Below are positions 1 to 64,000 of a stretch of 64,000 bases of DNA, piece by piece. The notes under the pieces were generated by a model. That model saw nothing but the letters and a program-made list of their open reading frames with translations. It searched no databases and was not told the DNA's origin. The translations under genes and the position numbers were made by a program. The stretch is from Streptomyces noursei ATCC 11455. Its GTDB lineage: Bacteria > Actinomycetota > Actinomycetes > Streptomycetales > Streptomycetaceae. Each line of letters opens with the position of its first letter. Position 1 is the first letter of the stretch. The stretch is from positions 5,456,001-5,520,000 of the forward strand of contig NZ_CP011533.1 of the NCBI RefSeq assembly GCF_001704275.1, read 5' to 3'.

Positions 1-266
1 GTCACCCGCTCGTACTCCCACGCCTGGTCCCTGCTTGAGGTGTGGACCCCACGGACGGCGGCGAGTTGCGGGTTGTTGATCCCGAACGCTTTTGCGAGAT
101 GAGCGCGGGCTTGATGGGCGGGCTCGTCGCTCGTTCCGAGGTGAACGGACGGGACGGTCCAGTCACCGCAGCAAGCGCGACACAGCAGCAGCTGCCGATC
201 GTCACTCACGAGCAGCAGGAGCGCGCGCCGATCCTGCTGCGCGCCGGGGATGTAGCGGATGTTCAC
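1..266 (-). CDS. NUDIX-like protein, N-terminal part, runs off the left edge
   Basis: An open frame on the complement strand starts at GTG (266-264) behind a good ribosome site, GGTGGAGGA, and leaves the window without a stop after about 88 residues. After a short leader comes ALLLLVSDDRQLLLCR, then WTVPSVHLG, which resembles the first strands of a NUDIX fold before the NUDIX box. The box itself would lie outside the window, so catalysis cannot be judged. NUDIX genes occur in the regulatory modules of actinomycete integrative elements, beside GntR-type repressors. The palindrome just upstream would suit that, but this is inference. A plain hypothetical protein remains possible. Confidence 0.5.
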   Translation of the reverse strand, partial: MNIRYIPGAQQDRRALLLLVSDDRQLLLCRACCGDWTVPSVHLGTSDEPAHQARAHLAKAFGINNPQLAAVRGVHTSSRDQAWEYERV

Positions 267-568
267 TCCTCCACCTTTCCTGCATGCTACTTAAATAGCA
301 AGCAAGTGGCATGTGGTGGGTGAGGGTGTTCTGGCGGCGCTGTCAGATCTGGGCTCTGAGGCAGGGAGGCGACGGCGGGCGTTTGGGGATTCGGGAACCT
401 CGTTTTGAGGCCCGGAGGTGAACCCGCCGCGGCCTGGGGTTTCTCTGATTTAGACACATCCCACGGAGGCGGGGCTGATCGGGATGATCCGATCCGGCGA
501 CAAGCGTAGCGGATGGCGGGTGGGGGGCGGGTGGGTGTGGGGAAGGTGGGGCGTGTGCCGGGGGCGGG
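267..568. other. Intergenic region without a recognised gene
   Basis: Apart from the palindrome at 282-303, nothing coding is supported. The short frames here are not backed by ribosome sites or by recognisable protein patterns. No tRNA gene or attachment-site duplication is visible. Confidence 0.6.
282..303 (-). promoter_or_regulatory. 22-bp imperfect palindrome upstream of the NUDIX-like gene
   Basis: GCATGCTACTTAAATAGC plus AAGC reads almost the same on both strands (18 of 22 positions) with a perfect GCTA-N-TTAA-N-TAGC core. It is AT-rich for this genome and sits 16 bases upstream of the GTG start, overlapping where the promoter should be. It is probably an operator. The regulator is not in the window. 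Confidence 0.5.
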
Positions 569-862
569 TCAGCCGAGGTGCCAGCTGAGGGTGCCGTCGG
601 CGGCGGTGAGGGCGGCGAGGAGGAGCAGGTCGGCGGCGCCGAGGGCGAGGCCCAGGAGTGCGCGGCCGCGGCGGGTGGTGCCGCGGGTGAGCGCGAGGGT
701 GCCGAGGACCAGTGCGCAGGGGCCCAGGACGACGTTGAGGACCAGGGTGCCGAGGAGGCCGAGGACGAAGGAGGCGATGGCCATGCCGTCCGCCTGGGGG
801 CGGGACGGGGTGGCGGCGGAGGACTTCGCCGCGGTCGCCGGGGTGGTGGTGAGGGTGGTCAT
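569..862 (-). CDS. DUF4190-type small membrane protein
   Basis: A 97-residue protein with a Thr/Ala/Ser-rich cytoplasmic N-terminus (residues 1-25) and then hydrophobic segments: MAIASFVLGLLGTLVLN (about 27-43), a second at 45-58 and a third near 70-86. The MAIASFVLGLLG start followed by a small-residue second helix is typical of DUF4190 proteins, whose function is unknown. The start codon overlaps the stop of the upstream gene (ATGA), so the two are translationally coupled and probably made together in the membrane. Confidence 0.75.
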   Translation of the reverse strand: MTTLTTTPATAAKSSAATPSRPQADGMAIASFVLGLLGTLVLNVVLGPCALVLGTLALTRGTTRRGRALLGLALGAADLLLLAALTAADGTLSWHLG

Positions 863-1023
863 CGGGCGGTCCCCTCGGTGTGGTGGCGGCGTTCGCGCAG
901 GTAGAAGACGAGCAGCCAGGCGGTGATGACCGCGGCGGCGACGAGGGTGACCGGGACGGGGAGGTGCGCCGCGGTGCCCAGCGCGATCCCCATCAGGAGG
1001 AGGGCTGCGACGAGGAAGAGCAT
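859..1023 (-). CDS. Small two-helix membrane protein
   Basis: This 54-residue protein starts at ATG 1023-1021 behind GGAAAGG. It has two hydrophobic stretches, MLFLVAALLLMGIALGTAAH (1-20) and VTLVAAAVITAWLLVFYL (25-42), and a charged tail, RERRHH. Its TGA overlaps the ATG of the DUF4190 gene by two bases, which is strong evidence that the pair is a real operon. I do not recognise a family. Function unknown. Confidence 0.65.
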   Translation of the reverse strand: MLFLVAALLLMGIALGTAAHLPVPVTLVAAAVITAWLLVFYLRERRHHTEGTAR

Positions 1024-1109
1024 GGTCTGCCTTTCCGGGGCCGGTTCCGGTGCGGGGCCCGGTGCGGGTCCGTGGCGGAGCGCGGCCGAAGAGATTTGAG
1101 AGGACAGTT

Positions 1110-1132
1110 GTTCACTGACTTCTTCAGTGTAC
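1110..1132. promoter_or_regulatory. Inverted repeat, likely TetR operator
   Basis: GTTCACTGA, five bases, then TCAGTGTAC: the arms match at 8 of 9 positions. It lies between the small membrane-protein operon and the divergent TetR gene, 50 bases before the TetR start, so it could control both. A related half-site pattern (TTTACTG ... GTCACAGTG) recurs around the TetR start codon. Confidence 0.55.
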
Positions 1133-1181
1133 GGCTGCCGGCGGGTGGATCGGTTCGGAGAACGGTTGTTTACTGGATGAC

Positions 1182-1823
1182 ATGAGTCACAGTGTGGGTG
1201 GAGTCCGTCAGGCGCAGAAGCAGAAAACCCGTCAGGCGCTGCTGGACGCGGCCCTCGGGCTGCTGGAGGAGCAGAGCCTGAGCAGCCTGGGGTTGCGCGA
1301 GGTGACCCGGGTGGTGGGCATCGCCCCGACCGCGTTCTACCGGCACTTCCGGGACCTGGGGGAGCTGGGCGTCGCGCTCGTCGAGGAGGCGCTGGGCAGC
1401 CTGCACGCGATGGTGCGCGCGATCCTCGCCGAGCAGGACGCGGCGGAGGAGCGGATAGACCGCACGGTCGCGGTCGTCGAGCGGCATGTGCGCGAGCACC
1501 CCGCGCACGTACGGTTCGTGGCGCGCGAGCGGCGCGGCGGGGTGCGGGCCGTGCGGCACGCCATCGCCGGGGAGCTGGACCGGTTCGCGGCCGAGGTCGC
1601 CGAGGCGCTCAAGTCGCAGCCGGTGTCGGGCGGTTGGCGGGACGAGGACGTCCGGATGCTGGCCGAGCTGTACGTCGACCGGCTGGTGACCACCGCCGGG
1701 GAGCTGCTCGATGCCCAGGAGGAGGGAGGCGAGGGGGCGGTCGAGCGGGTGGTGTGGCGCGCCCGGCGCCAGCTGCGGTTGATCAGCATCGGGCGCCGGC
1801 ACTGGGAGGAGGAGGGCGCCTGA
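1182..1823 (+). CDS. TetR-family regulator, FabR-like
   Basis: A 213-residue regulator. The HTH spans about 12-60: KTRQALLDAALGLLEEQ, then LREVTRVVGIAPTAFYRHF, the classic TetR recognition helix. The long acidic effector region with REHPAHVRFVARERRGG resembles FabR-type repressors of fatty-acid genes, but the ligand cannot be read from sequence. No strong ribosome site precedes the ATG, and GGAT four bases upstream is the best candidate. It is divergent from the two small membrane genes. The palindrome at 1110-1132 lies between them, so it probably represses itself and them. Confidence 0.85.
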   Translation: MSHSVGGVRQAQKQKTRQALLDAALGLLEEQSLSSLGLREVTRVVGIAPTAFYRHFRDLGELGVALVEEALGSLHAMVRAILAEQDAAEERIDRTVAVVERHVREHPAHVRFVARERRGGVRAVRHAIAGELDRFAAEVAEALKSQPVSGGWRDEDVRMLAELYVDRLVTTAGELLDAQEEGGEGAVERVVWRARRQLRLISIGRRHWEEEGA

Positions 1824-1857
1824 GGCGGGGTGGGCGCGGGGCCCGGGGCGCGGGCCG

Positions 1858-3276
1858 TCAGGCGTGCGCCGGGGTGGTGCGGACGCGGTAGGTGCCGTCG
1901 GTGTTCTCGGTGAGAACGGTGACGGTGACGCCGCTCACCCGGTCGGTGAAGGAGTCGCCGGGGCGGAAGGTGGCGTCGGTCAGGTCCGCGTCGACGTAGC
2001 GGGCGTCGCTGTAGCAGCCGTTGCTGTGCGGGGTGCCGTCGACGACGCGGATGGGGGCGCGGCCACTGGGGACGTTGGTGGCCACGTGGTAGACGAGGAC
2101 GCCGGGGCGGCAGACGATCGGGTCCAGGAGGCCGCTGGTCCGGGCCTCGACCACGAAGGCGGTGTGCGGACCGGTCGGAATGACGACGATCTTGGTGCCG
2201 CCGGGGGTGGAGATCGGCGTGAGGACGTGCTCGGTGGGGGTGCCGCCGGGCGGTGTGCAGTGCACCTGGCCGGGGGCGAGCCAGCCCATCTTCCACTTGT
2301 GCCAGCCGAGGAAGTCGTTGGTCGGCCCCCAGTCCTCGTCCATCGGGTCCCAGTGGCCCACCGGGGTCGATGCGTTGGGCTCGTCCGTGTAGTAGAGGTC
2401 GGGTAGGCCGAAGGAGTGCGCGTTCTCGTGGTTGACGACCCGGAAGGCGCTCAGGCCCGATTGCCGGCTCCAGATGAAGGAGACGTTCTGGAACTCCGCC
2501 CCGCGGCCGGTCTTCAGCCCCATGTCGCTGCCGCTGAAGGTGACCGACAGGACGGAGCGGGTCGCCGGCGGGCCCGCGTTGGGGGACGCGATGACGTTCA
2601 CGACGTCGTAGTTGCGGAAGTCCACGAGCGGGTCCACGGCGTGCACGAGTTCCCGGGACAGGGCGTAGTAGCCCTGGTTCGAGTGCGGATCGAAGGTGGC
2701 GCCGCGGGTGATGCCGTATGCCGCCAGCGGGTGTGACATGCGGATCCAGCGGAAGAGCGGCTTGGGGACGTACGTCAGCCTGCCGTACGAACTGGTGCGG
2801 AAGTAGTCGGTCACGGCCGGGAAGAACTCGGCGAAGCGGGCCATGGGGGAGAGGCCGGCGGGGGCGTCCGGGAAGTCCACGAAGAGGGTGAGGGCCCGCA
2901 CGATGCCGAAGGCGTGCGCGAAGCCGGCGGGGGTGGGGGCCGCCTCGGAGACGTCCTCGGTGATGCCGGAGAGCGCGCAGGGGCCGCTGGGACGTGCGCC
3001 GGCCGGTGGGCGGGGCGCGGGAGGCGCCGGGGCGGAGCCCCCCGCGGAGGCGTTCGCGGTGGCCGTCGCGGTGGTCTTCGCCGTCGCCTTGGCGGTGCCG
3101 ACGGCTCCGATGGGGGGCGGCAGGGGCTTGACGCCGGGCGGCGGCGGTACGGGAGCGGCGATCGGGGGCGGTGGGGCGGCGGTGGCGTCGGGCGGCGTGG
3201 TCAGGGTGGTGGCGGCGGCCACGCAGGCGGCGGTCGCGGCCAGGGCGGCGCAGATCTTGTGTGTCAGGGTGCGCAT
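1858..3276 (-). CDS. Secreted M6-family zinc metalloprotease
   Basis: A 472-residue exported protease. It has a Sec signal peptide (MRTLTHKICAALAATAACVA..., cleavage near ATAA, residue 34), then a Pro/Ala/Thr-rich low-complexity linker (35-97) and the catalytic domain. HENAHSFGLPD at 283-293 is the HExxHxxGxxD zinc site: ligands H283, H287 and D293, catalytic base E284. The GIVRALTLFVDFPDAP stretch and overall length fit M6 (immune-inhibitor-A-like) peptidases. It should act outside the cell on protein substrates. It stands alone, convergent with the TetR gene at 1182. I cannot assign a substrate. Confidence 0.85.
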   Translation of the reverse strand: MRTLTHKICAALAATAACVAAATTLTTPPDATAAPPPPIAAPVPPPPGVKPLPPPIGAVGTAKATAKTTATATANASAGGSAPAPPAPRPPAGARPSGPCALSGITEDVSEAAPTPAGFAHAFGIVRALTLFVDFPDAPAGLSPMARFAEFFPAVTDYFRTSSYGRLTYVPKPLFRWIRMSHPLAAYGITRGATFDPHSNQGYYALSRELVHAVDPLVDFRNYDVVNVIASPNAGPPATRSVLSVTFSGSDMGLKTGRGAEFQNVSFIWSRQSGLSAFRVVNHENAHSFGLPDLYYTDEPNASTPVGHWDPMDEDWGPTNDFLGWHKWKMGWLAPGQVHCTPPGGTPTEHVLTPISTPGGTKIVVIPTGPHTAFVVEARTSGLLDPIVCRPGVLVYHVATNVPSGRAPIRVVDGTPHSNGCYSDARYVDADLTDATFRPGDSFTDRVSGVTVTVLTENTDGTYRVRTTPAHA

Positions 3277-3622
3277 GGCTCGGCCTGGAGCGTGCGGGCG
3301 CCGGTGGTGCGGTTCATCGGGCGCGTGCCTTCTGCCTCATGGTGTTCAGCGTGCGGCGGGGGATGGTCGCCCGCGCGTGGGGGTGCGTCAAATGGAGGCG
3401 TGGTGTGGTGCGGAGGGATGGCGCCCCAGCATGCGCCGGCGCTGACGGCGACCCCGGGCGCGGCTGCCGGGGTCGACGCGCCCCGCGTCCGCGTGGGCCA
3501 CGTCACACCCCGGCCGGGAAATATCCGGGGAGCGGATCCCCGTTTAGCTCGGTGTTGGACGAAGCGGGGAGTGGTTCCCCGGTTCCGTGGATGCGGGAGA
3601 AGGACGAAGGGAGTGCGCCGAC
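3277..3622. other. Intergenic region carrying two TetR operators
   Basis: This 346-base divergent spacer separates the M6 protease and the second TetR gene. It holds the paired operators listed separately. The rest, including frames antisense to the spacer, shows no coding support. Confidence 0.6.
3526..3581. promoter_or_regulatory. Two copies of a 17-bp TetR operator
   Basis: CGGGGA-GCGGA-TCCCCG (3526-3542) and CGGGGA-GTGGT-TCCCCG (3565-3581) share identical six-base arms around a five-base centre, and their centres are 39 bases apart. They lie 42-97 bases upstream of the TetR start at 3623 and would bracket its promoter. Paired palindromes of this size are typical of autoregulating TetR repressors in Streptomyces. 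Confidence 0.7.
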
Positions 3623-4267
3623 GTGACCGGAGTGGGGCGCGTGCAGACTGCACCACCGCGGCTGCGGGCCGATGCGGTGCGCAACCGGGAGCGGATCATC
3701 GCCGCCGCGCGGGAGACGATGGTCGAGTTCGGGGCCGAGGCGCCGTTCGACGAAATCGCTCGACGCGCGGGTGTCGGCAATGCGACGCTCTACCGTCACT
3801 TCACGGATCGCCGGGATTTGATCCACCACGTCACGCTCTCCGTCATGTCCCGTATCGCGGACCGCGCGGAGTGCGCCCTCGTGGCGGAGTCCGATGCCTT
3901 CGAAGCGCTGAGGCGCTTCGTCCACGACGCGGTGGAGGAGCGGATCGGGGCGCTGTGCCCGCTGCTCTCCGACGGCGTCGACCCGGCCCACCCCGATCTG
4001 CTCGCCGCGCGTGAGCGCCTGGACGCGGCCGTGGCCGCCGTCATGGGTGCCGCGCGTGACAGCGGCCAGCTGCGCACCGACATCGCCGTCGGTGACCTGA
4101 TGGTCGCGCTCACCCAGCTCACCCGCCCGCTGCCGGGCAGTGGCTGTATGGACTTCGACAGGTTCGTGCACCGGCATCTGCAGCTGTTCCTGGACGGCCT
4201 GCAAACCCCCGCCCGGTCCGAACTGCCCGGTTCCGCCGTCACCTTGGAGGACCTGAGGCGCCGCTGA
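3623..4267 (+). CDS. TetR-family regulator, probable controller of the downstream efflux gene
   Basis: A 214-residue TetR protein. The GTG at 3623 is chosen because AAGGGAG ends nine bases upstream, whereas the longer frame from 3587 has no ribosome site. The HTH lies near residues 11-57: RADAVRNRERIIAAARETM, then FDEIARRAGVGNATLYRHF, with the usual aromatic recognition helix. The ligand domain (SDAFEALRRFVHDAVEERIG...) is of the type often found next to DHA2 drug exporters. Such an exporter follows on the same strand 363 bases later. Two matching palindromes upstream point to autorepression. Confidence 0.88.
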   Translation: MTGVGRVQTAPPRLRADAVRNRERIIAAARETMVEFGAEAPFDEIARRAGVGNATLYRHFTDRRDLIHHVTLSVMSRIADRAECALVAESDAFEALRRFVHDAVEERIGALCPLLSDGVDPAHPDLLAARERLDAAVAAVMGAARDSGQLRTDIAVGDLMVALTQLTRPLPGSGCMDFDRFVHRHLQLFLDGLQTPARSELPGSAVTLEDLRRR

Positions 4268-4630
4268 CCGCGAGCCGCGGCGGCCGACGGGGGGGGGGAG
4301 GGCCGCGGTCCGCCCCGCTCGCCGGGACGATGCCTCGGCTCCGGCCCCCTGCGTCGGTCTTCTCCTTGAGTCCTCTTGAGTCCTCCTCGTCGGCCCTCTC
4401 TTCTCCCGTCCCCTTTCCCCCTTGTCCCTTTCCGCTTGACCCCTTCCGCCCGTTCCGTCTTCTCCGTCCGCTGAGTCCTCTCCGTCGCCCTCGGCCTCCT
4501 CCGAGGCGCTCGGGTGCCGGGGCGTCGCGCGACGCGCGCGCTCCTCACGGGTGCCGGGATTTCCGCTTCCGTCCGTTCAGCTCCAGAACCTCTGCCACGT
4601 TCCGTCACGCACCACTAGGTGGACCTCCCC
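4268..4630. other. Intergenic region with weak hairpin and 9-bp repeats
   Basis: Just after the TetR stop, GACCGCG and CGCGGTC can pair across a G-rich loop (about 4268-4312), a possible weak terminator. The following pyrimidine-rich tract repeats CTTGAGTCCT twice near 4363-4383 and then shows a 9-base period (TTCCGCCCG, TTCCGTCTT, CTCCGTCCG ...) from 4444 to about 4497. No gene is supported. Confidence 0.5.
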
Positions 4631-6160
4631 ATGTCTGAAACCGCCGCGCACGTCGATCCACGGCGCTGGAAAGCGCTGATATTCATCGCCCTCGCGCAAC
4701 TGATGGTCGTCCTCGACTCGACGATCGTGAACATCGCGCTGCCCTCCGCCCAGAAGGCCCTGGACATCAGCGACGCCAACCGCCAGTGGGTCATCACGGC
4801 CTACGCGTTGGCGTTCGGCGGACTGCTGCTCTTCGGTGGCCGGATCGCCGACCTCTGGGGCCGGCGCCGGACCTTCGTCATCGGCCTGATCGGCTTCGCG
4901 GTGGCCTCCGCGCTCGGCGGGGCAGCGGTCAACGAAGGGATGCTGCTGGGCGCGCGGGCGCTCCAGGGCGTCTTCGGTGCGCTGCTGGCGCCCTCCGCGC
5001 TGTCGCTGCTGGCGGTGACCTTCACGGAGGCCCGGGAGCGCGCCAAGGCGTTCGGCATCTTCGGTGCGATCGCCGGTGGCGGTGGCGCGGTCGGGCTGAT
5101 CCTCGGCGGCGTGCTGACCGAGTACATGAACTGGCGCTGGACGTTCTTCGTCAACATCCCGTTCGCCGTGATCGCCGCGACCGGTGCGGCGCTGGTCATC
5201 CGCGAGCCCGCCGAGGGCCGCAACCCCTCCCGCCTGGACGTGCCCGGCGTCGTCCTGGCGACGCTCGGCCTGGTCTCGCTGGTCTACGGGTTCACCCGGG
5301 CCGAGTCCGACGGCTGGCTGGCCGGTGTGACCCTGGGGCTGTTCGCCGCGGCGGCCGTGCTGCTGCTGACGTTCGTCCTGGTCGAGTCCAAGGTGGCGGC
5401 GCCGCTGCTGCCGCTGCGGGTGATCGCCGAACGGAACCGCGCGGGCGTCTACGCGTCGCTGGGCCTGGCCGTGATCGGCATGTTCGGTCTCTTCCTGTTC
5501 CTGACCTACTACCTGCAGGTCGTGAAGGGATACACGCCGGTGATGACCGGTCTGGCCTTCCTTCCGATGGTCGCGGGCATGATCACCGGCTCCACGCAGA
5601 TCGGCGCCCGGCTGATGACCCGCGTCCCGCCGCGGCTGCTGATGGCGCCCGGCTTCACGGTCGCCGCGCTCGGCATGGTGGTGCTGAGCCAGATCGACCT
5701 GAGCACGTCCTACCCGGCGCTGATCCTGCCCGGCTTCGTCCTGATGGGCCTGGGGATGGGTACGGCGTTCATGCCGGCCATGTCGCTGGCCACGCACGGG
5801 GTCCAGCCGCGGGACGCCGGCGTCGCCTCCGCGATGGTCAACACCTCGCAGCAGGTCGGCGGCGCGATCGGCACCGCCCTGCTGAACACCATCGCGGCCA
5901 GCGCCACCACCGCGTACGCGACCTCGCACGCGGCCGGCGCGCGCTCGGCGGACCTGCTCAAGCTCCAGTCGATGGTGCACGGCTACACCTCCGCCATCTG
6001 GTGGGCGGTGGGCATCCTGGCCCTGGCGGCGGTGATCGCCTTCACGCTCATCAACACCGGGCGACCGGGCGGCGGTTCGCCGGCGGCCTCGTCGGAGGAC
6101 GGCGCGGGCGCGAACGCCGGCGCCGAGGACGAGGCGCAGATTCCGGTGATGGTGCACTGA
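4631..6160 (+). CDS. DHA2-family MFS drug:proton antiporter, 14 TM
   Basis: A 509-residue exporter of the DHA2 (14-helix) family, expected to pump drugs or toxic metabolites with proton exchange. ATG 4631 is preceded by AGGTGGA at seven bases, while the frame's earlier GTG (4619) lies inside that ribosome site. Motifs visible: LAQLMVVLDSTIVNIALP in TM1 (family motif D1), GRIADLWGRRRTF between TM2 and TM3 (motif A), ALQGVFGALLAPSALSLL (motif B), and the GAIAGGGGAVGLILGGVL antiporter motif C in TM5. An acidic soluble tail ends the protein. The TetR gene upstream is its likely regulator. Confidence 0.9.
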   Translation: MSETAAHVDPRRWKALIFIALAQLMVVLDSTIVNIALPSAQKALDISDANRQWVITAYALAFGGLLLFGGRIADLWGRRRTFVIGLIGFAVASALGGAAVNEGMLLGARALQGVFGALLAPSALSLLAVTFTEARERAKAFGIFGAIAGGGGAVGLILGGVLTEYMNWRWTFFVNIPFAVIAATGAALVIREPAEGRNPSRLDVPGVVLATLGLVSLVYGFTRAESDGWLAGVTLGLFAAAAVLLLTFVLVESKVAAPLLPLRVIAERNRAGVYASLGLAVIGMFGLFLFLTYYLQVVKGYTPVMTGLAFLPMVAGMITGSTQIGARLMTRVPPRLLMAPGFTVAALGMVVLSQIDLSTSYPALILPGFVLMGLGMGTAFMPAMSLATHGVQPRDAGVASAMVNTSQQVGGAIGTALLNTIAASATTAYATSHAAGARSADLLKLQSMVHGYTSAIWWAVGILALAAVIAFTLINTGRPGGGSPAASSEDGAGANAGAEDEAQIPVMVH

Positions 6161-6258
6161 CGGTGCGCCGGCGATGCACCGGCGGTGCATCGCCGGCGCG
6201 CTGAGGGGGCGCTGAGTCGACCGTGGCGGTGCGTCGGCCTCCCTTCGCCCCGCTGAGG

Positions 6259-6756
6259 TCAGCGGAGCCAGGGGAGGTCGGCGCCCTGCGGTTGGAGGCC
6301 GTCGGTGATCATGCAGCAGATCTCGTCGAGTTGCCCGATCTGCTCCGGGGTGAGGCGGTCGAAGATCGCGGCCCGGACGGCGTTGACGTGTCCGGGCGCG
6401 GCCTTCTCCAGGACCCGCAGCCCCTCGTCGGTGAGGTAGGCGTTCTGGCCCCGCTTGTCGGACGGGCAGTTCTCGCGCCGGACCCAGCCGTTCTTCTCCA
6501 GGCGGGCGACGGCATGGGAGAGGCGGGACCGGGTGATCTTGGCGTTCTGGGCCAGCTCGGTCATCCGCATCCGTCGTCGCGGTGCACGGGAGAGCTGGAC
6601 GAGCAGGCCGTAATAGACGTGCGGCATCCCGGCGTCGCGCTGAAGCTGGCGGTCGAGGTGGTCCTCCAGGAGCGTGGTGGCGTGGAGGTATGCCTGCCAG
6701 GCGTGCTGCTCCTCGTCGTCGAGCCAGCGCGGCTCGGTCGCGGGTTCGTTGCTCAT
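6259..6756 (-). CDS. MarR-family transcriptional regulator
   Basis: A 165-residue winged-helix regulator starting at MSNEPATEP. The ATG at 6756 follows a weak GAGAG, and the longer frame to 6795 would run through the probable operator. Family pattern: WLDDEEQHAWQAYLHATTLL dimer helix, LTELAQNAKITRSRLSHAVARLEKNGWVRR as recognition helix and wing (about 65-95), and CPSDKRGQNAYLTDEGL, the typical wing-to-helix segment. The gene is convergent with the MFS gene but its targets are unclear. It may repress itself through the palindrome at 6787-6803 and respond to small aromatic ligands as relatives do. Confidence 0.88.
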   Translation of the reverse strand: MSNEPATEPRWLDDEEQHAWQAYLHATTLLEDHLDRQLQRDAGMPHVYYGLLVQLSRAPRRRMRMTELAQNAKITRSRLSHAVARLEKNGWVRRENCPSDKRGQNAYLTDEGLRVLEKAAPGHVNAVRAAIFDRLTPEQIGQLDEICCMITDGLQPQGADLPWLR

Positions 6757-6786
6757 GCCATCCACTCTCTCACCGCTTCGAGAGTT

Positions 6787-6803
6787 ATTGAACATTTAAC
6801 AAT
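6787..6803. promoter_or_regulatory. AT-rich palindrome upstream of marR, candidate operator
   Basis: ATTG-AACATTTAA-CAAT sits 31 bases upstream of the MarR start, in the only AT-rich stretch of the region. MarR proteins often bind ATTG/CAAT-armed palindromes of this length. Confidence 0.4.
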
Positions 6804-7145
6804 GAAGCTTCGGCCGATGGCGGCCCTCCGGCTGGGGCGGTATCCCTGGTCGGCGGGCCTTCGCGGGCCTTCGGCGGGCGGGGGATCCGGGTGCGGCGGG
6901 TCCGGATCGGGCGCAAGACGGCGCGGCGCGGGGTGGCGGACATCGTCGCGGGGCGTCGGCTAACGCCAGTGTGCCGCCACGGCGGCGATATGGCGGCAAT
7001 GCCGGCGATATTTCTCCGCCGGATCCGTCAGGTCCGTCAGATCCGCCCCTCCGCCCCCTCCGCCAGATCCGCCGGATCATCGGCGAGATCGCGTCGGTGA
7101 TCCGTCGGGCCGGTGTTCCGGCGGCCCGTGGCTCCGGTGCGGGGA

Positions 7146-7176
7146 GGGCTGATCACTCCCCGGTGCTGATCAGCCC
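7146..7176 (-). terminator. Hairpin terminator of the questin-oxidase-like gene
   Basis: GGGCTGATCA and TGATCAGCCC form a perfect 10-bp stem around an 11-base loop, ten bases past the stop codon on the complement strand. No T-run follows, which is common for Streptomyces terminators. Confidence 0.7.
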
Positions 7177-7185
7177 ACCCGGTCC

Positions 7186-8238
7186 TCAGTCCTCGCCCGG
7201 CGTGATCAGTTCCAGGGAGCGGAGCGCGGACCGCAGTGCGCGGTCATCGCCGTCCGCCGCCCAGGAGGCCACGTCGAGGGCGGTGTCGGTCAGCTTGATC
7301 GCGTGCGCGTCGCCGTGCGCCGCGGCCCGTTCGAAGACCTCCTCAGGGGTGAGCGCCCCGGTCGTGAGCGTCGGCAGCGGCTCGTCGGGGCTGTAGACGG
7401 AGGTGAGTGCGGCGCTCGCCGTCCAGGCCGCCGCGAGCGAGGGCGCCCACAGTTCGCGGGGGAGTGCCGGGAGGGTGCGCAGGACGGCGTTCGGGGCGGT
7501 GGCCGCGTGGACCAGCAGGACCGCGTCGCCGTGGCCGTAGTCGAGGTAGCGGTGGGTGGCGGCCCGCACCAGTGCGGTCAGCTGTTCGCGAGCCTCGTCG
7601 GGATTCCGCGGCGCGCGCAGCGACGCGGCCGCGGCCGGCCATCCCTGCGTGTCGGGCAGCTGGGCCAGCCCGGCGACGACCGACGTCCGCCGGTCGGCGA
7701 CGCGCGGGAGGGCGGCCAGCGCGTCGTCGGGCGCGAGGGTGCCGCTGGGGCGCGCCGACACCGGCAGGGTGGTGTGCCGGGCCGCCCAGTAGCCGAGCGC
7801 GTGCGCCAACTCGGCGATCCGCGGCGCCTCTTCACCTTGCTCCAGGAGGGTGCGCACGGCGTGTCCGACCCGGATCACCGGGTGGGTGGCGGCGCCCGCG
7901 ATGCCGGGCAGCAGACGGGGCCACCACGTGGCGAGCACCTCGCGCCAGGGGCGTTCGGCGACCTGGCGGGTCAGGTATCCGGTCCAGTCGGTGACCCGGC
8001 GCGGATCGCCCAGCGCCTCCTGCCAGTTGGCGTCGGTGAGGGGCGTCCGTGCGGTCGGCACCTCCTCCAGGCGGGTGGCGTAGTCGTCGAGCCAGCGGTG
8101 GACGGTGCGCGCCTGACCGTGCCGGATCAGGGCCTCCACGGCCATCGGGCCGTGGTTGCTGAGGAACCCGTTGAACTCGGGGCCGGTGGCGTGGAGACGT
8201 TCCAGGGCTTCGTCGAGTGTGCCGCTCGTCGTATCCAT
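7186..8238 (-). CDS. Questin oxidase-like protein (DUF4243)
   Basis: A 350-residue protein. LDEALERLHATGPEFNGFLSNHGPMAVEALIRHG near the N-terminus is the signature opening of the questin-oxidase-like family, which includes fungal enzymes that oxidise anthraquinones. A bacterial substrate is unknown. Conserved His residues (SNHGPM, THPVIRVGHAVR, LVHAATAPNAV) are scattered through a mostly helical chain and may hold the active site. The gene is monocistronic, ends in a hairpin and is divergent from a PPOX-fold protein gene. It could act on a quinone-type secondary metabolite, but this is inference. Confidence 0.75.
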   Translation of the reverse strand: MDTTSGTLDEALERLHATGPEFNGFLSNHGPMAVEALIRHGQARTVHRWLDDYATRLEEVPTARTPLTDANWQEALGDPRRVTDWTGYLTRQVAERPWREVLATWWPRLLPGIAGAATHPVIRVGHAVRTLLEQGEEAPRIAELAHALGYWAARHTTLPVSARPSGTLAPDDALAALPRVADRRTSVVAGLAQLPDTQGWPAAAASLRAPRNPDEAREQLTALVRAATHRYLDYGHGDAVLLVHAATAPNAVLRTLPALPRELWAPSLAAAWTASAALTSVYSPDEPLPTLTTGALTPEEVFERAAAHGDAHAIKLTDTALDVASWAADGDDRALRSALRSLELITPGED

Positions 8239-8460
8239 GGCCCGAGGCTAGGTACGCGCCCCGGCACCGGGTAACGGGCCGCGGGCGGATCCTCAACCGG
8301 ACCGTGGGACTAAGGCGTTGGTCGTACGGCGGTGGTGGGATGCGAGGGGAGGGAGAGACGGGGATCGCTCATCAGGAGAGCACGGGGATGCGGGGGCGCG
8401 GGCGCACTGGTTCGGGAATCTCGACAGAGGGTGTCGGGTATAGGCGGGAGCCTTGGCGGC

Positions 8461-9084
8461 ATGACGAACGAGAACGGGCGACGGGCCGGGAGCGACCGGC
8501 AACGGGGCGCGGGCGGAGCGACGAGCGGGGGCGGCGGGGGCGGCGGGGTCGGTTGGGCGGCCGTGGAGGCGGCGGTGCCGGAGTTCGCCGCGGTGGTGCG
8601 GGAGCGGTTCGGGGCGTATCGGCATCACGTCCTGGCCACGCTGCGCACGGACGGTGCGCCGCGGCTGACGGGCCTGGAGGCGGACTTCCGTCGAGGAGAG
8701 CTGTGGCTGGGCATGATGACGGGCTCGCGCAAGGCGCTCGACCTGCGTCGGGACCCCCGTTTCGCGCTGCACGCCAACCCCGGCGGCGGGACGGACCTGG
8801 CCGGCGGTGACGTGCGGGTCGCCGGGCGGGCGGTCGAGGTGACCGACCCCGGGCTGAAGGCGCGGTACGCGGCGGCGGCCAAGCCGCCGGAGCCGTTCCA
8901 TCTCTTCCGGGCGCGGTTGACGGAGGTGGTGCGGACGTCCGTCGAGCCGCCGTTCATGAAGCTGGAGATCTGGCGGCCGGACCGACCGCTGCGGACGCTG
9001 CGGCGGACGTCGGAGGACCCGGAACTGCTGGAGGGTCCGGAACGGCCGACTACGGAGGGGGCCGGGGGCTTCGAGGGTTCGTAG
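8461..9084 (+). CDS. PPOX-fold (pyridoxamine 5'-phosphate oxidase-like) flavin protein
   Basis: A 207-residue protein. The ATG at 8461 follows GGCGGGAG, and the longer frame from 8332 has no ribosome site. After a Gly-rich disordered leader (residues 10-30) comes the split-barrel pattern FGAYRHHVLATLRTDGAPRLTGLEADFRRGELWLGMMTGSRKALDLRRDPRFALHA. These are the strands that bind FMN, F420 or haem in this superfamily. The G-S-RKALDLRRDPR loop is the usual cofactor-phosphate loop. The substrate cannot be told. It is divergent from the questin-oxidase-like gene 222 bases away, and the two may share a promoter region. Confidence 0.8.
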   Translation: MTNENGRRAGSDRQRGAGGATSGGGGGGGVGWAAVEAAVPEFAAVVRERFGAYRHHVLATLRTDGAPRLTGLEADFRRGELWLGMMTGSRKALDLRRDPRFALHANPGGGTDLAGGDVRVAGRAVEVTDPGLKARYAAAAKPPEPFHLFRARLTEVVRTSVEPPFMKLEIWRPDRPLRTLRRTSEDPELLEGPERPTTEGAGGFEGS

Positions 9085-9237
9085 GAATTCGTAGGTCTTC
9101 GGCGGCTTTCGGTGGTCTTCGGGTGGGCTGCGGGGCGGGCGTGCGGTGGCGGCGGAAGAGGGAACCTCCCGCCGTCACCGGGCAGTTGTGTCCGTCCCGG
9201 GTGCCTCGCCGCGGGGTGCGAGGCACCCGTGCCCGCC

Positions 9238-9810
9238 TCAGTGCGCGGTGTGCGGCAGGTGCAGCCGGCTCGCGTGCGGGGGGTGCGGGCGGTGCAGGCC
9301 GTGCGGCTCGCGTTCGCGGTGGGTGCGGAAGATGTAGAGCGAGACGACGAACATCACGGCGAACATGACCAGGCCCCAGCCCGTCGATTTGAGGACCGAG
9401 GGCGTGCTGCCGCCGAGGGAGTAGAGCCACCCCATCGAGGCGCCGAAGAGCGCGCCGTAGGCCAGGGCGCGGGTCTCGGTGATCATGGTCGACTGGAAGT
9501 GCACCAGCGTCACGCCCAGTATTCCGGTGACCACCGCCGCGATCAGTCCGAGGAGCGCGGCCTGGCCGCCCTTGGCCCCGTTGGTGTGGTCCATCCAGAT
9601 CGTGTAGCAGCCGAAGCAGATCGCCGCGATGACCGCGAGCGCCACGGGGGTCGGGACGCGGCGGCCCGTCGTCTCCGGAGCGGACCGTTCCGCAAGGCCG
9701 GAGAGCGTCGCGCCGTGTTCCGGTTCGATGGTGCCGTGGGAGCGGGCGGCGCGGGCCTCGGGCAGCCCGTCCCCACCGGCGTGCGGGTCGCCGTGCGCGT
9801 GCTGGTCCAT
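9238..9810 (-). CDS. Four-helix membrane protein of unknown function
   Basis: A 190-residue protein starting at ATG 9810 behind GAGGAG. The His/Gly/Glu-rich soluble N-terminus (MDQHAHGDPHAGG..., to about residue 60) is followed by four hydrophobic helices: VALAVIAAICFGCYTIWMD, ALLGLIAAVVTGILGVTLV, ALAYGALFGASMGWLYSL and WGLVMFAVMFVVSLYIFR. The C-terminal tail again is His-rich (HGLHRPHPPHASRLHLPHTAH), which may bind metal. I do not recognise a characterised family. It lies downstream of the broken GNAT gene on the same strand. Confidence 0.65.
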   Translation of the reverse strand: MDQHAHGDPHAGGDGLPEARAARSHGTIEPEHGATLSGLAERSAPETTGRRVPTPVALAVIAAICFGCYTIWMDHTNGAKGGQAALLGLIAAVVTGILGVTLVHFQSTMITETRALAYGALFGASMGWLYSLGGSTPSVLKSTGWGLVMFAVMFVVSLYIFRTHREREPHGLHRPHPPHASRLHLPHTAH

Positions 9811-9947
9811 GACGGGCTCCTCTCGTGCGGCCTCTTCCTCGCCGTCGCTCTCGTCCGGCTCTTCCGGTTCCTTCGCTCTCTTCCTGTCCAGGCGACACCC
9901 GGGGGTGGGCGGCGTCAACCGGAGCGGCCCGAGGTCACCCGTCGGCG

Positions 9948-10498
9948 CTACCGCAGATCCTTCTGGTACCAGGCGACGTCCCAGTAGCGGCCGAATTTCC
10001 GGCCCACCTCCGTGAACGTGCCGATCGGGCGGAAACCGAAGCGGGCGTGCAGTCGGCCGGACTCCCCCACGCCTCAAGGGCGCGGGAGGTGCCCCCACCG
10101 TTGGGCTGGGTGATGCCGGCGTAGGCGCGGTGCACGTCCTCGTCGGCCAGCGCGGCGAAGAGCGCCGTGTACAGGAGCGTGCCGACGCCCCGGCCGGCGG
10201 CGTCCGGCGCGCAGTAGACCGTCGTCTCCACCGAGGTGGCGTACGCGCCCTTGGGACGGAAGGCGCTGCTGGTCGCGTAGCCGAGGAGGTCGCCGTCGGC
10301 ACCCTGCGCAACCAGAAGGCGGTGCGGGCCGTCTTTGGGGTGGGAGAGCAACCACGGGCGACGTTGGGCAGGGCTGAAGGGAGCCGTGTCGAATGTGATG
10401 GCCGTCTCACGGACGTAGTGGTTGTAAAGATCCGTAAGGGCCGTGAGGTCCGTCTCGGCGCCCGCTCTGACCTGCACATCCCCGTGCTCGGGTGGCAT
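9948..10498 (-). pseudogene. GNAT acetyltransferase (PAT-like) broken by a 38-bp hairpin repeat
   Basis: The gene starts at ATG 10498 behind a perfect AAGGAGG. It encodes a phosphinothricin-acetyltransferase-like GNAT protein through VYCAPDAAGRGVGTLLYTALF (acetyl-CoA loop) to AYAGITQPN. The normal continuation, LHARFGFRPIGTFTEVGRKFGRYWDVAWYQKDLR, is intact but in another reading frame, ending at TAG 9948-9950. Between them sits the repeat at 10062-10099. Read through, the frame instead yields an unrelated tail ending near 9935. The C-terminal strands that complete the GNAT fold are therefore lost. A sequencing error is unlikely, since a whole repeat is present. Confidence 0.8.
10062..10099. 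repeat. 38-bp Streptomyces-type hairpin repeat inserted in a gene
   Basis: Read on the complement, the element runs GGTGGGGGCACCTCCC ... GGCGTGGGGGAG. CTCCC-G-CGCC and GGCG-T-GG-GGGAG can fold around CTTGA. Elements starting GTGGGGGCACCTCCC and ending TGGGGGAG are scattered between genes in Streptomyces. Here one lies inside a coding region. It has no coding capacity and must have been moved or copied by something else. Confidence 0.75.
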
Positions 10499-10558
10499 CA
10501 GTCCTCCTTGGTGACGGCGCAGGGTACTGCATGATCAGAAAAATTGAAGAGCGGCTTG

Positions 10559-10584
10559 GGAATTCTGTCCGGATTCCAGCCGTT
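10559..10584 (+). promoter_or_regulatory. SigR-type promoter of hrdD
   Basis: GGAAT (10559-10563), exactly 18 bases, then GTT (10582-10584): a perfect match to the SigR consensus GGAAT-N18-GTT. It lies 101 bases upstream of the hrdD start. In S. coelicolor hrdD is a known SigR target induced by thiol-oxidative stress, so the site supports the same control here. Confidence 0.8.
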
Positions 10585-10684
10585 GTTTCCTTCGGACGGG
10601 TCAGCCGGTCGGCCACAGGTGGTCCACGGATCGACGACCCGCCCCACTGTCCAGCGACCGACTCAGCGCAAAGGGAGCACCCGC

Positions 10685-11686
10685 ATGGCAACCCGTGCCG
10701 TCGCCCGTCGTCAGGCCAGCACCACCGGCTCTGGCGAGGCCAACAGCGTTCGCGCAGCAGGCGGAGACATCGCCGACCGCGACCTGGTCGGCATGTACCT
10801 CGACGAGATCGCGCGTACGCCGCTGCTCGACGCCGCCAAGGAGGTGGAGCTGTCCCAGACGATCGAGGCGGGTGTCTACGCCCAGCAGATCCTGGACGGC
10901 GAGCTCACCGACGGCAACGCCGCCGGCGCCGACCGCGCGGAGCTCGAAGCGCTGGCCGCCGAGGGCGACCGGGCCAAGGACGTCTTCATCCGGTCCAACC
11001 TCCGCCTGGTCGTCGCCGTGGCCCGTCGCTACCCGCGCTCCGGCCTCCCCCTGCTGGATCTGATCCAGGAGGGCAACGCCGGCCTGGTGCGCGCCGTCGA
11101 GAAGTTCGACTACGCCAAGGGCTTCAAGTTCTCGACGTACGCGACGTGGTGGATCCGCCAGGCCATCACCCGCTCCATCGCCGACCAGTCGCGCACGATC
11201 CGGCTCCCCGTCCACCTCGTCGAGGAGCTCGGCCGGATCCGCCGGGTGCAGCGCGAGTTCAACCGCGAGAACGGCCGCGACCCGGAGCCGGAGGAGGTCG
11301 CCGGCGAGCTGGGTTCCACCGCCTCCCGGGTCACCGACGTCCTGGACTGGGCCCGCGACCCGGTCAGTCTGAACATGTCGGTGGACGACGACGGCGACAC
11401 CCAGTTCGGCGACCTGCTGGAGGACACCTCCGCCGCCTCGCCCGAGCAGTCCGTGCTCACGCTGCTGCGCAGCGAGGAGTTGGAGGATCTGATCGACCGC
11501 CTCGACCAGCGCACCGCCTCGATCATCAAGGCGCGCTACGGCATCGACGACGGCCGCGAGCGCACGCTGACGGAGGTCGGCAAGCAGCACGGCCTGACCC
11601 GCGAGCGGATCCGCCAGATCGAGAAGCACGCGCTGCTGGAGCTGAAGCGGATGGCGCGCGACACCGGATTCGACGCGGCGGCCTGA
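10685..11686 (+). CDS. hrdD: RNA polymerase sigma factor HrdD (group 2 sigma-70)
   Basis: A 333-residue sigma factor starting MATRAVARRQAS at ATG 10685 behind AAAGGGAG. Regions in order: 1.2 (DLVGMYLDEIARTPLLDAAKEVELSQ, 37-62), region 2 with the -10-binding segment DYAKGFKFSTYATWWIRQAITR, region 3, and region 4 with TLTEVGKQHGLTRERIRQIEKHALLELKR as the -35 HTH. The N-terminal extension of the essential HrdB is missing, which with the start sequence marks it as HrdD, a non-essential principal-like sigma factor. A SigR promoter upstream links it to redox stress. A strong hairpin ends the transcript. Confidence 0.95.
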   Translation: MATRAVARRQASTTGSGEANSVRAAGGDIADRDLVGMYLDEIARTPLLDAAKEVELSQTIEAGVYAQQILDGELTDGNAAGADRAELEALAAEGDRAKDVFIRSNLRLVVAVARRYPRSGLPLLDLIQEGNAGLVRAVEKFDYAKGFKFSTYATWWIRQAITRSIADQSRTIRLPVHLVEELGRIRRVQREFNRENGRDPEPEEVAGELGSTASRVTDVLDWARDPVSLNMSVDDDGDTQFGDLLEDTSAASPEQSVLTLLRSEELEDLIDRLDQRTASIIKARYGIDDGRERTLTEVGKQHGLTRERIRQIEKHALLELKRMARDTGFDAAA

Positions 11687-11747
11687 GCCGGGTCCCCCGC
11701 CCGAGGTGGAGCGCGTGCCGTGAGCGCGCGGTGATGTGGTGAGGTGC

Positions 11748-11778
11748 GAGCCCCGATGCCGTAGTGGCGTCGGGGCTC
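11748..11778 (+). terminator. hrdD terminator
   Basis: GAGCCCCGATGCC and GGCGTCGGGGCTC make a 13-bp stem with one G-T pair around GTAGT, followed by CCTTTGT. It sits 62 bases after the hrdD stop. Confidence 0.9.
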
Positions 11779-11945
11779 CTTTGTGTCCCGGCCGGGAGGA
11801 CCCGAAGGCCCGGGCGTTGGATCTCCGCGCCCGATCATGCCCGTTTGGGTCCGCTTCAATGTCCGTATCTGTTTACTTGGCGGGATGTCGGGCGTAGCAT
11901 CCCGGTGAAACCACAGGTTCGGGCATGAAATGGACGCAGACGCAG

Positions 11946-12716
11946 ATGTACGCACCCGAGCGCCAACAGGAGATCCTGCGGCTCGCCCGTGAGGGCGGGC
12001 GGGTCGATGTGCTCTCCCTGGCCGAGGAGTTCCAGGTCACCGCCGAGACCGTGCGGCGCGACCTGAAGGCGCTGGACCGCGCCGGCCTGCTGCGCCGGGT
12101 GCACGGCGGCGCCATCCCGGCCGGCCGGCTGGACTTCGAACCGGACCTCGCCGAGCGGGACGCGGTCGCCGCCGACGAGAAGCAGCGCATCGCCCGGGCC
12201 GCGCTCGCCGAGCTGCCCGGCGGCGACGGCCGCGGCAGCGTGATCCTCGACGCCGGCACCACCGCCGCCCGGCTCGCCGCCGAGATCCCGCTGGAGGCCG
12301 AGCTGACCGTGGTCACCCACGGCCTGCCGGTCGCCGCGCGGCTGGCCGACCACCCCGGCCTCACCCTCCACCTCGTCGGCGGCCGGATCCGGCACCGCAC
12401 GCGGGCCGCCGTCGACGACTGGGCGCTGCGGGCCTACCGCGAGATCAACGCCGACGTGGTCTTCCTGGCGACCAACGGCTTCTCCCTCGACGGCGGGCTG
12501 ACCACGCCCGACCTCGCCGAGGCCGCGGTGAAGCGGGCGCTGATCGCCGCCGCCCGCCGGGTGGTGCTGCTCGCCGACTCCGCCAAGTTCGAGCAGCGGC
12601 ACTTCGCCCGCTTCGGCGATCTGTCGGACGTGGACCTGCTGATCACCGACACCGGGCTGCGCCCCGAGGACGCCCTCGCCATCGAACGCGCCGGTACCGA
12701 AGTGCTCCGCGCATGA
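11946..12716 (+). CDS. fruR: DeoR/GlpR-family repressor of the fructose operon
   Basis: A 256-residue regulator. MYAPERQQEILRLAREGGRVDVLSLAEEF is the typical start, followed by the DeoR HTH QVTAETVRRDLKALDRAGLLRRVHGGA (to about 55). The sugar-phosphate sensing domain contains ILDAGTTAARLA, VVTHGLPVAARLA, LVGGRIR and DVVFLATNGFS, the family's phosphosugar pocket. An earlier in-frame ATG (11925) adds seven residues. Neither start has a strong ribosome site, so the choice rests on family length. It heads the fruR-fruK-fruA run and should repress it until fructose 1-phosphate binds. Confidence 0.9.
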   Translation: MYAPERQQEILRLAREGGRVDVLSLAEEFQVTAETVRRDLKALDRAGLLRRVHGGAIPAGRLDFEPDLAERDAVAADEKQRIARAALAELPGGDGRGSVILDAGTTAARLAAEIPLEAELTVVTHGLPVAARLADHPGLTLHLVGGRIRHRTRAAVDDWALRAYREINADVVFLATNGFSLDGGLTTPDLAEAAVKRALIAAARRVVLLADSAKFEQRHFARFGDLSDVDLLITDTGLRPEDALAIERAGTEVLRA

Positions 12717-12846
12717 CACCGCCCACCGCGGCCGTCGGCGCCCGCCCGGGCACCCCCGTCGGCGCTTCCGTTCGCACCCCCGTCGACGCCCTTGTCGGCC
12801 CTCCCGCGGGCACCCCCACGCCCCTCACCGCCGGACCGGTACGCCC

Positions 12847-13863
12847 GTGATCATCCTCACCGTCACCCCCAACCCCAGCCTGGACCGCACCTACGAGATC
12901 CCCGCGCTGGAGCGCGGTGCCGTGCTGCGGGCCACCGGCGACCGGATCGACCCCGGCGGCAAGGGCGTCAACGTCTCCCGCGCGCTCGCCGCCGCCGGCC
13001 ACCGCACCCTCGCCGTCCTGCCGCTGGGCGGCCCTGCGGGCGCGGCGCTGGCCGGGTTGCTGACGGCCGAGGGCATCGACGTGGCGGGCGTCCCGGTGGC
13101 CGGGCAGACCCGCTCCAACATCGCCGTCGCCGAGCCCGACGGCACCCTCACGAAGATCAACGCGGCCGGCCCGGAACTGACCGCCGAGGAGTCCGCGGCG
13201 CTGCTGACCGCGGTCGGCGAGCGCTCCGCGGGCGCCGACTGGATCGCCTGCTGCGGCAGCCTGCCGCGCGGCCTGGCGCCCGAGTGGTACGCCGAACTCG
13301 TGGCCCGGGCCCACCACATGGGCGCCCGGATCGCGCTGGACACCTCCGGCCCGGCGCTGACCGCGGCGCTCCGCGAACGCCCCGACATCGTCAAACCCAA
13401 CGCCGAGGAGCTGGCCCAGGCCGTCGGCCGCCCCCTGACGACCGTCGGCGACGCCGTCCGGGCCGCCGAGGAACTCCGCTCCCGGGGCGCCCGGGCCGTC
13501 CTGGCCTCCCTGGGCGCCGACGGGCAGCTCCTGGTCGACGGCGACGGCGCCCACTTCGCCAGCGCCCCGGTCGCCGTCGTGCGCAGCAACGTCGGGGCCG
13601 GGGACGCCTCGCTCGCCGGTTTCCTCGCCGCGGGCGGCACCGGCGTCCCGGCGCTGGCGGCGGCGGTGGCGCACGGCGCCGCGGCCGTGCAGCTGCCCGG
13701 CAGTCTGATGCCGACGCCGTCCGACCTGGCCCCCGAGCGGGTCACGGTGACCGCCGAGGTGCCGCTCGGCCGGGCCCTGACGGAGCCGGTGCCCGATTCC
13801 CCCGCACCCCGTCCCCACCGCCCGCACGGCGGTACCGCGCGCAAGGGAGCCCGCGATGAGTGA
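12847..13863 (+). CDS. fruK: 1-phosphofructokinase
   Basis: A 338-residue PfkB-family kinase that phosphorylates fructose 1-phosphate to the 1,6-bisphosphate in the cytoplasm. Start GTG 12847. Visible motifs: MIILTVTPNPSLDRTYEI at the N-terminus, PGGKGVNVSRALAAAGH (PfkB signature 1, about 37-53) and VRSNVGAGDASLAGFLAA (signature 2 with the catalytic GAGD). A Pro/Arg-rich tail of about 25 residues is longer than usual. The stop overlaps the start of fruA by eight bases, so the two are translationally coupled. Confidence 0.95.
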   Translation: MIILTVTPNPSLDRTYEIPALERGAVLRATGDRIDPGGKGVNVSRALAAAGHRTLAVLPLGGPAGAALAGLLTAEGIDVAGVPVAGQTRSNIAVAEPDGTLTKINAAGPELTAEESAALLTAVGERSAGADWIACCGSLPRGLAPEWYAELVARAHHMGARIALDTSGPALTAALRERPDIVKPNAEELAQAVGRPLTTVGDAVRAAEELRSRGARAVLASLGADGQLLVDGDGAHFASAPVAVVRSNVGAGDASLAGFLAAGGTGVPALAAAVAHGAAAVQLPGSLMPTPSDLAPERVTVTAEVPLGRALTEPVPDSPAPRPHRPHGGTARKGARDE

Positions 13864-15931
13864 GTTGATCAGTGCGGACCTGGTCGATCTCGACCTGTCC
13901 GCCGCAACGAAGGACGCCGCCGCCCGCTCGCTGGCGGAACGGATGGCCGCCGCCGGTCGGGTCACCGACCTGGAGGGCTTCCTCGCCGACGTGGCCGCCC
14001 GCGAGGCCCAGATGCCCACCGGCCTGGACGGCGGCATCGGGATCCCGCACTGCCGCAGTGCGCATGTGACGGAGCCGACGCTGGCCTTCGGGCGCAGCGC
14101 GGCCGGCATCGACTTCGGCGCCGCGGACGGCCCGGCCGACCTGATCTTCCTGATCGCGGCCCCGACGGGCGGCGACGCGGACCACCTGTCGATCCTGTCG
14201 TCGCTCGCGCGGCAGTTGATGGACGAGGCGTTCACCGGCGCGCTGCGGTCGGCGGCCGAGCCGGCGCGTGCGGCGGCGCTCATCCGCGGCGAGGAACCGG
14301 AGCCGGGCGCCTCCCGGCCCGCGGACGTCCCCGAGGCCGAACTCGCGGCCCCCGAACTCGCGGCCCCCGAACCCGCGGCCCCCGAATCCGCGGCCCCCGA
14401 ACCCGCACCGTCCGCCCCGTTCCGGATCGTCGCCGTCACCTCCTGCCCCACCGGCATCGCGCACACCTACATGGCCGCCGAGTCGCTGGCCAAGGCCGCA
14501 CGGGCGGCCGGCGTCGAACTCACCGTGGAGACCCAGGGATCGGCCGGCTTCCAGCGCCTGGACCCGCAGCTGATCGCCGCCGCCGACGGCGTGATCCTCG
14601 CGCACGACGTCGAGGTGCGGGACCGGGAGCGGTTCGCCGGCAAGCCCGTCGTCGACGTCGGGGTGAAGGCCGGCATCAACCGCCCCGCCGAACTCCTCGC
14701 CGAACTGCGGGAGAAGGCCGCCCACGGCGGGACCGCCGACGCCCCGGCGCGCCCCGCCGCCCCCGCCGCCCCCATGGACCGGGGCGCCGAGGCCACCGAC
14801 GGCTTCGCCATCCGGCTCCGTACCTGGCTGATGACCGGCGTCAGCTACATGGTGCCGTTCGTCGCCGCGGGCGGCCTGCTGATCGCCCTCGCCTTCGCGA
14901 TCGGCGGCTACACCGTCGACAAGGCGCCGTCGGTCGCCGACCACTTCGTGTGGGCCGAGTCCGCCAGCTGGGCGGCGCTGCTCTTCCAGGTCGGCGGTAC
15001 CGCCTTCGGCTTCCTCGTCCCGGTCCTGGCCGGCTTCATCGCCTACGGCATGGCGGACCGGCCCGGACTGGTCCCCGGCTTCGTCGGCGGCGCGATCGCA
15101 CTCACCGTCAACGCCGGCTTCCTGGGCGGACTGATCGCCGGTCTGTTGGCCGGCGCGGTGGTACGGGCGATCCAGCGGCTCGGCGTGCCGCCGGTGCTGC
15201 GCGGCATCATGCCGGTCGTGGTGATCCCGCTGGTCTCCTCGGCGGTGGTCGGCTTCCTGATGTTCCTGGTGGTCGGCAAGCCGATCGCCGCCCTCCAGAA
15301 GGCCCTCACCGGCTGGCTGACCGGTCTCTCCGGCGCCAACGCCGTCATCCTCGGCATGCTGCTGGGCCTGATGATGTGCTTCGACCTGGGCGGTCCGCTC
15401 AACAAGGTCGCCTACGCCTTCGCGGTCGGCGGCCTGGCCGACCCCAACCCCGGCAGCCTGAAGGTGATGGCCGCGGTGATGGCGGCCGGCATGGTCCCAC
15501 CGCTGGCGATGGCGCTGGCCACGACCGTGCGGGGCCGCCTCTTCACCCGCGCCGAGCGGGAGAACGGCAAGGCCGCCTGGGTGCTCGGCGCGTCCTTCAT
15601 CACCGAGGGCGCCATTCCGTTCGCCGCCGCCGACCCGTTGCGGGTGATCCCCTCCGCGATGGCCGGCGGCGCGGTCACCGGCGGGCTGTCGATGGCCTTC
15701 GGCTGCACCCTCCGCGCCCCGCACGGCGGCGTCTTCGTCGTCCCGCTGATCGGCCAGCCGCTGCTGTACCTCCTGGCCGTCGCCGCCGGCACCGTCGTCA
15801 GCGCCGCCCTGGTCGTCCTCCTCAAGCGGTTCCGGGCCCGGACGGCGCGGATATCGGACGCGGAGACGGCGGCGGCGACCGGCGCCACGCACCCCGAGGC
15901 GGGTACGCACCGCGAGGTAACCACGCACTAA
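13856..15931 (+). CDS. fruA: Fructose-specific PTS transporter, IIABC fusion
   Basis: A 691-residue permease that takes up fructose and phosphorylates it at C1. Domain IIA (1-145) has phospho-His65 in GIGIPHCRS. A linker of about 25 residues made from PELAA/PEPAA repeats follows, then domain IIB (188-285) with phospho-Cys197 in VAVTSCPTGIAHTYMAAE, and the multi-helix IIC domain (315-670), which includes FITEGAIPFAAADPLRVIPS, the substrate-binding GAIPF loop. It completes the fruR-fruK-fruA operon. Phosphate comes from HPr, which is not encoded in this window. Confidence 0.95.
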   Translation: MSELISADLVDLDLSAATKDAAARSLAERMAAAGRVTDLEGFLADVAAREAQMPTGLDGGIGIPHCRSAHVTEPTLAFGRSAAGIDFGAADGPADLIFLIAAPTGGDADHLSILSSLARQLMDEAFTGALRSAAEPARAAALIRGEEPEPGASRPADVPEAELAAPELAAPEPAAPESAAPEPAPSAPFRIVAVTSCPTGIAHTYMAAESLAKAARAAGVELTVETQGSAGFQRLDPQLIAAADGVILAHDVEVRDRERFAGKPVVDVGVKAGINRPAELLAELREKAAHGGTADAPARPAAPAAPMDRGAEATDGFAIRLRTWLMTGVSYMVPFVAAGGLLIALAFAIGGYTVDKAPSVADHFVWAESASWAALLFQVGGTAFGFLVPVLAGFIAYGMADRPGLVPGFVGGAIALTVNAGFLGGLIAGLLAGAVVRAIQRLGVPPVLRGIMPVVVIPLVSSAVVGFLMFLVVGKPIAALQKALTGWLTGLSGANAVILGMLLGLMMCFDLGGPLNKVAYAFAVGGLADPNPGSLKVMAAVMAAGMVPPLAMALATTVRGRLFTRAERENGKAAWVLGASFITEGAIPFAAADPLRVIPSAMAGGAVTGGLSMAFGCTLRAPHGGVFVVPLIGQPLLYLLAVAAGTVVSAALVVLLKRFRARTARISDAETAAATGATHPEAGTHREVTTH
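14339..14413 (+). repeat. 15-bp tandem repeat in the fruA interdomain linker
   Basis: Five units of GAACTCGCGGCCCCC or close variants encode ELAAP or EPAAP between IIA and IIB. The copy number is easily changed by slippage without loss of frame, so linker length may vary between strains. Confidence 0.8.
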
Positions 15932-15948
15932 ATAGTGGGTACTTGTCC

Positions 15949-16014
15949 GGAACCGCGCCCCCGCCAAGACTGATCTTCAAGCAATCAGTGAGAACGAGGC
16001 GGGAGCGCGGTTCC
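15949..16014 (+). promoter_or_regulatory. 17-bp inverted repeat enclosing the reductase ribosome site
   Basis: GGAACCGCGCCCCCGCC (15949-15965) pairs with GGCGGGAGCGCGGTTCC (15998-16014) at 16 of 17 positions across a 32-base loop. The right arm contains GGCGGGAG, the ribosome site of the gene starting at 16018. It may end fruA transcription, hide the ribosome site in the RNA, or both. Confidence 0.65.
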
Positions 16015-16017
16015 GTT

Positions 16018-17004
16018 ATGTCGGTGGACGATTCTGTGGGCAATGCGGCGGGCAATGCGGTGGGCCAGGTGGAGGGAAATTCGGCGGTGAATGCGGCCGG
16101 GAATGCGGCCGGTGCGGCGGCTCGGCGGAACGTCGCGGTCCTGGGCCTGGGAGACATGGGAACGGCCCTGGCGGCGGCGCTCCTCGCGGCCGGCCATCGG
16201 GTGACGGTGTGGAACCGCACGGCCCGTAAAGCCGACGGGCTGGTGGAGCAGGGCGCCCGCCGCGCGGCGTCCCCCGCCGAGGCGATCGGCGCGAGCGACG
16301 TGGTGATCGTCTGCATCCTGGACTACGCGGACGTCGCGCCGCTGCTCTCGGACGACGGGGCCGACGCGGCGCTGAAGGGCAAGGTCGTGGTCAATGTGAC
16401 CAACGGCTCGCCGGCCGAGGCCCGGGAGCTGGCCGAGCGGGTCGCCGGGCTCGGCGCGGACTATCTCGACGGCGGCATCATGGCCGTGCCGGAAATCATC
16501 GGAGCGCCGCAGGCCGTTGTGCTCTACAGCGGTGCGAAGGACGCCTTCGAGGCGCATCGCGAGGTGCTCGACGCTTTCGCCGGCAGTGTGTATCTGGGCG
16601 CGGACCCGGGTCTGGCCCCGCTCAACGACCTTGCGCTGCTGAGCGGAATGTACGGCATGTTCGGCGGATTTCTGCACGCGGCCGGCCTGGTGCGCTCGGC
16701 CGGCGGAAACGTCACCGCATTCACCACCGAACTCCTGATTCCGTGGCTGCGGGCGATGGCCGACAGCCAATTGCCGGCGATGGCCGCACAGGTGGACTCG
16801 GGGGATTACGGCGCCACCGGCTCCAATCTCGCCATGCAGGTCTCGCACGACGCCATCGGCGACGTCAGCCGGGCGCAGGGCGTCAGCACGGAGCTGTTCG
16901 CCCCGCTGTGGGAGCTGATGAAGCGGCGGGTGGCGGACGGCCACGGCGCGGAGAGCGTCGGGGGCGTGGTGGAACTGGTGCACCCCCGGGAGGCGCGGGC
17001 CTGA
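16018..17004 (+). CDS. NAD(P)-binding reductase of the imine reductase / beta-hydroxyacid dehydrogenase family
   Basis: A 328-residue oxidoreductase. The first 38 residues are an odd Asn/Ala/Gly-rich leader (VGNAAGNAVGQVEGNS...). The Rossmann fold follows: NVAVLGLGDMGTALAAALLAAGHRVTVWNRT, with GLGDMG as dinucleotide loop and N-R-T favouring NADPH. KVVVNVTNGSPAEARELAE and YLDGGIMAVPEIIG follow the HIBADH/imine-reductase pattern. The all-helical dimer domain has LNDLALLSGMYGMFGGFLHA. The lysine of classical HIBADHs is not obvious, which leans toward imine reductase, but the substrate is unknown. The RNA hairpin over its ribosome site suggests translational control. Confidence 0.8.
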   Translation: MSVDDSVGNAAGNAVGQVEGNSAVNAAGNAAGAAARRNVAVLGLGDMGTALAAALLAAGHRVTVWNRTARKADGLVEQGARRAASPAEAIGASDVVIVCILDYADVAPLLSDDGADAALKGKVVVNVTNGSPAEARELAERVAGLGADYLDGGIMAVPEIIGAPQAVVLYSGAKDAFEAHREVLDAFAGSVYLGADPGLAPLNDLALLSGMYGMFGGFLHAAGLVRSAGGNVTAFTTELLIPWLRAMADSQLPAMAAQVDSGDYGATGSNLAMQVSHDAIGDVSRAQGVSTELFAPLWELMKRRVADGHGAESVGGVVELVHPREARA

Positions 17005-17021
17005 CCCCGCCCCCGTAGCCG

Positions 17022-17068
17022 ACGAGGCGGTGACCGCCCCTCCTCCAGAGGGACGGTCACCGCCTCGT
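17022..17068. terminator. Bidirectional terminator
   Basis: ACGAGGCGGTGACCG and CGGTCACCGCCTCGT are a perfect 15-bp inverted repeat with a 17-base loop. It lies between two convergent stop codons (17004 and 17094) and should end both transcripts. Confidence 0.9.
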
Positions 17069-17093
17069 GCGCTTCAGCTGTTGCTGACGGCCG

Positions 17094-18410
17094 TCAGGAC
17101 GAGCTGCCCGCCGTCCACTCCGACCACGACATGTTCCAGCCGTTGAGGCCGTTGTCGGGCTTGACGGTCTTGTCCGGGGAGTTCTTCACGACCACCACGT
17201 CGCCGATCAGCGAGTTGCTGTAGAACCACTTGGCCGGGGTGTCGCCACCGCCGCCCTTGTTGTCCTCCAGGCCGACGCAGCCGTGGCTGGTGCCGGTGCG
17301 GCCGAAGATCGACGAGTTGCCCCAGTAGTTGCCGTGTATGAAGGTGCCGGACGACGACAGCCGCATGGCGTGCGGCACGTCCTTGATGTCGTACTCGCCG
17401 CCGAAGCCGACCGTCGAGCCGTCCATCCGGGTCTGCTCGAACTTCTCCGAGATCACCATCTGGCCGTTGTAGGTCGGGTGGTCGGGGCTGCCGCCGGAGA
17501 TCGGGATGGTCTTGATGACCTTCCCGTCCTGCTTGACGGTCATGGTCTGGGTGTTCATGTCGACCGTGGAGACCTGCGAGCGCCCGATGGTGAAGGTCAC
17601 CGTCTTGGACTGCACACCGGTGATGCCCGGGCCGCCCTTCACCCCGTCCAGGTCGATCTTCATGGTGACCTTGGAGCCGGCCTTCCAGTACTCCTCCGGC
17701 CGGAAGTCCAGCCGCTGGTTGCCGAACCAGTGGCCGACGACCTGCTGGCCGCTGCTGGAGGTCACCGTGATGTGGGACCGGACGTCCTTCTGGTTGGCGA
17801 TCGGCTTGTCGAAGTTGAACGACACCGGCATGCCGACGCCGACGGTCTTGCCGTTGTCGGGCGTGAACGAGCCGATGAAGCTGTTGGCCGACGAGACCGT
17901 GGAGAAGGTCGCGTTCTCGGTCGCCGGACGGCCCTTGGCGTCCTTGGCGTTCGCCACCAGCTTGTACTTGGTGCCGCGGTCCAGCTGCGCCCCGGGCTTC
18001 CACGAGGAGCCGTCCGGCGATATGGCGCCGGAGACGTCCTTGCCGGTGTCGACGGCGGTGAGCTTCACGTCCGTCAACTTGCCGCCGGTGACGCTCACCC
18101 CGGTGTCGTTGATGCTGGCGTCGGTGGCGCCGTCCTTCGAGGTGACCTTGATCTTGGCGTCGGAGGCGTCCTTGGCCGCCGCGGCGTCCGCCCCGGCCTG
18201 GCCGTTCTTGCCGTCGCCCTGGCCGCCCGCCTCGGCGTCACCACCGCAGGCCGTCAGCGACAGCGCACCCGCGGCGAGCAGGGCGGTGAGGGCGAGGACG
18301 CGCCGTGTCCGGCGGGTGCGTCGGGGCGCGGCGGAATCCCGCAGCTCGGTCTGGAGCGGCTGGTGGGCGGTGCGGGACTGGGCGGGCGCGGGGTTGTCCG
18401 GCGATGTCAC
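17094..18410 (-). CDS. L,D-transpeptidase lipoprotein with Ig-like domains
   Basis: A 438-residue cell-wall enzyme that forms 3-3 peptidoglycan cross-links outside the membrane. GTG 18410 follows GGAG at five bases, and an ATG four codons upstream (18422) lacks a ribosome site. After an Arg-rich n-region comes VLALTALLAAGALSLTACGG, a lipobox whose Cys would be lipidated. Two Ig-like domains follow, then the YkuD domain with IHGNYW ... GTSHGCVGLEDN, catalytic His and Cys included. The C-terminal W-rich extension (GWNMSWSEWTAG) is typical of actinobacterial Ldt enzymes. Confidence 0.92.
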   Translation of the reverse strand: MTSPDNPAPAQSRTAHQPLQTELRDSAAPRRTRRTRRVLALTALLAAGALSLTACGGDAEAGGQGDGKNGQAGADAAAAKDASDAKIKVTSKDGATDASINDTGVSVTGGKLTDVKLTAVDTGKDVSGAISPDGSSWKPGAQLDRGTKYKLVANAKDAKGRPATENATFSTVSSANSFIGSFTPDNGKTVGVGMPVSFNFDKPIANQKDVRSHITVTSSSGQQVVGHWFGNQRLDFRPEEYWKAGSKVTMKIDLDGVKGGPGITGVQSKTVTFTIGRSQVSTVDMNTQTMTVKQDGKVIKTIPISGGSPDHPTYNGQMVISEKFEQTRMDGSTVGFGGEYDIKDVPHAMRLSSSGTFIHGNYWGNSSIFGRTGTSHGCVGLEDNKGGGGDTPAKWFYSNSLIGDVVVVKNSPDKTVKPDNGLNGWNMSWSEWTAGSSS

Positions 18411-18503
18411 GAGCTGCTCCATACAGGGGTGTTGTGATTCCGTGCTGGTAAACAGCACCTACGGGCGGATTTGGTTGCGGGTACGACCGCGTTGTGACGA
18501 AGG

Positions 18504-19694
18504 TCACATGCGCGGTGGCACGGGTCGGTCGTCCGGCCCTGATAGCCAGGTTCGCAGTGCCGTGCCGTCTTCGTCCAGGCGGGGCGGCGCAGCGGGTTGC
18601 ACCACCGGCGTGTCCGACAGGCGCAGGGGGCTGGCGACTTGGGGCGTCCGCCCCTCGCCGACCGGGACGACCGGATCCAGCCCCAGCCGCCCGGCCAACT
18701 CCAGCGCCTCGGAGACGCTGTTGACCGGCCCGCACGGCACGGACGCCGCCGTCAGCCGCTCCGTCCAGCCCCGCGGGGTGTCGGCGGCCAGCCGATCCTC
18801 CAGCGCTTTGACCAGGTCTGTGCGGTTTTGTACCCGATCCTGGTTCCGTCGGAACCGTATGTCCTCCGCGAGTTCCGGCGTCCCCAGCGCCCCTGCCAGC
18901 GCCCGGAACTGACGGTCATTCCCCACCGCCACGGCCAGCAGCCCGCCCCGGCAGGCCAACGTCTCGTACGGGGCGATGCTCGGGTGCCGATTGCCCATCG
19001 GCCCCGGATCCCGCCCGGTCACCAGCTGCCCGGACACCTGGTTCACCAGCGCCCCCAGCAGCGACGAGAGCAGGTTGACCTCCACCGCCTGCCCGGCGCC
19101 CGTCCGGTCGCGGTGCCGCAGCGCCGCCAGGATCCCGGTGACGGCGTCCTTGGCCGTCAACACGTCCACCAGCGCCACCCCCGCCTTCAACGGCGTCCCG
19201 CCCGGCTCGCCGGTGACGCTCATCAGCCCGCCCACCGCCTGCACGACGAAGTCGTAGCCCGGCAGCGCGGCGCCCGCGCCCGAGCCGAAACCGGTGATCG
19301 TGCAGTGCACCAGCCCCGGGTTCGCGGCCCGTGTCGCGACCGGGTCGAGGCCGTACTTCGCCAGCGAACCGGGCCGGAAGTTCTCGATCAGGACGTCCGC
19401 CCGCCGCGCCAGCTCACGGGCCGCCGCCGCGTCCTCCGGGTCCCCCAGATCCAGCGCCAGCCCGCGCTTGGAGCGGTTGGCGGCGTCGAAGTACGCGGCG
19501 GTGCCGTCGGCGGCGAACGGCGGCCCCCACGCGCGGGTGTCGTCCCCCGAGCCCGGCCGCTCGACCTTGATGACCTCGGCACCGAGGTCGGCGAGCGTGG
19601 CGGCGGCCAGCGGGCCGGCCAGGACGCGGCTGAAGTCGGCCACGAGAACGCCGTCGAGGGCGCGCGGGGCGGTCCGGTGCTGCGGCTCGGGCAC
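18504..19694 (-). CDS. CaiB/BaiF-family (class III) CoA transferase
   Basis: A 396-residue enzyme that moves CoA between acyl groups. VLVADFSRVLAGPLAAATLADLGAEVIKVERPGSGDDTRAWGPPF near the N-terminus is the family opening (CoA-binding GP-A-x-LADLGAEVIKVE). NRSKRGLALDL, LIENFRPG and GLVHCTITGFG follow in order, and GVALVDVLT carries the aspartate expected to form the acyl anhydride. The length is typical. It is alone on its strand behind the transpeptidase gene, so its acyl substrate cannot be told from context. Confidence 0.9.
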   Translation of the reverse strand: MPEPQHRTAPRALDGVLVADFSRVLAGPLAAATLADLGAEVIKVERPGSGDDTRAWGPPFAADGTAAYFDAANRSKRGLALDLGDPEDAAAARELARRADVLIENFRPGSLAKYGLDPVATRAANPGLVHCTITGFGSGAGAALPGYDFVVQAVGGLMSVTGEPGGTPLKAGVALVDVLTAKDAVTGILAALRHRDRTGAGQAVEVNLLSSLLGALVNQVSGQLVTGRDPGPMGNRHPSIAPYETLACRGGLLAVAVGNDRQFRALAGALGTPELAEDIRFRRNQDRVQNRTDLVKALEDRLAADTPRGWTERLTAASVPCGPVNSVSEALELAGRLGLDPVVPVGEGRTPQVASPLRLSDTPVVQPAAPPRLDEDGTALRTWLSGPDDRPVPPRM

Positions 19695-20003
19695 GGGCGT
19701 ACTCCTCAGGTCGCGGACGGGACGCCGTCATCGTTCGCGACGGCCCGCGCCGGAGGGAAGCAGCCGAGGTGTCCAACGGGAGAGGCGGCAGTGCGCCGGT
19801 GCGGCCGGTGGTGCACCGGCGAAGGCCCGTCGCGGCGGCTCCGCGAGACGGCCGCCGCCCACACGTGTGGTGTCGGGAATACAGGGAAATGTCATAGGAG
19901 ATGTGTCACTTCGGGATGTACGGCCCAAGATCCCCTGTTGGAAGTCCTGACGTGTGGTGTCTACTGGGCCTAGCCCAGCGCCCACTTGTTCGGGAGGAAC
20001 AGC
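19695..20003. other. Intergenic region with a 12-bp direct repeat
   Basis: ACGTGTGGTGTC occurs at 19863-19874 and again at 19950-19961. The second copy is followed by the small palindrome CTGGGC-CTA-GCCCAG (19964-19978), just before the ribosome site of the gene at 20004. The repeats may be activator sites for that gene. No other gene is supported. Confidence 0.45.
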
Positions 20004-20279
20004 ATGCTCCCCTCCGTTTCGATTCTCCAGCAGATCGGTCTCGGCGTTCTGCTGGTCATCGTCGTCCTCTGGGCAGTCGGCCTGATCAGACTGACCCGCC
20101 GCGGGCACCACGGCACGACCACCCCCTTCCGGCGGCGACCATCGCGGACCCGGATCCGACTCGACGCGGTCCCGCGCCAAACCGGACCCGGCGGCCCCGC
20201 CTCGGAGAACGTCGACCTCACCCCCGCCGAGCGGCAGGCGTTCGACGACCTCGTGCGGCAGCTCTCCAGCCGTAGTTGA
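20004..20279 (+). CDS. Small single-pass membrane protein, unknown function
   Basis: A 91-residue protein starting at ATG 20004 behind a strong GGGAGGAA. One membrane helix, ILQQIGLGVLLVIVVLWAVGLIRL (6-29), is followed by a basic stretch (RRGHHGTTTPFRRRPSRTRIRLD) and a short acidic C-terminal helix, LTPAERQAFDDLVRQL. The topology is probably N-out with a cytoplasmic tail. No family recognised. Confidence 0.65.
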   Translation: MLPSVSILQQIGLGVLLVIVVLWAVGLIRLTRRGHHGTTTPFRRRPSRTRIRLDAVPRQTGPGGPASENVDLTPAERQAFDDLVRQLSSRS

Positions 20280-20324
20280 GCCGCCGTCAGCCCGACGGCA
20301 CACCGCCGCGCGGGCCCGCCCGCC

Positions 20325-21017
20325 TCAGCGCACGGGCCCCAACTTCAGCAGTGCCAGCGCCGCCAGCATCTGGACCGACACCGCGGCCGCCGACTTGTGC
20401 GTCGGCAGATGGTGCTGACCACGTATGAGCAGCACCGCGAGGAAGTAACCGAACCCCCACGTCGTCCAGGTGGCGGCCTGGACGAACGTGGAACTCGTCG
20501 GCAGCCACGCCGCGATGATCAACCGCGGCAGGTCCGTCACCCAGAAGATCACCACGAACAGGCTCGCCGTCGGCGCGAACCGCCCGTTGCCGCCGAGCGT
20601 GCGCGCTATCGCGTGGGTGACCGCCCCCAGCCCCAAACTGGCCAGCAACACGCCCGCCTCGGCCATCCCCGCCAACTGCAGCGCCGCCGTGCGACCGGCC
20701 GTCCACTGCGCCCGGAACGCGTCCACCGACACGATCCCGATCCCGCCGCTGATCAAGCACAGCAGCACCGCCGCGCTCCACGCACTGCGGTCCCGCGCCT
20801 CGTCGAAGACGTCCACCGGCCGGTACCAGAGCCCGAATATCAGCCGGTGCCACCACAGCCGCTGACGCCGTATCGGCTCCCTGGGGGCCGACGCGGGCCC
20901 AGGAGGCGCCGGCTGCAGCAACGTGGGCGGCGGAGGCGGCGGCTCCGCACGCGGCGGCGCGGCGGCGCGCCGGCCGGGCCGTGACGGGGGCGGGGTGGGG
21001 GGAGGCGATGCGGACAT
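20325..21017 (-). CDS. Yip1-domain-like integral membrane protein
   Basis: A 230-residue protein. The first 55 residues are Pro/Ala-rich and disordered. LWWHRLIFGLWYRPVDVFDEARDRSAWSAA introduces about five helices, among them AAVLLCLISGGIGIVSV, GMAEAGVLLASLGLGAVTHAIA and ASLFVVIFWVTDLPRLIIAAW. The pattern of an amphipathic P-x-x-F-D-E-x-R helix before a helix bundle resembles Yip1 or DUF1282 proteins of unknown bacterial role. ATG 21017 was chosen over a frame running to 21086, though no clear ribosome site precedes it. It converges with the small membrane gene at 20004. Confidence 0.6.
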   Translation of the reverse strand: MSASPPPTPPPSRPGRRAAAPPRAEPPPPPPTLLQPAPPGPASAPREPIRRQRLWWHRLIFGLWYRPVDVFDEARDRSAWSAAVLLCLISGGIGIVSVDAFRAQWTAGRTAALQLAGMAEAGVLLASLGLGAVTHAIARTLGGNGRFAPTASLFVVIFWVTDLPRLIIAAWLPTSSTFVQAATWTTWGFGYFLAVLLIRGQHHLPTHKSAAAVSVQMLAALALLKLGPVR

Positions 21018-21111
21018 ACGGCCGTTTCTACCACCGGCCGCGCCGGCACGACGCGCGGGCACCGGGCGGGGCCTGCCCCCGACCACGCCACCCGGATGAG
21101 ACGCTCGACCG

Positions 21112-21828
21112 GTGACGCTTCAGACACCGGAGCACGACGAGGCACACAGCGGCGCGCTCGGCAGCCGCCTCAACTGGCTGCGGGCGGCCGTCCTCGGGGC
21201 CAACGACGGGGTCGTCTCCACCGCCGGCCTCGTCGTCGGCGTCGCCGGCGCCACCGACTCGCGCAGCACCCTGCTGACGGCCGGACTCGCCGGACTGCTG
21301 GCCGGATCGATGTCCATGGCCGCCGGAGAATACGTCTCGGTCTCCACCCAACGCGACTCCGAGAAGGCCGCACTGGCCCTGGAGAAGCGCGAACTGGCCA
21401 CCGCCCCGCAGGCCGAACTCCAGGAGCTGACCGAACTCCTGGAGGGCAAGGGCCTGGGCCGCGCACTGGCCCAGGAGGTCGCCGAGCAACTGACCGAGCA
21501 CGACGCCCTGCGCGCCCACGCAGAGGTGGAACTGGGCATCGACCCCGACGAGCTCACCAACCCCTGGCACGCCGCGGGCGCCAGCTTCCTCGCCTTCACC
21601 GTGGGCGCGCTGCTGCCCCTCCTGGCGATCGTGCTCCCGGCGGCCGGCCAGCGCCTCTGGATCACCGTGGTCGCCGTACTGGCGGCCCTGGCCCTCTGCG
21701 GCTGGACCAGCGCCCGCCTGGGCACGGCCCCACCGGGCCCGGCGATGCTGCGCAACGTAACGGGGGGCGCACTGGCCATGGCCGTCACCTATGTGGCGGG
21801 CACGCTCCTCGGCGCGGTGGGCGCCTGA
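21112..21828 (+). CDS. VIT/CCC1-family Fe2+/Mn2+ transporter
   Basis: A 238-residue membrane transporter. NWLRAAVLGANDGVVSTAGLVVGVAGA (20-46) is the hallmark first helix. LLAGSMSMAAGEYVSVSTQRDSEKAALALEKREL follows, with the conserved Gly/Glu-rich helix 2 and the charged metal-binding region (HAEVELGIDPDELTNPWHAA). Three more helices end the protein. It should export or sequester iron or manganese. GTG 21112 is preceded by GGATGAG. It is divergent from the Yip1-like gene by 94 bases. Confidence 0.9.
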   Translation: MTLQTPEHDEAHSGALGSRLNWLRAAVLGANDGVVSTAGLVVGVAGATDSRSTLLTAGLAGLLAGSMSMAAGEYVSVSTQRDSEKAALALEKRELATAPQAELQELTELLEGKGLGRALAQEVAEQLTEHDALRAHAEVELGIDPDELTNPWHAAGASFLAFTVGALLPLLAIVLPAAGQRLWITVVAVLAALALCGWTSARLGTAPPGPAMLRNVTGGALAMAVTYVAGTLLGAVGA

Positions 21829-21867
21829 CGGCATGGTGCCACCCGGACGCCCCGCCCCGGGCTCCGG

Positions 21868-23004
21868 CTACTGACCCGGCCCGTACAGGTCCGTGTACGA
21901 CGGGAAGACGCCACCGGGACCGTCCACCGAGGCGGCGGCGCGCGCGGCCTTGACGATGGCCCGGGTCAGGACGGCGGCGCCGGTGTCGAAGATCTCGTTC
22001 AGGGCGCCGGCTTCCAAGTGGACCCCGAAGACGGGGTCGGCCAGGGCCTCGGCGCCGGCGAGCGGGCGCGCGCCGGTGGCCAGCGCGAAGATCGCGTCAC
22101 CGTCGTTGAGGAGGTGGACGGGGCGCAGCGCGCGGGCCAGGCCGTCGTGGGCGGTGCCGGCGAGCTTCTGGGCCTGGGCACGGGTGAGCGCCGCGTCCGT
22201 GGCCACCACCGCCAGGACGGTGTTCAGCGGCGGACGGACCGAGGAGGCCATCCGGGCAGCGGAGGTCTCCCGGGCCTCCGCCAGACGGAGGCGGGCGGCC
22301 GCGTGGACCTCGGGGGAGGGCAGCGGGCCGGGCGCGCCGTAGAGGGCGCCGGTGTGCGGGTCGGCGAAGGAGCCCGCGGCGTTGACGGCGGTCAGCGCGG
22401 CGACGGTTATGCCGGAGGGCAGGACCGCGCTGGCGGTGCCGATGCCGCCCTTGAAGCCGCCGGCGGTCGCGCCGGTGCCGGCGCCGGTGTTGCCCTGGGG
22501 GACGGGCGCGCCGGGGGCCGTCCGGGCGGCGGCCGCCACGGCCGCGCGCCCCAGGGCGGCGTCCGGACGGGCCTGCCAGTCGCCGCCGCGGCCCAGGTCG
22601 AAGAGGGCGGCGGCGGGGACGACGGGGACGACCTGGGCCGGGTCGGGCCCGACCCGGAAGCCGCGGCCCTGCTCCTCCAGCCAGTGGACGACACCGGACG
22701 CCGCGTCAAGTCCGAAGGCGGAGCCGCCGGTCAGCACGACGGCCTCGACGCGCTGTACGAGGTTGCGGGGGTCGAGGGCGTCGGTCTCCCGGGTGCCCGG
22801 GCCGCCGCCGCGCACGTCGACCGCCGCGACGGCGCCGCCTTCGGGGGCGAGGACGACGGTGGTGCCGGTGAGCCAGCCGTCACCGATGCGTTGGGCGTGC
22901 CCGACCCGCAGGCCGGGGACGTCGGTCAGGGCGTCGTGCGGGCCCGGAGGGTGGGGGGCGTCCTCGCCCCCCGGGTGCCGCTGGTGCTGCCGCGCGTCAG
23001 TCAT
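21868..23004 (-). CDS. P1-family (DmpA-like) Ntn peptidase
   Basis: A 378-residue member of peptidase family S58, which includes DmpA aminopeptidase. LTDVPGLRVGHAQ and LTGTTVVLAPEGGAVAAVDVRGGGPGTRETDAL form the N-terminal fold, and VLTGGSAFGLDAASGVVHWLEEQGRGF and NTGAGTGATAGGFKGGIGTASA are diagnostic glycine-rich segments. NTVLAVVATDAALT probably supplies the nucleophile after self-cleavage at the N-T bond, as in relatives. About 25 N-terminal residues are extra and His/Pro-rich. It is a cytoplasmic enzyme with no signal peptide. The ATG lies 47 bases downstream of the stop of the next gene, so the pair may be an operon. Confidence 0.88.
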   Translation of the reverse strand: MTDARQHQRHPGGEDAPHPPGPHDALTDVPGLRVGHAQRIGDGWLTGTTVVLAPEGGAVAAVDVRGGGPGTRETDALDPRNLVQRVEAVVLTGGSAFGLDAASGVVHWLEEQGRGFRVGPDPAQVVPVVPAAALFDLGRGGDWQARPDAALGRAAVAAAARTAPGAPVPQGNTGAGTGATAGGFKGGIGTASAVLPSGITVAALTAVNAAGSFADPHTGALYGAPGPLPSPEVHAAARLRLAEARETSAARMASSVRPPLNTVLAVVATDAALTRAQAQKLAGTAHDGLARALRPVHLLNDGDAIFALATGARPLAGAEALADPVFGVHLEAGALNEIFDTGAAVLTRAIVKAARAAASVDGPGGVFPSYTDLYGPGQ

Positions 23005-23051
23005 GGCGCCATGCGTACCACGCGGACCCCGCCCGGCGGCAGGGTCGGGCG

Positions 23052-23867
23052 TCAGTGGCCGGCCGGGCCCATCACGACCACCGGGTGGAGGCTCGGGTCG
23101 AGGGCGCGCAGCAGTTCGCGCATCACCTGGGGCTTGAGGCTGACGCAGCCCTGGGTGGGGCCGTCGTGGTCGACGTGCAGCCAGACGCCGCCGCCCTTTT
23201 CGTCGCCGAGGGGCCGCTGACCGTCCAACGGGGAGGTGCCCGGGACGCGGTTGTAGTTGATGGCGATGACGTAGTCGAAGGCGCCGGCCAGCGGCTCGCC
23301 CTCGACGCCGGTGCCATGGGCGACGAAGCTGCTGTTGTGGTCGTAGGGGAGCTTGGTGCCGCCGGGCGCGGGCAGCCGGCCGCCGGCGTCGGTGAGGGTG
23401 TAGACGCCTTCGGGGGAGCGCAGGTCGCCGTAGTGGTGCTGGGTGGTCCATCCGTGGGCGGCGTTGTGTGCGGCCCAGGTGGGGCCGGCCTCCCAGAAGT
23501 CCGAGCCCTCCGCGCGGGTGTAGAGGACGACCCGGGACTCGTACGAGTCGGAGTCCTTGCCGGTGACGACCAGGACCTGGCGGGCGTTGGCCGGTATGCG
23601 CTTTCGGGCGGCGTCGCTGAGGTCCGGGATGGCGCGCAGGCCGCGGGCCGCCTCCGGCGACGCCTGGTGGGGTGCGGGGGTGTTAGGGCCGGAGACCGTC
23701 CGGGTCGCACCGCTCTTGGCGTCCGGCCGGCCGCTGTGGTCGTCGCCCGAGGCCGGCCAGGCCCACAGGGCGGTGCCGACCAGCGTGGAGAGCGCGAGGC
23801 CGCCGACGGCCTTGCTGCGCCGGGACAGTCTCCTGCGCGCACGGGACTGAGCGTGGCGGGCTGCCAT
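23052..23867 (-). CDS. Exported YkuD (L,D-transpeptidase catalytic) protein
   Basis: A 271-residue protein starting at MAARHAQS (ATG 23867, GAGGAGA upstream). An Arg-rich n-region and AVGGLALSTLVGTALWAWPASG form a signal peptide or anchor. The catalytic core has SFVAHGTGV and HVDHDGPTQGCVSLKPQVM, with the His and Cys of the YkuD site. VLVVTGKDSDSYESRVVLY at the start of the domain is the form often found in enzymes that act without the usual LysM or Ig partner. A role in peptidoglycan or protein anchoring is likely. The P1 peptidase gene follows 47 bases later. Confidence 0.85.
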   Translation of the reverse strand: MAARHAQSRARRRLSRRSKAVGGLALSTLVGTALWAWPASGDDHSGRPDAKSGATRTVSGPNTPAPHQASPEAARGLRAIPDLSDAARKRIPANARQVLVVTGKDSDSYESRVVLYTRAEGSDFWEAGPTWAAHNAAHGWTTQHHYGDLRSPEGVYTLTDAGGRLPAPGGTKLPYDHNSSFVAHGTGVEGEPLAGAFDYVIAINYNRVPGTSPLDGQRPLGDEKGGGVWLHVDHDGPTQGCVSLKPQVMRELLRALDPSLHPVVVMGPAGH

Positions 23868-24332
23868 GTCTGGCGTCTCCTCAGGTACGGACGGGCGGAC
23901 GGCCCATGGTCGATGCCGGGGCCGCGGAGCCCCCGGGCATAAAAAGGGCAATCTGCACCCTACCGCGTTCCGGCGAAGCCGCTTCCGCGGACTGTGGTGA
24001 ACGGTAGAGGGCATGAGGATGGCGCCGCACGCCGGGTGAACCTTTGGTAGGGGAATGCGGTGATTGATGCTGCACGCGCGCTATGGGACCCGCCGTGGAG
24101 CCCTCGGCGAGGTCGCCCAAACTTGGCCGGAATGTGCCCCAAGTCCAGTCTGTGCGCAGCCAGTTGACGGGGATTCGCGGCGCCGTCGCACGGACCTTTT
24201 CGGCCCCTCGGCACGCACCCCGCCGGCCGGCCGGGGAGAGCGCGCGTACGGCCGTTCGGCACGCTTACGAGGGACGGCGCGCGGGCCGGGCACCGCTCAC
24301 ACCCGTAACCGGGATGGGCCGACCGGCGGCCG
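23868..24332. other. Intergenic region without a recognised gene
   Basis: This 465-base gap separates the YkuD protein and the end of the LtrA gene. Several short frames overlap, but none has a ribosome site together with a protein-like composition. An AT-rich patch (ATAAAAAGGG near 23940) probably belongs to the promoter of the YkuD gene. Confidence 0.5.
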
Positions 24333-25493
24333 CTACTCCTCCTCCAGAGCGGTGCCCTGGCGGGCCGTCAGGGTGACGCCCACGGCGACCGTCGCGGCGG
24401 CCACCAGGCCCGCCACCGGAACGGCCGCGGGCCCGGCGAACGTACCGGCCAGGATCAACCCGGCGGACACCGGCAGCACCAGCTGCTGGGCCGGTCCGCG
24501 CTTCTGGTGGCGGGAGTGGATCAGCCACACCGTGAACATGTAGAGCGCACCCGGCACCGTGACGCAGGCCGCCGCCGCGCGCGCCGAAAGGTGCGCCCGG
24601 CCGGACGACTGCTCCACCGCGATCTCGATCCCCGCGCCGATCGCCGCGGCCGAGCAGAACACCAGGTAGTGGCCGTAGCCCCACAGGAACGCCTGGCGGT
24701 TGGAGCGCAGGTGGAGGTGGATGGGGACCGCGAAATAGATCCAGTACGCGGCGAAGACCAGCAGGAGGCCGCCGGCCGCGATCGGCAGCAGCGTGCCGAG
24801 GTCGTGGTGCTCGTCGAGCGCCGACTGCACCGCCACCGTCGCCGCGGAGACCGTCTCGCCCAGCACGATGATGGTGAACAGGCCGTAGCGCTCGGCGATG
24901 TGATGCGGATGCCAGCTGGTCTGCCAGCGGAGTTCGGCGATCGCCGGAACCGACAGTTCCAACGCTCCCATCACCAGGAACACCCACGGGGCGGCACCCG
25001 GCGGCAGGAACAGCAGCGCCAACCAGCCGATCTGGCAGAGGCTCACCCCGAGGGCGTAGCGGAGGGCGGTACTCCGTTCGGTGCCCCGCGAACCGTGGGC
25101 GGCGCGCAGCCACTGGCTGACCAGCGCCAGCCGCATCACCAGGTAGCCGAACCAGACGACGCGGAAGTCGCCGGCGCCGAACGCCCGCGGTACCCCGGCG
25201 GCCAGGATGAGGACGCCGGAGATCTGGACGAGGGTCACCACCCGGTACAGCACGTCGTCGGTGTCGTACGCCGAGGAGAACCAGGTGAAGTTGAGCCACG
25301 CCAACCAGATGGCGAAGAACACCATCAGATAGCCGACGACGCCGTGGCCCGGATGGCCCTCGGCGAGGGCGTGCACCAGTTGGCGACCCGCCTGGGCGAT
25401 CGCCACGACGAAGCAGAGGTCGAAGAACAGCTCCAGTGGGGTGGCGGCGCGGTGCGCCTCCTCACGACTGCGCGCACGCATCAGAACCGGCAC
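24333..25493 (-). CDS. Low temperature requirement protein A (LtrA) family membrane protein
   Basis: A 386-residue protein with about ten to twelve helices. RSREEAHRAATPLELFFDLCFVVAIAQAGRQLVHAL is the family signature. HHIAERYGLFTIIVLGETVSAATVAV contains the conserved ER-GLF-I-LGE motif of unknown role. LtrA was first tied to cold growth in Listeria, and its activity is not known. GTG 25493 (GAGAGGGG ten bases upstream) is preferred. ATG 25481 would also open the family's sequence but lacks a ribosome site. It lies downstream of the O-methyltransferase on the same strand, 122 bases away. Confidence 0.85.
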   Translation of the reverse strand: MPVLMRARSREEAHRAATPLELFFDLCFVVAIAQAGRQLVHALAEGHPGHGVVGYLMVFFAIWLAWLNFTWFSSAYDTDDVLYRVVTLVQISGVLILAAGVPRAFGAGDFRVVWFGYLVMRLALVSQWLRAAHGSRGTERSTALRYALGVSLCQIGWLALLFLPPGAAPWVFLVMGALELSVPAIAELRWQTSWHPHHIAERYGLFTIIVLGETVSAATVAVQSALDEHHDLGTLLPIAAGGLLLVFAAYWIYFAVPIHLHLRSNRQAFLWGYGHYLVFCSAAAIGAGIEIAVEQSSGRAHLSARAAAACVTVPGALYMFTVWLIHSRHQKRGPAQQLVLPVSAGLILAGTFAGPAAVPVAGLVAAATVAVGVTLTARQGTALEEE

Positions 25494-25615
25494 GTTGCCC
25501 CAGCCCCTCTCGTCGACCGCTGGTGGGTGGCACTCAGTAGAGCGCGGGGGCGGGGCGACGGGGGGCGAGCGGGGCGCGGCGTGTCGTGGGAACGGGCAGA
25601 CCCACCGGACGGACG

Positions 25616-26647
25616 CTAGTCGGCGACCGCCTCGACGATCGAGGGGAAGCCCGTGCTGGGCAGTACCCGGGTCAGGCGGAAACCGGTGGCCGACAGCAGC
25701 GCGGCGAATTCGTCCGCGTTCCGCTCTCGGCCGTCCAGGACCGCCAGCATGGCGACGTCCATGGTCTTGCCGAAGTGCGGTGCGTTCCCCGGCGGCAGGA
25801 CGCAGTCGATGACCAGGAGCCGGCGGCCGGCCGCCATCGCGGCGCGGCAGCTGTGCAGGATGCGGCGGCATGCGTCGTCCGGCCAGTCGTGCAGGACGTG
25901 TTTGAGGACGTAGACGTCGCCGCCCTCGGGGACCGCCGCGAAGAAGTCGCCCTCCTGGGTGCGCCAGCGGCCCTTCAGGTCGTCGGTGTCCAGGAGGTGG
26001 TGGGACAGCGGCGGCGCCAGGTCGAAGAGGACGCCGGTCGCCTGCGGGTGGCGGCGGAGCACCGCGCGCAACAGGCCGCCCCGGCCGCCGCCGACGTCGA
26101 CGACGGTGCCGGCCTCGGGGAACGGATAGGCGGCGGCCACCGCCTCGTCCACCGAGGCGGTCAAGGAGGCCATTCCGTCGTCGAAGAGCGCCCGCTTGGC
26201 CGGATCCGACGCCAGATGCGCGAAGAGCGGCGCGCCGAAGAGCCGTTCGAAGGCCGCGTCGCCGTGCCGCACCGTCTCCGGCAGGCCGGCGGAGGTCCGG
26301 AGGAACAGCTCGTCGGTGAGCATCATGACGGCGGGGTGCAGCGAGTCGGGCACGTCGGTGCGCAGCTGCCGGGCGGCCGGTGTCAGCTGGTACGCGCCCG
26401 AGGCGTCCTCGCGGAAGATGCCGCGGGCGGCGAGATAGCGCAGGACGCGGCGCAGGTGCGGGGCGTGGGTGTCGGTGGCGACGGCCAGTTGTTCGGGGGT
26501 GCGCGGGCCCGCGGTGAGGCGGTCGGCGATGCGGTAGTGGGCGGCGGTGCGCAGCGCGGCGGAGAAGAGGTGGCCCATGGCCTGGTCCATGAGGTGGGTC
26601 GCGAGCTCGCCGGGCTCGTCCGCCGGTCGGGTGGGTGAAGTGGCCAA
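25616..26647 (-). CDS. SAM-dependent O-methyltransferase of the acetylserotonin/natural-product type
   Basis: A 343-residue class I methyltransferase. TTG 26647 is chosen as start because a full GGAGG lies exactly six bases upstream. The upstream GTG frame (26698) has none. The dimerisation and winged-helix domain (HLMDQAMGHLFSAALRTAAHYRIADRL, RRVLRYLAARGIF) precedes the SAM-binding loop VVDVGGGRGGLLRAVLRRHP, then GDFFAAVPEGGDVYVLKHVLHDWPDD, with the H-D pair typical of the catalytic base region. Such enzymes methylate phenolic natural products, but no pathway genes lie beside it. Confidence 0.88.
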   Translation of the reverse strand: MATSPTRPADEPGELATHLMDQAMGHLFSAALRTAAHYRIADRLTAGPRTPEQLAVATDTHAPHLRRVLRYLAARGIFREDASGAYQLTPAARQLRTDVPDSLHPAVMMLTDELFLRTSAGLPETVRHGDAAFERLFGAPLFAHLASDPAKRALFDDGMASLTASVDEAVAAAYPFPEAGTVVDVGGGRGGLLRAVLRRHPQATGVLFDLAPPLSHHLLDTDDLKGRWRTQEGDFFAAVPEGGDVYVLKHVLHDWPDDACRRILHSCRAAMAAGRRLLVIDCVLPPGNAPHFGKTMDVAMLAVLDGRERNADEFAALLSATGFRLTRVLPSTGFPSIVEAVAD

Positions 26648-26896
26648 CGTCAGCCTCCGGTCGTCGGCTTGGGCGGGCCTGCGCCACGTCGCAGGCACGG
26701 TGATCCACGGTTGCAGGCGGGGGCGGTGGTGTCACGGGGGGAGGGGCGGCGACCCGCTGCGTACCGGCCAGGAGGGCGGCCCGGCGGGCGCGGACGAAAC
26801 CGGGCGCGAAGGGGCACGGAACGCGCCCGGAGCCGGCGGCGGAACCGGGCACGCCGAGGGGCAGACGGCGGCGCCCGCGCATGGTCGAATGCGCAT

Positions 26897-28150
26897 ATGA
26901 GCGACAGTGACATCCCCTTCCCCTCGTCCGTCCTGGAACCGCTCGACGACCGCCTCGCGGACCTCGTGGCGCTCTACGAAGATCTGCACCGTCACCCCGA
27001 ACTGGCCTTCCAGGAGACCCGTACGGCCGCGGAGGCGGCCCACCGGCTGACCGCGTACGGCTACGACGTCACGACCGGCATCGGCGGCACCGGCGTCACC
27101 GGGGTGCTGAGCAACGGCCCGGGCCCCGTGGTCCTGCTGCGGGCCGACATGGACGCGCTGCCGGTCAGCGAGAACTCCTCGGTGCCGTACGCCTCCACCG
27201 TCCCGGGCCGGATGCACGCCTGCGGGCACGACGTCCACGTCACGTGCCTGCTGGGCGCCGCAGACCTGCTCGCCGCGGGGCGCGACCGCTGGTCGGGAAC
27301 GCTGGTGGTGCTCTTCCAGCCGGCCGAGGAGGCCGGCAACGGCGCCCGCGCCATGCTCGACGACGGCCTCTACAGCAAGGAGTTGGTGCCCACGCCCGAT
27401 GTGGTGCTGGCGCAGCACGTCGCCCCGTTCGGCGCGGGGCTGATCGCGTACTGTCCGGGCGCCTGCATGGCCGCCGCGGACAGCCTGGAGATCACCTTCC
27501 ACGGGACCGGCGGCCACGGGTCGCGGCCGGAGACGACGGTGGACCCGATCCTGATGGCGTCGGCGTTCGTGCAGCGGGTGCAGTCGGTGGTCTCGCGGGA
27601 GATCGCCGCGAAGGAGCGGGCGGTGGTCACGGTCGGCGCGTTCCACGCCGGGGACACCGCCAACGTGATCCCGGACCGGGCCGTCGTACGGCTCAGCGTC
27701 CGCAGCTTCGACCCGAACGTGCGGACCGCCGTGCTGGCCGCCGTCGACCGGATCGCGCGGGCCGAGGCGGCGGCGTCCGACGCGCCCCGGGAGCCGGAGA
27801 TGAAGATCATCGACTCCTTCCCGGTGACGGTCAACGACACGGCGGTGCTGACCGGGGTCAACGAGGACTTCACCCGGTTCTTCGGCGAGCAGCGGGTGTT
27901 CGCGTACGAGCCGGCGACCGGCAGCGAGGACGCGGGACTACTGGCGAGCGCCGCGGAGGCGCCCCTGTACTACTGGTGGTTGGGCGGCTGGGATCCGGAC
28001 GAGTTCCGTGCCGCGCTGGCCGCCGGGCGGCTGGCCCAGGACATCCCCTCCAACCACTCGCCGCGGTTCGTGCCGGTCGCGCGGCCGACGCTCGCCACGG
28101 GAGTGCAGGCGCTGACGGTCGCGGCGCTGAGCCGGCTGGGAGGGAAGTAG
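26897..28150 (+). CDS. M20-family amidohydrolase
   Basis: A 417-residue metallohydrolase of the IAA-amino-acid hydrolase / hippurate hydrolase group, expected to cleave N-acyl amino acids in the cytoplasm. YEDLHRHPELAFQETRTA is the N-terminal hallmark. The metal ligands are visible in ACGHDVHV (Cys, His, Asp, His) and FQPAEEAGNGARAML (catalytic Glu and ligand Glu). GTGGHGSRPETTVDPILMA belongs to the dimer domain, and NHSPRFVP supplies the last His. ATG 26897 fits the family length. It is divergent from the methyltransferase by 249 bases. Confidence 0.92.
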   Translation: MSDSDIPFPSSVLEPLDDRLADLVALYEDLHRHPELAFQETRTAAEAAHRLTAYGYDVTTGIGGTGVTGVLSNGPGPVVLLRADMDALPVSENSSVPYASTVPGRMHACGHDVHVTCLLGAADLLAAGRDRWSGTLVVLFQPAEEAGNGARAMLDDGLYSKELVPTPDVVLAQHVAPFGAGLIAYCPGACMAAADSLEITFHGTGGHGSRPETTVDPILMASAFVQRVQSVVSREIAAKERAVVTVGAFHAGDTANVIPDRAVVRLSVRSFDPNVRTAVLAAVDRIARAEAAASDAPREPEMKIIDSFPVTVNDTAVLTGVNEDFTRFFGEQRVFAYEPATGSEDAGLLASAAEAPLYYWWLGGWDPDEFRAALAAGRLAQDIPSNHSPRFVPVARPTLATGVQALTVAALSRLGGK

Positions 28151-28400
28151 CGGGAAGCAGGCGGGGCGTCGTCGGGGCGCGGCGGGGCGGCTCCGGGGCC
28201 GGTGGCCCGGCCGGTACCTGGCGGCCGTCCGGGCCCTTTGACCTTGTCCCTGGGGGAAGGCCCAGCATCGGTGGGGCCGGGCGCGGTGCCCGGCACGAGG
28301 AGGGCGGACGCCGTCCGCCGGGGGCGCACGCGGTGCCGTCGGCGGCGGGTGCCGGACCGCCGATGACGGAGCGCGGCGGAGCCCGCGGTGAACGGGGACA

Positions 28401-28445
28401 GGACGGGATGGACGCAGTGGACGGGGTGGACGGCGCGGACGGGGA
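28401..28445 (+). repeat. 9-bp tandem repeat at the start of the MerR-PP2C gene
   Basis: GGACG recurs five times at exact 9-base spacing (28401, 28410, 28419, 28428, 28437). It supplies the ribosome site and start and encodes DAVDGVDGADG. Slippage would keep the frame. Confidence 0.6.
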
Positions 28446-29517
28446 ACTGCTGACGATCGGGGCGTTCGCACGGGCGTCCCGGCTCTCGCCGAAGGCGCTG
28501 CGCCTGTATGACGAGCTCGGTCTGCTGACCCCCGTCCACGTCGACCCCTGCAGCGGCTACCGCCATTACGCCCCGGCCCAGTTGGAGCGCGCCCGGCTGG
28601 TCGCCTGGCTGCGCCGGCTCGGCATGCCGCTGGCCCGCATCCGCGAGGTGTGCGAGCTGGCGCCGGGCGCCGCGGCCGGGGCGGTCGCGGCGTACTGGGC
28701 GCAGGTCGAGGCCGACGTCGCGGCCCGCCGGGACTTGGCCGCCTTTCTCGTGGACCAGTTGGAACGGAAGGACACCATGATGACCGAACCCACCGACCCC
28801 ACGGCCTCGTTGGCGATGCGCTGCGCCGCCCTGACGGATCAGGGACTGGTGCGCGCCGTCCAACAGGACGCGGCCTACGCCGGCCCGCGTCTGCTGGCGG
28901 TGGCCGACGGCTACGGCCCCGGTGGGGCCCCGGCCGCCACCGCCGCCATCGAGGCGCTCAAGGTCCTGGAGGACGTGGACCTGACCTCGGCCGACCTGCT
29001 GGCCGTCCTGGAGGAGGCGGCCCTGCACGCCCACCGTGCCGCGCGGTCGGCCGGCGAGGAGACCGGCAGCACCCTGACCGCCCTGCTGCGCTCCGGTTCC
29101 CGGCTGGGGCTGCTGCACATCGGGGACTCGCGGGCGTACGTCCTGCGGGACTCCGGGCTCTTCCGCATCACCCACGACCACAGCCTGGTGCAGTCCCTCA
29201 TCGACGAGGGCCGGCTCACGCCCGAGGAGGCCCCGTCGCACCCGCAGCGCGCGCAGCTCCTGCGCTCGCTGGGCGGCGGCGCCGACTTCGCCCCGGACCT
29301 GCAACTGCTGGAGGTCCGCCCCGGTGAGCGCTATCTGCTCTGCACCGACGGCCTGGCCGGCGTCGTCCCGCCCGAGGCGATCCAGGAGGCCCTCGCCGGC
29401 GCGGCCACCCCGCAGCAGGCCGTCGCCGACCTGGTCCGGCGCACCCATGAGGCGGGCGCGCCGGACAACGTGGGGTGCGTGGTGGCGGACGCGGTGGAGG
29501 GGGACGCGGCGGCGTAG
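28408..29517 (+). CDS. MerR HTH fused to a PP2C-type protein phosphatase
   Basis: A 369-residue fusion. Residues 12-80 are a MerR DNA-binding domain (LLTIGAFARASRLSPKALRLYDELGLLTPVHVDPCSGYRHYAPAQLERA). After a short coiled segment, residues 130-365 form a PP2C phosphatase: LLAVADGYGPGG, GSTLTALL, LHIGDSRAYVLRD, YLLCTDGLAGVV and GAPDNVGCVVAD, so the metal-binding Asp residues are all present. The usual N-E-D at the domain start is Q-Q-D here. It may be a regulator whose own phosphatase, or a kinase partner, sets its DNA binding. No Ser/Thr kinase lies nearby. ATG 28408 has AGGA upstream. An ATG at 28363 is possible. Confidence 0.85.
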   Translation: MDAVDGVDGADGELLTIGAFARASRLSPKALRLYDELGLLTPVHVDPCSGYRHYAPAQLERARLVAWLRRLGMPLARIREVCELAPGAAAGAVAAYWAQVEADVAARRDLAAFLVDQLERKDTMMTEPTDPTASLAMRCAALTDQGLVRAVQQDAAYAGPRLLAVADGYGPGGAPAATAAIEALKVLEDVDLTSADLLAVLEEAALHAHRAARSAGEETGSTLTALLRSGSRLGLLHIGDSRAYVLRDSGLFRITHDHSLVQSLIDEGRLTPEEAPSHPQRAQLLRSLGGGADFAPDLQLLEVRPGERYLLCTDGLAGVVPPEAIQEALAGAATPQQAVADLVRRTHEAGAPDNVGCVVADAVEGDAAA

Positions 29518-29594
29518 CCGGGCCGGGGCGGTGGGGGAGGAGCGGGGCGCGGGTTGCCGCCTCCACCGCCCCTCCACCGTCCGCACGCCCGCTC

Positions 29595-30839
<1,245 letters not shown>

Positions 30840-30938
30840 GCGGTTCTCCTGACTCCTGGGCGGGATAGGGACGTTACGGGGGTTATGGGCGATGTGGAGG
30901 CTATACGGGACGACGAGAGATACGGGGTGCAAAAGATG

Positions 30939-31001
30939 CGAGAGGTACGAGGGATCCGAGAGGTGCGAGAGGTACGAGAGAGGCGAGAGGCGCAAGAGAC
31001 G
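30939..31001. repeat. Seven-unit decayed 9-bp tandem repeat
   Basis: Units CGAGAGGTA, CGAGGGATC, CGAGAGGTG, CGAGAGGTA, CGAGAGAGG, CGAGAGGCG, CAAGAGACG follow without gaps in the spacer between the TauE and SQR genes. The core CGAGAG or GAGAGG is kept while the ends drift. Confidence 0.75.
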
Positions 31002-31017
31002 CTGAAGGTCCCGGTGG

Positions 31018-32025
31018 TCAGAGGCTGGGCAGTGTGGTGGCCGCCATGGCCAGGGCCAGGACGGTGACGAGGGCGGCGAAGGAGGTGGTGAGGGTCTGCG
31101 GGCGCAGGCGGCCGGCCAGGCGGTTGCCGAGGCTGCTGCCGGCCGCGGCACAGGCCGCGAGGGTGGCCAGCAGGGGCCAGTCCAGGGACCCGGTGCCGGC
31201 CCGGGTGGCCAGCGCGGCACCGGAGTTGATCAGTATCACCAGCAGCGAGGTGCCGACGGCGACCGGCATCTCCAGGCCGAGGACGAGGGTGAGGGCCGGT
31301 ACGACGACGAAGCCGCCGCCCACCCCGAAGAAGCCGGTCAGCAGCCCCACCGCGGAGGCCGTCACGACGGTACGGAGCGGCCGGGTGCGGTGGGAGCCGG
31401 CCCCGGAGCCGCGGGAGGCACGCGCGGCGGTGCGCCGCCCCGAGGACGTGCGCACCGCGTCCCATAAGGACACCGCCCACGTCGCCCGCTCCTGTGGCCT
31501 CTCCGGGCCCTCCGGCCTCTCCGATCTCTCCGACCTTTCTGGTCTTCTTGACCTCTCGGGCTCCGCCGGCCTTACCAGCCCCGCTGCCCCCGCTGCCGGC
31601 GCCGCCGCCACGGCCCCCGTCTCCTCCGCGGCAGCCCGTCGACCGTCGCGGTCGCCACGATTGCCGCGCATCACCATCCCCACCGCCACCACCAGCATCA
31701 GCCCCGAGAACGCCGCCATCAGGACACCGGGGTTCACGGACGCGCTCCAACGGGAGCCGGTGAAGCTGCCCGCGGTGCCCAGGGCGCCGAACGCCGCGCC
31801 CGCGACCCAGCGGACCCGGCCCGCACGGGCGTGGCAGACCAGACCGCTGACCGCACCGACCGCGACGACCACCAGGGCCCCCGCCGTCGCCGCGTGCGGG
31901 GACTGCCCCAGCAGATAGACCAGCGCCGGCACCGCCAGCACCGAACCGCCGCCGCCGAGCGCACCCAGCAGCAGCCCGATCAGCAGCCCGCAGGGCAGCG
32001 CCGTCACGGCTATGAGAACGGACAC
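31018..32025 (-). CDS. TauE/SafE-family sulfite (anion) exporter
   Basis: A 335-residue membrane protein. Two homologous four-helix halves each start with a G-rich signature: LLIGLLLGALGGGGSVLAVPALVYLLGQSPHAATAGALVVV near the N-terminus and AVGLLTGFFGVGGGFVVVPALTLVLGLEMPVAVGTSLLVI after residue 220. Between them is an unusually long cytoplasmic loop (about 120-215) full of Arg/Glu/Pro, encoded by 9-bp repeats. Next to an SQR and an MBL-rhodanese, export of sulfite or thiosulfate is the likely job. GTG start, 10 bases after the GntR stop, so cotranscribed. Confidence 0.9.
   Translation of the reverse strand: MSVLIAVTALPCGLLIGLLLGALGGGGSVLAVPALVYLLGQSPHAATAGALVVVAVGAVSGLVCHARAGRVRWVAGAAFGALGTAGSFTGSRWSASVNPGVLMAAFSGLMLVVAVGMVMRGNRGDRDGRRAAAEETGAVAAAPAAGAAGLVRPAEPERSRRPERSERSERPEGPERPQERATWAVSLWDAVRTSSGRRTAARASRGSGAGSHRTRPLRTVVTASAVGLLTGFFGVGGGFVVVPALTLVLGLEMPVAVGTSLLVILINSGAALATRAGTGSLDWPLLATLAACAAAGSSLGNRLAGRLRPQTLTTSFAALVTVLALAMAATTLPSL
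31502..31559. repeat. 9-bp period repeat inside the TauE loop
   Basis: TCCG or a one-base variant recurs at 31502, 31511, 31520, 31529, 31538, 31547 and 31556. It encodes the Glu/Arg/Pro/Ser-rich loop of the exporter and resembles the repeat in the spacer 500 bases away, read on the other strand. Confidence 0.6.
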
Positions 32026-32034
32026 GGCGGCCGG

Positions 32035-32886
32035 CTACGCGGACGGCGCCGCGGCGCGCGGCGCGAGGGCGACCGCCCGGCTGGCATCGGACCACTCGGC
32101 GACGAACGCGAAGCGATCGCCGCGGACCACCGTCTCGCGCCACTCCACCGGCCGCTCCCCGGCCCGCCCGACCCGTTCGATGGCGAACGCCGCCTCCCGG
32201 TCGGCCAGTCCGAGCAGCCACGCCTGCCGGATGTCCGGCAGGAACGGAACGATCCGCTCCTGCCCGCCGTTCACCTTCACCCCGCAGCGCCGGGACAGTT
32301 CGCCGTAGAGGGCGGTGTGTCCGAAATCGGTCGCCAGCAGCGGCTCGGCGAGGTCCGCCGGGAGATACGCGGTGTCGTGGGCGAGCGGCTCGCCGTCCGC
32401 GAGCCGCAGCCGTTCCAGGACGACCAGGGGTGCGTCCGGGACCAGCCCCAGGTGGCCGGCGACCGTCGCGTCCGCGGTCCGCTCCAGCCGCAACACCTCG
32501 CTGCGCTGCTCCACACCCTGGGCCTCCAGGTCGCGGAAGAGGCTGTAGAGGGAGCCGAGCGGCTGCTGTATGCGGCGGGCGTCGAGGCGGCTGGCGCGCC
32601 CGCGCTCGGCGATCACCAGGCCGTCGGCGCGCAGTTTGCGCAGCGCCTCCCGGACGGTGTGCCGGCTGACCTCGTACTCGCCCGTCAGCCGGTGCTCGGC
32701 CGGGAACTCCTCGGTGAACGCCCCGGCTTCCATCCGGCGGCGCAGATCGGCCAGCAGCTGCGCCCACAGGGGCAGCGGGTTGCCGCGGTCCAACGGGCGC
32801 GGCCCGTAAGGAGTGTGGTCGCCGTCGGCGCCGTGCGGGCTCATCCGGCCGTGCGCGCCCGGTGGTTCGGGCTGGGGCGGCGTCAT
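32035..32886 (-). CDS. GntR-family regulator (HutC/UTRA subfamily)
   Basis: A 283-residue repressor. A disordered Pro/His-rich leader is followed by PLPLWAQLLADLRRRMEAGAF and LTGEYEVSRHTVREALRKLRADGLVIAERGRASRL (winged HTH, about 38-105), then a UTRA ligand domain (APLVVLERLRLADGEPLAHDTAYLPADLAEPLL). ATG 32886 follows GAGAGGA. It heads the GntR-TauE-SQR run and is divergent from the MBL-rhodanese gene. The two palindromes in the shared promoter are its natural binding sites, so it probably controls the whole sulfur unit. The ligand is unknown. Confidence 0.9.
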   Translation of the reverse strand: MTPPQPEPPGAHGRMSPHGADGDHTPYGPRPLDRGNPLPLWAQLLADLRRRMEAGAFTEEFPAEHRLTGEYEVSRHTVREALRKLRADGLVIAERGRASRLDARRIQQPLGSLYSLFRDLEAQGVEQRSEVLRLERTADATVAGHLGLVPDAPLVVLERLRLADGEPLAHDTAYLPADLAEPLLATDFGHTALYGELSRRCGVKVNGGQERIVPFLPDIRQAWLLGLADREAAFAIERVGRAGERPVEWRETVVRGDRFAFVAEWSDASRAVALAPRAAAPSA

Positions 32887-32954
32887 GTCGGTCCTCTCGT
32901 CCGTCGTCCGGCCTGCGGGGGGGCTCAGCTTGTCCCCTGCCGGCCGGGTACTTA

Positions 32955-33004
32955 ATGTACGTACATCCGTGCATCCGCACAACGGAGCGATATGCACGGT
33001 GCAT
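32955..33004. promoter_or_regulatory. Paired palindromes in the divergent sulfur-gene promoter
   Basis: ATGTACGTACAT (32955-32966) and ATGCAC-G-GTGCAT (32992-33004) are perfect and share the half-site ATGYAC/GTRCAT. An extra half-site GTGCATCC follows GTACATCC at 8 bases. They lie 69-118 bases from the GntR start and 76-125 from the MBL-rhodanese start. Confidence 0.6.
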
Positions 33005-33079
33005 TCAGCCGCCCACGCTCCCAGCCCGAGCGGGCCGACCCGCCGCTCACGGGCGCCGCGCACCCCTGGAGGCCCGACC

Positions 33080-34486
33080 GTGCACTTCGCGCAGTACTAC
33101 CTCGACTGCCTGTCCCAGGCGTCGTATCTGATCGGCGATCAGCGCACCGGACGCGCCGTTCTCGTCGACCCGCGCCGCGACATCGACGAGTACCTGGCCG
33201 ACGCCGAAGCGGCCGGCCTGCGCATCGAACTCGTCATCGAGACCCACGTTCACGCCGACTTCCTCTCCGGCCACCTGGAGACGGCCCGGGCCACCGGAGC
33301 CGAGATCGCCTTCGGCGCCGCCGCCGAAACCGGCTTCCCGATACGGCGGTTACACGACGGCGAACGCATCTGCCTGGGCGCCGATCCGGAAACCCGCGCC
33401 GGGGCGGAGTCCGGGGTGACCCTCACGGTCCTCGCCACCCCCGGCCACACCCTGGAATCCATCTGCCTGGTCGTCCGGGAGAACCCCGACGACGAGCCGT
33501 TCGGCGTGCTGACCGGCGACACCCTCTTCATCGGCGACGTCGGCCGCCCCGATCTGCTCTCCGCCGCCGGACACTCCCCGCAGGACATGGCCGCGCGCCT
33601 CTACCGTTCCCTGCACACCAAACTGCTGCCCCTCCCGGACGCGACCCGGATCTTTCCCGCCCACGGCGCCGGTTCCGCCTGCGGTCGCAGCATCTCCACC
33701 GAGACCAGCTCCACCCTCGGCGACCAGCGCCGCCTCAACTACGCGCTCCAGCCCATGACGCAGGACGCCTTCGTCCGACTGGTCACCGCCGAACAGCCCG
33801 CCACCCCCGGCTACTTCGCGCACGACGCGGCCCTCAACCGCGACGGCCACCCCCTACGGGACCCGGCCCCGCCCGCCGAGCTCACCCTGGACGAGGCGCT
33901 CGCCGCCCGCGACGAACACGGCGCCGCCCTGCTCGACTGCCGCCCGGCCGCCGACTACGCCCGCGCCCACCTCGTCGGCTCCCTGAACGCCGGACTGGAC
34001 ACCCGGTTCGCGGAGTACGCCGGCAGCGTGGTGGCCCCCGGCACCCCGATCGTCCTCCTCGCCGCCCCCGGAACGGAGCACGAGGCCCGCCTCCGCCTCG
34101 GCCGCATCGGCTACGACCGGGTCCTCGGCCATCTCCCCGACCCCGCCGGCGTCCTGGCGGGCGCCCCCGAACTCACCCGCCGCAGCAACCGCCTGCACGT
34201 CTCCGACCTGCTCGCACGCCTGCCGCTGGACCCCGTGGCCGGCGCCCAGCTGATCGACGTCCGCAATCCGGCCGAGTACGCGACGGGCGCGCTGCCCGGC
34301 GCCCGCAACATCCCGCTGGCCGCGCTGCTCGACCGGCTCGACGAACTGGACCCCGCCCGCCCGGTCATCCTCTACTGCCGCAGCGGTAACCGCTCGGTGA
34401 TCGCCGCGGCGCTCCTGGAGGCCCACGGCTTCGCCGAGGTGAGCGACGTGTCCGGCGGATACGCCGCGTACGCCGAGGCCGCCTGA
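33080..34486 (+). CDS. MBL-fold persulfide dioxygenase-like protein with two rhodanese domains
   Basis: A 468-residue fusion. GTG 33080 has GGAGG seven bases upstream. Residues 1-250 are an MBL domain of ETHE1 type: ETHVHADFLSGH (H56, H58, D60; Phe61 in place of the usual His), TPGHTLESI, LTGDTLFIGDVGRPDL and IFPAHGAGS. Two rhodanese domains follow. The first (about 270-360) has AAPGTE where Cys would be and is inactive. The second has ILYCRSGNRS with Cys433. The design suits oxidation of persulfide to sulfite plus sulfur transfer. It works with the SQR and TauE exporter encoded divergently. Confidence 0.9.
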   Translation: MHFAQYYLDCLSQASYLIGDQRTGRAVLVDPRRDIDEYLADAEAAGLRIELVIETHVHADFLSGHLETARATGAEIAFGAAAETGFPIRRLHDGERICLGADPETRAGAESGVTLTVLATPGHTLESICLVVRENPDDEPFGVLTGDTLFIGDVGRPDLLSAAGHSPQDMAARLYRSLHTKLLPLPDATRIFPAHGAGSACGRSISTETSSTLGDQRRLNYALQPMTQDAFVRLVTAEQPATPGYFAHDAALNRDGHPLRDPAPPAELTLDEALAARDEHGAALLDCRPAADYARAHLVGSLNAGLDTRFAEYAGSVVAPGTPIVLLAAPGTEHEARLRLGRIGYDRVLGHLPDPAGVLAGAPELTRRSNRLHVSDLLARLPLDPVAGAQLIDVRNPAEYATGALPGARNIPLAALLDRLDELDPARPVILYCRSGNRSVIAAALLEAHGFAEVSDVSGGYAAYAEAA

Positions 34487-34490
34487 CCCC

Positions 34491-34515
34491 GGGGGAGGGC
34501 TCCCGGCCCTCCCCC
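34491..34515 (+). terminator. Terminator after the MBL-rhodanese gene
   Basis: GGGGGAGGG, seven bases, CCCTCCCCC: a perfect 9-bp stem starting four bases past the stop codon. Confidence 0.85.
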
Positions 34516-34749
34516 TCGCCGGCCGTCCACGCCCTGCGCCGCCCCCGGGAACGGCACCGGCGGCGCCGGCGCGCAGAGCGCGGAGATCCCCCGAGGGATG
34601 AAGTGCACCGGACCGGGGCAGGAAGAGGCGTGAGCGTGCCGCGCTACCGTGCGGGATGCGAGAAGAGGCCGGTCACCGGCCCCGTGGAGCCGTACGGAGC
34701 CGAGGTGGCCGTACAGCGGATGTTCAGCGAACGTTGATCGCCGCTCGCC

Positions 34750-35298
34750 ATGCTGATGCGCATGTTGCGCAGTGTGATCTCAGAGCAGGCAGAGGACGAC
34801 CGGGACGTGCAAGGGCCCGATGCGTCGCAGATCGCCCTTACCTGGAGCGGGGAGCCGGGCCGCTTAGAAGAGCTGACGCACGGCATGCTCCTGGATCAGG
34901 CCGCACGCGCGGCGGCGGCGCTCACCCGCCTCGGGGTGCGGGCCGGCGACCGGGTCGCGGTGCACCTGCCGCTGGTGCCCGAGTCGGTGATCGCCACCCT
35001 CGCCTGCGGCAGACTGGACGCGATACGCACCACGCTGCCGGTGTCGCTGACCATCCCCGAACTCGCCGCACGCCTACGGGAGTCGGGAGCCCGGGTGCTG
35101 ATCACGGCGGACGCGGCGTTCTGGGACGGGTCCGTGCGGCCGGTGAAGCCGGTCCTGGACCATGCGCTGGCGCGGAGCGCCGCCGTCGACGCGAGCCGCC
35201 TGCCGCACACCGTGCTGGTGGTCAACCGCTGCTCGCGCCCGGTCTCCTGGAGGCCCGGCCGCGACCGGTGGTGGCACGAGGAGCTCGCCGAGGACTGA
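34750..35298 (+). pseudogene. Truncated acetoacetyl/acetyl-CoA synthetase-like AMP-binding fragment
   Basis: The 182-residue frame carries only part of an acyl-CoA synthetase N-domain: GMLLDQAARAAAALTRLGVRAGDRVAVHLPLVPESVIATLACGRL, LRESGARVLITADAAFWDG, PVKPVLDHAL and HTVLVVNR, ending at WRPGRDRWWHEELAED. This matches the middle of acetyl-CoA synthetases and stops before the AMP-binding loop (T/S-SGTTG-x-PK) and the whole C-domain. The 80 or so residues expected before it are also absent. No ribosome site is clear for 34750, and GTG 34807 is an alternative. It is probably a gene remnant. A small stand-alone protein is possible. Confidence 0.6.
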
Positions 35299-35395
35299 CC
35301 CCCGCGCGAACCACTCCGCTGCACCACCCGACGGGCCGTGCGCCGCGGGCGCTCCTAGCGTGGGCCTTCCCGTCCCCTACGGAAGCCCGGTAGCC

Positions 35396-35575
35396 ATGTC
35401 GCACCGCAACGCCCGTGGTCATCACCCCCACCCGCACCCCCTGCCGCTCCCCGGTTCCGAGCGCGGGCGGCCGGTCGGGCGGGGGCGCGCCGAGCACGGG
35501 CCGCCCACCCGCCCGCACACTGCGCACCGCCCCCACCCGATACCGACCCACGAGAACGGCGGCCGGGGTTCCTAG
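35396..35575 (+). CDS. Possible small His/Pro-rich protein
   Basis: A 59-residue frame, MSHRNARGHHPHPHPLPLPG..., with 11 His residues and a Pro-rich tail. GGAAG lies about ten bases before the ATG. The composition could bind metal but could also be chance reading of GC-rich DNA. No family recognised. Low confidence. Confidence 0.25.
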   Translation: MSHRNARGHHPHPHPLPLPGSERGRPVGRGRAEHGPPTRPHTAHRPHPIPTHENGGRGS

Positions 35576-35578
35576 GGC

Positions 35579-35604
35579 CTGTCCGAGGGGTCAGGGTCGG
35601 ACAG
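35579..35604. terminator. Hairpin between the small genes at 35.4 and 35.65 kb
   Basis: CTGTCCGA, ten bases, TCGGACAG: a perfect 8-bp stem without a T-run. It may end whatever is transcribed through the AMP-binding remnant. Confidence 0.4.
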
Positions 35605-35649
35605 CGGTGTGCCGCTCGTGCCGTGCGGTCCCGCCCGTACCCTGAAGAG

Positions 35650-35913
35650 GTGAGCACCACCTCCCAGTCGCAGCCCGAGCCCGAGCCGACCGCCCGGGGC
35701 AGTCGGGACACCCCCGCCCAGGACGCGTCCCCGGCGCCCGCGGCCGCCGCGCGGCCCGCGGCCGTCAGCGCCGCGGCCCTGATCTTCGACGACCCGCTGA
35801 GCCAGCAGTCCGCGGACGACACCGACCGCGGTTGGGGCGAGCGGCCGACCGCCGCGGGCAGCGCCGCCGACCTGGCCCGCTTCCTCGACGAAAAGCCGCC
35901 CCACCACCTCTGA
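35650..35913 (+). CDS. Small conserved-type hypothetical protein
   Basis: An 87-residue acidic protein from GTG 35650 (GAAGAG directly before it). A disordered Pro/Ala/Thr-rich first half leads into AAALIFDDPLSQQSADDTDRGWGERP and a C-terminal helix, GSAADLARFLDEKPP. The second half looks like a conserved motif rather than filler. No membrane segment. Function unknown. It converges with mscL. Confidence 0.55.
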   Translation: MSTTSQSQPEPEPTARGSRDTPAQDASPAPAAAARPAAVSAAALIFDDPLSQQSADDTDRGWGERPTAAGSAADLARFLDEKPPHHL

Positions 35914-35952
35914 GCGAGGCGACGGGGCGGCGAGGGCCGGCCGGAGCGCCCG

Positions 35953-36456
35953 CTACTGCTGGGTCTTCTGCGTGATGATGGCCGCCGCGGCCGCCCCGGG
36001 AACGGCCGAGGTGCCGTTGCGCTGGGCGATCAGGGCGTCCCGGATCTCGGTGAGCAGTTCGATCTCGGTCGGGGCCGCCGGAGCGTCCTCGGCCGGCTTC
36101 TTGGCGTCCTGACGGGCCTTCCACTTGTTCATCGGCAGGATCATGAGGAAGTAGACGACGCCCGCGGTGATCAGGAAGGTCAGCGCCGCGCTGAGCACCG
36201 AGCCCCACAGGACGTAGATGCCGTCCACGTACAGGCCGGTCTTCTTGTCCACCGAGCAGGTGCTGAGGCAGGTCTGGTAGTTGTCGAGGTTCTGCGAGCC
36301 GAAGGCGCCGACGATCGGGTTGATGACGCCCTTGACGACCGCGTTGACGATGCTCGTGAACGCCGCACCGACGACGACCGCCACCGCGAGTTCGATGACG
36401 TTGCCGCGCATCAGGAAGTCCTTGAACCCCTGGAGGACGCTCTTGTTCTCGCTCAC
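35953..36456 (-). CDS. mscL: Large-conductance mechanosensitive channel
   Basis: A 167-residue channel subunit that opens under membrane tension to release solutes during osmotic downshock. GTG 36456 (AAAGAGG seven bases upstream) begins VSENKSVLQGFKDFLMRGNV. TM1 is VIELAVAVVVGAAFTSIVNAVVKGVINP, the pore helix. The periplasmic loop here contains two Cys (CLSTCSVDKKTG), longer than in E. coli. TM2 is LTFLITAGVVYFLMILPMNKW. The cytoplasmic helix ends in PTEIELLTEIRDALIAQR, the family's C-terminal bundle. Confidence 0.95.
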   Translation of the reverse strand: MSENKSVLQGFKDFLMRGNVIELAVAVVVGAAFTSIVNAVVKGVINPIVGAFGSQNLDNYQTCLSTCSVDKKTGLYVDGIYVLWGSVLSAALTFLITAGVVYFLMILPMNKWKARQDAKKPAEDAPAAPTEIELLTEIRDALIAQRNGTSAVPGAAAAAIITQKTQQ

Positions 36457-36873
36457 CTGACAGCCTCTTTCCACGCTTGCTCTGGACGGTGCACCGACAA
36501 TCAGCACCGCAACTTACGGCAGGGCGGGGCGCGGGTGTCCAATCACGCAACACGAACCGGCGATCGACCAGAGCGTCAGTGCGGATGGCCGGCCGGGAGC
36601 GACGGACCGGGGGGACCGGACCGTGCCGAGGCCGGATCGCAGGAGGCGGAGGCGAGGCCGGGCGGGATCGGGGAGCCGCCGGGGAACGGCGGACCCGGCC
36701 GCTCGGTGGAGTCCTCGCGGCGGTGATGGGTGCGGCGGTGCCGATAGCGGCATCGGTATCGGTGGTGCGGGCGCGCCCTCGTGACGGGCGCGCGGCAGGT
36801 GCCCCGCCACTCGGAGAAGTCTCGCGGCCCGGAGCGGGAGACGCCACTCGATCTTGACGCGTACCCGGCATCG
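36457..36873. other. Intergenic region upstream of mscL, no intact gene
   Basis: This 417-base spacer is where the rest of the gene starting at 37116 should be. In all three complement frames I find no recognisable SAF-domain sequence and no long open frame with a ribosome site, only Arg/Pro/Ala-rich text typical of non-coding high-GC DNA. Confidence 0.45.
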
Positions 36874-37116
36874 TCATCGCTCCCCGCACTCCGCCGCGGC
36901 GGGGTGGGCGACGGGGGCGGACGCGGTGCGGGCGGGGCCGTGCGTCAGGCCGGTGGCCAGTGCTGCGGCGGTCGTTGCCAGCGCGGCGGCGAGCAGGCGC
37001 CGGCGTCCCGCCGCGCGCCATCGGGTGCGGACGCCACCCGGGCGGACGGGGACGAAGTGGGGCACTTCACACCGCGGGGGTGCGGGAAGGGACGGGGTCG
37101 GGGTGGGGGAGGGCAT
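36874..37116 (-). pseudogene. Short exported-protein remnant, possibly a truncated SAF/CpaB-like gene
   Basis: The 80-residue frame reads MPSPTPTPSLPAPPRCEVPHFVPVRPGG, then the basic run RTRWRAAGRRRLLAAALATTAAALATGL (signal-anchor-like, about 28-55), and stops 25 residues later. Streptomyces genomes often have a SAF-domain protein with a similar PPRC-x-x-P-x-F-x-PVR start between mtnP and mscL, and the position here matches. If so, the SAF domain is lost. This rests on memory of synteny, so confidence is low. It could instead be a genuine small protein. Confidence 0.35.
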
Positions 37117-37322
37117 GGTCGTCACCGCCTGTGGTGCGGAAAGCGGGACCGGCGTTCGGACCCGGCGATCACCACCGTGCCGCACTTCGCCGCGGCCCGC
37201 TCCGGCCTGTGGACGGCCCCGCGGTTGTGGACAACTCCGTCACCCGGCAGGGGGGCGGCAGCCGCCGCCCCGCCCCGACGAAGGCCGGCCCCGCCCCTGC
37301 GGAGGCCGCCCCCCCCCGGCCG

Positions 37323-38156
37323 CTACGGCAGCTCTATCCCCAGATCCCACCCCTGGTGCGCGTCCGTGCACAGGCAGGCGCGTTCGGTGGTGGCGGGCAG
37401 CGCGGCGACGGTGTCGAAGAGGACCTCGCGCAGCCGGCTGATGTTCTCGCCGAAGACCTTGAGGACCTCCTCGTGGGAGACGCCCTCGCCGGTCTCGGTG
37501 CCCGCGTCCAGGTCGGTGACCAGGGTCAGCGAGGTGTAGCACAGGCTCAACTCGCGGGCCAGGACGGCCTCGGGGTGGCCGGTCATGCCGACCACCGACC
37601 AGCCCTGGGCGGCGTGCCAGCGCGACTCGGCGCGGGTGGAGAAGCGCGGGCCCTCGATCACCACGAGGGTGCCGCCGTCGACCGGCTCCCAGTCCCGGCC
37701 GCGGGCCGCGGCGAGGGCGGCCTCGCGGCCGGCGGGGCAGTACGGGTCGGCGAAGGTCAGGTGGACGACGTTGGGAACGCTGCCGTCCGGGCGCGGTACG
37801 CCGTCGAAGTACGACTGGGCGCGGGACTTGGTGCGGTCCACGAGCTGATCGGGGACGAGCAGCGTGCCGGGGCCGTACTCGGGTCGCAGTCCGCCCACCG
37901 CGCACGGCCCGAGGACCTGCCGCACGCCGACGGAGCGCAGCGCCCAGAGGTTGGCGCGGTAGTTGATGCCGTGCGGCGGCAGGTGATGCCCGCGGCCGTG
38001 CCGGGGCAGGAAGGCGACCGAACGGCCGGCAACCTCGCCGAGGAACAGGGAATCGCTGGGGCGCCCGTAGGGGGTGTCCACAGTGATCTCGGTCACGTCG
38101 TCCAGGAAGGAGTAGAACCCCGACCCGCCGATAACGCCAATCTCCGCGTCAGCCAT
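37323..38156 (-). CDS. mtnP: S-methyl-5'-thioadenosine phosphorylase
   Basis: A 277-residue purine-nucleoside phosphorylase-family enzyme that splits methylthioadenosine into adenine and methylthioribose 1-phosphate, part of methionine salvage and polyamine by-product removal. Motifs: EIGVIGGSGFY at the N-terminus (phosphate loop), LPRHGRGHHLPPHGINYRANLWAL (substrate and phosphate contacts), VVIEGPRFSTRAES, and GWSVVGMTGHPEAVLARELSLCYTSLTLVTDLD, which binds the ribose and base. The length is normal. It stands 158 bases downstream of the FmdB gene on the same strand, with a hairpin between them. Confidence 0.93.
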   Translation of the reverse strand: MADAEIGVIGGSGFYSFLDDVTEITVDTPYGRPSDSLFLGEVAGRSVAFLPRHGRGHHLPPHGINYRANLWALRSVGVRQVLGPCAVGGLRPEYGPGTLLVPDQLVDRTKSRAQSYFDGVPRPDGSVPNVVHLTFADPYCPAGREAALAAARGRDWEPVDGGTLVVIEGPRFSTRAESRWHAAQGWSVVGMTGHPEAVLARELSLCYTSLTLVTDLDAGTETGEGVSHEEVLKVFGENISRLREVLFDTVAALPATTERACLCTDAHQGWDLGIELP

Positions 38157-38230
38157 GCGGTCACACTATCGGGGCGCGACGGCGGCCCGCCGGTGACCCG
38201 GTGGATCAGCTGCGGGCCGGGAAACGCGGC

Positions 38231-38267
38231 GGGCCCCGCCGCTCCCTGGTGGGGAGTGGCGGGGCCC
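38231..38267 (-). terminator. Terminator after the FmdB gene
   Basis: GGGCCCCGCCGCTCCC and GGGAGTGGCGGGGCCC pair over 16 bases with one G-T, around a 5-base loop. It lies 48 bases past the FmdB stop on the complement strand. Confidence 0.8.
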
Positions 38268-38314
38268 GGAGGTCCGATGGCCGGTGCCGCGGTGCGGCCG
38301 ACCGTCGGCGCAGG

Positions 38315-38656
38315 TCAGGCGGCGGAGCCGGTGCTCGCCGAGGCCGTCGACTTGCTGTCCGAGGACGAGGCGGACGACGTCGAGGACGAGGTCGAGGAGG
38401 GCGCCGAGGACGAGGACGTCGAGGAGGTGGAGCCGCTCGACGACGTGGAGCTGCCGGCAGGGCTGCTGCTGGACGACGAGCCGCGGCTGTCGTTGCGGTA
38501 GAAGCCGGAGCCCTTGAAGACGATGCCGACCGCCGAGAACACCTTCTTGAGGCGTCCGTTGCAGCTGGGGCACTCGGTGAGCGCGTCGTCGGTGAACTTC
38601 TGCACGGCCTCAAGGCCCTCGCCGCACGCGGTGCACTGGTACTGGTAGGTCGGCAC
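38315..38656 (-). CDS. FmdB-family zinc-ribbon protein
   Basis: A 113-residue protein from GTG 38656 with AGGAGG seven bases upstream. PTYQYQCTACGEGLEAVQKFTDDALTECPSCNGRLKKVFSAVGIVFKGSGFY is the complete FmdB ribbon: two CxxC pairs and the F-K-G-S-G-F-Y end. The last 45 residues are almost only Ser/Ala/Thr (SSSSSSPAGSSTSSSGSTSS...), disordered. FmdB proteins are linked to regulation or protein quality roles that remain unproven. Here a CIRCE element covers the leader, so the gene should belong to the HrcA heat-shock regulon. Confidence 0.9.
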   Translation of the reverse strand: MPTYQYQCTACGEGLEAVQKFTDDALTECPSCNGRLKKVFSAVGIVFKGSGFYRNDSRGSSSSSSPAGSSTSSSGSTSSTSSSSAPSSTSSSTSSASSSDSKSTASASTGSAA

Positions 38657-38667
38657 TTGACTTCCTC

Positions 38668-38694
38668 CTGGCACTCTCACTCATTGAGTGCTAA
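38668..38694 (-). promoter_or_regulatory. CIRCE element (HrcA operator)
   Basis: CTGGCACTC, nine bases, GAGTGCTAA: it matches the CIRCE consensus, including the CTGGCACTC left arm often seen before actinobacterial groES. It ends 11 bases upstream of the FmdB start codon and overlaps its ribosome site, so HrcA binding would block initiation or elongation. No groE or dnaJ gene is near. Confidence 0.85.
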
Positions 38695-38792
38695 CGACGC
38701 TCCATCTTGCAGTATTCCGGCGGATCAGTCCACCGTGAACGCCGCACGGTGACCGACTCCACGCCCGGCACCGGACCCGGTTCCACGCTCGT

Positions 38793-40103
38793 TCAGGCGC
38801 GGCTCAGCTCGCGTTCCCGCTCGTCGGCGACGGTCTCCGCGGGGGCCTCGGCGCCGGTGTCGGCGCCAGTCGCCGACCCGGTGACCACCTTCGAGGGCCG
38901 GGGCGCCAGGTAGGCCCGCAGGGAGAGCAGCACCACCAGGGCCAGCGCCGTGCCGGCCAGCGGCACCAGGAAGCCGGAGCTCGGGCCGAAGCGGTCCGCC
39001 AGCTGGCCGGCGGCGGTGGCCGCGGCCGCCTGGCCCAGCGCCACCGCGCCGGTCAGCCAGGTGAACGCCTCGGTCCGGGCGGTGGCCGGGACCAGGGACT
39101 CGACGAGGGTGTAGCCGGTGATCAGCGCCGGGGCGATGCACAGGCCGACGACCAGGCCGACGGCGCCCAGCAGCGGGACCGAGGTCACGGCCCACAGCGG
39201 GGTGGTGGCCAGCGCCAGCAGCCCGTAGGCGACCAGCAGCCGGCGGCGCGGGCCGACCTTCCAGGCGATCGCGCCGCAGGCGATGCCGGCGAGCATGTTG
39301 CCGCCCGCGAAGATCCCGTAGAGGACGCCGTTGATGCCGGGTGCTCCGATGTGCTCGGTGAGCGCGGTCAGCGAGACCTGCATGCCGCCGAAGACCGAGC
39401 CGATGCCGAGGAACGCCACGATCAGCACGCGCACGCCGGGGACGGACAGCGCGGAGACGCGCGGCTGGTCGTCGGACGAGCCGCGGTGTACGGGCGGCTG
39501 GGTGCGCCGCTGGGAGGCGAACAGCAGGCCGCCGGCCAGCGTCAGCACGGCCTCGGCGACCAGGCCGGCGGCCGGGTGGATGCCGGTGCACAGCGCGGTC
39601 GCCAGCACCGGACCGACGACGAAGGTGAACTCGTCGGTCACCGACTCGAAGGCGGCGGCGGTGGGCATCAGCGGGCTGCCGCCCAGCTTCGTCGCCCAGC
39701 GGGCCCGCACCATCGGGCCGACCTGCGGCGTCGAGGCGCCCGTGGGGACGGCGACGGCGAGCAGCGCCCACAGGGGGGCGTGGGCGAGGGCCAGGGCGAT
39801 CAGGGCGGAGACGCCGGCGACGTGCACCAGGATGCCGGGGATCAGCACCGTGCGCTGACCGAACCGGTCGGCGAGCTTGCCGCTCTGCGGGGCGAACAGC
39901 GCCATCGAGACGCCGGTGGCGGCGGAGACCGCGCCGGCGGTGCCGTAGGAGCCGGTGGTGGACTGGACGAGCAGGACGATGCCGATCGTCAGCATCGCGA
40001 ACGGCTGCCGGGCCAGAAAGCCGGGCAACACGAAGGTCCATGCGCCGGGCGTGCGCAACAGTTGACCGTAACCGGGACGGGAGTCCTTGACCGCGGATGC
40101 CAC
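38793..40103 (-). CDS. MFS transporter, 12 TM
   Basis: A 436-residue permease from GTG 40103 (AGAAAGG seven bases upstream). LLRTPGAWTFVLPGFLARQPFAMLTIGIVLLVQSTTGS forms TM1, APQSGKLADRFGQRTVLIPG is motif A after TM2, and MQVSLTALTEHIGAPGINGVLYGIFAGGNM opens the second half. The C-terminal 40 residues are soluble and acidic. The family is that of small-molecule effluxers related to sugar and arabinose exporters (TM1 GF-x-ARxPxAM). The substrate is unknown. It precedes the FmdB gene on the same strand, but the CIRCE region between suggests separate transcription. Confidence 0.88.
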   Translation of the reverse strand: MASAVKDSRPGYGQLLRTPGAWTFVLPGFLARQPFAMLTIGIVLLVQSTTGSYGTAGAVSAATGVSMALFAPQSGKLADRFGQRTVLIPGILVHVAGVSALIALALAHAPLWALLAVAVPTGASTPQVGPMVRARWATKLGGSPLMPTAAAFESVTDEFTFVVGPVLATALCTGIHPAAGLVAEAVLTLAGGLLFASQRRTQPPVHRGSSDDQPRVSALSVPGVRVLIVAFLGIGSVFGGMQVSLTALTEHIGAPGINGVLYGIFAGGNMLAGIACGAIAWKVGPRRRLLVAYGLLALATTPLWAVTSVPLLGAVGLVVGLCIAPALITGYTLVESLVPATARTEAFTWLTGAVALGQAAAATAAGQLADRFGPSSGFLVPLAGTALALVVLLSLRAYLAPRPSKVVTGSATGADTGAEAPAETVADERERELSRA

Positions 40104-40295
40104 GGCCGGGCCTTTCTGCCGCCTGGTAGCGCTGCCCCGCGAGGTCGTCACGGGTACGCGCCGAGAGCTGTCCTCTCGCGCAGGACCGAGTGATACCGCG
40201 TGGTCCGCACCCGGGAGAGGTGGCTGCGTGTGGCAGGGGACCGCGGCCGCCGAGCGGTCGCGCCAGCTCTGCGTCAGGCAGAGTTGGTTCGTGAT

Positions 40296-40325
40296 CCGTA
40301 CAAATTTCCTTCTTGATTGTACAGG
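40296..40325 (-). promoter_or_regulatory. Candidate operator of the MFS gene
   Basis: The GTACAA/TTGTAC arms are separated by 13 AT-rich bases in an otherwise GC-rich leader. The position suits a repressor or promoter for the MFS gene at 38793-40103. Confidence 0.35.
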
Positions 40326-40335
40326 TCGGATGCAA

Positions 40336-40363
40336 TGAAGCCCTGGGATTAACCAGGGCTTCA
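40336..40363 (-). terminator. Terminator of the antiporter gene
   Basis: TGAAGCCCTGG, GATTAA, CCAGGGCTTCA: a perfect 11-bp stem with a 6-base loop, about 105 bases past the antiporter stop. On the other strand it is followed by GCAGTTTTCC, so it may work in both directions. Confidence 0.8.
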
Positions 40364-40467
40364 CGCAGTTTTCCTTGGTATCTCTGGAGAGATAGCGCAC
40401 ATTCGGCGTCCGGCCGGGCAAGCCGGGCGGCGCGTGCGCGGGTGCGGGCGGCCCGGAGCCCGCCGCC

Positions 40468-42003
40468 TCACCCCACTTCGCGCCGCCGGCCGCGCTTCTC
40501 CTGGGGCTGCTGCGGCGCGCCGGTCCCCAGCCAGCCGGCCAGCTTGCCGCCCTGGGACACCGCCTGCAGCCGCCGCTCGGCCGCGTCCCGCACCGGGTCG
40601 GTGGCCACCACCAGCAGCTCGTCGCCGCGCCGCAGCACGGTCGTCGGGGAGGGTACGAAGCTGGTGCCGTCCCGGACGACGAGGGTGACCGCGGCGCCCG
40701 CCGGCATCCGCAGCTCGCCGACCTCCACGCCGTGCATGAGGGAGGTGGGGCCTATGGACGTGGACAGCAGATGGCCGCGCAGTCGCTCCAGCGGGGCCGA
40801 CTCGATGCCCAGGTCGGCGGGCTCCTCGCCCTCGCCGAGCCGCAGCCGCCGGGCCAGCCACGGCAGCGTCGGGCCCTGGATCAGGGTGTAGACCACGACC
40901 AGGACGAAGACGATGTTGAAGACCGTCTCGCTGCCGGGGACGTCGCCCACCATCGGGATGGTGGCCAGCACGATCGGCACCGCGCCGCGCAACCCGGCCC
41001 AGGACAGCAGGGTCTTCTCCTGCCACGGCACCCGGAAGGGCAGCAGCGAGGAGAAGACGGACAGCGGGCGGGCGACCAGCGTCAGGATCATGCCGATGAG
41101 CAGCGCGGGCACGATGTCGTCGAGCAGGTTGTGCGGGGTGACCAGCAGGCCCAGCAGGACGAACATGCCGATCTGGCCGATCCAGCCGACCCCCTCGGCG
41201 AAACCGCGGGTGGCCGGGGCGTGCGGCAGCTTGGCGTTGCCGAGGACGACCGCGGCCAGGTAGACGGCGAGGAAGCCGGAACCGTGCGCCAGCGCGCCGG
41301 CCGCGTAGGCGGAGACCGCGATGGCCATCACCGCGATCGGGTAGAGGCCGGAGGCGGGCAGTGCCACGTGCCGCATGCCGTACGCGCCGATCCAGCCGAT
41401 GGCCAGGCCGATGGCGGCGCCGATCGCCAGCTCCAGCGCTATCTCGCCGAGCAGGACGTACCAGTGTTCGATCGGCCCCGCGGTGGAGAAGGCCACGACG
41501 AGGATGACCACCGGGGCGTCGTTGAAGCCGGACTCGGCTTCCAGGACACCCGTCAGACGGGACGGCAGGGGCACGCTGCGCAGCACGGAGAAGACGGCCG
41601 CGGCGTCCGTGGACGAGACCACCGCGCCGATCAGCAGCGCCTGGCGCCATTCGAGTCCGGCGAGGTAGTGCGCGCCGGCCGCGGTGACCCCCACGCTCAC
41701 CGCGACGCCGACCGTCGAGAGCATCGCGGCTTGGGGCAGGGCTGGTTTGATCTCCTTCCACTTGGTGCCCAGGCCGCCCTCGGCGAGGATCACCACCAGG
41801 GCGGCGTAGCCGAGGAGTTGGGTCAGTTCGGCGTTGTCGAAGATGACGCCGCCGACGCCGTCCTGCCCCATCGCGATGCCTATCCCCAGGTAGATGAGCA
41901 GGCTGGGGAGCCCGCTGCGCGAGGAGAGCCGTACCGCGGCGACTGCGACGAGCAGTACGAGTGAGCAGATCAGCAGGAGTTCGTTGAGGTGTTCGACAGT
42001 CAG
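40468..42003 (-). CDS. Potassium/proton antiporter, CPA1 family with TrkA-C domain, CTG start
   Basis: A 511-residue antiporter. The best start is CTG 42003-42001, with GAGGAAGG seven bases upstream. It gives (M)TVEHLNELLLICSLVLLVAVAAVRLSSRSGLPSLLIYLGIGIAMGQDG, the normal first helix of this family. No ATG, GTG or TTG occurs in frame between the upstream stop and ATG 41871, which would remove TM1. Key features are SSTDAAAVFSVLRS and GFNDAPVVIL (ion-binding D-A and N-D of CPA1) and about 12 helices. A cytoplasmic TrkA-C domain (about 415-490) probably senses nucleotides such as c-di-AMP. Confidence 0.9.
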   Translation of the reverse strand: MTVEHLNELLLICSLVLLVAVAAVRLSSRSGLPSLLIYLGIGIAMGQDGVGGVIFDNAELTQLLGYAALVVILAEGGLGTKWKEIKPALPQAAMLSTVGVAVSVGVTAAGAHYLAGLEWRQALLIGAVVSSTDAAAVFSVLRSVPLPSRLTGVLEAESGFNDAPVVILVVAFSTAGPIEHWYVLLGEIALELAIGAAIGLAIGWIGAYGMRHVALPASGLYPIAVMAIAVSAYAAGALAHGSGFLAVYLAAVVLGNAKLPHAPATRGFAEGVGWIGQIGMFVLLGLLVTPHNLLDDIVPALLIGMILTLVARPLSVFSSLLPFRVPWQEKTLLSWAGLRGAVPIVLATIPMVGDVPGSETVFNIVFVLVVVYTLIQGPTLPWLARRLRLGEGEEPADLGIESAPLERLRGHLLSTSIGPTSLMHGVEVGELRMPAGAAVTLVVRDGTSFVPSPTTVLRRGDELLVVATDPVRDAAERRLQAVSQGGKLAGWLGTGAPQQPQEKRGRRREVG

Positions 42004-42190
42004 GAGCTGATCCTTCCTCGCGCCTCGGTCGGGATGGGGTGGGTGTCCTTACTGTATCTAGTTACTGACCCTAACAATTTACCATTGCTTGAAAGTTTAA
42101 TGTGCTCGGCGGTGACTCCGCGTAGGGGTCCTCAAACCGGTGCGCCTATGGTTGCTCCAGCACTCCCACCCTGCCCCTCGAAGGACAGAG

Positions 42191-44977
42191 ATGCCCGCCA
42201 ACAAGTCCGGTCCAGCTCCCAAAAAGAAGAAGGGGCGGCGCGGCCGCCTCGTCGCGCTCACGGTCGTGCTGCTGCTCGTGGCGGGCATCGGCTTCGGCGC
42301 GTACTGGGGGGTCAGTACTGTTCGCGCCTCCTTCCCCGAGACCACGGGGTCGCTCAAACTCCCGGGCCTGACCGACCCGGTGGACGTCGTCCGTGACGCC
42401 AACGGCATCCCGCAGATCTACGCCGACACCGACGAGGACCTCTTCCGCGCCCAGGGCTACGTCCAGGCCCAGGATCGCTTCTGGGAGATGGACGTCCGCC
42501 GCCACATGACGGCCGGCCGGCTCTCCGAGATGTTCGGCGCGAGCCAGGTCAAGAGCGACGAGTTCCTGCGCACCCTCGGCTGGCACCAGGTGGCGCAGAA
42601 GGAATACGACACCAAGCTCTCGGCCACCACGAAGAAATACCTCCAGGCGTACTCCGCCGGTGTCAACGCCTATCTCAAGGACCACCAGGGCTCCGAGCTC
42701 TCCCTGGAGTACGCCGCGCTCGGCTTCACCAACGACTACAAGCCCGAGCCCTGGACCCCGGTCGACTCGGTGGCGTGGCTCAAGGCGATGGCCTGGGACC
42801 TGCGCGGCAACATGCAGGACGAGATCGACCGGTCCCTGATGACCAGCCGGTTCACCCCGCAGCAGATCGCGCAGCTCTACCCGGAGTACCCGTACCAGCG
42901 GAACCGGCCGATCGTCGACGGGGGCAGCGTCGACCCGGCCACCAAGGAGTTCGACCCCAAGGGCACCAGCACCGGCGGCACCGGGACGGGCGGCACCGGC
43001 ACCGGCACCGGCGCGGGCGGCACCGGCAACGGCGGCACGGGCGCGGGGGCCGGCGCCCGTTCCACCCGCGGCGCCACCACCGGGATCCAGACGCAGCTGT
43101 CCTCGCTGTCGAAGACCCTCGAACAGGTCCCGGCGCTGCTCGGCCCCAACGGCAACGGCATCGGCTCCAACTCCTGGGTCGTCTCCGGGGAGCACACCAC
43201 CACCGGCAAGCCGCTGCTCGCCAACGACCCGCACTTGGCACCGCAGATGCCCTCGCTCTGGTACCAGATGGGCCTGCACTGCCGCACCACCGGCCCCAAG
43301 TGCAACTACGACGTGGCCGGCTTCACCTTCTCCGGGATGCCCGGCGTCGTCATCGGCCACAACCAGGACATCTCCTGGGGCATGACCAACCTGGGCGCCG
43401 ACGTCACCGACCTCTACCTGGAGAAGATCAACGCCGACGGCTACCTCTACGACGGCAAGCAGCAGCCGTTCCTCACCCGCCAGGAGACCATCAAGGTCGC
43501 CGGCGGCGAGAGCCGCAAGATCACCGTCCGGTCCACCAACAACGGCCCGATCATCTCCGACCGCGACGACGAGCTGGCCGGGGTCGGCAAGGACGCCCCG
43601 GTCGCCGACGGCGCCCCCGACCGCGGCGACGGTTACGCCGTCTCGCTGCGCTGGACCGCGCTGACCCCCGGCAAGTCCATGGACGCCATCTTCGAACTCG
43701 ACCGCGCCAAGGACTGGACGGGCTTCCGCAAGGCCGCGGCCGGCTTCGAGGTCCCCTCGCAGAACCTCATCTACGCCGACACCAAGGGCAACATCGGCTA
43801 CCAGGCCCCCGGACAGATCCCGGTCCGCGGCAAGGGCGACGGCACCTACCCGGCGCCCGGCTGGGACCCCGCCTACCAGTGGAAGGGCTACGTCCCGCAG
43901 AGCGCCCTGCCGTACGAGTACAACCCCAAGCGCGGCTTCATCGTCACCGCCAACCAGGCCATCATCAACGAGAAGTACCCGTACCTGATCACCAAGGACT
44001 GGGGCTACGGCGCCCGCAGCCAGCGGATCAGCGACCTGATCGAGTCCAAGATCAAGGACGGCGGCAAGGTCTCCACCGACGACATGCAGTCCTTCCAGAA
44101 GGACAACAGCAGCGAGATCGCCCGTCTGCTGACGCCCTACCTGACGAAGATCGACATTCAGGACAAGTACGTCCGTGACGCCCAGCAGCTGCTCAACGGC
44201 TGGGACTTCACCCAGGAGCCCGACTCCGCCGCGGCCGCCTACTTCAACGCGGTCTGGCGCAACACTCTCAAGCTCGCCTTCGGCAACAAGATGCCCAAGG
44301 AACTGCGCGTCGAGGGCCAGTGCCTCTACGTCCGCCCGGCCAGCGACACCGGCCCGGCCGACGACCAGGACAAGCTGGTCCGCGAGTGCGGCCAGCGGGC
44401 CGGCGACACCGCCCAGCCCGACGGCGGCGACCGCTGGTACGAGGTCGTCCGGAACATCCTCGACGACCCGAACAACGCCTGGTGGAAGACCGAGGACCGG
44501 CCCGGCCACCCCGGCCTGAAGAACCGCGACCAGCTCCTCGCCCAGGCCATGAAGGACGCCCGCTACGAGCTGACCTCCAAGCTCGGCAAGAACATCGACA
44601 ACTGGGCCTGGGGCCGCCTGCACCAGATGGACCTCAAGAACCAGACCCTCGGCAAGGACGGGCCGGGCTTCCTCCAGGACCTGCTCAACCGCGGGCCCTG
44701 GAACCTCGGCGGTGGCGAGGCCGCGGTCGACGCCACCGGCTGGAACGCCGCCGGCGGCTACAAGGTGACCTGGGTCCCGTCCATGCGGATGGTGGTCAAC
44801 CTCGCCGACCTCGACAAGTCCCGCTGGATCAACCTCACCGGCGCCTCCGGGCACGCCTACCACGCCCACTACTACGACCAGACCGACAAGTGGGCCAAGG
44901 GCGAGCTGCTGCCCTGGGCGTTCAGCGAGGACGCCGTGAAGAAGGCCGGGCAGGACACCCTGACCCTGTCGCCGTAA
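42191..44977 (+). CDS. Penicillin acylase-family Ntn hydrolase
   Basis: A 928-residue exported amidase. ATG 42191 follows GAAGGA. A Lys/Arg-rich start and RLVALTVVLLLVAGIGFGAYWGV (20-42) give a signal anchor. VDVVRDANGIPQIYADTDEDLFRAQGYVQAQDRFWEMDVRR is the family's alpha-chain opening. The nucleophile is Ser326 in NGIGSNSWVVSG, exposed by self-cleavage after Gly325. A Gly/Thr-rich low-complexity insert (about 257-295) lies in the spacer that relatives cut out. Substrates could be acyl-homoserine lactones, beta-lactams or lipopeptides, and sequence alone cannot tell which. A strong terminator follows. Confidence 0.92.
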   Translation: MPANKSGPAPKKKKGRRGRLVALTVVLLLVAGIGFGAYWGVSTVRASFPETTGSLKLPGLTDPVDVVRDANGIPQIYADTDEDLFRAQGYVQAQDRFWEMDVRRHMTAGRLSEMFGASQVKSDEFLRTLGWHQVAQKEYDTKLSATTKKYLQAYSAGVNAYLKDHQGSELSLEYAALGFTNDYKPEPWTPVDSVAWLKAMAWDLRGNMQDEIDRSLMTSRFTPQQIAQLYPEYPYQRNRPIVDGGSVDPATKEFDPKGTSTGGTGTGGTGTGTGAGGTGNGGTGAGAGARSTRGATTGIQTQLSSLSKTLEQVPALLGPNGNGIGSNSWVVSGEHTTTGKPLLANDPHLAPQMPSLWYQMGLHCRTTGPKCNYDVAGFTFSGMPGVVIGHNQDISWGMTNLGADVTDLYLEKINADGYLYDGKQQPFLTRQETIKVAGGESRKITVRSTNNGPIISDRDDELAGVGKDAPVADGAPDRGDGYAVSLRWTALTPGKSMDAIFELDRAKDWTGFRKAAAGFEVPSQNLIYADTKGNIGYQAPGQIPVRGKGDGTYPAPGWDPAYQWKGYVPQSALPYEYNPKRGFIVTANQAIINEKYPYLITKDWGYGARSQRISDLIESKIKDGGKVSTDDMQSFQKDNSSEIARLLTPYLTKIDIQDKYVRDAQQLLNGWDFTQEPDSAAAAYFNAVWRNTLKLAFGNKMPKELRVEGQCLYVRPASDTGPADDQDKLVRECGQRAGDTAQPDGGDRWYEVVRNILDDPNNAWWKTEDRPGHPGLKNRDQLLAQAMKDARYELTSKLGKNIDNWAWGRLHQMDLKNQTLGKDGPGFLQDLLNRGPWNLGGGEAAVDATGWNAAGGYKVTWVPSMRMVVNLADLDKSRWINLTGASGHAYHAHYYDQTDKWAKGELLPWAFSEDAVKKAGQDTLTLSP

Positions 44978-44998
44978 CGGGCGGCGGAAGCACACCGC

Positions 44999-45032
44999 GT
45001 CGGGCGGGCCGGACTCCTCCGGCCCGCCCGAC
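44999..45032 (+). terminator. Terminator of the acylase gene
   Basis: GTCGGGCGGGCCGGA, CTCC, TCCGGCCCGCCCGAC: a perfect 15-bp stem with a 4-base loop, 22 bases past the stop. It can also serve the convergent 5-FCL gene. Confidence 0.9.
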
Positions 45033-45035
45033 GGC

Positions 45036-45049
45036 GTTTCACGTGAAAC
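45036..45049. other. parS chromosome-partition site
   Basis: GTTTCACGTGAAAC is an exact 14-bp copy of the Streptomyces parS palindrome bound by ParB. It lies between convergent genes, just after the acylase terminator, a position free of transcription. Most known sites cluster near oriC, and this would be an outlying one unless oriC is close. Confidence 0.85.
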
Positions 45050-45073
45050 GTCGACGCCCCGCGGACCGAGCGG

Positions 45074-45694
45074 TCAGTGCCGGAAGCGGTGCACCCCCGA
45101 TGGCGTCACCGCGGCGTGCACCCGGCGGTCGTGCGGCTCGGCCGGGACCGCGTCCACCACCTCGTCGTCGTAGACCAGCACCACCAGCGACGTCCGCCCC
45201 CCGGCCCGCTCCAGCCGGGTCAGCACCCGGTCGTACGAGCCGCCGCCGCGGCCCAGCCGCAGTCCCGTCCGGTCCACGGCCAGCCCCGGCAGCAGCACCA
45301 CATCCGCCTGTGTGACGGCCTCCGGCGTCAGCCGCGGCCCGTCCGGCTCGTGCAGCCCCCAGCCCGCCGGGACCAGGCGCTCGGGCCCTTCGTATACCGC
45401 CCAGTCCAGGTCGTTGTCCGGCAGCAGCACCGGCAGCAGCACCCGCACCCCGGCCGCCCGCAGCTCGTCGATCAGCGCCCGGGTGTCCGGTTCGCCGCCG
45501 ATCGACACATACGCGGCGACGGTCGGCGGGCTGTCCGCGGCGCCCTTCGCGGACACCGCCCGCAGCTCGTCCAGCTCCCGCACCCGGCGGGCCAGCGCGG
45601 CGCCCCGGGCCGCGACGACATCGGTCGGCAACGCCCTCCTCACCTCCAGGAGATCCCGCCGCAACCTGCGCTTTTCCTCGTGCTCAACGCTCAC
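45074..45694 (-). CDS. 5-formyltetrahydrofolate cyclo-ligase
   Basis: A 206-residue enzyme that turns 5-formyl-THF into 5,10-methenyl-THF with ATP. GTG 45694 has GCGAGG six bases upstream. A frame to ATG 45718 is possible but has a poorer site. EEKRRLRRDLLEVRRALP is the N-terminal ATP-phosphate helix, TVAAYVSIGGEPDTRALI and GVRVLLPVLLPDNDLDWAVY follow, and VLLPGLAVDRTGLRLGRGGGSYDRVL is the folate and Mg-ATP signature. It is divergent from galU by about 80 bases, an arrangement usual in Streptomyces. Confidence 0.92.
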   Translation of the reverse strand: MSVEHEEKRRLRRDLLEVRRALPTDVVAARGAALARRVRELDELRAVSAKGAADSPPTVAAYVSIGGEPDTRALIDELRAAGVRVLLPVLLPDNDLDWAVYEGPERLVPAGWGLHEPDGPRLTPEAVTQADVVLLPGLAVDRTGLRLGRGGGSYDRVLTRLERAGGRTSLVVLVYDDEVVDAVPAEPHDRRVHAAVTPSGVHRFRH

Positions 45695-45774
45695 CGTGGG
45701 CCTCGCTCGGGCTCTCATGATCTCTTAACCGGACGCTCATCATCGGTCCGTCCGGTCCGGTTAGGGTGTCGCGC

Positions 45775-46677
45775 ATGACCCCATCGCATGCACGGATCAG
45801 CAAGGCTGTCATCCCGGCAGCAGGGCTCGGCACCCGGTTCCTGCCGGCGACCAAGGCCACACCCAAGGAAATGCTGCCGGTCGTCGACAAGCCCGCCATC
45901 CAGTACGTGGTGGAGGAGGCAGCCGCGGCCGGACTCTCCGACGTCCTCATGGTGACGGGTCGGAACAAGCGTCCCCTGGAGGACCACTTCGACCGCAACT
46001 ACGAGCTCGAAGAAGCCCTGCACCGCAAGGGCGACGGGTCCCGGCTCGCCAAGGTCCTGGAATCCAGCGATCTGGCCACCATCCACTACGTCCGCCAGGG
46101 CAACCCCAAGGGCCTGGGCCACGCCGTGCTGTGTGCCGCACCGCACGTGGGCGACCAGCCGTTCGCGGTCCTGCTGGGCGACGACCTCATCGACCCCCGC
46201 GACCCCCTGCTGCGCCGGATGATAGAGGTCCGCGAGGAGCACGGCGGCTCGGTCATCGCCCTGATGGAGGTTGATCCCGCCAACATCCACCTCTACGGCT
46301 GCGCGGCCGCCGCCCCCACCGGCGACGACGACGTGGTCACCGTCTCCGACCTGGTCGAGAAGCCCGAACCGGCCGAGGCGCCCAGCAACCTCGCCATCAT
46401 CGGCCGCTACATCCTCGACCCGGCCGTCTTCGAGGTGCTGCGCAAGACCGACCCCGGTCGCGGCGGCGAGATCCAGCTCACCGACGCCCTCCAGGTGCTG
46501 GCCGCCCACCCCGAGCTGGGCGGGCCGGTGCACGGTGTGGTCTTCAAGGGCCGCCGCTATGACACCGGCGACCGCGGAGACTATCTGCGTGCCATTGTCA
46601 GACTGGCATGCGAACGTGAGGACCTGGGGCCCGACTTCCGGGCCTGGCTGCGCAGTTACGTCACCGAGGAGATGTAG
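45775..46677 (+). CDS. galU: UTP-glucose-1-phosphate uridylyltransferase
   Basis: A 300-residue nucleotidyltransferase that makes UDP-glucose for glycans and trehalose. ATG 45775 is preceded by TAGGGTG. AVIPAAGLGTRFLPATKATPKEMLPVVDKPAIQYVVEEAAAAG is the nucleotide-binding start with the catalytic Arg and Lys. GNPKGLGHAVLCA, LLGDDLI (metal-binding Asp), VEKPEPAEAPSNLAIIGRYIL and GGEIQLTDAL complete the family pattern. It heads a tight run: moeA begins four bases after its stop. Confidence 0.95.
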   Translation: MTPSHARISKAVIPAAGLGTRFLPATKATPKEMLPVVDKPAIQYVVEEAAAAGLSDVLMVTGRNKRPLEDHFDRNYELEEALHRKGDGSRLAKVLESSDLATIHYVRQGNPKGLGHAVLCAAPHVGDQPFAVLLGDDLIDPRDPLLRRMIEVREEHGGSVIALMEVDPANIHLYGCAAAAPTGDDDVVTVSDLVEKPEPAEAPSNLAIIGRYILDPAVFEVLRKTDPGRGGEIQLTDALQVLAAHPELGGPVHGVVFKGRRYDTGDRGDYLRAIVRLACEREDLGPDFRAWLRSYVTEEM

Positions 46678-46681
46678 GACG

Positions 46682-48004
46682 TTGAACGGCTCCACCGACC
46701 GGACCTCCCACCCTGACCGCGTCTGGTCGGTGGCCGAACACCTCGACGACGTGCTGGCGCGGCTCCGCCCGCCGGCCCCGGTCACCCGGCAACTCCTCGA
46801 CGCCCAGGGCTGCGTCCTCGCCGAGGACCTCACCGTCCCGTTGCCGCTGCCGCCGTTCGACAACAGCTCCATGGACGGCTACGCGGTGCGTGCCGCCGAC
46901 GTCGCGGCCGCCACCGAGGCGTCCCCGGCCACCCTCACCGTCATCGGCGACGTCGCCGCCGGCAGTGGTGAACTCCCCACCGTCGGGCCCGGCCAGGCCG
47001 CCCGCATCATGACCGGCGCCCCGGTGCCGCCCGGCGCCGACGCGGTGGTCCCCGTCGAGTGGACCGACGGCGGCACCGGCCAGGGCCCGGCCGCCACGAT
47101 GCGCGCCCACAGCGCCGCCCCGCAGGACGCGGGCGGCGAGGTCCGGGTGCACCGCCCGGCCGCCGCCGGCGCCCACATCCGCCGGGCCGGCGGCGACGCG
47201 CAGGCCGGCGACCCGGCCCTGCCCGCCGGCACCGTCCTCGGCCCCACCCAGCTCGGCCTGCTCGCCGCCCTCGGCCTGGACACCGTCATGGTCCACCGTC
47301 GCCCCCGGGTCGTGGTGCTCTCCACCGGCAGCGAACTGGTCCCGCCCGGCGAGCCGTTGGGCCCCGGCCAGATCCACGACTCCAACAGCTTCCAGCTCAC
47401 CGCCGCCGCCCGCGAGGCCGGCGCCCTCGCCTACCGCGTCGGCGCCGTCGCCGACGACGCGAAGACGCTGCGCGCCGCCCTGGAGGACCAGTACGCCCGC
47501 GCCGACGTCCTGGTCACCAGCGGCGGCGTCAGCGTCGGCGCGTACGACGTCGTCAAGGAGACCCTGGCCGACCTCTCCAGCGACGAGGGCCGGGTCGAGT
47601 TCCGCAAGCTCGCCATGCAGCCCGGCAAGCCCCAGGGCTTCGGCCTGATCGGCCCCGACCGCATCCCGCTGCTCGCCCTGCCCGGCAATCCGGTCAGCTC
47701 CTACGTCTCCTTCGAACTGTTCGTCCGCCCCGTCATCCGCACGCTGATGGGCCACCCCGAGGTGCACCGCCGCACCGCCCGCGCCCGCGTCACCGAGCCG
47801 CTCGGCTCCTCGCCCCGCGGCCGGCGGCAGTTCCTCCGCGGCTCCTACGACCCGGTGGCCGGCACGGTCACCCCGGTCGGCGGCAGCGGCTCCCACCTCA
47901 TCAAGGCGATGGCGCACGCCGACGCCCTGATCGTCGTCCCCGAGGACGCCACCGAGGTCCCCGCGGACGCCACCGTGGAGGTCATCCCGCTCGGACAGCA
48001 CTGA
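46682..48004 (+). CDS. moeA: Molybdopterin molybdenumtransferase
   Basis: A 440-residue enzyme that inserts molybdate into adenylated molybdopterin. TTG 46682 is the likely start (AGGA just upstream, coupled to galU). Domains: PLPLPPFDNSSMDGYAVRAAD (substrate-loop hallmark), GAPVPPGADAVVPVEW, then the MoCF domain with VVLSTGSELVPPGEPLGPGQIHDSNSFQL and VLVTSGGVSVGAYDVVKE (G-G-V-S-x-G-D/Y loop), and LPGNPVSSYVSFELFVRP. The last domain is IV. moaC follows with a separate ribosome site. Insertions between 125 and 150 are Ala/Gly-rich. Confidence 0.95.
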   Translation: MNGSTDRTSHPDRVWSVAEHLDDVLARLRPPAPVTRQLLDAQGCVLAEDLTVPLPLPPFDNSSMDGYAVRAADVAAATEASPATLTVIGDVAAGSGELPTVGPGQAARIMTGAPVPPGADAVVPVEWTDGGTGQGPAATMRAHSAAPQDAGGEVRVHRPAAAGAHIRRAGGDAQAGDPALPAGTVLGPTQLGLLAALGLDTVMVHRRPRVVVLSTGSELVPPGEPLGPGQIHDSNSFQLTAAAREAGALAYRVGAVADDAKTLRAALEDQYARADVLVTSGGVSVGAYDVVKETLADLSSDEGRVEFRKLAMQPGKPQGFGLIGPDRIPLLALPGNPVSSYVSFELFVRPVIRTLMGHPEVHRRTARARVTEPLGSSPRGRRQFLRGSYDPVAGTVTPVGGSGSHLIKAMAHADALIVVPEDATEVPADATVEVIPLGQH

Positions 48005-48106
48005 CGCCCACCGGGAGCACCGGTGGCGGGACGGCCCGTAGCGGAGGCCCTCCGGGGCCGGGGGTACGGTGTCGTCCCACAGGCGGCAGTATGGAGCGGG
48101 AGAACG

Positions 48107-48589
48107 ATGAGCAGCGGCCAGCAACACCTCACCCATCTCGACGCGGCCGGCGCGGCCCGCATGGTCGACGTCTCGGGCAAGGACGTCACCGCCCGGACCG
48201 CCCGTGCCCGCGGCCGGGTGCTGGTCGCACCGCGCGTCGTCGAGCTGCTGCGCGGCGAGGGAGTCCCCAAGGGCGACGCCCTTTCCACCGCCCGCATCGC
48301 CGGCATCATGGGCGCCAAGCGCACCCCCGAACTGATCCCGCTGTGCCACCCGCTCGCGGTCTCCGGCGTCACGGTCGACCTCGCCGTCACCGACGAGGCC
48401 GTCGAGATCACCGCCACCGTCAAGACCACCGACCGCACCGGCGTCGAGATGGAGGCCCTGACCGCCGTGTCGGTCGCCGCGCTCACCGTCGTCGACATGG
48501 TCAAGGCGGTCGACAAGGCCGCGGTGATCTCCGACGTCCGGGTCGAGGAGAAGACCGGCGGCAAGTCCGGTGACTGGAGCCGGTCGTGA
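48107..48589 (+). CDS. moaC: Cyclic pyranopterin monophosphate synthase
   Basis: A 160-residue enzyme making cPMP with MoaA product as substrate. ATG 48107 has GGGAG four bases upstream. [29 protein letters not shown] is the N-terminal signature; [28 protein letters not shown] carries active-site residues; [33 protein letters not shown] is the family's core. The stop overlaps the next start (GTGA), so mog is coupled. moaA is not in the window. Confidence 0.96.
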
Positions 48590-49086
48590 GCCCCGCCCGC
48601 GCCCTGGTGGTCACGGCCTCCAACCGTGCCGCCGCCGGCGTCTACGAGGACAAGGGCGGCCCGCTGCTCGTCGAGGGCCTGACCGCCATGGGCTTCGCGG
48701 TCGACGGCCCGCGGGTAGTCCCCGACGGCGACCCGGTGGAGGCCGCCCTGCGCGACGCCGTCGCCGCCGGTTACGACGTGGTGCTGACCACCGGCGGCAC
48801 CGGCATCTCGCCCACCGACCGCACCCCCGAGGCCACCCGCAGGGTCCTCGACCACGAGGTCCCCGGCATCCCCGAGGCGATCCGCGCCGCCGGCCGCGCC
48901 AAGGTCCCCACCGCCGCCCTCTCCCGCGGCCTGGCGGGCGTCGCCGGCCGCACCCTGATCGTCAACCTCCCCGGCTCGACCGGTGGGGTGCGCGACGGCC
49001 TGGCCGTCCTCGCCGACCTCCTCCCGCACGCCGTCGACCAGATCCGCGGCGGCGACCACCCCAGTCCCTCCGGGAGCCCCAGCTGA
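48586..49086 (+). CDS. MogA/MoaB-type molybdopterin adenylyltransferase
   Basis: A 166-residue MoCF-fold enzyme that adenylates molybdopterin before MoeA acts. [28 protein letters not shown], then [21 protein letters not shown] with the T-GGTG-x-SP-D nucleotide loop, and [36 protein letters not shown] complete the family fold. It overlaps moaC by four bases and the following GNAT gene by four, so the run is one operon. Confidence 0.95.
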
Positions 49087-49724
49087 ACACGCCCTGGCCG
49101 GTGGTCCTGACGGACGGAGAGATCTCCCTCCGCCCCATAAGGCTGCGCGACCAACGCCCCTGGCGGGAGGTCAACCGCCGCAATCGCGACTGGCTGCGCC
49201 CCTGGGAGGCGACCGTCCCGCCGGCCCCGCCCGGTGTCCCGGTGCCGCACCGCCCCACCTTCCGGCAGATGGTGCGCCATCTGCGGGCCGAGGCGCACGC
49301 CGGCCGGATGCTGCCGTTCGTCGTCGAATACCGCGGCCGGCTCGTCGGCCAACTCACCGTCGCGGGTATCACCTGGGGCTCGATGTGCTCGGGCCATATC
49401 GGTTACTGGGTCGACCAGGAAGTCGCCGGCCGCGGCGTCATGCCGACCGCGGTGGCGCTCGCCGTCGACCACTGTTTCCGCACCGTCGGACTGCACCGCA
49501 TCGAGGTCTGCATTCGGCCGGAAAACATCCCCAGCCGTCGCGTCGTGGAGAAACTCGGCTTCCGCGAGGAAGGCATCCGCCCCCGCTACCTCCACATCGA
49601 CGGCGCCTGGCGCGACCACGCGGTTTTCGCGCTGACCGCGGAGGAAGTGCCGGAGGGACTTCTCAGCCGCTGGCGGAGCCGGCGACCCGGGGCGACCGGC
49701 CGCTCCGACACACCCCACAAATAA
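49083..49724 (+). CDS. RimJ/RimL-type GNAT N-acetyltransferase with CTG start
   Basis: A 213-residue acetyltransferase. The likely start is CTG 49083, overlapping the upstream stop as CTGA, with GGGAG six bases before it. The only other start nearby, GTG 49101, has no ribosome site and would cut six residues. GEISLRPIRLRDQRPWREVNRRNRDWLRPWEATVP is the RimJ opening; GYWVDQEVAGRGVMPTAVALAVDHCF is the acetyl-CoA loop (Q/R-G-x-G/A); IEVCIRPENIPSRRVVEKLGFREEGI completes it. The target may be a protein N-terminus, as in RimJ. The tie to molybdenum genes seems positional only. Confidence 0.9.
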   Translation: MNTPWPVVLTDGEISLRPIRLRDQRPWREVNRRNRDWLRPWEATVPPAPPGVPVPHRPTFRQMVRHLRAEAHAGRMLPFVVEYRGRLVGQLTVAGITWGSMCSGHIGYWVDQEVAGRGVMPTAVALAVDHCFRTVGLHRIEVCIRPENIPSRRVVEKLGFREEGIRPRYLHIDGAWRDHAVFALTAEEVPEGLLSRWRSRRPGATGRSDTPHK

Positions 49725-49876
49725 AAAGCATGTTCGAATTACACCGCTGTCGTCCCCGCATTCACCACAACCCCATCGCAACAATCACAAAAAAAGTTCG
49801 AGATATCAGCCAGATCGTGCGACACACCGGCCCAATTGGCGGATGGCCCCACGCAAACCCCTCTACCGTGTGAGTT

Positions 49877-50920
49877 GTGAGAAGCAGCGGCCTCATCTAC
49901 GCAGTCATCGTCGGGGCCTGGGCCGCCTATTTGGTGCCGATGTGGCTCCGTAGGCAGGACGAGCTCAACGAGGCCCGTCCCACCGAGCGCTTCAGCACGG
50001 CCATCCGGCTCCTGTCCGGGCGTGCGGCCATGCAGCGCCGCTACGACAAGGAGCGCGGGGCGCGCCCCGCCGACGATGCCGGCGACGAGCAGGAACCGGA
50101 CGCGCTGGACGACCCGGCCGGCGACCGGTCCTTCGGCGACCCCGCACCGGCCCCGGCGCTCCCCGACGACACCCCCACCCGGGCGCACGACGCCCCGCCG
50201 CGCTCCTCGCTCGCCGAGCGCACCAAGCGCGCCAAGGTCCTGGCCCGTCGCCGGCGCACCATCACCATGCTGTTCCTCGCCTTCACCGCCGGCGCCATCG
50301 CCGCGGCCGTGGGCGGCCTGCCCTTCTTCTGGGCCCCCGCCCTTCCCGCCGTGCTCCTGACTGCCTACATCGTCTATCTGCGCGCCCAGGAGCGCCGCCG
50401 TTTCACCTTCACCATGGACCAGCGCAAGGCGGAGGCGGCAGCGCGACGACTGCGGGAGGGCCGACCCCGCCCTCACCAGGCGGCCGACCAGCCGCCCGCC
50501 GCCGACCACCAGCCCGCCGTCCACGCTGACGCCGTCGAGGCCGCCCCCGAGCCGCCCCGTCCGGCGGCGCCCCCGCACACCGCCGGCGCCCGTGCCCTCG
50601 TCGAGGAGACCGACCACGCCGAGTGGGTCGACCAGCAGCGCGAGCGGGAGCGCCGCCGCCCGGCCACCGGCAGCTGGGAGCCCGTCCCGGTCCCGCTGCC
50701 CACCTACGTCACCGCCCCGGTCGCCCCGCGCGCCACCAGCCACGTCGACCTGGATGCCGACGACGCCTGGAGTTCCGCCCGCTCCAGCTCCGTCCCCGAG
50801 CGCCCGCAGCCCAGCCCCTCGCAGGACCGCCCCACCCACCCGGGCCGCCGCGCCCGCGGCCGGACGCCGCTCTTCGACCAGTACGAGGACGAGGACCGCC
50901 CGCGCGCGGCGAACGAGTGA
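49877..50920 (+). CDS. sepX: Divisome protein SepX (GlpR)
   Basis: A 347-residue actinobacterial membrane protein that works with FtsZ in cell division and cell-wall organisation. GTG 49877 begins RSSGLIYAVIVGAWAAYLVPMWLRRQDELNEARPTERFSTAIRLLSGRAAM: TM1 plus the strongly conserved segment after it. A disordered acidic loop follows. Two close helices, TITMLFLAFTAGAIAAAVGGLPFFWAPALPAVLLTAYIVYL (about 131-170), then a long charged, Pro-rich cytoplasmic tail ending in GRTPLFDQYEDEDR. The order (GNAT, sepX, tRNA) matches other Streptomyces. Confidence 0.9.
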   Translation: MRSSGLIYAVIVGAWAAYLVPMWLRRQDELNEARPTERFSTAIRLLSGRAAMQRRYDKERGARPADDAGDEQEPDALDDPAGDRSFGDPAPAPALPDDTPTRAHDAPPRSSLAERTKRAKVLARRRRTITMLFLAFTAGAIAAAVGGLPFFWAPALPAVLLTAYIVYLRAQERRRFTFTMDQRKAEAAARRLREGRPRPHQAADQPPAADHQPAVHADAVEAAPEPPRPAAPPHTAGARALVEETDHAEWVDQQRERERRRPATGSWEPVPVPLPTYVTAPVAPRATSHVDLDADDAWSSARSSSVPERPQPSPSQDRPTHPGRRARGRTPLFDQYEDEDRPRAANE

Positions 50921-50996
50921 CGGACCTCCCACTGACCAGCACCGGAAGCGATTTCCGAGCACGGCGAACGGGATGCTAGAGTTTCACTCGTCGCAA

Positions 50997-51069
50997 GGGC
51001 CTGTGGCGCAGCTGGTAGCGCACCTCGTTCGCAACGAGGGGGTCAGGGGTTCGAGTCCCCTCAGGTCCA
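50997..51069 (+). tRNA. tRNA-Ala (anticodon CGC)
   Basis: A full cloverleaf: acceptor GGGCCTG/CAGGTCC, D stem GCGC/GCGC, anticodon stem CCTCG/CGAGG with loop TTCGCAA (anticodon CGC, reads GCG), T arm AGGGG-TTCGAGT-CCCCT, discriminator A. The acceptor has the G3-U70 pair that alanyl-tRNA synthetase recognises. CCA is not encoded. A strong terminator follows within ten bases. Confidence 0.95.
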
Positions 51070-51076
51070 CCGTGCG

Positions 51077-51114
51077 AAAGAGCCCCTGTCGGAGAGATCC
51101 GGCAGGGGCTCTTT
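51077..51114 (+). terminator. tRNA-Ala terminator
   Basis: AAAGAGCCCCTG and CAGGGGCTCTTT form a perfect 12-bp stem with a partly paired loop (TCGG ... CCGG), ending in CTTTGG. Confidence 0.92.
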
Positions 51115-51449
51115 GGTGTCGTGCGGCGGCGACGTGCCGCAACTGCCGCGGCGTCGGCGATCTTGCTGTGGTGAAGGGGCCGGAGCGCGGTCCGGGGGTG
51201 GGCGTCGGGCGCCGCCGGCGGCGGACCGCACGTGCGGGCGGGTGCGCCGGACGCCGGGCTTGTCCGTCCGGGCGGTGAACTCCCGCCCGGCAAGCCGCGG
51301 TTCGGGCGGCGTGGCACGGCGTGTGGTGAGCGCGGAGCCGGAGCCGGCCGGCGTATCCCACCGCCGCTCTGACCAGCGCATACTCGGCGCGCTAAGGTCT
51401 CCGGCGAGACCCGGGGGCAAGAAGAGGCAAGAACAGGCCGGAGCGGTTC
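51115..51449. other. Intergenic region, no gene seen
   Basis: The spacer between the tRNA terminator and the chitosanase-like gene holds no supported gene, no copy of the tRNA 3' end and no clear repeat. The promoter of the next gene must lie here, but I see no convincing -10/-35 pair. Confidence 0.5.
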
Positions 51450-52337
51450 GTGGAGTTGACCAGAATGCGTCGCACCTTGCTCGTCGTCCTCGGTGCGGTG
51501 CTCGCCTTGGGCGGTTGCACGTCCGGTACGGCCGACCGGGCCGATCAGGGCAACAAGGCCGACGAGGCCGGGGGTGCGACCGGTGCTCCGGCTGCTCCCG
51601 CGGCGGGACCGGCGGCGATCCTGATGATGGACGACATCACCGCGGTGTTCGAGAACGGTGCCACCGTTCCGCAGTACGCCTACATCACCGATCTGCACGA
51701 CGGCTGTGGCTACACGGCGGGGTGGGTCGGGTTCTGCAGCCAGAGCGGCGACATGCTCGGGCTGGTCAGGTCGTACGACGCCGCCGCACCCGGCAACGTG
51801 CTCGCGAAGTACACGTCCGTCCTCCAGCGACTGGCCGACTCGGGGAGCGAGGACACCGGCGCGCTGGGCGCGGCGTTCGTGCGCGACTGGAAGAAGGCCG
51901 CCCTGGACCCGACCTTCCGGAGGCTGCAGATCCGGGTCGGACACGACACGTACCTCGCCCCGGCCGTGAAGCTGGGCGCGCGGGAGGGGGTGAAGAGCGA
52001 ACTGGGCCTGGAGAACCTCTTCGACACCGCCCTGATGATGGGCCAGGGCGCGGACGACTGCGACGGCATGGTGAAGATCGCCCAGGAGACCGACGAGGCG
52101 CTCGGGGGGAACCCGGCCTCCGGGGTGAACGAGGCGCAGTGGCTGACGCGGTTCAACGCGGTCCGCCAGAAGCACATGAAGCACCCCTGCACCCCCGACC
52201 GTCAGCACGACTGGCCGCAGGCGGTCGACCGGTCGCAGGCCCTGCAGGAGCTCGCGGACCGCGGCGCGTGGGATCTGAAGGGTCCGCTGACCGTGGGCGC
52301 CGACTTCAGGAAAACCATCAACAGGCCGCAGGACTGA
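51450..52337 (+). CDS. GH46 chitosanase-like lipoprotein
   Basis: A 295-residue exported protein. GTG 51450 has GGAG six bases upstream; ATG 51465 is also possible. RRTLLVVLGAVLALGGCTS is a lipoprotein signal with Cys23. The domain from about 57 follows GH46 chitosanases: ITAVFENGATVPQYAYITDLHDGCGYTAGWVGFCSQSGDML. E68 and D84 stand where the catalytic Glu and Asp lie, though the spacing is two shorter and an active-site Arg is Cys86. It may cleave partly deacetylated glucosamine polymers at the cell surface. The deacetylase-synthase encoded two genes on makes just such a polymer plausible. Confidence 0.8.
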   Translation: MELTRMRRTLLVVLGAVLALGGCTSGTADRADQGNKADEAGGATGAPAAPAAGPAAILMMDDITAVFENGATVPQYAYITDLHDGCGYTAGWVGFCSQSGDMLGLVRSYDAAAPGNVLAKYTSVLQRLADSGSEDTGALGAAFVRDWKKAALDPTFRRLQIRVGHDTYLAPAVKLGAREGVKSELGLENLFDTALMMGQGADDCDGMVKIAQETDEALGGNPASGVNEAQWLTRFNAVRQKHMKHPCTPDRQHDWPQAVDRSQALQELADRGAWDLKGPLTVGADFRKTINRPQD

Positions 52338-52399
52338 CCCGCTTCGCGCCGCCCACGGCGCCGGGTCGGGCATCGCCTTTGCTGACTTTTTTCGCAGGC

Positions 52400-52427
52400 T
52401 TAAGGGCCCCTGTACCGCCCGTATAAA
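52400..52427 (+). promoter_or_regulatory. Candidate sigma-70 type promoter
   Basis: TTAAGG (52400-52405), 16 bases, TATAAA (52422-52427), in an unusually AT-rich gap. It would start transcription near 52434, just before the gene at 52452. Confidence 0.45.
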
Positions 52428-52451
52428 TTGAGCCATTAGTGTCCGGATCTT

Positions 52452-53084
52452 GTGCAGACCATTCCGGAGGGCCAGGCGCCCGCCGGGGACGAAGTGATGC
52501 CTGACGCGTCCACGTCTCCCGATGTTCCCTCTCAGGGGCCTACCGCGGCCGGATCCCCGGCCGAGTCCACCGGTGACACGCTGCGGCTCAGTGGCAAACC
52601 GATCCGGCGCCCCACTCCCAAACCCATTTTCGTCGACGCGTCGGGAGGCCGCCGCAGACGGCTGCGCCTCCTGGTGGCCGCGTTGGTGACTCCGGCGGTG
52701 GCCTACGTCGCCCTGCTCGTCAGCACCCTCCTGGGCGGCCCGACCCTGCCGGCGCTGCTGCCGCACCCCATGCGGCCGAAGCCGGGCGCGAGCGCCGTCG
52801 CCACGCACAAGACGCCCCGGCCCCGGACCTCCCCGACGGCCGTGGCCATCGTCGAGCGGCATCGGAGCCCGGGTCGGGCGGTGACGGTGTCGAAGGTCGT
52901 CGGCGGCGCGTCCGCCAAGGTGAAGTCGCGCTCGACGGCGAAACCGTCGCCGAGCCCGAAACCGTCCCCGGGCCCGAAGCGGTCCCCGAGCCCCAAGCCG
53001 TCTCCGAGCCCCAAGCCGTCCCCGCACCCGAAGCGGACCCCGACCGCGCCGCCCCCCATCCTGCCCACCCACGGCACGCCCTGA
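52452..53084 (+). CDS. Membrane protein with KPSP-type repeat tail
   Basis: A protein of up to 210 residues of unknown function. A disordered N-terminus leads to the basic GGRRRRLRLLVAALVTPAVAYVALLVSTLLGG, one membrane helix (about 72-95). The outside part ends in a run of PSPSPKPSPGPKRSPSPKPS-like repeats (about 164-200), rich in Lys, Pro and Ser, which could bind acidic wall polymers. GTG 52452 is the longest start; ATG 52497 also fits. It sits between a chitosanase-like lipoprotein and a glycan synthase, so it may help anchor or export that glycan. Confidence 0.65.
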   Translation: MQTIPEGQAPAGDEVMPDASTSPDVPSQGPTAAGSPAESTGDTLRLSGKPIRRPTPKPIFVDASGGRRRRLRLLVAALVTPAVAYVALLVSTLLGGPTLPALLPHPMRPKPGASAVATHKTPRPRTSPTAVAIVERHRSPGRAVTVSKVVGGASAKVKSRSTAKPSPSPKPSPGPKRSPSPKPSPSPKPSPHPKRTPTAPPPILPTHGTP

Positions 53085-53235
53085 CTGATCTGACGAACCA
53101 TCAGGAACCGCTCGGTCCCCGGGCCGCGCCCGCAGTGCCCCACCGACTCCTCGCGGCGCCGCGCGGCCCTCCCCCGCCACCTCCCCGGCAGGCCGACCGG
53201 TTCCCGAACTCGTCACCCATCCAGAAATCACTGAT

Positions 53236-55383
53236 GTGACCACTTCTCCACGGCGTGGCCGTACCGCCCGCGAAACGCCGGTGCGCACCCACTGGGTGCT
53301 GCTGGTGACCATGGTGCTGACCCTCACCCTCACACTGCTCATCGAGGGCTACACGCAGCACATGTTCGGCTTCCAGGACGACGGCGGGAACCCCCCGCAG
53401 GGTCCCATCGACCAGGTGCCGACCTCGGTCGAGAACGGCGGCCCGGTGATCTCCGCAGGCGGCTCCAAACCGGTCTCGCTCACGCCACCCGCGCACACCG
53501 TGGTGCTCACCTTCGACGACGGCCCGGACCCGACCTGGACCCCCAAGGTCCTGGCGACGTTGGAACGGCACCACGTGCCCGCGACCTTCTTCCTCGTGGG
53601 CACCGGCGTGGCCACCCACCCCGATCTGGTCGCGCGGATGGCGAAGGACCACGACGAACTCGGCCTGCACAGCTTCACCCACCCCTATCTGCCCAGCCTG
53701 CCCGGCTGGCAGCGCAATCTGGAGATGCGCGAGGACCAGCTCGCGGTGGCCGGCGCCGCGGGGGTCACCAGCAACCTCTTCCGCCCGCCGTACTCGTCCG
53801 GCGCCGACGCGGTGGGCAACGCCGACTGGGCCACGATGCGACAGCTCGGCAAGCAGGGCTACCTGACCGTGCTGGTCACCCAGGACAGCGAGGACTGGCA
53901 GAAGCCCGGCGTGAAGACGATCGTCCGGAACGCCACCCCGCCCGGGAGCACCGGCCAGGTGGTCCTGTTCCACGACGCGGGCGGTGACCGCGCGCAGACC
54001 GTGGCCGCGCTGGACACGCTGATCCCGCGCCTGAAGGCGCGCGGCTACCGCTTCCAGACGGTCAGCCAGGCATTCCACCTCGCCGACGCCAACCTCCCTT
54101 CCTCCACCGGCGAGCACCTGCTCGGCGTCGGGCTGCTGTGGCTGCTCAAGGGGGCGGTCTGGGGGCTCGATGGCCTCGACATGCTGCTGCTCGTCGCCGG
54201 ACTGCTGGGCATCCTGCGCGCGGTGATCTCCATGATCGCCGCGGCCAGGCACCGGCGGGAGGCCAGGAAGGCGTGGGGAGCGCCGGTCACCGAACCGGTG
54301 TCGGTGATCGTGCCGGCCTACAACGAGTCGGCCGGTATCGAGGCGACCGTCCGGTCCCTGGTCGCCTCCGACCACCCGGTCGAGATCATCGTCGTGGACG
54401 ACGGCTCCAGCGACGGCACCGCCGACATCGTCGAGGCGCTCGGCCTGCCGGGCGTACGGGTGATCCGCCAGCAGAACGCGGGCAAGCCCGCCGCGCTCAA
54501 CACGGGGATCGCGGCCGCTTCGCACGAGATCGTGGTGATGATGGACGGCGACACGGTCTTCGAGCCGGACGCGGTCCGCCATCTGGTCCAGCCGTTCGCC
54601 GACCCGGGGATCGGAGCGGTCTCCGGCAACGCCAAGGTCGTCAACCGGCGCGGTCTGCTGGGCCGTTGGCAGCACATCGAGTACGTCGTCGGCTTCAACC
54701 TGGACCGGCGGCTCTTCGACCTGGCCCGGTGCATGCCCACGGTGCCGGGCGCGATCGGCGCCTGGCGCCGGGCCGCGCTGGTGCGCGTCGGCGGGGTCTC
54801 CGAGGCGACGCTCGCCGAGGACACCGACCTCACCATGGCGATCTGGCGTGACGGCTGGCGCGTGGTCTACGAGGAGAAGGCCATCGCCTGGACCGAGGCC
54901 CCCGCGTCCCTCGGCGCCCTGTGGCGGCAGCGCTACCGCTGGTGCTACGGGACCCTGCAGGCGATGTGGAAGCACCGCGGTGCCGCCCGCCAGAGCGGGG
55001 CGGCCGGCACGTTCGGCCGTCGCGGGCTGCTCTTCCTGCTGCTCTTCCAGGTGCTGCTGCCGTTGCTGGCACCCTTGGTCGACGTGCTGAGCGTGTACGG
55101 GCTGATCTTCCTCGACCCCGTCCACGTACTGCTGCTGTGGTGCTCGTTCCTGCTCGTCCAGGTCGTCACCGGGACCTATGCCTTCCGGCTCGACGGCGAA
55201 CGGCTCGGACCGCTGTGGAGCCTGCCGTTCCAGCAGTTCGTCTACCGCCAGTTGATGTACCTCGTCGTGGTCCAGTCGGTGGCCACGGCCCTGTCCGGCA
55301 GCCGCCTGCGCTGGCAGCGCATGGAGCGCTACGGCTCCCACCAGGAACCGCCGCTGTCACCGACGTCGGAGGCGCGGGGCTGA
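53236..55383 (+). CDS. Bifunctional polysaccharide deacetylase / GT2 glycosyltransferase (MatB-like)
   Basis: A 715-residue membrane enzyme. After TM1 (HWVLLVTMVLTLTLTLLIEGY) comes a NodB deacetylase, 88-290: TFDDGPD (D94, D95), HSFTHP (H145, H149), FRPPYSSG, LFHDAGG. Two helices, then a GT2 domain from about 355: VSVIVPAYNES, VDDGSSDGTADI, MMDGDTVFEPDAV, LAEDTDLTM and QRYRWCYG near 565, with more helices after it. All processive-synthase motifs (D, DxD, TED, QxxRW) are present. This is the layout of Streptomyces MatB, needed for a poly-N-acetylglucosamine-like coat that glues mycelium. It should make and partly deacetylate an extracellular glycan. Confidence 0.9.
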   Translation: MTTSPRRGRTARETPVRTHWVLLVTMVLTLTLTLLIEGYTQHMFGFQDDGGNPPQGPIDQVPTSVENGGPVISAGGSKPVSLTPPAHTVVLTFDDGPDPTWTPKVLATLERHHVPATFFLVGTGVATHPDLVARMAKDHDELGLHSFTHPYLPSLPGWQRNLEMREDQLAVAGAAGVTSNLFRPPYSSGADAVGNADWATMRQLGKQGYLTVLVTQDSEDWQKPGVKTIVRNATPPGSTGQVVLFHDAGGDRAQTVAALDTLIPRLKARGYRFQTVSQAFHLADANLPSSTGEHLLGVGLLWLLKGAVWGLDGLDMLLLVAGLLGILRAVISMIAAARHRREARKAWGAPVTEPVSVIVPAYNESAGIEATVRSLVASDHPVEIIVVDDGSSDGTADIVEALGLPGVRVIRQQNAGKPAALNTGIAAASHEIVVMMDGDTVFEPDAVRHLVQPFADPGIGAVSGNAKVVNRRGLLGRWQHIEYVVGFNLDRRLFDLARCMPTVPGAIGAWRRAALVRVGGVSEATLAEDTDLTMAIWRDGWRVVYEEKAIAWTEAPASLGALWRQRYRWCYGTLQAMWKHRGAARQSGAAGTFGRRGLLFLLLFQVLLPLLAPLVDVLSVYGLIFLDPVHVLLLWCSFLLVQVVTGTYAFRLDGERLGPLWSLPFQQFVYRQLMYLVVVQSVATALSGSRLRWQRMERYGSHQEPPLSPTSEARG

Positions 55384-55430
55384 CGGGGGCCCCTTCGTGC
55401 GGTGCCGTGGCGTGCCGTCGGGCGCGGGGG

Positions 55431-58400
55431 TCAGCCGGGGAGCGTGCGGGCGGCCAGGTCGCGCCAGTCGGCCCGGGTGCCTTCCTGTGTCGCCTCGGTG
55501 AACCGGGCGGCGCCGAGGTGGTGCCGTGCGGCCTGTTCGATGCGGGCCACGTCCGGTTGGGAGCGGTCCGGCAGGCCGCGCACGCGGGCGCTCGCCGCGA
55601 GCAGCCGCGCGGCCTGCTCGTACTGCTCGTCGCGCAGCGCCAGATCCGCGGTTCCGACGAGCGCCCGGGCGATCAGGGGGGCGTGCCCCGCCTCGGACGC
55701 CGCCCGAAAGGCCGCGATGCGGTGTGTGCGGGCCTCGTCGTGGTCCGTGGCGAGGTAGCCGAGGAGGTCCTGGAGTATCGCGCGGACGATCGCGCGCCCG
55801 GCGTCGTCGCCCAACAGCGCCGTCGCGAGGTCGAGTTGGCGGTGCGCCTGCGCGGCGTCGCCGTTCCAGCGTGCGAGCTCCGCCTGCGCCAGGGCCAGCT
55901 CGGCCAGCACGTTCGGCCAGGCGGCGCGTTCCGCGTACCGCTGCGCCTCGGCCATCGCGGCCGCGCTCGACTCCGCATCGCCCAACAGCCAGTACAACTG
56001 GGCCTGCAGCGACCGCATCCGTACGGCGTCCTCGATGGCACCGACCTCGGTGACGACCGCGACGGCCTGTTCGTAGTGCGCGCACGCGCCGGCGAAATCG
56101 CCGCGGACGGCGAGGCGTTCCGCCAGCTCGGTGCGGGCGAACGCGATTCCCCACCGCTCGCCGAGCGCGCGGAACTCGGTGAGCGCGGCCTCCAGATGGG
56201 CGTCGGCGTCCCGGCCGGCGTGCCCGAGCATGATCCGCGTCTTGCCGAGGTGCAGCCGGGCCATCGCGCACACCCAGGGGTCCTCGTGGGCGAGCAGCGG
56301 TTCGAGCGCCGGCAGGAACGCGTCCGGCGCGTGCAGCATGCGTTCCAGGGGGACGACGAACTCCAGCGCCGGGTGCCGGCTCCGCACCCCCCGGCTGATC
56401 GCGTAGGCCCGGTGGATCCACTCGGCCGCGCGGTACTGGTCGCCCTGCTGCCCGGAGGTCACGAACTGCACGACGAAGGCGTACACCAGGGCCCGGGTCT
56501 CGGCGGGCACCTCGCCGGGCAGCGCGACCGCCGCCATGATCAGCTCGTTGCCCTCGGCCTTGTGCCCGCCGAGCCACCAGTACCAGCCGGCGGCGGCGGC
56601 GAGCCGCATCGCCCCGTCCGCGTCGCCGGCCGCGAGCGCACCGCGCATCGCGGCGCCGATGTTGTCGTGCTCGGCGGTGAGCACGGCGAGCCATTCCAAC
56701 TGGCCGGCGCGGCGCAGGTGCGGCTCCGCGGCGGCGGCGAGTTCGGTGAAGCACGCGAGGTGCGCACGGCGGGTCGGCTCCGCTTCCCCCGCCTCCGCGA
56801 GGCGCTGCTCGGCGTACTCCTTGACCGTGCCGAGCATCCGGTAGCGCGGTGCCCGGTCGCCCTCGGCGAGCACCAGGGACTTCTCGGTCAGGGCGGTCAG
56901 CAGATCGAGCACCTGACCCGTCCCGACGGCGCCGCCCGCGCAGACCCGCTCGGCCGCTTCCAGGCTCGCGCCGCCGGAGAACACCGAGAGTCTGCGCAGC
57001 ACCGTCCGTTCGGCGTCGGTGAGCAGTTCCCAGCTCCAGTCGATCACCGCGCGCAGTGTCCGGTGCCGTGGCAGCGCGGTGCGGCTGCCGCCGGTCAGCA
57101 GGCGGAACCGGTCGTCGAGCCGATGGGCGAGCTGGTCGAGGGAGAGGGTGCGCGACCGGGCCGCGGCGAGTTCGATCGCCAGCGGCATGCCGTCCAGCGC
57201 CCGGCAGATGCGCGCCATGGTCGACAGGGTGCGGGCGTCCGCCACGAGGTCCTTGCGCACCGCGCCGGCCCGGCTCCGCAGCAGCCGGACGGCCGGGGAG
57301 GACGCGATCTCGTCGGGGTCGGCGTCCTCGGCGGGGAGGGCCAACGGCGCGACCGGCCACAGTGCCTCGCCGATGATGCCGAGGGGTTCCCGGCTCGTCG
57401 CGAGGATCCGCAGCCGCCGGCACTCCCCGAGCATCCGGTGGGCGAACGCCGCCGCGGACTCGATCACGTGCTCGCAGTTGTCCAGGATCAGCAACATCGC
57501 CCGGTCGCGGACCGCGGCGACGGCCCGGTCCGTGGGCTCCGCGTCCGACGGCGCCTCACCGAGCAGCGCGTCCCGCAGGCCGAGCGCGGCGAGCGTCGCA
57601 TGCGCCACGTCGCCGTCCGCGCCGACGGCCGCGAGTTCCACCAGCCAGGCCCCGTCCGGCAGGTCGTCGAGCAGGGTGCGCGCGGTCTCCGTGGCGAGTC
57701 TGGTCTTTCCCGAGCCGCCCGGCCCGATCAGGGTGGTGAGCCGGTGCTCGGCGGTGAGTTCGCGGACCGCGGCGACATCGGCGTCCTTGCCGACGAAGCT
57801 GGTCAGCTCGGCGCGCACGTTGGTCCTGCGGTGCTCCGACGGGCGGCCCAACTCGCCCCGCAGCAGCGCGACATGGACGGCGGACAGCTCCGGGGAGGGG
57901 TCGACGCCGAGCGTGTTGGCCAGGTTTTCCCTGGTGCGCTGGTACACGAGCAGCGCCTCGGTGTCGCGACCGGTCGCGACGAGGGCCCGCATCAACGCGG
58001 CGACCAGCCGTTCCCGGACCGGGTGCGCGGCCACCAGGTCGGTCAGTTCCGTGACCAGGTCCCCGCCGCGGCCGAGGCCGATCTCCGCGTCGAACCGATC
58101 CTCCATGGCCGTCAGGCGCATCCCGTCGAGCCGGGTGACGGCCGCGTCGAACGCCGCGCTGTCCCGCAGACCGACGTCCTGCAGGGCCGCACCGCGCCAC
58201 AGTGCGAGGGCCTCGCGCAGCCGCCGCGGATCGTCGTCGTCGCGGGCCCGGCCGACGAGGCGTTCGAACCGCACGGCGTCGACGGCGTCGGGTGCCACCG
58301 TCAGCCGGTAGCCGTTCGGCTGCCCCTCGACGGACTTCTCCGGCAGTACCTTCCGCAGCCGGGAAACCAGGCGCTGCAAGGCATTTGTCGCGTCGGCGGG

Positions 58401-58565
58401 CGGGTGCTCACCCCAGATCCAGTCGATGAGCGTCGCCTTCGGGACGAGGTGGCCTGCTTCGAGCGCGAGGGCGATCAGCAGTCCGCGCAGCCGGGCGCCG
58501 GGCACGTCGGTGAGGACGCCGTCCGCCGTGCGCACCTCGAATGGCCCCAGTATCCCGATCTGCAC
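55431..58565 (-). CDS. Large SARP-family regulator (AfsR-like, wHTH-BTAD-NB-ARC-TPR)
   Basis: A 1044-residue activator. VQIGILGPFEVRTADGVLTDVPGARLRGLLIALALE opens an OmpR-type winged helix (1-92). The BTAD helices follow (98-240: FERLVGRARDDDD ... LVAALMRALVATGRDTEALLVYQRTRENLANTLGVDPSPEL). Next is a STAND ATPase with Walker A GPGGSGKT at 281-288, LLILDNCEHV (Walker B) and LATSREPL, then TPR-like helical repeats to the end. SARPs bind 11-bp spaced heptamer repeats, and exactly such repeats lie in the divergent P450 promoter. GTG 58565 was chosen at the family start, though no clear ribosome site precedes it. Confidence 0.92.
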   Translation of the reverse strand: MQIGILGPFEVRTADGVLTDVPGARLRGLLIALALEAGHLVPKATLIDWIWGEHPPADATNALQRLVSRLRKVLPEKSVEGQPNGYRLTVAPDAVDAVRFERLVGRARDDDDPRRLREALALWRGAALQDVGLRDSAAFDAAVTRLDGMRLTAMEDRFDAEIGLGRGGDLVTELTDLVAAHPVRERLVAALMRALVATGRDTEALLVYQRTRENLANTLGVDPSPELSAVHVALLRGELGRPSEHRRTNVRAELTSFVGKDADVAAVRELTAEHRLTTLIGPGGSGKTRLATETARTLLDDLPDGAWLVELAAVGADGDVAHATLAALGLRDALLGEAPSDAEPTDRAVAAVRDRAMLLILDNCEHVIESAAAFAHRMLGECRRLRILATSREPLGIIGEALWPVAPLALPAEDADPDEIASSPAVRLLRSRAGAVRKDLVADARTLSTMARICRALDGMPLAIELAAARSRTLSLDQLAHRLDDRFRLLTGGSRTALPRHRTLRAVIDWSWELLTDAERTVLRRLSVFSGGASLEAAERVCAGGAVGTGQVLDLLTALTEKSLVLAEGDRAPRYRMLGTVKEYAEQRLAEAGEAEPTRRAHLACFTELAAAAEPHLRRAGQLEWLAVLTAEHDNIGAAMRGALAAGDADGAMRLAAAAGWYWWLGGHKAEGNELIMAAVALPGEVPAETRALVYAFVVQFVTSGQQGDQYRAAEWIHRAYAISRGVRSRHPALEFVVPLERMLHAPDAFLPALEPLLAHEDPWVCAMARLHLGKTRIMLGHAGRDADAHLEAALTEFRALGERWGIAFARTELAERLAVRGDFAGACAHYEQAVAVVTEVGAIEDAVRMRSLQAQLYWLLGDAESSAAAMAEAQRYAERAAWPNVLAELALAQAELARWNGDAAQAHRQLDLATALLGDDAGRAIVRAILQDLLGYLATDHDEARTHRIAAFRAASEAGHAPLIARALVGTADLALRDEQYEQAARLLAASARVRGLPDRSQPDVARIEQAARHHLGAARFTEATQEGTRADWRDLAARTLPG

Positions 58566-58704
58566 CCGGCTGATTTTGCCATGGGCGAGGGGCGCGACCC
58601 CGGCGGTTCGACGCGGCGGAGACGGTTGCCGGGCAAGGGTTTTCGGGACGCCGGCCCGGGGCACGATCCGCTGCCGGGAGACGGGCCGTCACCGGGCGCG
58701 GTCG

Positions 58705-58733
58705 GTGTCAGAGCCGTGTCAGCGGTGTGTCAG
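58705..58733 (+). promoter_or_regulatory. SARP box: three GTGTCAG repeats, 11-bp pitch
   Basis: GTGTCAG at 58705-58711, 58716-58722 and 58727-58733, each separated by four bases (AGCC, CGGT). Heptamers at 11-bp spacing are the standard SARP binding site, placed over the -35 region. They lie 48 bases upstream of the P450 start codon and 140 from the SARP start. Confidence 0.8.
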
Positions 58734-58780
58734 GGGCGTCGGCGAGCGTGACCGCACGAGCTGCCACGAAAGGACATCCG

Positions 58781-60007
58781 ATGAGCGAAACGGTTCGCAT
58801 CCCGCACGGCCTCCCCACGGAGCGCGATGCGGGCCCCTTCGACCCGCCCCGCGACCTCACCCGGCTGCGCGAGGGCCGCCCGGTCAGTCCCCTGGTCTTC
58901 CCCGACGGCCACGAGGGCTGGCTCGTCACCGGCTACGACGCGGTGCGCCAGCTCATGGCCGACACCCGCTTCAGCTCCCGCCAGGACATCGGTGTGCTGC
59001 ACCTGCCGTACGAGACCCCCGGCATGCCCGCCATGACCGAACCGTCCCCGCAGGTGCCGGGCCTGTTCGTCGCCATGGACCCGCCGGACCACACCCGGCT
59101 GCGGCGCAAGCTCACCGGCGCCTTCACCGTCCGGCGCATGAAGCAACTCGAAGCGCACATCGGCGACATCGTCGAGCGCCAGCTGGACGAGATGGCGCGG
59201 CTCGCCCCGCCGGTCGACCTGGTCAAGGAGTTCGCGCTGCCGGTGCCCTCGCTGGTGATCTGCGAACTGCTCGGCGTCCCCTACGAGGACCGGGAGACCT
59301 TCCAGGCCAACTCCGCCCAGATCCTGGTCAAGGACCAGTCGCTCGAAGAGAAGATGACCGCGTACGACGGGCTGACCAGGTACCTCGCCGAACTGGTCAC
59401 CCGCAAGCGGGCCGAGCCCGGCGAGGACATCCTGTCCGACCTGGCCCGCGACGAGGACCTCGCCGTCGAGGAACTGGTCGGCATCGCCTTCCTGTTGCTG
59501 CTCGCGGGGCACGAGACCACCGCCAACATGCTGGCACTGGGCACCTTCGCGCTCCTGGAGCACCCCGAGCAGCTGGCCGCACTGCGCGCCGACCCGGAAC
59601 TGCTGCCGGACGCCGTCGAGGAACTCCTGCGCCACCTGTCCGTCGCCGACATCTTCTACCGCTACGCCACGGAGGACATCGAGCTCGCCGGCGAGACCAT
59701 CGGCAGGGGATCGACCGTCGTCGTCGCGCTGTCGGCCGCCAACCGCGACCCCCGGCGCTTCGACGACCCCGACACCCTGGACGTCCACCGCAGGGCCCGC
59801 GGTCATCTGTCCTTCGGGCACGGCGTCCACCAGTGCCTCGGCCAGCAGCTGGCCCGGGTCGAGATGCGTGCCGGGTTCGGCGGACTGCTGCGCCGCTTCC
59901 CGACCCTCGAACTCGCCGTCCCCGCCGGCGAGGTGAGACTTCGGACCGACATGAGCATCTACGGCGTCCACGCGCTGCCGGTCACCTGGACGAAGACGGC
60001 CCGGTAG
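58781..60007 (+). CDS. Cytochrome P450 (actinobacterial class I)
   Basis: A 408-residue haem monooxygenase; ATG 58781 follows AAAGGA. PPDHTRLRRKLTGAFTVRRM is the C-helix region, LLLLAGHETTANML the I-helix oxygen-binding motif, EELLRHLS the ExxR K-helix, NRDPRRFDDPDTLDVHR the meander, and FGHGVHQCLGQQLARVE the haem loop with Cys352. The sequence resembles CYP105/CYP107 enzymes that tailor macrolides and other natural products. No ferredoxin gene follows. The SARP box in its promoter suggests it is a dedicated target of the divergent SARP. Confidence 0.93.
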   Translation: MSETVRIPHGLPTERDAGPFDPPRDLTRLREGRPVSPLVFPDGHEGWLVTGYDAVRQLMADTRFSSRQDIGVLHLPYETPGMPAMTEPSPQVPGLFVAMDPPDHTRLRRKLTGAFTVRRMKQLEAHIGDIVERQLDEMARLAPPVDLVKEFALPVPSLVICELLGVPYEDRETFQANSAQILVKDQSLEEKMTAYDGLTRYLAELVTRKRAEPGEDILSDLARDEDLAVEELVGIAFLLLLAGHETTANMLALGTFALLEHPEQLAALRADPELLPDAVEELLRHLSVADIFYRYATEDIELAGETIGRGSTVVVALSAANRDPRRFDDPDTLDVHRRARGHLSFGHGVHQCLGQQLARVEMRAGFGGLLRRFPTLELAVPAGEVRLRTDMSIYGVHALPVTWTKTAR

Positions 60008-60026
60008 AGCCGTCGGCCGCGCGGTG

Positions 60027-60058
60027 AAGCCCCCGCCGGGGACGTCCGGCGGGGGCTT
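60027..60058. terminator. Bidirectional terminator between P450 and glycosyltransferase
   Basis: AAGCCCCCGCCGG, GGACGT, CCGGCGGGGGCTT: a perfect 13-bp stem, 6-base loop, between convergent stops at 60007 and 60088. Confidence 0.93.
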
Positions 60059-60087
60059 GTCCGTGTGCGGTGCGGGTGGGACGAGCG

Positions 60088-61359
60088 TCAGCGCGCGAGG
60101 CGGTCGAGGGCGGCCAGGGCGGCGGTGGGGCCGTCCTCGGCGGCGAGGTGCCGGGCGGCGGCCCGGGCCCGGGTGCGCAGGGCCGGGGTGGTGGTGGCCT
60201 CGGTGAGGGCGGCGGCGAGGCGGGCCACCGCGTCGTCGAGGGAGAGCTTCGTGGCGAGGGCGGGGAAGGGGAGGGCGGCGGTGGCGGCGCCCAGGGCGGC
60301 CAGGCGGGCGGCCCAGAAGGGCTGGTCGGCGGTGAACGGGACCGGGACCGACGGGACGCCGGCGCGCAGCGCCGCGGCGGAGGTGCCGGCGCCGCAGTGG
60401 TGCACGGCGGCGGCGACGCGCGGGAAGAGGAGGGCGTGCGGGACCGCGGCGGGGACGGTGAGGATGTCGTCGCCCGGGGAGTCGGCGGCGGTCAGGGCGG
60501 CGCTGCCGGACAGCAGGACGCCGCGGAGGCCGGCGCGGCGCAGGGCGCGGACGGCGAGGGCGCTCAGGTGCTCGGCGTCGTCGGCGGCCATGCTGCCGAA
60601 GCCGAGGGAGACCGGCGGTGGGCCGGCGTCGAGGAAGTCCTCCAGGGCGGACGGGAGTTGGGCGTCCGGGGCGTGGTGGGGCCACCAGTATCCGGTGACG
60701 TCCAGGCCGGGGCGCCAGTCGGCGGGGCGGGACACCACCAGTTCGCTGAAGCCGTGCAGGACGGGCCAGTCGGCGGCCTCGACGCGGCGGCGGACCGTCG
60801 CCGGGGTGGCCGGCGGCAGGCCCAGCCGGGTGCGCAGGGCGCGGGCGGCGCCGGTGTAGAGGCGGTCGACGACGCGGGCGGAGAAGCGGCCGGCGGTGCG
60901 GTTGCCCCAACCTCCCAGCTGCCGGCCGCCGCTGACGACGGGGGAGAAGGCGCGGGTCGGCGCGGTGGGCACGAGGTAGGCGCCGACGGACGGGATGTCC
61001 AGCGCCTCGGCGAGGTGCCAGCCGAGCGGGGCCGTGGTGGTGGTCAGCAGGAGCAGCTCGGTGTCCGGGGCGACGGCGTCGGCCATGCCGGTGCCGAGCT
61101 GTTCGACGAAGGCGGCGGCGCGGCGCATCAGGGCGCGGCGGCCGGTGGGCGTGCCGGCGGTGGCCGGCTCCCCGGGGCCGGCGGCGCGGGGGTCGGCGGG
61201 GAGGCTGCGGAAGTCCAGGCCGGCGGCGCGGACCAGCGGGGCGTGGCCGTCGTGGGTGGCGAGGGCGACCTGGTGGCCGGCGGCCCGGAGGCGGGCGCCG
61301 AGGCCGGTGTACGGGGCGATGTCGCCGTAGGAGCCGGCGGCGGCGATGAGGATGTTCAT
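60088..61359 (-). CDS. GT1-family (UGT/macrolide-type) glycosyltransferase
   Basis: A 423-residue GT-B enzyme. MNILIAAAGSYGDIAPYTGLGARLRAAGHQVALATHDGHAPLVRAAG is the family N-domain, with His/Asp near the acceptor site. VSLGFGSMAADDAEHLSALAVRAL and VHHCGAGTSAAALRAGVPSVPVPFTADQPFWAARLAALG form the nucleotide-sugar C-domain signature (H-x-G-A-G-T). Relatives glycosylate macrolides (OleD, MGT), antifungal lipids or sterols. It starts 15 bases after the stop of the MerR-TipAS gene, so the two are cotranscribed. Drug inactivation or tailoring is likely. Confidence 0.9.
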   Translation of the reverse strand: MNILIAAAGSYGDIAPYTGLGARLRAAGHQVALATHDGHAPLVRAAGLDFRSLPADPRAAGPGEPATAGTPTGRRALMRRAAAFVEQLGTGMADAVAPDTELLLLTTTTAPLGWHLAEALDIPSVGAYLVPTAPTRAFSPVVSGGRQLGGWGNRTAGRFSARVVDRLYTGAARALRTRLGLPPATPATVRRRVEAADWPVLHGFSELVVSRPADWRPGLDVTGYWWPHHAPDAQLPSALEDFLDAGPPPVSLGFGSMAADDAEHLSALAVRALRRAGLRGVLLSGSAALTAADSPGDDILTVPAAVPHALLFPRVAAAVHHCGAGTSAAALRAGVPSVPVPFTADQPFWAARLAALGAATAALPFPALATKLSLDDAVARLAAALTEATTTPALRTRARAAARHLAAEDGPTAALAALDRLAR

Positions 61360-61374
61360 GGGATCGGCCTCGGG

Positions 61375-62190
61375 TCAGGGGCGGTGGTGCCGGTCGTCCG
61401 GCTCGGTGGTGGGCGCCGGGGGCGACTGGCGGACCGCGTTGGCGTGGACGGCGGTGCGCAGGTACGGGGCGAGGCCCGGCCGCTGTTCGGTGGGCGGGAC
61501 GAGCAGGGCGAAGGCGCGCGGATCGGCGGCGAAGTCGTCGGCGATCCGGCCGTGCATGTCGGTGGGGCAGGGCGTGAACCACCGGGTGAGGTGGCGGCGG
61601 TGCTCCTCGGCGAGGTCCATGGCGCGCTCGCCGTCGGCCGGCTCGCCGGCGTCGAAGGCGGCGGTCAGCCGGGCCCGCCAGTCGGCGGCCTCGGCCATGA
61701 TCTGCGCCCAGTCGTCCTTGGAGTGCGTGGCGGCCCGGGCCATCGAGCGGCGGTAGCCGTCGCTGTCGCGCCACTTGCGGTCCGCGTCGGTGGCGTACGT
61801 CAGGTCGAAGGCGATCTCGCCGAAGACCTCGAAGCGCTCCTGAGGGGTCAGCCGGACGCCGGTCTGCTGGACCTCCATGGCCTGCTCGGCGACCTCGACC
61901 AGGCGCTGCAGCCGGTTGATCTCCTCGGTGAGGCGGCGGTGCCGGGTACGGAGCTGGTCGAGGGCGTTGGCCTGGGGGTCCGCCAGGATCGTGGCGATCT
62001 CGTCGAGCGGGAAACCGAGCTCCCGGTAGAAGAGGATCTGCTGGAGCCGGGCGAGGTCGGCGTCGCTGTAGAGGCGGTAGCCGGCGGGGCTGCGCTCGCC
62101 GGGGCGGAGCAGGCCGGTCCTGTCGTAGTGGTGCAGGGTGCGGACGGTGACCCCGGCGAAGGCGGAGACCTGGCCTACCGGGTATCCCAT
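61375..62190 (-). CDS. MerR-family regulator with TipAS antibiotic-recognition domain
   Basis: A 271-residue TipAL homologue. The MerR part (1-75) is GYPVGQVSAFAGVTVRTLHHYDRTGLLRPGERSPAGYRLYSDADLARLQQILFYRELGF; a coiled dimer helix follows (75-110). The C-terminal domain from about 130 resembles TipAS, which binds thiopeptides such as thiostrepton: EEHRRHLTRWFTPCPTDMHGRIADDFAADPR, with a Cys at the place of the reactive TipAS Cys, and GLAPYLRTAVHANAVRQ. GAAAGG-like GAAAGG lies before ATG 62190. The promoter upstream nearly copies the tipA promoter, so it should be drug-induced and autoactivating, driving the glycosyltransferase. Confidence 0.9.
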   Translation of the reverse strand: MGYPVGQVSAFAGVTVRTLHHYDRTGLLRPGERSPAGYRLYSDADLARLQQILFYRELGFPLDEIATILADPQANALDQLRTRHRRLTEEINRLQRLVEVAEQAMEVQQTGVRLTPQERFEVFGEIAFDLTYATDADRKWRDSDGYRRSMARAATHSKDDWAQIMAEAADWRARLTAAFDAGEPADGERAMDLAEEHRRHLTRWFTPCPTDMHGRIADDFAADPRAFALLVPPTEQRPGLAPYLRTAVHANAVRQSPPAPTTEPDDRHHRP

Positions 62191-62284
62191 GGGAGTGCGC
62201 CTTTCGGTGGTGGCGGGTGCGTGCGAGGACAGGTGGGGCGTGGTGCGCGGCGGACCGGCGCCGGGCGCCGTGTGCCGCAGGTCA

Positions 62285-62315
62285 AGGGTGGGGCCTGACG
62301 TGACGTGAGGGTCAA
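62285..62315 (-). promoter_or_regulatory. tipA-like promoter and MerR operator
   Basis: Read on the complement: TTGACC (62315-62310) as -35, then the 19-base spacer CTCACGTCACGTCAGGCCC, then CACCCT as -10. The operator CCTCACGTCACGTCAGG (62310-62294) differs at one base from the tipA operator as I recall it (CCTCACGTCACGTGAGG), and the 19-base spacer is the hallmark of MerR-activated promoters. Confidence 0.8.
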
Positions 62316-62471
62316 GGGCGGGCGGGCTGCGCGGGCGGTGCGGCGGCGACGGCGATCATGGACGCACGTCGGAATGCGGGCGGCCCCGTTACATTTGTCG
62401 GGAAACAGGTATTCGCTCTTGTGTGCGCATCCTGTACATCCTTGTGCACACAGGGCACATCTGCTGCGCTG

Positions 62472-62488
62472 GGTGCAACCGTTGCACC
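62472..62488. promoter_or_regulatory. Perfect 8-1-8 palindrome, candidate operator
   Basis: GGTGCAAC-C-GTTGCACC lies 45 bases before the lipoprotein start at 62533, at the expected promoter. A second inverted repeat (62420-62452) precedes it. The binding protein is unknown. Confidence 0.6.
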
Positions 62489-62532
62489 TGGTGAGCCAGC
62501 CGTCCGCCCGTCCGCCGCAGCCCGAGGAATCC

Positions 62533-63018
62533 GTGAGAGCAGCGAACACCACCGCCCGAGCCGCCTGGGGCGCCGGTGCCGTGCTGCTCGCGGCGCTGCT
62601 CGCCGTGGTGCTCGGCGCGGTGCTCGGCGGGTGCGGCGGGCCGTCGCCGCTGCTGCGGGACGAGGGCCCGGCGGTCGCGCCGACCACCCGCACCGGGCCG
62701 GTCTACGTGGCGGACACCGTCGGGCGCCCGCTGCAGCGCCCGAGCGCCCTCCCGCTCGGCGACTCCGCGCGGCTGATCGGGCTGCGCTGGGAGTCGTGGG
62801 GCGGCCCGACCGCGGTGGCCGGCGGCAGGCTCGTCGGCGACTGGTGCGCGCCGGAGTGCGTCCGCACGCCCTACCGCGCGAAGGTCACGCTGAGCGGGCT
62901 GCAGCGGCAGGAAGGGTTCGCGTACTACTCCAGCGCCGGTGTGGTCGCGCCCGAGGTGCACGGCGAGAAGGCCGCCGAGCTGGGGCGGGTGAGCCTGCAC
63001 CTTCCCGACGTCCCGTAG
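62533..63018 (+). CDS. Putative lipoprotein, partner of the downstream sensor kinase
   Basis: A 161-residue exported protein. GTG 62533 has GAGGA four bases upstream; GTG 62491 would add 14 residues. WGAGAVLLAALLAVVLGAVLGGCGGPSP is a lipoprotein signal with the Cys near residue 35. The mature part contains LRWESWGGPTAVAGGRLVGDWCAPECVRTPYRAKVTLSGL, with two Cys that may pair, and looks like a small beta-rich domain. The family is not recognised. The kinase gene follows after 96 bases. Lipoprotein-kinase pairs such as CseA-CseC sense envelope stress, which gives a working idea only. Confidence 0.65.
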   Translation: MRAANTTARAAWGAGAVLLAALLAVVLGAVLGGCGGPSPLLRDEGPAVAPTTRTGPVYVADTVGRPLQRPSALPLGDSARLIGLRWESWGGPTAVAGGRLVGDWCAPECVRTPYRAKVTLSGLQRQEGFAYYSSAGVVAPEVHGEKAAELGRVSLHLPDVP

Positions 63019-63114
63019 TCCGGCCGCCCCGGGTGCCGGGGCACGGGGCTGTCCGGGACGGAGTGCACATGCCGGGGACGAGTCGAGCGACGAGAGGAAC
63101 GGAGAGGGGAACGG

Positions 63115-64000
63115 ATGGGGCTGCGCGCCAAGATCGGTATCGCGATCTCCGCCACCGCGGCGGTGGTCGCGGTCCTCGTCGGCGTGCTCGTCCACCACCA
63201 CACCGTCAACGCCCAGCTCGACCTCGCCGGGCACAGCCTCGCCGGCCGGCTCCAGACCACCGTCCAGGACCGGGCGGCCGGGGTCGACACCGGGCGGGGG
63301 CTGGTCAACCCCAAGGACCTGCCGGGCCCGCTGAAGAGGCTGGTCGAGAGCGGCCGACGGGGCGTCTATCTGGAGCAGGGCGGCCGCACGCCGTATCTGT
63401 GGGCGGCGACCAAGGTGGGCCCGGACATCGTCGCGCTGAAACGCGCCTACGACCGGGAGCAGCGGACCGTCGAGGCGCTGGACCGGATCCTGTGGGTGGC
63501 CGGGGTCGCCGGCACGGCGCTGGGCTGCGTGGTCGGGCTGCTGGTCGCGCACCGGCTCGGGCGGCGGCTGACCGCCTCGGCGGCGACCGCCCAGCGGATC
63601 GCCGAGGGCGATCTGGGCGCACGTCTGCCGCGGACCGGGAACGACGAGATCGCGCAGCTCACCGCGGCGGTGAACACCATGGCGGAGACCCTGGCCGGGC
63701 GGCTGCGGGCGGAGCGCGACGTCACCGCGAACATCGCCCACGAGCTGCGGACCCCGGTCGCCGGGCTGGTCGCCGCCGCCGGGTTGCTGCCGTCGTCCCG
63801 GCCCGCCGCGATGGTCCGGGAGCGGGCCGAGCGGGTGCGCGGGCTGATGGAGGACGTGCTGGAGGTGGCCCGGCTGGACGCCCGCACGGAGGAGGCGGAC
63901 CGGGAGGTGCGGCCGCTGGGGGAGCTGGTGCGGCGCGCGGTCGTGGCGTCCGGGCAGTCGGGCGGGCCCGGGAGCGGGTCGGCCGGCGCGGACCGGCTGC
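63115..64000 (+). CDS. Sensor histidine kinase, N-terminal part (runs off the right edge)
   Basis: The first 295 residues of a membrane kinase. ATG 63115 has GAGGGG five bases upstream. TM1 is IGIAISATAAVVAVLVGVLVHH (7-28), an extracellular sensor of about 95 residues, TM2 ILWVAGVAGTALGCVVGLLVAHR (125-147), then HAMP (LTASAATAQRIAEGDLGARLPRTGNDEI) and the dimerisation domain with phospho-His209 in ANIAHELRTPVAGL. The catalytic domain lies beyond the window, and so, probably, does any response regulator, since none lies upstream. Confidence 0.9.
   Translation, partial: MGLRAKIGIAISATAAVVAVLVGVLVHHHTVNAQLDLAGHSLAGRLQTTVQDRAAGVDTGRGLVNPKDLPGPLKRLVESGRRGVYLEQGGRTPYLWAATKVGPDIVALKRAYDREQRTVEALDRILWVAGVAGTALGCVVGLLVAHRLGRRLTASAATAQRIAEGDLGARLPRTGNDEIAQLTAAVNTMAETLAGRLRAERDVTANIAHELRTPVAGLVAAAGLLPSSRPAAMVRERAERVRGLMEDVLEVARLDARTEEADREVRPLGELVRRAVVASGQSGGPGSGSAGADRL

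Follow-up and report, generated by a model that had tools for sequence, protein, structure and literature searches.

The window analysed here, a stretch of 64,000 nucleotides from the 9.8-Mb chromosome of Streptomyces noursei ATCC 11455, carries on its minus strand a regulator gene of the MerR-TipAS type and, 15 nt 3' of it, a gene for a glycosyltransferase (GT), at the very positions which the preliminary description had given them. The regulator gene is the sole TipAS match in the host genome, and the nearest named relative of the locus is that of S. noursei A-2-1, where the GT is 95% identical. The two genes and the structure behind them are the following:

61375 to 62190, minus strand: MerR-TipAS regulator of the TipA class, 271 aa (domain matches and matches to solved structures)
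60088 to 61359, minus strand: GT1-type glycosyltransferase, 423 aa, with a GSxGD motif that includes Asp13 (domain, sequence and fold)
60022 to 60063, no strand assigned: G+C-rich hairpin separating the GT gene from the convergent P450 gene (inverted repeat of 18 nt, 89% complementary)

Because of the 15-nt gap and of the conserved linkage described below, both genes are probably cotranscribed. The hairpin, which has no T run and was not called a terminator by the scan, is a possible shared terminator of the GT and P450 genes; a simple scan of positions 59950-62600, suited to promoters with spacers other than 19 nt, returned no promoter- or terminator-like sites.

The regulator shows the domain order of the TipA class, a MerR DNA-binding domain (MerR_1, PF13411, 64.5 bits against a cut-off of 21.6, E 9.6e-18) followed by a TipAS domain (PF07739, 89.5 bits against 23.8, E 2.7e-25), and its closest solved structures are those of S. 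lividans TipA (2vz4, 2mbz, 1ny9). Searches of PADLOC and PHROGs gave matches confined to the MerR part of the sensor and none for the GT. A further trait of the class, the promoter with a 19-nt spacer and a CCTnACGTnACGTnAGG-like operator, is also present at the MerR-TipAS gene:

62310 to 62315, minus strand: -35 hexamer TTGACC (the same hexamer in 45/45 GT-linked loci)
62294 to 62310, minus strand: operator CCTCACGTCACGTCAGG, inside the 19-nt spacer, sharing its first base with the end of the -35 (a single mismatch to the tipA operator)
62285 to 62290, minus strand: -10 hexamer CACCCT (nANNNT at spacer 19 in 45/45 GT-linked loci)
62191 to 62284, minus strand: leader from the -10 to the ATG, with GAAAGG before the start codon (sequence)

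The TTGACC box, the 19-base spacer and the close resemblance to the tipA operator had all been pointed out beforehand and stand, the layout being kept in all 45 GT-linked loci, where a -10 of this form stands at none of the other spacers between 14 and 23 nt. When set against the tipA promoter DNA of a published assay, TTGCACCTCACGTCACGTGAGGAGGC (as given in the available text of PMC7762955), the predicted operator has one mismatch in the 17-mer; when the comparison is extended to 22 bases so as to take in the -35, three mismatches are counted to tipA, two to skgA and six to mta. The exact 17-mer of S. noursei occurs in 8/45 GT-linked loci, its own included, and in 2/16 tipA-like loci that are not linked to a GT. 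The latter (L094-L110 minus L103; 15 from the same genus and one from another family) all have TTGCAC as their -35, and their spacer is likewise of 19 nt. The S. noursei leader, of about 94 nt, can be called long, since 28/45 GT-linked loci have only 22-25 nt between -10 and ATG; a structured leader RNA was considered and rejected, its folding being no better than that of shuffled sequences (z 0.75).

At the level of the whole 9.8-Mb genome, the pattern CCTNACGTNACGTNAGG is found exactly at one place, the operon, and at three more with one mismatch, as compared with one in the reversed control. The promoter pattern of the GT-linked clade likewise has its only exact match at the operon, and a regulon extending beyond it finds no support, as the places with up to three mismatches (21+21) are matched by those of the reversed control (22+21). 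After the operon itself, the clade pattern is best matched, with one mismatch, at C1:1057387-1057408 (minus strand; around position 1500 of L116), immediately 5' of another MerR-like gene (L116 736-1485, minus strand). Among the matches with two or three mismatches there also appeared the motif nTGAGCCTTTTCCAnCCTCAGG, whose numerous copies lie for the most part toward the ends of the chromosome (C1:9438225-9621668 and others), a repeat family without relation to the operon.

The distribution of the pair was followed in 246 Streptomyces genomes, the best candidates per genome being scored. Among the matches listed, 58 regulators share 67-100% identity with that of S. noursei (one of them partial) and many others about 55% or less, and GT matches at E <= 1e-100 comprise 54 with at least 60% identity and 27 with 50-55%. 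All 54 GT orthologs have a sensor of the first group upstream on the same strand; none of the 27 paralogs has one. Conversely, GT sequence follows downstream of every one of the 58 sensor-clade genes, 54 being listed matches, two cut by contig ends and two broken. In the named collection the regulator is present at 35/79 GT loci; in the stretches examined, the sensor gene is absent near the GT relatives L037 (57%) and L038 (61%) and the fragment L047 (68%), and no regulator lies beside the more distant GT relatives of the collection.

In a tree of 63 rows, which does not include L112 (it lacks the internal start), L025 or the second L023 copy, the 44 rows of GT-linked regulators group as a single clade (support 100/100). 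The distances of TipAS and GT are correlated over 41 loci (r 0.456, with 0/2000 permutations as high), a value which shared species history alone could yield. L023 (Streptomyces sp. CBMA156) carries two copies of the sensor-GT pair within a stretch of 8 kb, equal in score, which reflect either a recent duplication or an assembly artefact.

Two neighbours of the S. noursei pair are an AfsR-like SARP regulator (55431-58664, minus strand, 1077 aa) and a P450 (58727-60007, plus strand), whose best match is pentalenolactone synthase, under the cut-off of that family. Both recur at 1/35 named operon loci (L005), a histidine kinase at 4/35, and the remaining flank genes differ from locus to locus. 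As the P450 and SARP recur so rarely, the sensor-GT pair is regarded as a unit of its own, and its membership of a SARP/P450 gene group was rejected as a general feature. The pair is confirmed as a conserved Streptomyces module.

Within the sensor gene, three sites deserve separate mention:

61861 to 61863, minus strand: Thr codon ACC where TipA has Met110, the internal start of TipAS (alignment)
61567 to 61569, minus strand: Cys208 codon, equivalent of TipA Cys207 and Cys of WFTPCPTDMH (Cys in 46/46 GT-linked rows)
61546 to 61548, minus strand: Arg215 codon, aligned with TipA Cys214 (Arg in 46/46 GT-linked rows)

In S. lividans, according to the accessible part of PMC7762955, tipA gives rise both to a full-length activator and to a predominant short TipAS, made from a second start, which binds and sequesters thiopeptides. 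New with respect to the preliminary description is that this internal start is absent from all 45 GT-linked loci, S. noursei included, a Thr codon standing at the Met110 position, whereas it is present in all 17 unlinked loci (L094-L110, that is, the 16 tipA-like loci and L103), as ATG, or GTG in L103, behind GGAGG. On the tree (with the start-less L112 left out) one state change suffices for the loss. A class-wide set was also considered, made up of the best-scoring 30 TipAS loci of those found in 78/148 genomes of the class and sharing a few genes with the first set of loci. Here start and GGAGG are kept in 22/30, and three of the other eight have truncated or split frames; 5/27 complete genes therefore lack the Met110 start (two of them with an ATG at most two codons away and a Shine-Dalgarno-like match), so that its loss is not tied to the GT alone, a GT link for these five not being shown. 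In the actinomycete genomes L158 and L160 a short frame is followed by a separate downstream frame that starts like a TipAS domain, which looks like separate coding of sensor and trap, although assembly or frame errors are possible. The lost trap start, together with the GT pairing, suggests from sequence a switch from soaking up the drug to modifying it chemically.

The lid or switch residues of TipA named in the 2020 paper (PMC7762955, available portion) are Ile112, Phe123, Phe126, Tyr131, Val135 and Trp139. In the alignment of GT-linked regulators, whose 46 rows stand for 45 loci with one counted twice, Phe123 and Tyr131 are kept in 46/46 rows and Trp139 in 44/46, while Ile112 is changed to Val in 45/46, Val135 to Ala in 44/46 and Phe126 to Ile or Val in 46/46. 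Moreover, several pocket-side positions differ between the GT-linked and unlinked clades. Such differences, fixed clade-wide, suggest a sensor pocket that may have been retuned.

The reading which we prefer, with a probability of roughly 0.55, is that of a self-amplifying, stand-alone drug-response operon whose output would have changed from a stoichiometric trap to a catalytic enzyme. The model for TipA is that ligand binding relieves autoinhibition and increases promoter binding (PMC7762955, in its available text), and both the autoinhibition and its release by ligand are carried over here from the TipA literature. Accordingly to that model the full-length regulator would be kept inactive by its own TipAS domain until a small molecule entered the TipAS pocket and freed the DNA-binding domain; the regulator dimer would then activate the 19-nt-spacer promoter, and sensor and co-transcribed GT would both rise. 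The GT would add a sugar to the inducer or to a related compound, lowering its toxicity and bringing induction to an end. Where the classical tipA output is the short TipAS, a stoichiometric trap, the GT-linked clade has lost the start codon and would deploy a catalytic enzyme instead. Comparison of the loci supplies the gene content of the scheme, the strictness of the linkage, the conserved promoter and lid residues, the lost internal start and the fold class of the GT; the class of the inducer, its identity with the GT acceptor and the detoxification, like the cotranscription, are what we infer. A more specific form, which we hold as tentative and somewhat short of an even chance, would combine the exchange of stoichiometric for catalytic output with a retuned pocket (Arg 214, Asp 218, Phe 226), a ligand other than a classical thiopeptide, modification of that same ligand and a self-limiting detoxification loop. 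As regards the drug-inducible unit proposed in the preliminary description, its TipA-class sensor, its TipA-class promoter and its tight two-gene arrangement are found across many Streptomyces, but its macrolide-inactivating enzyme is not retained.

This last point follows from the scores of the GT against curated families, which are 51.3 bits for MGT (TIGR01426, cut-off 260) and 19.3 bits for the OleI family (NF000362, cut-off 700). The fold search does not favour the macrolide type either: its first OleI match is the 20th and its first OleD match the 31st, after the sterol GT and GtfA/B/D. Identification as the rifamycin-inactivating Rgt was likewise rejected (NF000354, 132.3 bits against 800). 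The best solved relatives, by sequence as well as by predicted fold (mean pLDDT 93.1), are the yeast sterol glucosyltransferase UGT51 and the GtfA, GtfB and GtfD enzymes of glycopeptides (vancomycin type), with identities in the fold search of 26-30%, and residues G12, D13, H320, H321 and D345 are invariant among 39 aligned relatives. The GSxGD motif and the closest sequences and predicted folds among solved structures would place the enzyme in the sterol-GT/GtfB-like branch of GT1. The genome holds a separate Rgt-like glycosyltransferase (C1:8153452-8154672; 501.8 bits to NF000354, under the cut-off of 800). Furthermore, the surroundings of a GT relative of 51% identity without sensor (L036 2401-6239) include a gene of the erythromycin-esterase family and a piece of an ABC-ATPase, and no common theme emerged from the neighbours of some sensor-less GT relatives (erythromycin-esterase-like, ABC-ATPase piece, EamA, FUSC, beta-galactosidase and others).

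Given that UGT51 and the biosynthetic GtfA/B/D act on sterols and glycopeptides, the sensor could instead respond to a metabolite that is endogenous or lipid-like, and the GT could serve in tailoring or homeostasis, with a sterol- or terpenoid-like acceptor, no drug being detoxified. The pentalenolactone-synthase-like P450 that adjoins the pair in S. noursei fits such a role, but it shares with the SARP the recurrence at a single locus of 35, and those TipA-class sensors whose ligands are known answer to antibiotics (PMC7762955 and PMC6078987, in the portions available). We consider this alternative rather unlikely.

The exchange of trap for enzyme contained in the drug-response reading would lose its meaning if an alternative start codon or proteolysis still yielded the trap isoform and the GT were a simple addition. 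A short form remains conceivable in 6/45 GT-linked genes, where a different in-frame start lies close by and shows a weak Shine-Dalgarno-like match, and the S. noursei gene retains the GGAGG itself and has an in-frame ATG five codons upstream of the Met110 site, with no such match. Against it stands the replacement of the dedicated start by Thr throughout the GT-linked loci, as opposed to its retention in all the unlinked ones, and on balance an undiminished trap is unlikely.

The sensor was originally proposed to belong to a thiopeptide-inducible unit in which the WFTPCPTDMH cysteine captures the ligand covalently and the output is an inactivating GT of the macrolide type. In favour of this are the TipA homology, the operator one base from that of tipA, the preserved lid residues and the equivalent of Cys207, conserved in every row. 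However, of the two TipAS cysteines only that at 207 has its equivalent here; position 214, whose cysteine is probably the one attacked by thiostrepton, is occupied by Arg throughout the GT-linked rows and in the 17 unlinked loci by Gly (8), Cys (7), Ser (1) or Glu (1); the pocket-side differences between clades and the failure of the GT against the MGT, OleI-family and Rgt models also speak against it. In addition, the -35 of the 30 class-wide loci is TTGACC in 17, TTGCAC in eight and TTGCGC in one, with no such site in four; since TTGACC promoters are so common in the class, the likeness of the operator to that of tipA is a class likeness and no pointer to thiostrepton. Thiostrepton as ligand is thereby weakened, the kept Cys207 equivalent still counting for it, and the thiopeptide unit as a whole appears quite improbable.

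Finally, that the GT should have a promoter of its own, its adjacency to the sensor being a regulatory coincidence, is very improbable: in 5/54 genomes the aligned parts are separated by over 100 nt (up to 844 nt, the widest gap, in G088, being about 586 nt by fuller alignment), but they lie within 70 nt in 49/54 and the same-strand linkage has no exception.

If the drug-response operon is as proposed, the GT acceptor may reveal the ligand of the sensor, so that sensing and chemistry could each be used to find the other, and the unit may provide a new inducible promoter and an enzyme for small-molecule glycosylation. The roles and ligands of TipA proteins beyond S. lividans are mostly unreported, according to the available part of PMC7762955. 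No description of a TipA-regulated glycosyltransferase was found in the open-access literature, searched mostly by title and the beginning of the abstract (most subscription papers lying outside that scope), and full-text search of the open literature gave no paper in which TipAS, glycosyltransferase and MerR occur together.

Among antibiotic-inactivating enzymes, OleI, OleD, MGT, Rgt and Ngt-1 are GT-B enzymes too, and a similar output role is proposed for the S. noursei GT, although it falls far below the curated cut-offs for MGT, OleI and Rgt, and its best matches, UGT51 and GtfA/GtfB/GtfD, are distant in sequence. Ngt-1 is a GT that inactivates a broad range of antibiotics, and ngt-1 is reported not to be inducible by novobiocin (PMC13214531, available text). 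On the side of the sensor, SkgA of Caulobacter and Mta of Bacillus belong to the same TipA class, and the accessible portion of PMC7762955 names no glycosyltransferase output for either; the skgA promoter is the closest of the three published ones over 22 bases, while the regulator itself matches SkgA less well than TipA. With tipA of S. lividans the unit has in common the MerR and TipAS domains, the promoter with its 19-nt spacer, 16/17 bases of the operator and the lid residues. The tipA-like loci have TTGCAC, the internal TipAS start and no GT alongside, whereas in the S. noursei unit the -35 is TTGACC, the internal start is missing, position 214 is Arg and the GT gene follows immediately. 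The unit may offer an evolutionary comparison between one-to-one binding of a drug and its catalytic removal.
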